The position numbers and the translations under genes were made by a program. This document shows, in pieces, positions 1 through 23,246 of a stretch of DNA of 23,246 nt. The stretch's first letter is position 1. Each line of letters starts with the position of its first letter. The stretch comes from a virus: positions 1 through 23,246 of the IMG/VR virus record IMGVR_UViG_3300045738_001074, one strand, 5' to 3'. Under the pieces are notes generated by a model. That model saw only the letters and a program-made list of their open reading frames with translations. It was not told the DNA's origin and did no database searches.

Positions 1-1
1 A

Positions 2-202
2 GACGACTGGTCAAACTTGGTAGTTATCGATCCAGAATTTTACAGAGCAGCGGAAGTCGAGTATCTTTTAGGGATTCCCACTAAAGCAAAAAGAAAACTT
101 GGTTGGAGCCCTAGGATAGACTTTAAATCGCTTGCAGAAAGAATGGTAGCCCACGATGTCAAAGAGGCGGGATTACAGCGATCCAGTATACAAACAGTTT
201 AG
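2..202 (+). CDS. gmd: GDP-mannose 4,6-dehydratase, C-terminal fragment (5' end outside window)
   Basis: The reading frame is open from base 2 and encodes about 66 residues ending at a TAG. It contains the characteristic C-terminus of Gmd: VVIDPEFYRAAEVEYLLG followed by PTKAKRKLGWSPR and then a helix ending MVAHDVKEAG. In Gmd enzymes this DP.(F/Y)(F/Y)R.AEV..LLG.P.KA...LGW.P segment helps form the sugar-nucleotide pocket. The enzyme (known family role) converts GDP-mannose to GDP-4-keto-6-deoxymannose, the first step to GDP-fucose and related sugars. The NAD-binding N-terminal half lies off the left edge. The last residues (LQRSSIQTV) are encoded inside the following HNH gene, a 47-base overlap. 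An in-frame TTG at 17 is not the real start, because the homology continues upstream of it to base 2. Other NDP-sugar dehydratases share the fold, but the sequence fits Gmd best. Confidence 0.88.
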   Translation, partial: DDWSNLVVIDPEFYRAAEVEYLLGIPTKAKRKLGWSPRIDFKSLAERMVAHDVKEAGLQRSSIQTV

Positions 203-431
203 ACGAGAAGTCTTAAAAAGAGACAAATTTACATGCCAGATGTGTAATAAAAGAGGGAAGCGTGTTAGGCTAAATGTTCATCACATAATGAAGTGGAGTT
301 CAGCTAGTACACTACGTTACGACGTAGATAATGGTATTACACTTTGTAGGGGGTGTCACAAAGACGTTACAGGCAAAGAATCACACTATATGTCATATTT
401 TTCAGAAAAGGTAAGGAGAAACAAGAAATGA
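156..431 (+). CDS. HNH endonuclease
   Basis: A 91-residue protein with a complete HNH (beta-beta-alpha metal) nuclease core. CxxC is at residues 27/30, the catalytic-type HH pair at 42-43 (NVHHI), Asn59 lies in the VDNGITLC segment, and CxxCH is at 64-68. The four cysteines would bind a structural zinc; the histidines and Asn would bind the catalytic metal. The basic N-terminus (MSKRRDYSDP.YKQFRREVLKRD) is typical of small phage HNH proteins. Such genes often sit next to terminase genes and in some phages assist genome packaging; others are free-standing homing nucleases. The position four genes upstream of terL is compatible with a packaging role, but that is inference. The start at 156 lies inside the end of gmd; the stop TGA overlaps the next start as ATGA. 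Confidence 0.9.
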   Translation: MSKRRDYSDPVYKQFRREVLKRDKFTCQMCNKRGKRVRLNVHHIMKWSSASTLRYDVDNGITLCRGCHKDVTGKESHYMSYFSEKVRRNKK

Positions 432-853
432 ATTTTTTTAATTCACAAGAGAAGCCGGAAGAGAAACCGGAAGAGATGCCAACAGTAGAGGTGCCAGCAG
501 CAGAGGCACCAGAAGAGGCACCAGCAGAGATGAGTGGAGAAGCCCTCAGAGACGCATTGCTGAAAGCGACAGAGGATGTGTCTCCCAGTAACCCCGTGGA
601 CGTTTGTGTTCCTGACGGGCTCAGTGAGGACGTTTGGGTTCCTGTTTTTAACGACTGTCATAATAGACAGGGCAATTTTGCTCACTTGGGCGTTCATATT
701 AAGGCATCCATGTGTCAAGACAACGGTACTGTGCTAACCATCACGGACGCTTCTGAGACGATGCCAAAACCACAAGCCATGCCAAAGCCTATACCGCCAA
801 AAACATGGCCAGTCGGACCCGCTGAACCACTCCCAGAAGAAGACAGTGAATAA
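428..853 (+). CDS. Hypothetical acidic Pro/Glu-rich protein
   Basis: A 141-residue protein of unknown function. The start at ATG 428 is chosen over an upstream in-frame start at 353 because an AGGAG lies at 414-418 and the ATG overlaps the HNH stop codon (ATGA). Residues about 6-40 are low complexity, dominated by repeats of EKPEE and APEEAP type, probably disordered. The middle (residues about 42-115) looks folded, with alternating hydrophobics and three cysteines. The C-terminus returns to Pro/Lys-rich PKPQAMPKP and ends acidic. It is translationally coupled at both ends. No small terminase subunit is recognisable elsewhere in the window, so this remains a weak candidate by position only; nothing in the sequence shows DNA binding. 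Confidence 0.75.
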   Translation: MNFFNSQEKPEEKPEEMPTVEVPAAEAPEEAPAEMSGEALRDALLKATEDVSPSNPVDVCVPDGLSEDVWVPVFNDCHNRQGNFAHLGVHIKASMCQDNGTVLTITDASETMPKPQAMPKPIPPKTWPVGPAEPLPEEDSE

Positions 854-1367
854 TTACACAGTCATAAAAGACACACGAGAGCAAGACGGCTGGTTTTTTT
901 CTCCATACGATAAATGTGAGGGTATGTCATTAGGAACCCTTCATACGGGCGACTACACAATAAAAGGATTTGATGACGTTGTGTGTGTGGAGAGAAAGGC
1001 TTCCGTTTCTGAGATAGCTATGAATCTGGGAAGAAAAAAGAAACCATTCCAAAACGAAATGGAAAGAATGAAGGACTTCCAGTTCTCTTTTATTATATGC
1101 GAGTTCGACATGGAGGATATTTTAAAATATCCAGAAGGGTCTAGAGTGCCTCAAAAGGCGAGATCTAAGGTTCGTGTCACAGGAAAGTATCTACTAAAGT
1201 GTTTAATGGAATTTCAAATTTGGTATGATACGAAGATTATATTTTGTGGCAATAAAGACAATGCGTTTTTAGTTTGCAACAGCATCTTTAAACGTCTCAA
1301 TGAATTATTTCACACGAGGGACAAAGATGAAGTATCCCAAGAAAGCGAAAATAACGCTTCCTTCTGA
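846..1367 (+). CDS. ERCC4-domain (XPF/Mus81-type) nuclease
   Basis: A 173-residue protein starting at GTG 846, overlapping the previous stop by 8 bases. It carries the ERCC4 nuclease signature in order: DTREQ at residues 9-13, GDY at 35-37, and VERKAS around 48-53, matching the V/IERK.xxD-type metal-binding motif of XPF/Mus81/Hef nucleases (the final acidic residue is less clear here, possibly Glu56). Family members cleave branched or flap DNA. The helix-hairpin-helix partner domain of cellular XPF is absent, as is usual for phage versions, so the protein may dimerise or act with another factor. Its place directly upstream of the terminase suggests trimming of branched replicating DNA before packaging, which is inference. 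A role in recombination or host DNA degradation is the alternative. Confidence 0.85.
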   Translation: MNNYTVIKDTREQDGWFFSPYDKCEGMSLGTLHTGDYTIKGFDDVVCVERKASVSEIAMNLGRKKKPFQNEMERMKDFQFSFIICEFDMEDILKYPEGSRVPQKARSKVRVTGKYLLKCLMEFQIWYDTKIIFCGNKDNAFLVCNSIFKRLNELFHTRDKDEVSQESENNASF

Positions 1368-1692
1368 GGTTTATGTCTTAGGACATAGGTATACGATAGA
1401 ATCAATGACGGCCCTTCTTTTTAAGGAGAGAGAGGCGTATGGAGACTGTTGTAATGAGCAAAAGAAGATTAGGGTGTATTGTGGGGTTGCCGAGTCTGTA
1501 ATAAGAGATACTATGGTTCACGAAGTTCTACACGCCATGTGGTCTCTTTGCTATCTAGAGGGGTGTAATGAAGAAAATACGGTTTCTCGTTTAGCGACGT
1601 CTTGGATAGGATTTTTAGACGATCCTAGAAACAAAAAAGTCAAGAAAATAATTATGGAAGGCTTCGATGATAAACCAGAATCAGAGGCTTGA
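1327..1692 (+). CDS. Small HExxH metalloprotease-like protein
   Basis: A 121-residue protein. The start at ATG 1327 is preferred to an in-frame ATG at 1300 because GAGGGA at 1315-1320 is well spaced for it. HEVLH at residues 65-69 is a zincin-type motif, preceded by a TMVHE helix and by a strand pattern (VLGHRYTIE, then KKIRVYCG) seen in small phage HExxH proteins related to the SprT/ImmA class. The third zinc ligand is not obvious; an acidic helix about 10-20 residues downstream (LEGCNEENTVSRLA) could supply a Glu or His-independent ligand. The substrate is unknown. It overlaps the ERCC4 gene by 41 bases and the terminase gene by 26 bases, so it belongs to the same translationally coupled run. 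Confidence 0.75.
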   Translation: MKYPKKAKITLPSEVYVLGHRYTIESMTALLFKEREAYGDCCNEQKKIRVYCGVAESVIRDTMVHEVLHAMWSLCYLEGCNEENTVSRLATSWIGFLDDPRNKKVKKIIMEGFDDKPESEA

Positions 1693-3643
1693 TGACGCTT
1701 GGTTAGATATAGAGGTAGACGAGTCTTCATTATTCAATCCGATGGATTTTGTGATGCAGGATGACGACAACGAAGATCTATTGAAACGGCTCGCTTGGTT
1801 GCTAATGAGACCCGAATATTTTTCATTTGCCGCTAAGTATATACTAAATATCCAGCTATCCCAGTTTCAGTCGTTGCTGCTTCATGAATTATGGAACCGA
1901 AAGTTCCCCATGATTATTGGTAGTCGTGGTATGGGTAAATCTTTTATGCTTTCGGTTTACCCTCTTCTTCGTGCCTTGTTCATGCCGAAGAGACAAATCA
2001 TTATTGTTGGTGCTGCGTTCAGACAATCAAAAGTTCTTTTTGAATATATGGATACAATCTGGAAAAACGCCCCTGTTCTCAGGGATTTGTGTGCGACTGG
2101 AAGCGGACCAAAGAGAGATGTAGACAGGTGTGTGATGCATATTGGCGAAAGCCGTATTACATGCCTACCGCTTGGCGACGGAAGCAAAATCAGAGGCCAA
2201 AGAGCCAACGACATTATTGCCGATGAATTCGCCTCTATTCCTAGAGACATTTTTGAAAACGTTGTGGCTGGTTTTGCCGCTGTCGCATCCTCTCCAATTG
2301 AAAAAGTAAAGCAAAAAGCCAAAGAAAAGCTTGCTAAAGAGCTTGGCGTACCAGCCGGTAAACCGGATCCAGCATCTTGGATGGATAAGTCAAACCAGAT
2401 AATTCTTTCTGGGACAGCCTATTACGACTTTAATCATTTTGCCGAGTATTGGAAAAGATACCACGCAATTATTTCCAGCAGAGGCAACATCTCCAAGCTA
2501 CAAGAGGTGTTCGGGGGAGAGGTTCCAGAAGACTTTGATTGGACGGAATACTCTATCATACGAATGCCTGTAGACAAGCTTCCTGACGGCTTTATGGACG
2601 CGGGACAAGTAGCAAGAGCCAAAGCGACAGTACATACGGGGATTTACAACATGGAATACGGTGCGGTGTTTACAACAGATAGCCAAGGCTTCTTTAAACG
2701 TAGTCTAATAGAATCGTGCACCACTTCTCCTTCTACCCCCGTTATTCTTCCCTCTGGGGACATTTGGTTTGAGTCTTCTTTACGTGGAGAGTCTGAAAAA
2801 AAATACGTATTTGGCGTTGACCCCGCCTCTGAAGTTGATAATTTCAGTATTGTTGTTTTAGAAGTAAACGCTGATCACCGCAGGGTTGTTTACTGTTGGA
2901 CTACCACGAGACAACAGCACAAAGATCAACTTAGATCAAAAATAGTTGACGAAGATGACTTTTATTCCTACTGTGCCAAAAAGATCAGGCAGCTAATGAA
3001 GGTGTTTCCCTGTGTCGAAATAGCCTTGGATGCTCAGGGGGGCGGTATAGCGGTGATGGAGGCTCTGCACGACAAGGACAAAATAGGAGAGGGAGAATTA
3101 CCTATTTGGCCTGTTGTTGAGGATAAGTCTAAAGATACAGATGATCATGCTGGTCTTCATATTCTTAGACTTTGTCAATTTGCTAGAGCTGATTGGCTTG
3201 CTGAGGCAAACCACGGGCTGAGAAAAGATTTTGAAGATAAAATTGTGCTGTTTCCCTACTTTGACTCTGTTAGTCTGGGTATAGCTTCGGAAACGGATAA
3301 AGCGTCTGGAACACATTACGATACTCTAGAAGATTGTGTCATGGAGATAGAAGACCTAAAAGACGAATTGTCTATGATTATTATGACACAAACATCGACC
3401 GGAAGAGAAAGATGGGATACCCCCGAGGTCAAAACGGGAACGGGGAGAAAAAGCAGAATAAGAAAAGACCGCTATTCTTCTTTGATCATGGCAAACATGT
3501 CGGCTAGACTAATTTCAGTGGAAAGAGAAATGCCTAATCACGCTTTTGGCGGGTTTGCCGAACAGAACGCTTCCATGTTCTCTAATGACCAACTTTTTCA
3601 GGGGCCCGCTTGGTTTACTGATAAGATACAGAACTTATATTGA
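1667..3643 (+). CDS. terL: Terminase large subunit (ATPase-nuclease packaging motor)
   Basis: A 658-residue motor protein that translocates DNA into the prohead and cuts the concatemer. The N-terminal ATPase has Walker A GSRGMGKS at residues 85-92 and Walker B IIADE at 183-187, with the catalytic Glu187 directly after Asp186. The C-terminal RNase H-like nuclease begins with FGVDPA (Asp385) followed by the DNFSIVVLE strand, then ALDAQGGG with Asp455; a third acidic cluster lies in HYDTLEDCVMEIEDL near the C-terminus. Length is within the usual 500-700. GGAAGG at 1656-1661 supports the start. It overlaps the HExxH gene by 26 bases. The ARxKATVHTGIYNMEYGAVF stretch between the domains is typical of this protein. 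Packaging type (cos, pac or other) cannot be read from the window. Confidence 0.95.
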   Translation: MINQNQRLDDAWLDIEVDESSLFNPMDFVMQDDDNEDLLKRLAWLLMRPEYFSFAAKYILNIQLSQFQSLLLHELWNRKFPMIIGSRGMGKSFMLSVYPLLRALFMPKRQIIIVGAAFRQSKVLFEYMDTIWKNAPVLRDLCATGSGPKRDVDRCVMHIGESRITCLPLGDGSKIRGQRANDIIADEFASIPRDIFENVVAGFAAVASSPIEKVKQKAKEKLAKELGVPAGKPDPASWMDKSNQIILSGTAYYDFNHFAEYWKRYHAIISSRGNISKLQEVFGGEVPEDFDWTEYSIIRMPVDKLPDGFMDAGQVARAKATVHTGIYNMEYGAVFTTDSQGFFKRSLIESCTTSPSTPVILPSGDIWFESSLRGESEKKYVFGVDPASEVDNFSIVVLEVNADHRRVVYCWTTTRQQHKDQLRSKIVDEDDFYSYCAKKIRQLMKVFPCVEIALDAQGGGIAVMEALHDKDKIGEGELPIWPVVEDKSKDTDDHAGLHILRLCQFARADWLAEANHGLRKDFEDKIVLFPYFDSVSLGIASETDKASGTHYDTLEDCVMEIEDLKDELSMIIMTQTSTGRERWDTPEVKTGTGRKSRIRKDRYSSLIMANMSARLISVEREMPNHAFGGFAEQNASMFSNDQLFQGPAWFTDKIQNLY

Positions 3644-3674
3644 TTTAGAAGATAAGAACCGTTTTTACATAAAA

Positions 3675-3683
3675 TGTGTATAT
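3675..3683 (+). promoter_or_regulatory. TGTGTATAT motif: candidate phage promoter upstream of the glycosyltransferase gene
   Basis: TGTGTATAT lies in the 91-base gap between terL and the next gene, 60 bases before its ATG. The same core recurs in four other intergenic gaps on the same strand. A TATAAT at 3687-3692 just downstream is a separate sigma70-like -10 candidate with no clear -35. Promoter function is inferred from position and recurrence. Confidence 0.4.
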
Positions 3684-3734
3684 CAATATAATCACCAATA
3701 CAATCGTCAATGGTATTACAGGATAACAATCGTA

Positions 3735-4442
3735 ATGAAGAAGGTAGTTAGCTTTTCTATATATGGGAATGTACCTTGTTATCAGGTTGGGGCTATAATG
3801 AATATTGTAGAGGTCGCTAGGCTTCTGCCGGATTGGAAGTGCAGATTTTACACCACCGACTCCTGCACCTTTTGTAATCAGTTAGAGTATCTGGGTGCGG
3901 AAGTTGTAAGAATGAATAACTGGCCAAAAGGCAATATGTTTTGGCGTTTTTTAGCTGTTGATGATACTGATATCTGTATTATTAGAGATGCAGATTCCGT
4001 AGTAAACGAGAGAGAAAGAGAATGCATGAAAGAGTGGCTCAAGAGCGATTATCAATGGCATATCATGAGGGATAATCCTGCACATACAGGTGTCCCTATA
4101 CTGGGAGGCATGTGGGGTTACAGACGTATCGAACATGACGATTTTCCAAATAGGATAGATTTTCGCAAGAGAACGATGAGTGATTACATAGCAGAATGGA
4201 GACTTGGGAACAACTGTTCTACAGCACACTACGGTAAAGATCAGACATTTTTGAAGTGGCTATACGAAAACTTTATAAAAAAACATAGCGATATTTTTAG
4301 ACATGGCCATCAAGGACATCCGTTTCCCAAGCATCCGCAAACCAGATATGCCACCTTTGTTGGGTGCAGCGTCTTTAAGGGTCGAAACTGGAATCCGAAC
4401 GCCAAACGACTTAACAGTAAACCACCACTGGAGGTAAAATAA
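3735..4442 (+). CDS. Putative glycosyltransferase (GT-A-like, DxD motif)
   Basis: A 235-residue protein. The start at ATG 3735 is chosen because the reading frame upstream of it (open to 3546) lies within terL and its 3' spacer, and AGGA is at 3720-3723. Features seen: an N-terminal beta-strand KKVVSFSIYG, a second strand with FYTTD, and IIRDADSVVNERE with DxD at residues 85-87, which in GT-A enzymes holds the metal-nucleotide-sugar. Next is HIMRDNPAH at about 109-117, then ILGGMWG, and a late DQTFL. This arrangement (RDADS, E.W, H.MRD.P.H, GGMWG, DQ.FL) recurs in bacterial and phage proteins usually annotated as glycosyltransferases. Substrate and acceptor are unknown; sugar decoration of capsid, phage DNA or host surface are all possible. 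It stands alone between terL and portal with its own upstream motif, and ends with TAATG overlapping the portal start. Confidence 0.7.
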   Translation: MKKVVSFSIYGNVPCYQVGAIMNIVEVARLLPDWKCRFYTTDSCTFCNQLEYLGAEVVRMNNWPKGNMFWRFLAVDDTDICIIRDADSVVNERERECMKEWLKSDYQWHIMRDNPAHTGVPILGGMWGYRRIEHDDFPNRIDFRKRTMSDYIAEWRLGNNCSTAHYGKDQTFLKWLYENFIKKHSDIFRHGHQGHPFPKHPQTRYATFVGCSVFKGRNWNPNAKRLNSKPPLEVK

Positions 4443-6574
4443 TGTCAGATCCACTATTTCAAACTTGGGCAAGTGATGCAGAAAAGGGAAAAGTCTACGA
4501 TTCTACCGACCTAGACGGTTACGATGGTGCTGTTTATCGTTCTCAGGCTCATTATGGATCTAGACAACAAACCTATATAGACGTTGAAACAAATAGATCG
4601 GTACGTCCTAGTTTTAGTCGTTCCGATTATGACGCCTTTCGGCCCGGTGAGTCCGTCCCGACCAAACAAAAGCGTATTATGGGAATGTGCATGAATGCCT
4701 ATGATACGGTTGGCATTATCCGAAATGTTGTTGATCTAATGAGTGATTTTGCTAGTCAGGGGCTTGTTCTTGTTCACCCCAACAGAACAATAGAAAAATT
4801 TTATCGCAAGTGGTTTAATCAGGTTAATGGTGTAGATAGGTCTGAAAGATTTTTAAATTATTTGTACAGAACTGGTAACGTTGTTGTAAAAAGACGAACG
4901 GCCAAGCTAGATAAAAACAAGGAAGCAGAACTTAGGCGTGCCGCTGGTGCAGACATTCTTATTCAAAAGATGAAGGTCAAAAAGAGAGAAGTGCCATGGG
5001 TGTATGATTTTTTGAATCCTGTTGCGATAGACGTTGTGGATGAGGGAATGTTAGCTGTTGGAAAGCCTCAGTTTTACTTGAATATTTCCAAATACACCTA
5101 TCAGTCGTTGTTAAGGACTTCCACTAACAACCAAAACGTTTTTAAAACGCTGCCTAAAGACCTTCAAAAAAGAATCAAGACCGGTGATCGCAAGATCCCC
5201 TTAGATCCCGACAATACCTTCTTTTACCACTACAAAAAAGACGATTGGCTCCTTTGGGCAAACCCGATGATTTATGCTATCCTTGATGACTTAAGTATGC
5301 TAGAAAAAATGAAGCTGGCAGACTTAGCGGCTTTAGACGGGGCCATCTCTAGTGTTAGACTTTGGACCATGGGCGATTTTGATCAGAAGATTGTTCCAAC
5401 CAAAGCGGGCCTAAATAAAGTCAGAGACATTTTAGCTAGTAACGTTGGTGGCGGCACTATGGACTTGGTGTGGGGCCCAGAGCTTAAGTTTACAGAAAGT
5501 CAATCACAGGTATACAAATTCTTAGGGGCTGAAAAATATCAGCCCGTCTTGACAAGCATTTATGCTGGACTAGGTATTCCTCCTACTCTTACTGGTGCTG
5601 CTGGCTCTAGTGGCGGATATACAAACAATTTTGTTTCCTTGAAGACTTTGGTAGAAAGACTTGAGTATGGAAGAGAAGTTCTGTCGCGTTTTTGGCGACA
5701 GGAAATAGAATACGTAAGAAAAGCAATGGGCTTCAGATTTCCTGCTGAGATTCACTTTGATTCTATTATACTATCTGACGAGGCTGCTCAAAAGAATCTC
5801 CTTATTCAACTCGCGGACAGAGATATTATATCTCAAGAAACTCTACTCGAAAGGTTCCGAGAAATCCCGGGTATCGAGAAGGTTCGTGTTCGTAGAGAAG
5901 GGCGAGACAGAAACAATGATTCCTCGACACCAAGAAAAGCTGGTCCATACCATAATCCTCAACACAAAGAGGACATGGTTAAGATCGGCGTTACAAAGGA
6001 CATTGTGGACACAGAGAAATATTTTGACAAAATAGGCATTCCTCATCAAGAGATAGAAGAGCAAGATGTGCAGGTGCCTCCTCCGGTCGACGAACCAGTG
6101 GATGAACAGGAGCCTGTAGATCCAAAAGAGAAGCCGGTCAATGATAACGGTAGACCTCCTTTTTCTAAAGATACAAAAGAGAGAAAGCAAAAGCGTGTTT
6201 TGCCCAGAAGCGGAGAACCGACTAGTGCCACCCTGTGGGCAATACAGGCACAGAGCAAAATCTCGGATGTTATGACTCCTATCGCCTGTTCCCACTTTAA
6301 GAAAAAGGACGCCAGAGCCTTGAGTAAACCAGAGGTGGATCAGCTGGAGTATTTAAAGCTTTGTATACTGACGGGGACTCAGCCGTTTGTTGACATTACC
6401 CCCGAGCTTGTAAAGAGTATTGTTGAACAGGAGACTAAGCCAAGCCAAGCGTTTAATTTGGCCGTAGAAGATACGGTAAACGGCTTTTCTTCTATTAATA
6501 ACAGAAAACCCACAACGTTAGAACTGCGACACATACACGCTTCTGTCTACGCTGAAATGTCCTGTTTTGGGTAA
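4442..6574 (+). CDS. Portal protein
   Basis: A 710-residue protein preceded by a strong GGAGGT at 4430-4435. By family, portals form a dodecameric ring at one capsid vertex through which DNA passes and to which terminase and neck bind. Supporting sequence: NVVDLMSDFASQG in the N-terminal part, FFYHYKKDDWLLWANPMIY, and the long helix ILDDLSMLEKMKLADLAAL. This is followed by the AISSVRLWTMG strand, then GIPPTLTGAAGSSGGYTN and the crown helix VSLKTLVERLEYGREVLSRF. Position after terL and before protease and capsid genes fits. It is longer than typical portals (about 450-550 residues): from about residue 480 there is a Pro/Glu/Asp-rich linker (PPPVDEPVDEQEPVDPKEK, then NDNGRPP) and a further helical C-terminal segment of unknown role. 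Confidence 0.88.
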   Translation: MSDPLFQTWASDAEKGKVYDSTDLDGYDGAVYRSQAHYGSRQQTYIDVETNRSVRPSFSRSDYDAFRPGESVPTKQKRIMGMCMNAYDTVGIIRNVVDLMSDFASQGLVLVHPNRTIEKFYRKWFNQVNGVDRSERFLNYLYRTGNVVVKRRTAKLDKNKEAELRRAAGADILIQKMKVKKREVPWVYDFLNPVAIDVVDEGMLAVGKPQFYLNISKYTYQSLLRTSTNNQNVFKTLPKDLQKRIKTGDRKIPLDPDNTFFYHYKKDDWLLWANPMIYAILDDLSMLEKMKLADLAALDGAISSVRLWTMGDFDQKIVPTKAGLNKVRDILASNVGGGTMDLVWGPELKFTESQSQVYKFLGAEKYQPVLTSIYAGLGIPPTLTGAAGSSGGYTNNFVSLKTLVERLEYGREVLSRFWRQEIEYVRKAMGFRFPAEIHFDSIILSDEAAQKNLLIQLADRDIISQETLLERFREIPGIEKVRVRREGRDRNNDSSTPRKAGPYHNPQHKEDMVKIGVTKDIVDTEKYFDKIGIPHQEIEEQDVQVPPPVDEPVDEQEPVDPKEKPVNDNGRPPFSKDTKERKQKRVLPRSGEPTSATLWAIQAQSKISDVMTPIACSHFKKKDARALSKPEVDQLEYLKLCILTGTQPFVDITPELVKSIVEQETKPSQAFNLAVEDTVNGFSSINNRKPTTLELRHIHASVYAEMSCFG

Positions 6575-6598
6575 TATTGAGCCTGCTATCTATTTTTT

Positions 6599-6608
6599 TG
6601 TGTATTAT
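6599..6608 (+). promoter_or_regulatory. TGTGTATTAT motif: candidate phage promoter upstream of the protease-scaffold gene
   Basis: The motif lies in the 54-base gap between portal and protease genes, directly after a run of seven T (6593-6599). It is 30 bases from the ATG at 6629, whose ribosome site is GGAGG at 6614-6618. If transcription starts 6-10 bases after the motif, the leader is very short but can still include the ribosome site. No -35 hexamer is visible. Function is inferred from recurrence of the motif. Confidence 0.45.
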
Positions 6609-6628
6609 CCGGTGGAGGGGTATTCAAT

Positions 6629-8167
6629 ATGAAAATATACCAACATGAAATAAACGACGGTCTTGCTAAAGCGTTGGAGAGTAACAACATTGTTGCTTGC
6701 TGTGCGGTAGCAGAATCGTATAAGCCCGATAAAGAGGCTGTTGCTAAGTTAAAAGAAATTTTAGCGTCTAGCCAAGGTGGTGACGAATTAGCAATTGCCG
6801 AAAACCAAGACCAGTTTGATTTATACTATATCAAATCTATTTTGGTTAGCACTGGCTGGAACAAAAACGATGACGTTTTTGCCCCGTCAGAGTTGTGGGA
6901 AGCAAGAAACACGCCGGAGGACAAGCCCTTCAATTTTATGCATGACGAGAAGGATATTATCGGACATATCACGGCTAATGAAGTTGTGGATTTTGACGGT
7001 AACCTTCTTGATCAAGAAAGCGAAGAGATTCCTGACCGGTTTAATATTTTAACAGCCGCCGTTATCTATACTGAATGGTCGGACATCGACCAAAAAGAGA
7101 GAATGGAAAAAATAGTAGCGGAGATAGAAAAGGGCGAATGGTTTGTTTCCATGGAGTGTCTTTTTCCTGATTTTGATTATGCGTTAGCTAAAGAAAACGG
7201 TGAACAAAAGATACTAAAGAGAGACGAGGCATCAGCCTTTTTAACAAAACATTTAAGATCATATGGAGGAGATGGAATATACGAAGATTACAAGGTGGGG
7301 AGGTTATTAAGAAACTTATCGTTCTCTGGTAAAGGCTTAGTTTCAAAACCTGCAAACCCACGTAGTGTAATTTTGGAAGGAAATGACGTTTTTGATGAAT
7401 CACAAGCACAAACTTTAACCTTATCTTCATCGAAGGAGAATGATATGTCCGAAAGTTATGAAAAGCAGATCTCAGATCTGCAAACGGAGTTAGTGGACGC
7501 AAAGGCCGCTAGCGAAGCTCTGAAAAACGAGGTTGTTGCCGAGCAACATGCCAAGTTTGATATTAAAATTCAAGAGCTAGAAGCTACTATTGCAGAGCAA
7601 TCTGAAAAGATTACCGAGCAAGAAACAGCTAACACAACCTTGACCGAAACGATTGCTGCAAAAGACGAGTCTATTGTTGCAAAGGAAGAGGCTCTCGCCA
7701 CTAAGGACGAAGAGCTGAACGTTATGTATAAGAAGGAATCCATTATGAAGCGTCGAGCACAACTCGCAGAGATTGGGTTTGATGACGACGAAGCCACGGC
7801 AACTGTGAAGGAATTCGATTCTGTCGACGACGAAACGTTCGATAAGATCGTCAGTACCTTTACGATGAAGGCCGGAATGCCTCCTTGGATGAAGGATAAG
7901 GACAAAGACGAAAAAGAAGACAAGAACGGCAAGAAGAAAAAGGATGACGACAAGAAGAAGCCAGATTCTGAAGCAAAAGATCATGCAAAGCACGGTCTTG
8001 ACGAAGAACAAGATGACGCTGAAGCTGGCGAGGAAATCTTGGCTGATGCCGAGGGAACAGAAGAAGTTGCTATTGCTGAAGCTATGGGCGAAGACGATCC
8101 CTCAGAGAGTCTACGTGCAGTTGCCAGTGAGTGGCTTGGGTCAGTTTTACAACATTCTAATAAGTAA
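6629..8167 (+). CDS. Prohead protease-scaffold fusion protein
   Basis: A 512-residue protein in the slot expected for head maturation protease. Residues about 55-250 form a protease-like domain: YYIKSILVSTGWNKNDDVF, then KPFNFMHDEKDIIGHI with candidate catalytic His105, and GEWFVSMECLFPDF with candidate catalytic Ser174. This is the His...Ser order seen in herpesvirus-assemblin-like phage proteases. Residues about 280-385 are a strongly heptad-like, Glu/Lys/Ala-rich coiled coil typical of scaffolding proteins. The C-terminus has a Lys/Asp-rich tract (about 415-450) and an acidic tail. A nested in-frame start at 7445 probably also produces the scaffold alone. By family, the protease clears scaffold and trims capsid subunits before packaging. 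Catalytic residues are proposed from motif pattern only. Confidence 0.8.
   Translation: MKIYQHEINDGLAKALESNNIVACCAVAESYKPDKEAVAKLKEILASSQGGDELAIAENQDQFDLYYIKSILVSTGWNKNDDVFAPSELWEARNTPEDKPFNFMHDEKDIIGHITANEVVDFDGNLLDQESEEIPDRFNILTAAVIYTEWSDIDQKERMEKIVAEIEKGEWFVSMECLFPDFDYALAKENGEQKILKRDEASAFLTKHLRSYGGDGIYEDYKVGRLLRNLSFSGKGLVSKPANPRSVILEGNDVFDESQAQTLTLSSSKENDMSESYEKQISDLQTELVDAKAASEALKNEVVAEQHAKFDIKIQELEATIAEQSEKITEQETANTTLTETIAAKDESIVAKEEALATKDEELNVMYKKESIMKRRAQLAEIGFDDDEATATVKEFDSVDDETFDKIVSTFTMKAGMPPWMKDKDKDEKEDKNGKKKKDDDKKKPDSEAKDHAKHGLDEEQDDAEAGEEILADAEGTEEVAIAEAMGEDDPSESLRAVASEWLGSVLQHSNK
7433..7438 (+). promoter_or_regulatory. Internal ribosome binding site AAGGAG for a nested scaffold start
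   Basis: AAGGAG lies six bases upstream of an ATG at 7445 that is in frame with the protease-scaffold gene. It is as strong as the best start sites in this window and falls at the boundary between the protease domain and the coiled coil. Confidence 0.6.
7445..8167 (+). CDS. Probable nested scaffolding protein (internal in-frame start of the protease-scaffold gene)
   Basis: This would be a 240-residue product initiated at codon 273 of the larger gene (MSESYEKQISDLQTEL...), using the AAGGAG at 7433-7438. The product contains only the coiled coil, the Lys/Asp-rich stretch and the acidic C-terminus, i.e. a classical scaffold. The precedent is lambda C/Nu3, where the scaffold is made from an in-frame start within the protease gene, giving excess scaffold and a few protease copies with the same C-terminal targeting region. 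What is seen is the ribosome site, the ATG and the domain boundary; production of the protein is inferred. Confidence 0.55.
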   Translation: MSESYEKQISDLQTELVDAKAASEALKNEVVAEQHAKFDIKIQELEATIAEQSEKITEQETANTTLTETIAAKDESIVAKEEALATKDEELNVMYKKESIMKRRAQLAEIGFDDDEATATVKEFDSVDDETFDKIVSTFTMKAGMPPWMKDKDKDEKEDKNGKKKKDDDKKKPDSEAKDHAKHGLDEEQDDAEAGEEILADAEGTEEVAIAEAMGEDDPSESLRAVASEWLGSVLQHSNK

Positions 8168-8193
8168 CAAGAAAGAGAAAAGGAGAATTCATA

Positions 8194-8688
8194 ATGGCTC
8201 TTAAATCAGACAGAAGTACTCTTCAGACGGACATTTCATTCTTTATGAATGAAGCGGCCACACGGGGTGGAGTTGCAGCTCTTAGTGCTGGAGGCTCAGG
8301 TGCCTCCATGGACAACGGTGCTGCTCTCGTTACCTATGATGCCACGCCTTCTGGTGCAGTAGCTCAAGGTTTATTGTTGAACGATATGGTCGATATTGAC
8401 CTGACTCGCCAACACCTAAACCAACACAAAGACGAAGTTCAAAAGGGTGGTAAGGTTACTCTTCTCACCAAGGGTTGGGTTGTTTCCAACAGTATCGGCG
8501 GAACACCCGCCGCTGGTGGTTTAGCGTTTTTAGGACATAGTGGCAATATTGCTACTGCTACATACGCTGCTGGTATGGCGGGCGGACAAGAATCGAAGCA
8601 TATTGTTGGTCGTTTTACCTCTGGCGTTGACCAGAATGGCTATGCTAAGGTTTTCATCGACCTACCTAATACCAACAATAACCAATAG
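8194..8688 (+). CDS. Probable head decoration/stabilisation protein
   Basis: A 164-residue protein rich in Gly, Ala and Thr with no cysteine, preceded by AAGGAG about 9 bases before the ATG and placed directly upstream of the major capsid gene, where decoration proteins are normally encoded. The composition, the central KVTLLTKGWVVSNSI beta segment and GQESKHIVGRFTSG near the C-terminus suit a small beta-rich capsid surface protein. No specific family was recognised, so the call rests mainly on position, size and composition. A minor capsid or head-fibre protein is the alternative. Confidence 0.55.
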   Translation: MALKSDRSTLQTDISFFMNEAATRGGVAALSAGGSGASMDNGAALVTYDATPSGAVAQGLLLNDMVDIDLTRQHLNQHKDEVQKGGKVTLLTKGWVVSNSIGGTPAAGGLAFLGHSGNIATATYAAGMAGGQESKHIVGRFTSGVDQNGYAKVFIDLPNTNNNQ

Positions 8689-8692
8689 GCAA

Positions 8693-8768
8693 GTTCCTAA
8701 TTAAACACTTTAGGGAACCGTAAACCACCCTAATCTTTCAAGAGTATGGTAAACGGGTACTTTTGAAG
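8693..8768 (+). promoter_or_regulatory. Structured leader of the major capsid gene (two potential hairpins)
   Basis: The 95-base gap before the capsid gene lacks the TGTGTAT motif but can fold. GTTCC (8693-8697) pairs with GGAAC (8714-8718), extended by TAA/TTA across a bulged G. TTCAAGAGTA (8737-8746) pairs completely, with one G-T, with TACTTTTGAA (8758-8767) around an 11-base loop, ending four bases before the AGGAG at 8772-8776. Such a 5' hairpin could protect a highly expressed mRNA or mark a processing site; this is inference. Confidence 0.4.
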
Positions 8769-8783
8769 AACAGGAGATAGAAA

Positions 8784-9788
8784 ATGTCAAGAAAAGAAAG
8801 ACCTAGCCCTGAATTTATCGAATTGCTGAAGCGATCTGGCGATTCCGATAAATCCATTGCTATTCAGGCCCAGAGAGAGATCGCTAAAGCACTCGAACTA
8901 CCCTTACGTAAGGGTGTCGTATACGGCGATATCGTCGGCGGTATTTTTGAGGCTATGCCTCTTGAACCGGGTGCAACCCCTGAGTTCCCATTGGACCTTT
9001 TGGCCCCAGGAACCGAAATTGATCACGTCGCATTCACCAACCCCGGCAACGGACGCATTCCAGAGCGTCATGTCGAAGGTGATTACGTCATGATTAACAC
9101 TTATGGCATCACAAGTGCGATTGACTTCCTACTTAAGTATGCCCGTGAAGCTAACTGGAACGTTGTTGCAAGAGCCATGCAGGTTCTTGAATCTTCCTTC
9201 GTGAAGAAAATCAACGACGATGGTTGGCACACACTTCTAGCTGCTGCCGTTGACCGTAATATTTTGGTCTACGATGCAGACGCTGGTGCTGGCCAGTTCA
9301 CAAAGAGACTGGTTAGTCTTATGAAAACTGTTATGCGTAGAAACGGTGGTGGTAATAGTGTTACTGCTCCGGGTCGCTTAACAGATCTTTATCTATCCCC
9401 AGAAGCTATCGAAGATATTCGTAACTGGGGTATTGATCAGTTGGACGAAGTTTCACGACGTGAAATTTATGTCGCCGCTGATGAAGGTGGGCCTCTCACC
9501 AGAGTCTTTGGTGTCAATCTTCACGATGTATTCGAATTTGGTGCAAGCCAAGAATACCAATCGTACTTCACCAGCGATCTTAGCGGCTCGCTCGCTTCGG
9601 GCGACGTTGAACTTGTTGTCGGTATTGATCAGGGTGCAAGCGATAGCTTTGTTATGCCTGTCAAGAAGGATGTTGAGATCTTCGAAGACGAATCTCTTCA
9701 TCGACACCAACGACAAGGCTACTACGGATGGGCCGAATTGGGCTTTGGTGTTCTCGATAACCGAAGAATTATCGCTGGCTCGTTCTAA
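8784..9788 (+). CDS. Major capsid protein (HK97-like fold expected)
   Basis: A 334-residue protein with a strong AGGAG seven bases before ATG, located after protease-scaffold and decoration genes and followed by a strong terminator. Sequence hallmarks: an N-terminal helical segment, FPLDLLAPGTEIDHVAF and ERHVEGDYVMINTYGI in the first third, and a long spine-like helix (AIDFLLKYAREANWNVVARA). Further on are the GRLTDLYLSPEAIEDIRNWG segment and a C-terminal EIFEDESLHRHQRQGYYGWAELGFGVLDNRRI, typical of major capsid proteins that end in a P/A-domain strand. Whether the N-terminus is removed by the protease cannot be told. The assignment combines recognisable motifs with position, length and expression signals. 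Confidence 0.88.
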   Translation: MSRKERPSPEFIELLKRSGDSDKSIAIQAQREIAKALELPLRKGVVYGDIVGGIFEAMPLEPGATPEFPLDLLAPGTEIDHVAFTNPGNGRIPERHVEGDYVMINTYGITSAIDFLLKYAREANWNVVARAMQVLESSFVKKINDDGWHTLLAAAVDRNILVYDADAGAGQFTKRLVSLMKTVMRRNGGGNSVTAPGRLTDLYLSPEAIEDIRNWGIDQLDEVSRREIYVAADEGGPLTRVFGVNLHDVFEFGASQEYQSYFTSDLSGSLASGDVELVVGIDQGASDSFVMPVKKDVEIFEDESLHRHQRQGYYGWAELGFGVLDNRRIIAGSF

Positions 9789-9819
9789 GAATGAGATAGT
9801 AATAGTCCTAATAAGGAAA

Positions 9820-9848
9820 AGTCGCCTCGTAATGGGGCGGCTTTTTTT
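9820..9848 (+). terminator. Intrinsic terminator after the major capsid gene
   Basis: A nine-pair stem runs from 9820 to 9842 (AGTCGCCTC pairing with GGGGCGGCT, two T-G wobbles) around the loop GTAAT, and runs directly into seven T (9842-9848) followed by ATTATTT. It is the strongest intrinsic terminator in the window and closes the head transcription unit 31 bases after the capsid stop codon. Confidence 0.88.
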
Positions 9849-9854
9849 ATTATT

Positions 9855-9863
9855 TGTGTATAG
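9855..9863 (+). promoter_or_regulatory. TGTGTATAG motif: candidate phage promoter upstream of the surface-protein block
   Basis: This copy begins seven bases after the terminator T-run and 60 bases before ATG 9915. It is followed by a perfect inverted repeat TAATGG-AAT-CCATTA at 9866-9880 and a related TGTGTACAC at 9882-9890. Terminator followed at once by start signal fits a boundary between transcription units. Function is inferred. Confidence 0.5.
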
Positions 9864-9914
9864 AGTAATGGAATCCATTATTGTGTACACGAATCAATCA
9901 TAGGAGTATAGAAC

Positions 9915-10334
9915 ATGACCGCAATGTCAAATTACATGGAAAACAAGCTTATTAACCATATCGTGAGAGATACGGCTTGGACGGCCCCCTCGGTTGTTTA
10001 TGTTGGGCTAGTGGGGCTTTATGATGCCGCTGAATTGGAGGCTGGCACCATCACGAAAGAAATTTCGGGGAATGCCTACGCTAGAGTTAGCGTCAAGGGC
10101 GATGCCAAGTGGACCGGCGGGTCGGCCACAAACGGATTAACCGATAACGTTGACGCAATCGAGTTTGTTACTGCTGCTGGTGGTGACTGGGAACACGTTA
10201 GCGGACTGTTTTTGTCTAACGCGTCTACTGCTGGAGATGTTATCCTTTATGGAGCATTAACGTCGGTCAAGTTTGTAGAAGACGGAGACCAGTTCGTTAT
10301 TGCTGCTGGTGATTTAGATATTACCTTTGCCTAA
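9915..10334 (+). CDS. Small virion structural protein (phage tail-fibre-like/head-fibre-like family)
   Basis: A 139-residue protein with AGGAG just upstream. It matches a widespread small phage family with the pattern SNYLENKLLNHI.R.T....P..VYVGL near the N-terminus, an ISGNAYAR segment, and a C-terminal LYGALTS.K.V..GD.F.IAAGDLDIT. All of these are present here (SNYMENKLINHIVRDTAW; YVGLVGLYDA; GNAYARVSVKG; LYGALTSVKFVEDGDQFVIA). These proteins are annotated as tail fibre or virion structural proteins; their precise location is unsettled. It is the first gene of the surface-protein block after the terminator. ATG 9915 is favoured by spacing; ATG 9924 is an alternative that loses three residues. 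Confidence 0.7.
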   Translation: MTAMSNYMENKLINHIVRDTAWTAPSVVYVGLVGLYDAAELEAGTITKEISGNAYARVSVKGDAKWTGGSATNGLTDNVDAIEFVTAAGGDWEHVSGLFLSNASTAGDVILYGALTSVKFVEDGDQFVIAAGDLDITFA

Positions 10335-10352
10335 CATATAGGAGAATAGGTA

Positions 10353-11990
10353 ATGACTCAATATGCTTACCCGAATGCCATGGAATTGGATCTTGGCGGC
10401 TGGGATGATCAAGACGACACAATCTACAGTTTATACGCAGCTATAGATGATACTCAACCACTGACTAGTGGTTCTGATTCTACTTATATATATTCGGAAG
10501 ACGAATGGGGCACCGAACATATCTGCACGATACCTCTGGGTGATACAATCACAAACCCGGGTCCATCGGCTTCTAGTCATATAGTGTACTTTAGGGTCAA
10601 GGGTACTGATGACTCCGGTTGGAGTACGATTCCCGATATAACAGTGGATCTGGTCGAGGGTGCGACAGATAACGACGATGGCACCGTTCATGCTACGACA
10701 ACTTTTACACCTACTTCTTCTTTTGCCGACCGTAGTCTAGTGCTTGATTCCACAGAGTCGGGCAATATAAGCGATTATACCGATCTTCAGCTACGCTTTA
10801 CCCGTGCGATGGGTAGCGGTGATTCGGAAATGGCTTTTGTTTCTCAGGCGTATTTTGCGACCCCTGACTCAGCCACTCCTGATTTTCGGGTGGGTGACAG
10901 AATCAAGGAAACTGGGACTGGCACAACAGGTGATATCAATCTGGCTGGTGCGGCCACGGGATATCAGACTTTTGTGGCTGGTGTTGGTGATGAAAATGTT
11001 ACCTATTATGTCATCGAGGATGCAAATGGAACCGCTTGGGAGACTGGGTTAGGAAAGGTTACTGATGCTAGCCCCGATACCCTGTCTAGAGATAGAATAA
11101 TAGCAAACAGCTCGGGAACCACAAGTGCAATTACGCTTTCTGGCGGTACACACACTATTTTTTGCGGGTCTCCGTCTCGAACTGAAATGTCGGACATTCA
11201 GATCAAAACGACAACCTATACGGTTACTCAGGCCGACTCTACAATACTGTGTGATTCTGCTGGCGGTGCTTTTACCGTAACTATGCCGACCGCCGGGCAA
11301 TTTTATGTGGGCCTAAAATTCCTGATCAAGAAGTCGGTGTTCGACACGAATGTAGTAACCATAGCTAGCAGCGGTAACGACTTTGAATTTGAAGACAGCC
11401 GCAAAATCACTAGCTATGGCACAGATACCCTCAAGCTGCATCTTGCTGGAGACTTTTACGAACTTACGTGTATCAGGGTTGGCACTGATTTCATGTGGCT
11501 CACAACCAACAAATACCTAGCACCTCATGTGGCTATGATCACTCAAACCGTTTCCCAGACCATCGCGAACGAAACAAGTACTCAGGTGACTTTTGACACA
11601 AATACTATCGAAAAAGGGCCGGACGCAGATCATGCAAATAATAAAATTACTATCAAGCGAGCTGGAGTTTACAATCTATCCGCTTATCTTAGGTTTTCTA
11701 GCATGGACACTTCCACTACCGGTGCTGTCGTTAAAATTGGAGTAACACCAGACGGTGGATCTATAGTTTATTATAAGACGGGAGCTGCCGCAAACTGGGC
11801 CTATGTCGGACTCGAAGATAAGAGACCAACACCGACCACTTCGGTTCTAAGAGAATGTGCGGTTGATGATGTGATTACATTGTATACCTATCAAGATGAC
11901 CAGAGTTCAGAAGTCACGCTAGTCAACGATGGCACCCTCACCCCATATGCCGATTGGCAAGCTATTTTATCTGTTCAGGAGGTTAGATAA
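10353..11990 (+). CDS. Modular fibre/adhesin protein with C1q-like C-terminal domain
   Basis: A 545-residue multi-domain protein. Residues about 1-180 form a beta-rich module (AMELDLGGWD, LYAAIDD, SHIVYFRVKG, DYTDLQLRFTRA) of a type repeated in phage structural proteins. Residues about 182-280 match a common phage attachment module: DRIKETGTGTTGDINLAG, then YYVIEDANGTAWETGLGKV and RDRIIANSSGT. Residues about 285-390 contain TVTQADSTILCDSAGGAF with TVTMPTAGQFYVGLKFLIKK, another phage tail-associated beta module. Residues about 393-545 look like a C1q/TNF jelly roll: ITIKRAGVYNLSAYLRF and a final TPYADWQAILSVQ. Such C-terminal trimeric jelly rolls commonly bind surface glycans. Virion location (head fibre, neck whisker or tail fibre) is unknown. 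The end overlaps the next start (TAATG). Confidence 0.75.
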   Translation: MTQYAYPNAMELDLGGWDDQDDTIYSLYAAIDDTQPLTSGSDSTYIYSEDEWGTEHICTIPLGDTITNPGPSASSHIVYFRVKGTDDSGWSTIPDITVDLVEGATDNDDGTVHATTTFTPTSSFADRSLVLDSTESGNISDYTDLQLRFTRAMGSGDSEMAFVSQAYFATPDSATPDFRVGDRIKETGTGTTGDINLAGAATGYQTFVAGVGDENVTYYVIEDANGTAWETGLGKVTDASPDTLSRDRIIANSSGTTSAITLSGGTHTIFCGSPSRTEMSDIQIKTTTYTVTQADSTILCDSAGGAFTVTMPTAGQFYVGLKFLIKKSVFDTNVVTIASSGNDFEFEDSRKITSYGTDTLKLHLAGDFYELTCIRVGTDFMWLTTNKYLAPHVAMITQTVSQTIANETSTQVTFDTNTIEKGPDADHANNKITIKRAGVYNLSAYLRFSSMDTSTTGAVVKIGVTPDGGSIVYYKTGAAANWAYVGLEDKRPTPTTSVLRECAVDDVITLYTYQDDQSSEVTLVNDGTLTPYADWQAILSVQEVR

Positions 11991-12490
11991 TGGCCAGTAT
12001 AGTAATTTCACCAGAAAACAACATGCTTGAGTTAGTCTCTCTTGCTGGAGGAAGTATGGAGCAAACCGTTTATTCGGTTGATACTTTATATGTGTCGGAC
12101 GTGTCCCAAGAAGACTTAGATGCGGCCTTGGCTCTGTATTCTGGTGACTTGGAAACATATTTTCTAACACCATTACGCACAGCGGTAAAAAACAGACCGA
12201 CCCGAGATGCAAATTTTTATATTTCACAATCCTACCCCTCTTATAATAGGGAGTTTTTGTCGGCCCTATGGGAAGAAGCTAGAGCCGATGGGATGGTAAA
12301 TAGGGTTAATTACATAAGGCAATTAATGACATGGGTTTCATCGGTTGTTTCATATACAATAACTCAGGAAGACGCTCTTGACTTAGAAACGGATCCAGAC
12401 ATAATAAGAAGCTTCTCTATAGATTTTAGCATCTTTGATGCCACAAATCCAAACATTACAATAAAAGCGGCATTGGAAATATTAGATTAG
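11990..12490 (+). CDS. Hypothetical protein in the surface-protein block
   Basis: A 166-residue protein with a perfect AGGAGGT at 11975-11981; its ATG overlaps the stop of the fibre gene, so the two are translationally coupled. No family was recognised. It is acidic, cysteine-free and mostly helical in the centre (QEDLDAALALYSGDLETYFL; MVNRVNYIRQLMTWVSSVV), ending with FDATNPNITIKAALEI. It is unlike the beta-rich, Gly/Ser/Thr-rich proteins on either side. A fibre-specific chaperone or a connector subunit would fit the coupling and composition, but neither is shown by motif. Confidence 0.65.
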   Translation: MASIVISPENNMLELVSLAGGSMEQTVYSVDTLYVSDVSQEDLDAALALYSGDLETYFLTPLRTAVKNRPTRDANFYISQSYPSYNREFLSALWEEARADGMVNRVNYIRQLMTWVSSVVSYTITQEDALDLETDPDIIRSFSIDFSIFDATNPNITIKAALEILD

Positions 12491-12499
12491 GGGGCTAGT

Positions 12500-13906
12500 A
12501 TGACTTATTCGGGTTCTCCTTATAGTTCCATTCCTTACTCCGGCTCCCTTTCGGCCGGAGAAACGATTAGTGGGGCTGCTTCATTATCTGCAACAGCGTC
12601 AGTTTCTACCGCTGGTCGAGTTATAAAAAAGGGTGCCGCTTCCCTCACGGCGACCGCGACCACTACAGCCGCTGGTCGAGTTATAAAAAAGGGTGCCGCT
12701 TCCCTCACGGCGACCGCGACCACTACAGCCGCTGGTCGAGTTATAAAAAAGGGTGCCGCTTCCCTCACGGCGACCGCGATCACCGCAATCACTGCCACAC
12801 GAAGGAGATCAGGAGCCTCATCATGGTCTGCTAGTGCGAGCGTATCTTCTGTTGGTACCCCCAGAAGGTTTGGAGCGACATCATGCTCGGCTACTGCTAC
12901 AATGACTACCGCTGGTACCCGACGGAGATCGGGGGCCGTTTCTTGTTCCGCTAGTGCTACCGTTTCTACTGTTGGTACTCGTGTTCACGTGGCTTCTGCC
13001 TCGCTCTCCGCTAGTGCTACTGTTTCTACTGTCGGTACTCGAAGGCAGTTTGGAGCGACTTCTTGTTCTGCTAGTGCCACGATGTCCACTGTTGGCATCC
13101 GTAGACAACATGGAGCCGTGTCGTGTTCTGCTACCGCTACCATGTCTACCATTGGCATCCGTAGACAATTTGGAGCCGCATCACTTTCCGCAACCGCAAC
13201 CTTGGCCGCCGCGGGGTCTGTTGGAGGCACGGTGAGCGGAGCCGCTAGCTTAATTGCAACCGCGTCCGTTGCCACCGCCGGAAAGATTAAGCGGCTTGGT
13301 GCTAGTGCAATTACCGCGACCGCAGTACTATCATCCTTGAGTACAGTTAAAAAGCTTGGTTCTGCCACCATTTCTGCTACCGCGTCCCTAGCTGCTGAAG
13401 GGTCTGTAGGGGGAGCGGTTAGCGGGGCCGCCAGCTTAAACGCAACAGCGACTATTGCCTCTACCCCCTTAGTAAAAAGAGGCGGTGCGTCTGCAATTTC
13501 TTGTAGTGGAACGGTGACTACTTCTGGATCTGTTAAAAAGTATGGTGCTAGTGGTATTTCTGCAAGTGCCCAGACGTCTGTTTCTGGAACAGTAAAGAAA
13601 CTAGGTGGCTCATCTCTAAGTGCTTCTGGAGCCCTGTCTGCTTCGGGATCATGTATAAGAGGGGGAGCAGCACCGTTGCTTGCTACAGCCGTCTTAACGG
13701 CGACGGGCGGAACGGGTGGTGCGGTAACGGGGGCTACTAGCCTATCGGCTTCAGCTACCCTGAACGCTATTGGAAAAATAGATCAATTTCCAGTTGTGGC
13801 AGAGTTTATTGTGTATATTAATAGGGATGTTGAATATGGCGTTAATATTAACAGTTTATACGATCAGACGGCAAATATAGAAACCTTTAGAGAGTTTGTA
13901 GGATAA
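12500..13906 (+). CDS. Repetitive Ala/Ser/Thr-rich fibre-like protein (twenty 20-22-residue repeats)
   Basis: A 468-residue protein whose residues 25-430 are twenty tandem repeats of 20 residues (three are 22) with pattern G-A-x-S-h-S-A-T-A-x-h-(S/T)-(T/A)-x-G-x-h-(K/R)-(K/R)-x. Seventeen repeats are 20 long; the 22-residue repeats end in GSVGG(T/A)VS or GTGGAVT. Three patches differ in character: RVIKK-type, RRQF/RRRS-type with Cys in several copies, and VKKL-type. The alternation of small and hydrophobic residues with a turn-like G and a basic pair suggests a beta-solenoid or fibre, with basic residues in a line. The N-terminus (MTYSGSPYSSIPYSGSLS) and a non-repeat C-terminus (PVVAEFIVYINRDVEYGV...) may be the attachment ends. 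The exact function is unknown; a virion filament or adhesin is inferred from the neighbours. Confidence 0.7.
   Translation: MTYSGSPYSSIPYSGSLSAGETISGAASLSATASVSTAGRVIKKGAASLTATATTTAAGRVIKKGAASLTATATTTAAGRVIKKGAASLTATAITAITATRRRSGASSWSASASVSSVGTPRRFGATSCSATATMTTAGTRRRSGAVSCSASATVSTVGTRVHVASASLSASATVSTVGTRRQFGATSCSASATMSTVGIRRQHGAVSCSATATMSTIGIRRQFGAASLSATATLAAAGSVGGTVSGAASLIATASVATAGKIKRLGASAITATAVLSSLSTVKKLGSATISATASLAAEGSVGGAVSGAASLNATATIASTPLVKRGGASAISCSGTVTTSGSVKKYGASGISASAQTSVSGTVKKLGGSSLSASGALSASGSCIRGGAAPLLATAVLTATGGTGGAVTGATSLSASATLNAIGKIDQFPVVAEFIVYINRDVEYGVNINSLYDQTANIETFREFVG
12611..12779 (+). repeat. Perfect 60-bp tandem repeat, about 2.8 copies
   Basis: Copies at 12611-12670, 12671-12730 and 12731-12779 are identical base for base, while neighbouring 60-base units coding for similar 20-residue repeats have diverged in the third codon positions. 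This points to recent duplication or gene conversion within the repetitive gene and a likely site of copy-number change by slippage or recombination. Confidence 0.95.
13810..13818 (+). promoter_or_regulatory. Intragenic TGTGTATAT: possible additional promoter-like motif
   Basis: The motif context TTGTGTATATTA matches the intergenic copies closely (compare 17337 onward) but falls inside the end of the repeat-protein gene, 102 bases before ATG 13912. It could drive the downstream connector genes or be chance; coding constraint (FIVYIN) explains part of it. Confidence 0.25.
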
Positions 13907-13911
13907 CAACT

Positions 13912-14220
13912 ATGGCAGCAAATGAAATACATGTCAATGATGTTGGTACGACTTTTCAGTTAACTTTTAAAGACGATGGTGCTATTGTTGATATTAGTTC
14001 CGCTTCTGCTGTGCAGATACTACTTATGGGTCCAAACGATACGGCGGTTACAAAGACCGCGACACTTGTGACCGATGGCACTGACGGTAAAGCAAAATAC
14101 GTAATAGTGGCAGATGATTTGGGTACTGCGGGCACTTGGAAAATTCAAGGCAAGGTTACCTTTTCAACCACTATATATCATAGTGATATTCATAATTTTA
14201 CTGTTTACAAAAATCTGTAG
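13912..14220 (+). CDS. BppU N-terminal-like / virion structural protein
   Basis: A 102-residue protein. The sequence (VNDVGTTFQLTFKDDGAIVD; MGPNDTAVTKTATLV; GTDGKAKYVIVADDL; GTWKIQGKVTFS.. ending HNFTVYKNL) follows the small beta-sandwich family related to the N-terminal domain of the lactococcal baseplate protein BppU, which occurs in many phages as a stand-alone protein. In BppU the domain anchors receptor-binding protein to the virion, so here it may act as an adaptor for the fibre proteins encoded just upstream; that link is inference. AGGA about 10 bases upstream supports the start. Confidence 0.65.
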   Translation: MAANEIHVNDVGTTFQLTFKDDGAIVDISSASAVQILLMGPNDTAVTKTATLVTDGTDGKAKYVIVADDLGTAGTWKIQGKVTFSTTIYHSDIHNFTVYKNL

Positions 14221-14244
14221 GATGTTTTTTACGGGGGTATATAT

Positions 14245-14748
14245 ATGTGGACCACAGATCTAGTCTTGATGCTTAGAACATTAATAGGCGACCTAGACTC
14301 AACTAAATATGCAGACACCAGACTACAGCAGGTGTTAGTTATCGGTGCGTACAATGTCAATAACGACGCTCCTTTTAACAACAATTATGTAATAGACGTA
14401 AACGCCTTGACAATTGCTCCGGACCCAATAACAAAAGACGATACGGATTTTAATGTTTTAACGATTTATAAGAGTGCCTGTATTCTTCTTGGAAGCGAAG
14501 TAAAGACAGAATCTTCTAATGCGATATCTATCAAAGACGGCCCTTCTTCTATTGATCTAAGAGGCGTTAGTTCAAGCCTGCATGTTATGTACAAAGACTT
14601 CTGTGAAAAATACGACGAGATTCTTAGAAAATACAACTACGAAAAAGGAAGTGGAGACGGCACGCCCGCTGGCGTTGCTGTGCTTGGCCCCTACAGTCCC
14701 GCAAGCTGGGGTGTTGGCTATAGTAATCGTCGTGGCGGATATTTTTAA
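14245..14748 (+). CDS. Putative head-tail connector (adaptor) protein
   Basis: A 167-residue protein. The N-terminal MWTTDLVLMLRTLIGDLDSTKYADTRLQQVLVIGAYNV resembles the opening helix-loop-helix of adaptor proteins that bind under the portal. The middle has IAPDPITKDDTDFNVLTIYKSACILLGSE and IKDGPSSIDLRGVSSSL, a pattern I associate with neck/connector proteins of environmental phages; the C-terminal tail is Gly-rich and probably disordered. It is the first of the neck genes. The ribosome site is unusual: a GGGGG run at 14233-14237 rather than AGGAG, after a T-rich spacer. Adaptor identity is probable, not proven. Confidence 0.6.
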   Translation: MWTTDLVLMLRTLIGDLDSTKYADTRLQQVLVIGAYNVNNDAPFNNNYVIDVNALTIAPDPITKDDTDFNVLTIYKSACILLGSEVKTESSNAISIKDGPSSIDLRGVSSSLHVMYKDFCEKYDEILRKYNYEKGSGDGTPAGVAVLGPYSPASWGVGYSNRRGGYF

Positions 14749-14781
14749 TCACACACATACTTTAATTAGGAGAAAATAGAA

Positions 14782-15237
14782 ATGGCTGTTACAGCAAATA
14801 TTAAAGGGTCTGCCTTTAACGAAGGGGGCGGAGTTACCTTTACCAATAATACTGGAGTCTTCGATAAAGGACAGCTAGTTAGCGGTGGTATTAACCAAGC
14901 TACTATGGTTTTACCGGGCGATGGGGAGAGGCACCACGTGGATGGGATTACTGCTTCATTGAGTGTGGGTGCAACAACTGCGGAATTAGTTGCGGCTGTT
15001 GCGGGGAGAGAGATTGAAGTATTAAGCTACACCTTCATAACCGACACCGCAACAACCGTCACTTGGAAGTCTGATTCCAATGCTATTTCTGGTGCCATGA
15101 CGATGAGTGGCAACGGCGGTATTGCTCAGTCTGGGACTGACGACGGCTCATTATTGTCTACTAACTCGGGAGAAGCTCTAAAGATTACTAACAGTGCTGG
15201 AAATATAAACGGTCACTTCACTTATCGGATAATATAA
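14782..15237 (+). CDS. Virion structural protein (beta-rich, neck region)
   Basis: A 151-residue protein starting MAVTANIKGSAFNEGGGVTF, with TAGGAG upstream. The second half (REIEVLSYTFITDTATTVTW; AISGAMTMSGNGGIAQSG; SGEALKITNSAGNINGHFTY) matches a family common in phages and prophages in which a C-terminal jelly-roll-like module of about 80 residues ends in GH.TYR or a similar strand. The function in the virion is not defined; decoration of the neck or head is plausible. It lies between two putative connector genes and its stop overlaps the next start (TAATG). Confidence 0.6.
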   Translation: MAVTANIKGSAFNEGGGVTFTNNTGVFDKGQLVSGGINQATMVLPGDGERHHVDGITASLSVGATTAELVAAVAGREIEVLSYTFITDTATTVTWKSDSNAISGAMTMSGNGGIAQSGTDDGSLLSTNSGEALKITNSAGNINGHFTYRII

Positions 15238-15752
15238 TGGCTTTAAGCATCCCTAGTGGTGTATTTACCACCTTCAATGAGGCGGTTACATTATTTACCA
15301 GACCAGCTATACTGGTTTACCCAGAAAAGAAGGAGCAGTGTCCGAACTGCTATCTAGATACAATGGGTACACGCACAAGGTCTGTTAGCCTTTATCGGCC
15401 CGGTGGTCCGTATCCATTTGAAAGGGGTATGCCGTGTCCGTACTGTAACGGAAAAGGCTACAAGGCGGTAGAGGTTTCTGAGGAAATTAGTCTCAGGATT
15501 TATTATGACAGAAAGTCTTGGGTTCAAATTGGGATTCCGGTTAATATACCTGATGGGTCAGTCCAGACTATTTGCGACATGACAGATCTACCCAAGATAG
15601 AGAAATGCAAGTACATGATGCCGCAGTACAATGGTATACAAAATTATGACTCCAACGCAAGATACGAGAGAGACGGAGCATCGCACCCACAGGGGTTTAA
15701 ACAGAATCCCACCAGCTACGCGGTTACCTTTTGGAATCGGATACATGGTTAA
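15237..15752 (+). CDS. Neck/head-completion-like protein with zinc-ribbon motif
   Basis: A 171-residue protein with two CxxC pairs: CPNCYLD about residue 36-42 and CPYCNGKGY about 64-72, separated by RTRSVSLYRPGGPYPFERGM. The second resembles a DnaJ-type zinc-binding knuckle (C.xC.GxG), so the pair probably holds one zinc. The rest (EISLRIYYDRKSWVQIGIPV; DMTDLPKIEKCKYMMPQYN) is beta-rich. Proteins of this organisation occur among the neck genes of other phages as far as I recall; a stopper/head-completion role is inferred from position after the putative adaptor. The last 8 bases overlap the next gene. Confidence 0.6.
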   Translation: MALSIPSGVFTTFNEAVTLFTRPAILVYPEKKEQCPNCYLDTMGTRTRSVSLYRPGGPYPFERGMPCPYCNGKGYKAVEVSEEISLRIYYDRKSWVQIGIPVNIPDGSVQTICDMTDLPKIEKCKYMMPQYNGIQNYDSNARYERDGASHPQGFKQNPTSYAVTFWNRIHG

Positions 15753-16353
15753 CATTAACATAAAAATAATGGAGTCTGATGACGATATCCGAAAGCAGAT
15801 AAATGCAGCTTTAGTGGATCAGGTCACCAAAAGGCTAGCCAAGTCAACTAGGAGAATAAAAGACGCAATAATCCCGCTAGTTAGGGGGGCATTACTAAGC
15901 AGCCCCGAAATATCTTCTCTAAAAGGCGGGGTTTTGCAGGCTGAGTTTGGTTTGGGGTCCGATCCGACCGCCCAGATTATTTCTGCGATAACGGGGAGCT
16001 TGAATGTCAGGCTTCAGAGGGTGAATAAAAATTTAGATGGAGGCTTTACACTGGAAATGCAGCCCACAAACTTTTCCAACCTCCTTTCTCTTTCGTCGGC
16101 CGAACAGCAGATAGTGGGCGGAAGTATCCCGTGGCTTAGTTGGCTACTCACAGCTGGTGATTCTATTCTCATTGCTAACTTTGGCGTTGAGTTTGGAAGC
16201 TACGGAAGGACGGGGAGAGCTAGAATGTCGGGTAATTTTGCACCCTACAAGGTACACAGTTCTTTTTCTGGAACCCCCGATAATAATTTTATCACTAGGG
16301 CCATAGAAATGATTTCCCCCCAGATAAAAGATATTATAAGAAAGGAATTATGA
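15745..16353 (+). CDS. Putative neck / tail-completion protein (HK97 gp10-like role)
   Basis: A 202-residue protein. ATG 15745 is preferred: it sits in ATGGTTAA overlapping the upstream stop, with GGAA nine bases before; ATG 15769 is a possible shorter start, and in-frame sequence upstream of 15745 is inside the previous gene. Hallmarks: an N-terminal basic helix (QVTKRLAKSTRRIKDAIIPL), then a GGVLQAEFGLGSDPTAQI segment, IPWLSWLLTAGDSILIANFG, and a C-terminal YGRTGRARM with FSGTPDNNFITRAIE. The PWL.WLL..G and GT.DNNFITRA patterns recur in phage neck proteins next to adaptor and stopper genes. Its role would be to join the head completion complex to the tail. Confidence 0.6.
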   Translation: MVNINIKIMESDDDIRKQINAALVDQVTKRLAKSTRRIKDAIIPLVRGALLSSPEISSLKGGVLQAEFGLGSDPTAQIISAITGSLNVRLQRVNKNLDGGFTLEMQPTNFSNLLSLSSAEQQIVGGSIPWLSWLLTAGDSILIANFGVEFGSYGRTGRARMSGNFAPYKVHSSFSGTPDNNFITRAIEMISPQIKDIIRKEL

Positions 16354-16354
16354 G

Positions 16355-17329
16355 ATGGTAGGAGGCTCAAACACAAAACTCAACGTCCCCTCAGATCGTA
16401 AGGTTAGCGATGCTACTATATCTGAGATTTTGTTAGATAATTTTGTCAATTTTTATGATTGGGGTTTTTTAGACGTTGGGCAGTTTTACACTATTAGTAT
16501 TCCCCAGTCTGGTATTTACGGAGGAGACCGTCATAAGCTGCGGGTTGTAGACTCCCCCAATTACAATGCTGGTCAGGCTTGGGAAGGATACCGCCAAAAC
16601 TGGGTGTGGGAATCCGGTGTGGACGGAACTACCGAACAACCCATACAGATTTCAGGCGTTTTTGTCGACGATGCGTTTTATGCTACGGGAAATGTAACAA
16701 AACCATTTTACGTAGACTATCCAAACGGAAGAGTTATGTTTGACACAGCTATATCAAGCACAAGTTCCGTACATCTAGAGTATAGTCACAAGTGGGTGCA
16801 GGTTTTTCCAGCCAAAGGTATTCCTTGGTTCCAGCAGTTACAACAGCGGTCTCTTAGAAGCGATGATGGTTTTCAGGTCGCGGGTTCTGGCGGATGGATG
16901 TTATTGGGGCAAACTAGGGTACAATTGCCCGCCATTGCTGTGGAGGTTGTTCCTGCCGTATCCACAAAACCCTATGCTTTGGGCGGAGGCCAATGGGTAA
17001 ATACGGATATTGTTTTTTATATTATGACAGAAAATCATTGGGAATGTACTAATATTCTCGATACGATTATTCAACAAAATGACCGCAGTTTAACGCTTTT
17101 TAATCCCACTCAGGTAGCTATTTCCGGTGCGTCACCCTTCAACTATAGGAATGAACTCCGCTATTTGCATTCTTATGCTAGCGGCTTGTATCCAAACTTG
17201 GTCGAGTATCACTCGTGGGACAGAAGAAAATGCTTTATAAATCAATCCAGAGGGGGAAATATAGTAGAATTGTCCCCCGAATTATATATGGGTACCGCAC
17301 GATGTAGTACGGAAGTTAAGCCCTTTTAA
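16355..17329 (+). CDS. Virion structural protein of the neck region
   Basis: A 324-residue protein with AAGGA about nine bases upstream of ATG 16355. Conserved-looking segments include ILLDNFVNFYDWGFLDVGQF, GIYGGDRHKLR, GQAWEGYRQNWVWESG and YVDYPNGRVMFDTAI, and a C-terminal RGGNIVELSPELYMGTARCS. I associate this arrangement with uncharacterised structural proteins encoded just before the tail tube gene in environmental phages. A tail terminator or a neck-surface protein are candidates. It is the last gene before a candidate transcription boundary. Confidence 0.55.
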   Translation: MVGGSNTKLNVPSDRKVSDATISEILLDNFVNFYDWGFLDVGQFYTISIPQSGIYGGDRHKLRVVDSPNYNAGQAWEGYRQNWVWESGVDGTTEQPIQISGVFVDDAFYATGNVTKPFYVDYPNGRVMFDTAISSTSSVHLEYSHKWVQVFPAKGIPWFQQLQQRSLRSDDGFQVAGSGGWMLLGQTRVQLPAIAVEVVPAVSTKPYALGGGQWVNTDIVFYIMTENHWECTNILDTIIQQNDRSLTLFNPTQVAISGASPFNYRNELRYLHSYASGLYPNLVEYHSWDRRKCFINQSRGGNIVELSPELYMGTARCSTEVKPF

Positions 17330-17338
17330 CAGTTTTTT
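17315..17338 (+). terminator. Weak terminator-like hairpin with T-run before the tail tube gene
   Basis: GTTAAG (17315-17320) pairs with TTTAAC (17325-17330, one G-T pair) around CCCT, followed by AG and six T (17333-17338). The stem is short and AT-rich and includes the stop codon of the previous gene, so termination would be partial at best. Confidence 0.35.
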
Positions 17339-17347
17339 GTGTATATA
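17338..17347 (+). promoter_or_regulatory. TGTGTATATA motif: candidate phage promoter upstream of the tail tube gene
   Basis: The motif begins at the last T of a six-T run, 54 bases before ATG 17392. A nine-pair hairpin (17351-17372, loop ACCA, including T-G pairs) starts four bases after it, so a transcript starting there would open with a 5' stem-loop. Function is inferred from recurrence of the motif. Confidence 0.5.
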
Positions 17348-17391
17348 TTATTAGTCTTTACCAGAGGACTAAAAACAACAGGAGAATATAA

Positions 17392-18393
17392 ATGGCTCGT
17401 AACCAAAGAATATTTTATGCCTGCCAAGCCGTAATCATCGTTGGTGAGGGAGCTACAGTTTCCTCAGCCGGTGTGGTCAAAGGTCTTCAGAGTGTTGGGA
17501 TGAGTTCCAACTTTTCTCTCGATCAGGTCTTTGAAATGGGGCAGCTCGAAATTTATGAAAACATCGAAGATGTTGCTGATATCGAAGTAACCCTTGAAAA
17601 GGTTATCGACGGTGAAAAGCTCATCTGGGATCTTACTAGTGCTGGAGCATGTAAAACTGATATTGTTGCTGCTTCAAAAGCAAAATGCGATGTGTATCTA
17701 GGTATTTTTGACGATGGCGTGTCTAACGCTACTGGTGTTCCGCGAAATGTTTGCTGGAACTCTGGTATGTATACGTCTTCCATCTCTTATAGCTATAGTA
17801 TCGATGGTAGTGCTACAGAATCTGTGACCTTAGTTGGTAATGATAGATTCTGGAATTCGGTCACAAATAGGACCGGCACCACCGCTGGTACTAGATGGAG
17901 TTCTAATCCTACTGCAGCGTTCAGTGGTAGCGATACTCCAAAATCCGGCGTTGTTCGTCGTAACGAGGTGGACATGATTGGGTCGGAATTGCCGGATGTT
18001 GTCAAAGGACAATTGGGTGATGATGCTGTCGGAAAAGGTGGAAATTACCACATCCAAAGTGTTAGTGTTAGTACTGACATGAGTCAGGAAAACATTATGG
18101 AACTGGGCCGATTCGGACCGTATCACAGGTTTGCATCTTTCCCAATCGAAGTTACCTGCGAGTTTGAAGTTATCGCTACTTCTGGTGACCTCCAGACGGT
18201 TTCCGGTGACGGTCCGAACCTTACGGGTGAAGAGATTGTCATTAGGGATGCCGCCGGTACCGTTCTCAACTTAGGGCTTAAGAACAAGCTATCGTCGGTT
18301 TCTTATTCCGGTGCAGACACCGGTGGTGGAAACGCTACAGTTAGCTATTCGTATAGCAACTATAACTCGTTGACAGCAGATGGTGGTAGTTAA
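17392..18393 (+). CDS. Major tail tube protein
   Basis: A 333-residue protein with AGGAG upstream. The N-terminal third (VVKGLQSVGMSSNFSLDQVF; EMGQLEIYENIEDVADIEVT; LEKVIDG) is a recognisable tail-tube signature: a beta-strand leading into a polymerisation loop and the IEVTLEK strand. Two later segments (SYSYSIDGSATESVTLVGND and NIMELGRFGPYHRFASFPIE) also suit tube proteins, and the C-terminus is Gly/Ser/Tyr-rich (NATVSYSYSNYNS). The protein would stack as hexameric rings around the tape measure. It is the only tube/sheath-type gene here; no sheath is seen, so a non-contractile tail is likely. Its own motif and leader hairpin suggest strong expression. Confidence 0.8.
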   Translation: MARNQRIFYACQAVIIVGEGATVSSAGVVKGLQSVGMSSNFSLDQVFEMGQLEIYENIEDVADIEVTLEKVIDGEKLIWDLTSAGACKTDIVAASKAKCDVYLGIFDDGVSNATGVPRNVCWNSGMYTSSISYSYSIDGSATESVTLVGNDRFWNSVTNRTGTTAGTRWSSNPTAAFSGSDTPKSGVVRRNEVDMIGSELPDVVKGQLGDDAVGKGGNYHIQSVSVSTDMSQENIMELGRFGPYHRFASFPIEVTCEFEVIATSGDLQTVSGDGPNLTGEEIVIRDAAGTVLNLGLKNKLSSVSYSGADTGGGNATVSYSYSNYNSLTADGGS

Positions 18394-18421
18394 TAAACTG
18401 TATTAGCTTAGGATTAGGATC

Positions 18422-19489
18422 TTGGATGATATTTACTACGAGAAAATTCTAAATAGAATAATTCAAGGTCGTCTACGCGTAAAGCTGGGCGATCTTGTTT
18501 TATTCATTTCTGAACCTTCCAGAGATGTACTGGAAGAATCTTATGATATATGGCAGGAGTACTATGATCTTTCGTATTACTCCGGCGATGTTTATTCAAA
18601 GGACGAAATTCTAGAGATTTTACTAGAGAATGACATGTGGGACCCTCACGACGATCAAAACGCTGATCAGATGGAGGAACAAATAGAAGAGCTGAAAGTA
18701 CAGGCTTTTCAAGCCCACTTCAATGTAAAGAAGTTGGTCGGAATAAAAAGACAGATACGACACGTTGAGAAACTAATGGTGGACCTTAGAATGAAAAGTA
18801 AGCAACTCGATCACGTAACCTGTTCAGGGCTTGCTAATTTTGCACGAAAAAGCTGGTTAGTTTCACGAACCACTAAGCTGGCAGACGGTTCTTTATTTGA
18901 CTTCGGGACACATTCATTGTCCACTATTATGGATCTTTATGCCCATCACGCAATTGAGCCCGACACTTTTAGAAGGATAGCCCGTACAAATCCGTGGCGT
19001 GCAATGTGGGGGTCGGGCAAAGCGAGCGGAATGGTTTTTGGCAAACCTTCTTGCGATCTAGACACAAATCAACTAAGTCTATGTTCTTTTTCCAGTATGT
19101 ATGATAACGTTTTCGAAAGTCCAGACGCCCCAAAAGAATCGATAATTGAGGACAACGATTGCTTAGACGGTTGGTTTATTGTACAAAAAAGAAAATACGA
19201 GCAACAAAAGAAAGAGATGGAGAAAAATCAGGCGGTTAGCAATAGTAAAATAGCAAGTTCCGACGAGGTGTTCCTGATGGCTGACGATCAGTACGAGGCT
19301 CAAGAAATATACGCTATGAACGACCCGCTAGCAAGACAAACTATAAAGCAGAGACAAGCTCAAATTAAGAATGCGGACGGAGAACTTATACATCTCAGAG
19401 ATCTTAAAGATGTCAAAGAAGATAACTATATGGCCCGAGTTGAGGCTCAGAAACAGAAGATGGGACAGATGTCCAAAGGAGGAAGATAA
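18422..19489 (+). CDS. Putative tail assembly protein (TTG start)
   Basis: A 355-residue protein. The start is TTG 18422, supported by AGGA at 18410-18413 eight bases upstream; no in-frame ATG occurs until about residue 78, so a later start would remove the conserved-looking N-terminus (GRLRVKLGDLVLFISEPSRD). The first 150 residues are helical and acidic; the middle has FARKSWLVSRTTKLADG and RRIARTNPWRAMWGSGK; the last 100 are charged and coiled-coil-like. Position between tube and tape measure genes, and two similarly charged genes after it, point to the tail chaperone slot, but no frameshift arrangement is visible. TAATG couples it to the next gene. Confidence 0.6.
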   Translation: MDDIYYEKILNRIIQGRLRVKLGDLVLFISEPSRDVLEESYDIWQEYYDLSYYSGDVYSKDEILEILLENDMWDPHDDQNADQMEEQIEELKVQAFQAHFNVKKLVGIKRQIRHVEKLMVDLRMKSKQLDHVTCSGLANFARKSWLVSRTTKLADGSLFDFGTHSLSTIMDLYAHHAIEPDTFRRIARTNPWRAMWGSGKASGMVFGKPSCDLDTNQLSLCSFSSMYDNVFESPDAPKESIIEDNDCLDGWFIVQKRKYEQQKKEMEKNQAVSNSKIASSDEVFLMADDQYEAQEIYAMNDPLARQTIKQRQAQIKNADGELIHLRDLKDVKEDNYMARVEAQKQKMGQMSKGGR

Positions 19490-19944
19490 TGACAAATAGA
19501 GACGACTATAACGCGTTTTTGCAAAAATCTTTGAGCATGAAAACCATACGAGAAGAGAGACAACGGGAAGTTTCCAGAGATGGGCTTTTTAAGTCTGCTA
19601 AGAAAAAGATACAAACCACAATGATCGGTGCGTTGTCCACAGTTGAGGACGGTTTTGGGTTTTTGTGGGCGTTTAATCCAGACGACGAAAATTCGGATTT
19701 AACCCCAGAGCAGAGGCACCTAAAAAATATATACGAAGATGCTAGGGCTAAAATTTTAGATAGGGGAAACACACAAATTAGGAATTTAGAAATCGATTTC
19801 GGAAATTACGAGGTAACTAGAAAAAAGCACTATATTAACTTACCGGTTTTGTCGACACAAGGCCAAGATGAGAGAGGACAATCTCTCTCGGACTCACTTA
19901 CTCAATCTCAGGAGAATAACAATGACGGACAAGAAAAAAGATAG
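19489..19944 (+). CDS. Hypothetical tail-assembly-region protein
   Basis: A 151-residue basic-acidic protein preceded by AAGGAGG and overlapping the upstream stop. The best-conserved-looking parts are TTMIGALSTVEDGFGFLW, LTPEQRHLKNIYEDARAKIL and DRGNTQIRNLEIDFGNYEV, a pattern I recall beside tail chaperone-like genes in other phages; the C-terminus is Gln/Asn/Ser-rich. The last 23 bases overlap the next gene. The role is unknown: a small partner of the proteins on either side in tail assembly is the simplest inference. Confidence 0.6.
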   Translation: MTNRDDYNAFLQKSLSMKTIREERQREVSRDGLFKSAKKKIQTTMIGALSTVEDGFGFLWAFNPDDENSDLTPEQRHLKNIYEDARAKILDRGNTQIRNLEIDFGNYEVTRKKHYINLPVLSTQGQDERGQSLSDSLTQSQENNNDGQEKR

Positions 19945-20947
19945 AATTATCGACACTAAAGACAAGGACGGAAAAGACATCAAGATTTTATTGAAGACTC
20001 CTACGGCACAGGAATACCGAGACTCTCAGGTAGAGTACAACAAAGCATTCCGAAAAGCCTTAGACTCTGGTGCTCTATTGCGACAAAAGCTAACCGACTA
20101 TATGGAAGAGCAGGGCATTTGGGACGAAGAGAAGCAAAAACAGAATGATGATTACGTTAAGAAGATTACTACTAAGGAAGAAACCCTTAAGAGGGGTGGT
20201 ATTCGCTTGTCTGAAGCAAAAGAGATTGCTTTGGAGCTAAGAGTTCTTCGTAGCGATTTTCGAGACTTCCTTTCTGAGAAAAATTCTATGGATCAGAATT
20301 CAGCCGAAGGTCAGGCCGATAATGCTAGATTCACAGAACTGGTTAGGGTATGTATGCTAAACCCTAATTCCAAGCAACCTTATTTTCAGAATCAGGATGA
20401 TTACGATGCTGCGGCTGATCAGCCGTGGGTTATCGAAGCTGCGAGTGAATTAGCTGGTATGATTTACGGACTTGATCCCAATTATGATAATAAGCTCGCA
20501 GAAAATAAGTTCTTGAAGGAGTTCGATTTTGTCAACGAAGATCTTCGTCTGCAAAATGAGGATGGCCACTTGATTGATGGAGATGATCGTCTTATTACAG
20601 AAGAGGGAAGATATGTCGATTATCGTACAAAAGAAGACGAAACATCTCAAAATGAGGAAAACCGTTTTTATGTAAACAGGGACGGCGAAGAGGTGCTTGA
20701 AGTCATCGACGAAGACGGGACCAGCAGATGGGAAAAACCCGGTTATGACAAAAGATCACCGTTTTTGGACGACGACGACAATCCTGTTGTGTCCAAGAAA
20801 GAAACCGAAGAAGCAGAAGCAGCAGAAGCAGAAGCAGCAGAAGCGTCTGACGAGCCTTCCGAGGAAGAATCGGCCAAACCTGCACCAAAAAGAAAGAAGA
20901 AGCCCACAAAAACAGAATCCGTGGAAACTGACACTGACGCCTCTTAA
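19922..20947 (+). CDS. Putative tail assembly chaperone-like protein
   Basis: A 341-residue highly acidic protein. ATG 19922 is chosen over an upstream in-frame start (19868) because AGGAG at 19910-19914 is correctly spaced. The N-terminus (KDGKDIKILLKTPTAQEYRD) resembles tail chaperone openings, where a beta-strand is followed by PTxxEY. The middle has ADQPWVIEAASELAGMIYG, then LDPNYDNKLAENKFLKEFDF, a segment I associate with phage proteins encoded just before tape measure genes. A run of Asp/Glu-rich short repeats (NEDLRLQNEDGHLIDGDDRL) and a low-complexity EAEAAEAEAAEA tract, encoded by GAAGCA repeats, follow. The Lys/Pro tail is likely disordered. It would keep the tape measure protein soluble and aligned during tail assembly (inference from position). 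Confidence 0.65.
   Translation: MTDKKKDRIIDTKDKDGKDIKILLKTPTAQEYRDSQVEYNKAFRKALDSGALLRQKLTDYMEEQGIWDEEKQKQNDDYVKKITTKEETLKRGGIRLSEAKEIALELRVLRSDFRDFLSEKNSMDQNSAEGQADNARFTELVRVCMLNPNSKQPYFQNQDDYDAAADQPWVIEAASELAGMIYGLDPNYDNKLAENKFLKEFDFVNEDLRLQNEDGHLIDGDDRLITEEGRYVDYRTKEDETSQNEENRFYVNRDGEEVLEVIDEDGTSRWEKPGYDKRSPFLDDDDNPVVSKKETEEAEAAEAEAAEASDEPSEEESAKPAPKRKKKPTKTESVETDTDAS
20809..20845 (+). repeat. GAAGCA short tandem repeat inside the chaperone-like gene
   Basis: A run of GAAGCA/GCAGAA units encodes alternating Glu and Ala. All units keep the frame, so loss or gain of units would alter linker length without a frameshift. Confidence 0.8.
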
Positions 20948-20948
20948 T

Positions 20949-20958
20949 TGTGTATTAA
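20949..20958 (+). promoter_or_regulatory. TGTGTATTAA motif: candidate phage promoter upstream of the tape measure gene
   Basis: The motif starts two bases after the stop codon of the chaperone-like gene. It is followed by TTTAGGATG; a similar TGTATTAGCTTAGGAT lies before the TTG start at 18422. Between this motif and the tape measure ATG are a hairpin with T-run and a mini-ORF. Function is inferred. Confidence 0.45.
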
Positions 20959-20976
20959 ATTTAGGATGTTCATATT

Positions 20977-21006
20977 ATGGGTAAAGTGATTACTTTCCCC
21001 ATTTTT
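20977..21006 (+). terminator. Hairpin with T-run upstream of the tape measure gene (terminator or attenuator)
   Basis: The stem pairs 20977-20987 with 20992-21002: eleven positions with one T/C mismatch, loop GATT. It runs into five T (21002-21006). This is a fair intrinsic terminator. It lies after the TGTGTAT motif, so a transcript from that motif would have to pass it. Confidence 0.55.
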
Positions 21007-21015
21007 AAAGAGTAA
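20977..21015 (+). CDS. Possible 12-codon leader ORF (MGKVITFPIFKE)
   Basis: ATG 20977 is preceded by AGGA at 20963-20966 and the frame closes at TAA 21013-21015, 10 bases before the tape measure ATG. It covers the whole hairpin at 20977-21002. Its size and position are those of a leader peptide, but there is no comparative support; it may be chance. Confidence 0.3.
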   Translation: MGKVITFPIFKE

Positions 21016-21025
21016 GAAGGCAAAA

Positions 21026-23246
21026 ATGGCACAAGCTTTTAATCTAACGGCACAAATACAGCTACAGGCACCGACCAACACGGGCCGAGTAGTTAGCCAG
21101 ATAAAAAAGAGTCTCGGGAATCTTAAAGTTAATGTTAAGATTCAGGGAGACGCTAAAAGCTTGTCTACCGTGCAGAATCAGCTCAAGAATGTAGATAAGT
21201 CGGCCAGAGCCTCCGCTCAGGGGATGAATCAGCTTAATAAAAATATTGCAGAAGCTGCCCGTAGGTTTAGTGTAATAACTATTGCTACGGGTAGCATGAT
21301 TGCATTAGCTAGGGCTATTAAGAACTCTGTAGGTGCCGCCGTCGAGTTTGAAAGAGAGCTTATTAAGATATCTCAGGTTACTGGCAAGAGTATCACTGGG
21401 CTTAGGGGGTTGTCAGCCGAGGTTACAAGACTGTCTACCACTTTAGGTGTGTCAAATCAGAGCCTCTTGGAAACCGCTAGAATCTTGGCTCAGGCTGGTT
21501 ATTCTGCGATAAAGACAAAACAGGCGTTAGAAATCTTAGCTAACACCACTTTGGCACCCAGTTTTGATAACATTATTGACACCACTGAAGGTGCAATCGC
21601 TGTTGTCAATCAGTTTGGCCGAGAGGCGAAAGCAACGGGAGATGATATCAAGTTCCTTGAGGAATCTCTTGACGCCATCAACGCCGTGTCTAAAACATTT
21701 GCCGTTGAGTCAAGAGACTTAATTACGACAATTCGACGTACTGGTGGTGTCTTTGAGGCTGCTGGAGGTAAATTAAATGAGTTGATTGCTCTGTTTACAT
21801 CTGTACGACAAACGACTCGTGAGTCTGCTGAAACTATTGCAACGGGCTTTAGAACTATTTTCACGAGGTTGCAGCGTGGAGAGACGTTAGAAGCGTTGGA
21901 GCAATTGGGGATAAAACTGTCAGATCTTGACGGTAAGTTTATCGGCCCAATGAAAGCTATTGAGGCTTTAGCGAACGGTCTTGCGGGCCTAGATCCTAAA
22001 GACGTAAGGTTCAATGAAATCGTTGAACAGCTTGGTGGTTTTCGTCAAATTGGTAAAGTCATCCCTCTTATTAAGCAATATGCTGTTGCTGAAAACGCTT
22101 TATCTGTGGCTAACAGTGCTGCCGGTTCTACGGCAAGAGACGCCCAAATTGCACAACAGGGATTAGGAGTTCAGTTTCAGAAGGTAAGAGAGCAGTTCGA
22201 CGCCCTGATGCGTAAGTTTGTTGACAGTAGCTCATTCAGGTCTATGGCAGGCACCGTTCTTGAGCTTGCTGAATCCTTTATTAAATTTGCTGGAGCGTTG
22301 GAAGAAATATTGCCAATGCTTATTGCTTTAGCGGCCATTAAAATAGGAAGAATGATGGCTCCCGGTGTTGCGGGTTTGATGGGGGGCCGAGGCGGAGGCC
22401 GAGGCGGAGGAAGGCATTTCGGTGGTAAGGTAACTGGATACGCTGGAGGTGGCTGGGTTCCCGGGCAGGGCAACCGCGATACCGTTCCGGCTATGTTGAC
22501 GCCGGGCGAGTTTGTTATCAAAAAGAGTAGTGCTCAAAAACTTGGTGCCCAGAAGTTAGGGGAAATGAACAGTCCCCAGAGGTTTGGAAAAGGGGGGAAA
22601 ATAGTTGGGGCGGGCGGAGGAACAGAAGCTAGCCATATAGGCGGACAATTAAACATATCCGCGAAGGATGTGAAAGCCATTCTAGCATCAAAAAATATGA
22701 AGTTTAGAAGGTCTTATGTGGCCAACGTTCTTGATAAGGATATAACTTCATACTATAAAAAACCGGCCGACGACTCGGATAAGGCCAAGAAGGCCGCGAT
22801 TGCTGCTGGGGACATACTCGTTAACAAAGCCTATAACGAAGCGTCCAAAACGGGTGGTCGCAAACTATTAGCAAAGATGGGGATGTCTATTAAAACACCC
22901 GTTATGCTGGATCTTCCTACAAGCTTTAATCAAGCACTGAGAGCGACTGATGTAGATCTGGTATCCAAACAGGGTCTCGCTAGTAGTATAAAATCTCTGC
23001 CGTCGTTATTTACGGGGTCGGGTGGTGCTAAAGCATTGCCCGTGAAACTCCAAAAGGCAATCAAAGAGAGTGGCAAAGAGTCTATACTGCGATCACAATT
23101 GGCGGCTTCTCTGCCATCGCCAAAACACCCGCCGGGATCTAAGATGAATCCAACCAAGGCAATAGCGTATGACTCAGACCCAGAACTAAACCCACTGAAG
23201 AGATCGCTTCAAATAGAATTGGGGAAGATCAGCCCAGAAGTCACGA
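21026..23246 (+). CDS. Tail tape measure protein, N-terminal part (3' end outside window)
   Basis: At least 740 residues, open to the right edge. AAGG at 21017-21020 precedes ATG 21026. Residues about 100-330 carry a TP901-type tape measure core (GAAVEFERELIKISQVTG; ARILAQAGYSAIKTKQALEI; TRESAETIATGFRTIFTRLQ). Residues about 474-498 carry the characteristic GGGWVPGQGNRD-TVPAMLTPGEFVI motif, next to a Gly/Arg tract (GGRGGGRGGG). A hydrophobic helix (ILPMLIALAAIKIG) at about 430-445 is a possible membrane or lumen segment. By family, the protein spans the tail lumen, sets tail length and is ejected ahead of DNA. Downstream of GEFVI the sequence changes to a soluble, Lys/Ser-rich region (from about residue 545) that I cannot assign. 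Confidence 0.92.
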   Translation, partial: MAQAFNLTAQIQLQAPTNTGRVVSQIKKSLGNLKVNVKIQGDAKSLSTVQNQLKNVDKSARASAQGMNQLNKNIAEAARRFSVITIATGSMIALARAIKNSVGAAVEFERELIKISQVTGKSITGLRGLSAEVTRLSTTLGVSNQSLLETARILAQAGYSAIKTKQALEILANTTLAPSFDNIIDTTEGAIAVVNQFGREAKATGDDIKFLEESLDAINAVSKTFAVESRDLITTIRRTGGVFEAAGGKLNELIALFTSVRQTTRESAETIATGFRTIFTRLQRGETLEALEQLGIKLSDLDGKFIGPMKAIEALANGLAGLDPKDVRFNEIVEQLGGFRQIGKVIPLIKQYAVAENALSVANSAAGSTARDAQIAQQGLGVQFQKVREQFDALMRKFVDSSSFRSMAGTVLELAESFIKFAGALEEILPMLIALAAIKIGRMMAPGVAGLMGGRGGGRGGGRHFGGKVTGYAGGGWVPGQGNRDTVPAMLTPGEFVIKKSSAQKLGAQKLGEMNSPQRFGKGGKIVGAGGGTEASHIGGQLNISAKDVKAILASKNMKFRRSYVANVLDKDITSYYKKPADDSDKAKKAAIAAGDILVNKAYNEASKTGGRKLLAKMGMSIKTPVMLDLPTSFNQALRATDVDLVSKQGLASSIKSLPSLFTGSGGAKALPVKLQKAIKESGKESILRSQLAASLPSPKHPPGSKMNPTKAIAYDSDPELNPLKRSLQIELGKISPEVT

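Follow-up and report, generated by a model that had tools for sequence, protein, structure and literature searches.

A period-20 repeat protein encoded close to a gp80-family bead gene as the probable string of a beaded phage fibre

A window of 23,246 bases from an IMG/VR record, which covers the structural gene region of a tailed phage, encodes a repeat protein of 468 aa (positions 12500–13906, + strand). We consider it probable, at roughly two chances in three, that a beaded virion appendage of the GP4 fibre I type has this ‘rope’ protein as its string, with gp80 dimers bound along the protein’s units. The protein consists of regular repeats, the number of its units changes between relatives, and it is tightly linked to a gp80-family gene across unrelated phages. 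The string role is suggested by this linkage, by the period and by the known bead: since a period-20 protein lies beside gp80 in many unrelated phages, it is probably the string that threads the beads of the fibre.

Residues 25–430 of the repeat protein (12572–13789, +) form exactly twenty tandem units with the consensus GAASLSATATVSTAGxVKKx, seventeen of them 20 residues long and three 22 (at residues 225, 287 and 389), which bears out a preliminary description of this DNA that had counted twenty regular repeats of 20–22 residues. Self-similarity at lag 20 reaches z = 20.8 against residue shuffles while the next best lag reaches 3.9, so the period does not arise from composition. The units show an alternating pattern of small and hydrophobic residues, with two strands predicted in each. 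The array is flanked by two elements that had been overlooked. The N-terminal cap (residues 1–24, MTYSGSPYSSIPYSG..., 12500–12571, +) is the most conserved stretch of alignment A1, and a short motif like it occurs in L002, L109, L112 and gp51 of phage Venkman. The C-terminal array (residues 431–468, 13790–13903, +) has a period of 10 residues (EFIVYINRDV/EYGVNINSLY/DQTANIETFR), with a lag-10 z of 3.3 in the window protein, 7.0 in L020, 7.6 in L109 and 10.9 in L149. The protein at L149:4619–5506 ends in an array of the form NTWTxVSxxS and the window protein in one of the form xFxxxINxxx; that a 10-residue array closes two otherwise unlike string families suggests an end structure common to both.

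Part of the array has been duplicated recently. TRF reports a tandem of period 60 at 12609–12783 (+; 2.9 copies, 99% match), within which 12611–12779 is an identical stretch of 169 bp. This covers about 2.8 copies, and full 60-nt identity is found only between units 2 and 3, so the three identical units described earlier are not all complete. The other adjacent pairs of units share 37–77% of their DNA and non-adjacent pairs 49% on average, from which it follows that the duplication is recent relative to the remaining units. Changes in unit number are also seen in a clade sample of 80 relatives from uncultured viral contigs, retrieved with the capsid protein. The repeat protein is present in L019–L024, L102, L109 and L116, at lengths of 262, 365, 445, 525 and 587 aa (L019 is incomplete); the protein at L123, considered as a further homologue, is a different repeat protein. 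L023 and L021, whose capsid proteins are identical, differ by 80 aa, equal to four units, in what looks like a duplicated block; whole units are thus being gained and lost. Change by whole units among relatives of 262–587 aa agrees with the earlier proposal of a length-variable component of a virion appendage.

The caps are conserved among the clade relatives; two features previously given a structural role, basic pairs and cysteines, are not. A basic residue does occupy unit position 18 in 11 of the 20 units and position 19 in 12, but basic pairs are sparse in L021 and L023, so a charged stripe is not conserved. Cysteine stands at position 5 in units 6, 7, 9 and 10, as had been noticed. Leu or Ile is found there in 15 of the 16 remaining units and Leu, Ile, Val or Phe in L020; because Cys replaces Leu/Ile and is absent from this position in L020, a conserved disulfide ladder is rejected.

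The window has its terminase gene at 1667, its portal gene at 4442 and its capsid gene at 8784; a gene resembling a tape measure, judged by eye, runs from about 21026 to the window end. By gene order the uncultured phage is long-tailed and probably a siphophage. Between terminase and portal, 3546–4442 appears glycosyltransferase-like by eye. The major capsid gene (8784–9788, +; phrog_2522, E 1.8e-5) is the upstream border of an accessory region, whose downstream border is a conserved gene at 14245–14748 (+), assigned to head completion by position; this gene marks the far end of the region whether or not a locus carries the module. This interval (8784–14748 in the window, and L025–L098 among relatives) is variable: depending on the relative it holds single proteins of about 1,500–2,900 aa, nothing, or the gp80/repeat module.

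The module includes the gene at 9915–10334 (+), 2.2 kb upstream of the repeat gene, whose product belongs to PF23140, ‘Podophage GP4 fiber I protein gp80’, above the Pfam cut-off (E 2.5e-31; PDB 8JOU chain a, E 6.6e-7). A protein of 545 aa follows (10353–11990, +), the probable fibre or adhesin of the module by its position and its variability between relatives; its C-terminus looks jelly-roll-like by eye only, and Pfam and PHROG searches gave no family match. Directly upstream of the repeat gene lies an accessory module gene (11990–12490, +; 166 aa), present in L019–L021, L023 and L024. A small Ig-like protein of 102 aa (13912–14220, +; phrog_3285, minor tail, E 3.2e-5; BppU_N, 0.0067, sub-threshold) is encoded directly 3′ of the repeat protein, an order seen at every clade locus with both genes (L019 ends inside the repeat gene). 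From this gene order, a position of the appendage at the neck or collar is plausible. In L022, a run at 16217–19480 between the fibre genes and the repeat gene looks by eye like genes for glycan modification, of sulfotransferase-like and pyruvyltransferase-like kinds, and in L109 paralogous genes for proteins of 259–276 aa (2231–3010 and 8763–9593) stand on either side of the fibre cassette, as they do in L116.

Within the clade, repeat and gp80 genes are both present at 10 loci and both absent from 15 (Fisher p 3e-7, uncorrected for relatedness), and on the capsid tree the pair must have been gained or lost at least twice. gp80 is absent throughout two relatives of 145 and 148 kb that have no repeat gene. 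Outside the clade, 28 loci from viral contigs and from four records of named phages were examined starting from repeat proteins; gp80 was found at 23 of them, and at several the two genes touch. All five loci lacking it have less than 2.8 kb of sequence upstream. In the reverse test, 80 viral IMG/VR loci were selected by gp80 alone, using narrow gp80 alignments and ignoring repeats, and a neighbour was called period-20 at z above 6. Such a gene was present at 75 of the 80 (position +1 in 69, +2 in 6), although the loci are close kin of one another, so that the 75 are not independent events; of the 579 genes at the remaining offsets between −8 and +8, 3 had period 20. The lengths of 54 of 67 distinct gp80 partners fall at 15 or 16 modulo 20, a 20-residue ladder that is partly due to shared ancestry.

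Named phages of different genera provide a more independent check. Period 20 is found in the gene adjacent to gp80 in MW202462, C72C1, MEP401, PVJ1, POI1126, MW202879, Atu_ph08 and BcepIL02, in the preceding gene in Oline, and near gp80 in Venkman and Slicko01; CRP-4 and Lietuvens have a weak period. The neighbours in phiM5, Octadecabacter DB2 and Xanthomonas X1 lack the period or fall below threshold, those in prophages L225, L227 and L228 have none or a weak one, and in the Bdellovibrionales (L225, L227) the genes next to gp80-like ones have none. The period is retained with very different residues in BcepIL02 gp56 (z 8.2), MEP401 (10.1) and POI1126 (6.6), and in further unlike sequences from Slicko01 (11.9), Oline gp32 (9.3) and MW202879 (11.2). 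Mycobacteriophage Oline gp32 (L133:7789–8949), a minor tail protein, has its period over residues 30–215 and adjoins the gp80-like gp33, relatives of which are carried by about 390 mycobacteriophage records. In Alishewanella phage Slicko01 a protein of 1,843 aa (L242:9570–15101, minus strand) has a C-terminal period of 20 beside gp80-like and Ig-like genes.

Fibre I of the Ralstonia phage GP4 (Zheng et al. 2023, J Mol Biol 435:168258) is the closest known system, as the product of 9915–10334 belongs to the same bead family as its gp80 (PDB 8JOU). The 8JOU entry contains ten gp80 chains, and the GP4 paper reportedly describes five gp80 dimers linked by an elongated rope protein. In BcepIL02 and POI1126, near relatives of GP4, gp80 is likewise followed by a period-20 gene, just as the window module has a period-20 partner; in BcepIL02 a gp80 homologue comes first, then the period-20 gp56, then a Gp77 fibre–tail adaptor that matches 8JOU chain D. 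We propose such a partner as a feature of the GP4 fibre I type; the proposal is made here and does not come from the GP4 paper. BcepIL02 gp56 belongs to phrog_19041, ‘virion structural protein’, and resembles the window protein as a period-20 neighbour of gp80, while a sequence match between the two is undetectable; by eye gp56 has about 11 degenerate units against the 20 Ala/Ser/Thr units of the window string. GP4 is a podophage, whereas the window phage is long-tailed by gene order, and no equivalent of the adaptor Gp77 is recognisable in the window; the Ig-like protein of 13912–14220 was tried as one and rejected (hhalign probability 0.5% against Gp77 homologues). We therefore claim a GP4-like way of working but not full membership of the type. 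Published work describes GP4 gp80 as a dimer that forms a fibril between adhesin and tail collar (PMC13243795).

On the preferred string-and-bead reading, multiple gp80-family subunits would bind along the 20-residue units, probably through pairing with the alternating β-strand in each unit. Alone the chain would be flexible and lack a stable fold; with gp80 bound it would become a beaded fibre. The N-terminal motif and the C-terminal 10-residue array may act as caps that join the string to virion and adhesin, a role that a fused adhesin or baseplate domain could take in other phages. Adhesin-like domains are fused N-terminally to the homologues L104–L108, and a period-20 stretch occurs in a protein encoded after baseplate J in Psychrobacillus phage PVJ1 and, weakly, in Sporosarcina phage Lietuvens (annotated DUF2313); these suggest that the string can join tip or anchor directly, so the place it occupies on the virion may vary from phage to phage. 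Evolution of fibre length would proceed through gain or loss of whole units, as at 12609–12783. More tentatively, each unit might bind one gp80 subunit, two per dimer, in which case the number of encoded units would directly set how many beads the fibre has and how long it is, and many kinds of phage would tune their reach by duplicating units within one gene, on a modular string-and-bead principle; we lean somewhat against this.

The chief alternative is a self-standing fibre shaft, in which the units fold by themselves as a β-solenoid or trimeric β-roll rod, while gp80 is no more than an adaptor or cap inherited along with them. The alternating pattern, with its two predicted strands per unit, would suit such a shaft, and the adhesin-like domain of L104–L108 gives those homologues a stalk-like look. 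Structure prediction, proposed earlier as a check, gave the monomer an AlphaFold2 pLDDT of 51 and a homologue with a 40-sequence alignment one of 42, without confident support for a solenoid or fibre fold. Foldseek of the low-confidence model against PDB returned nothing significant (best E 0.041, TM 0.10), and for a β-solenoid or a trimeric β-roll shaft (YadA-like heads) there was neither confident prediction nor fold match. AlphaFold2 tends to over-predict solenoids for repeats, including confident false ones (PMC11795689), so low confidence on the window protein is mildly informative; by itself it fits a string that needs gp80 and proves little. A generic shaft, moreover, needs no one specific small partner across so many unrelated phages. 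The period behind the rod suggested in the preliminary description is retained, but the self-standing rod is not supported, and nothing observed pointed to glycan binding by the repeat itself; we regard the shaft as unlikely.

The repeat gene, compared with 50,697 phage records by tblastn and blastn, gave no match, Pfam and PHROGs gave nothing above cut-off for the protein, and the string-protein sequence was not found in PDB or Pfam; for a string protein of the BcepIL02 type, too, there was no matching PDB chain. Bflower_3 (PF21786, 6-fold beta flower) scores 15 bits on the window protein against a cut-off of 34 and just passes on L104 (35.8 bits), possibly through composition. The PDB profile search yielded weak hits only, to the ‘Gene 5 protein’ of a phage (E 0.009), which were judged to reflect chance or composition. 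The view that no described fibre has exactly this repeat thus holds for the sequence, for which there is no Pfam or PHROG model, but not for the partner gene, which leads to GP4 fibre I.

A role as chaperone, scaffold or length ruler in assembly of the gp80 fibre, with the protein absent from the finished virion, is very unlikely. One published result does favour it and counts against the string: in JC1, a near relative of GP4, mass spectrometry found the gp80 homologue (gp53) and a Gp77 homologue in virions, while the period-20 gp54 was undetected in the virion proteome (PMC9144972, Table 6). Against it stand the homologues fused to adhesin-like domains, the weak period in the DUF2313-annotated Lietuvens protein after baseplate J, and BcepIL02 gp56, annotated as virion-associated and placed in the virion structural family phrog_19041. 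That the protein merely decorates capsid or neck, its linkage to gp80 reflecting a common variable accessory region, is also very unlikely: the capsid-to-head-completion interval is variable in the clade, but the linkage extends across podo-, sipho- and myophages and is kept elsewhere in the genome, as in the position after baseplate J.

On the preferred reading, what could only be called an ‘Ala/Ser/Thr repeat protein’ becomes a testable device for encoding length, present in phages of very different hosts, including mycobacteria and Bacillus relatives. The string of beaded fibres of the gp80 type would thereby gain a candidate gene family, one that has no entry as such in Pfam, PHROGs or PDB. 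Two published systems invite comparison. Anabaena phage A-1(L) carries at its neck a bead-chain fibre that is flexible and beaded, as the proposed appendage would be (PMC10966104). It consists, however, of about 14 gp81 trimers arranged head to tail with no string protein, not of gp80-type dimers, and its published gene content sets it apart; that A-1(L) has a gp80 of its own is a coincidence of numbering (PMC10966104). In Alishewanella phage LSH1, gp34–gp36 comprise a gp80-like, a small Ig-like and a large protein that are jointly present or absent, and a C-terminal stretch of the large protein models poorly and may be repetitive (PMC13243795). The large protein differs in its lyase-like N-terminal domain, the module follows the lysis genes, and its authors proposed no string role. 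The period of 20 in the Slicko01 homologue (z 11.9) may explain the poorly modelled stretch of LSH1 gp34.
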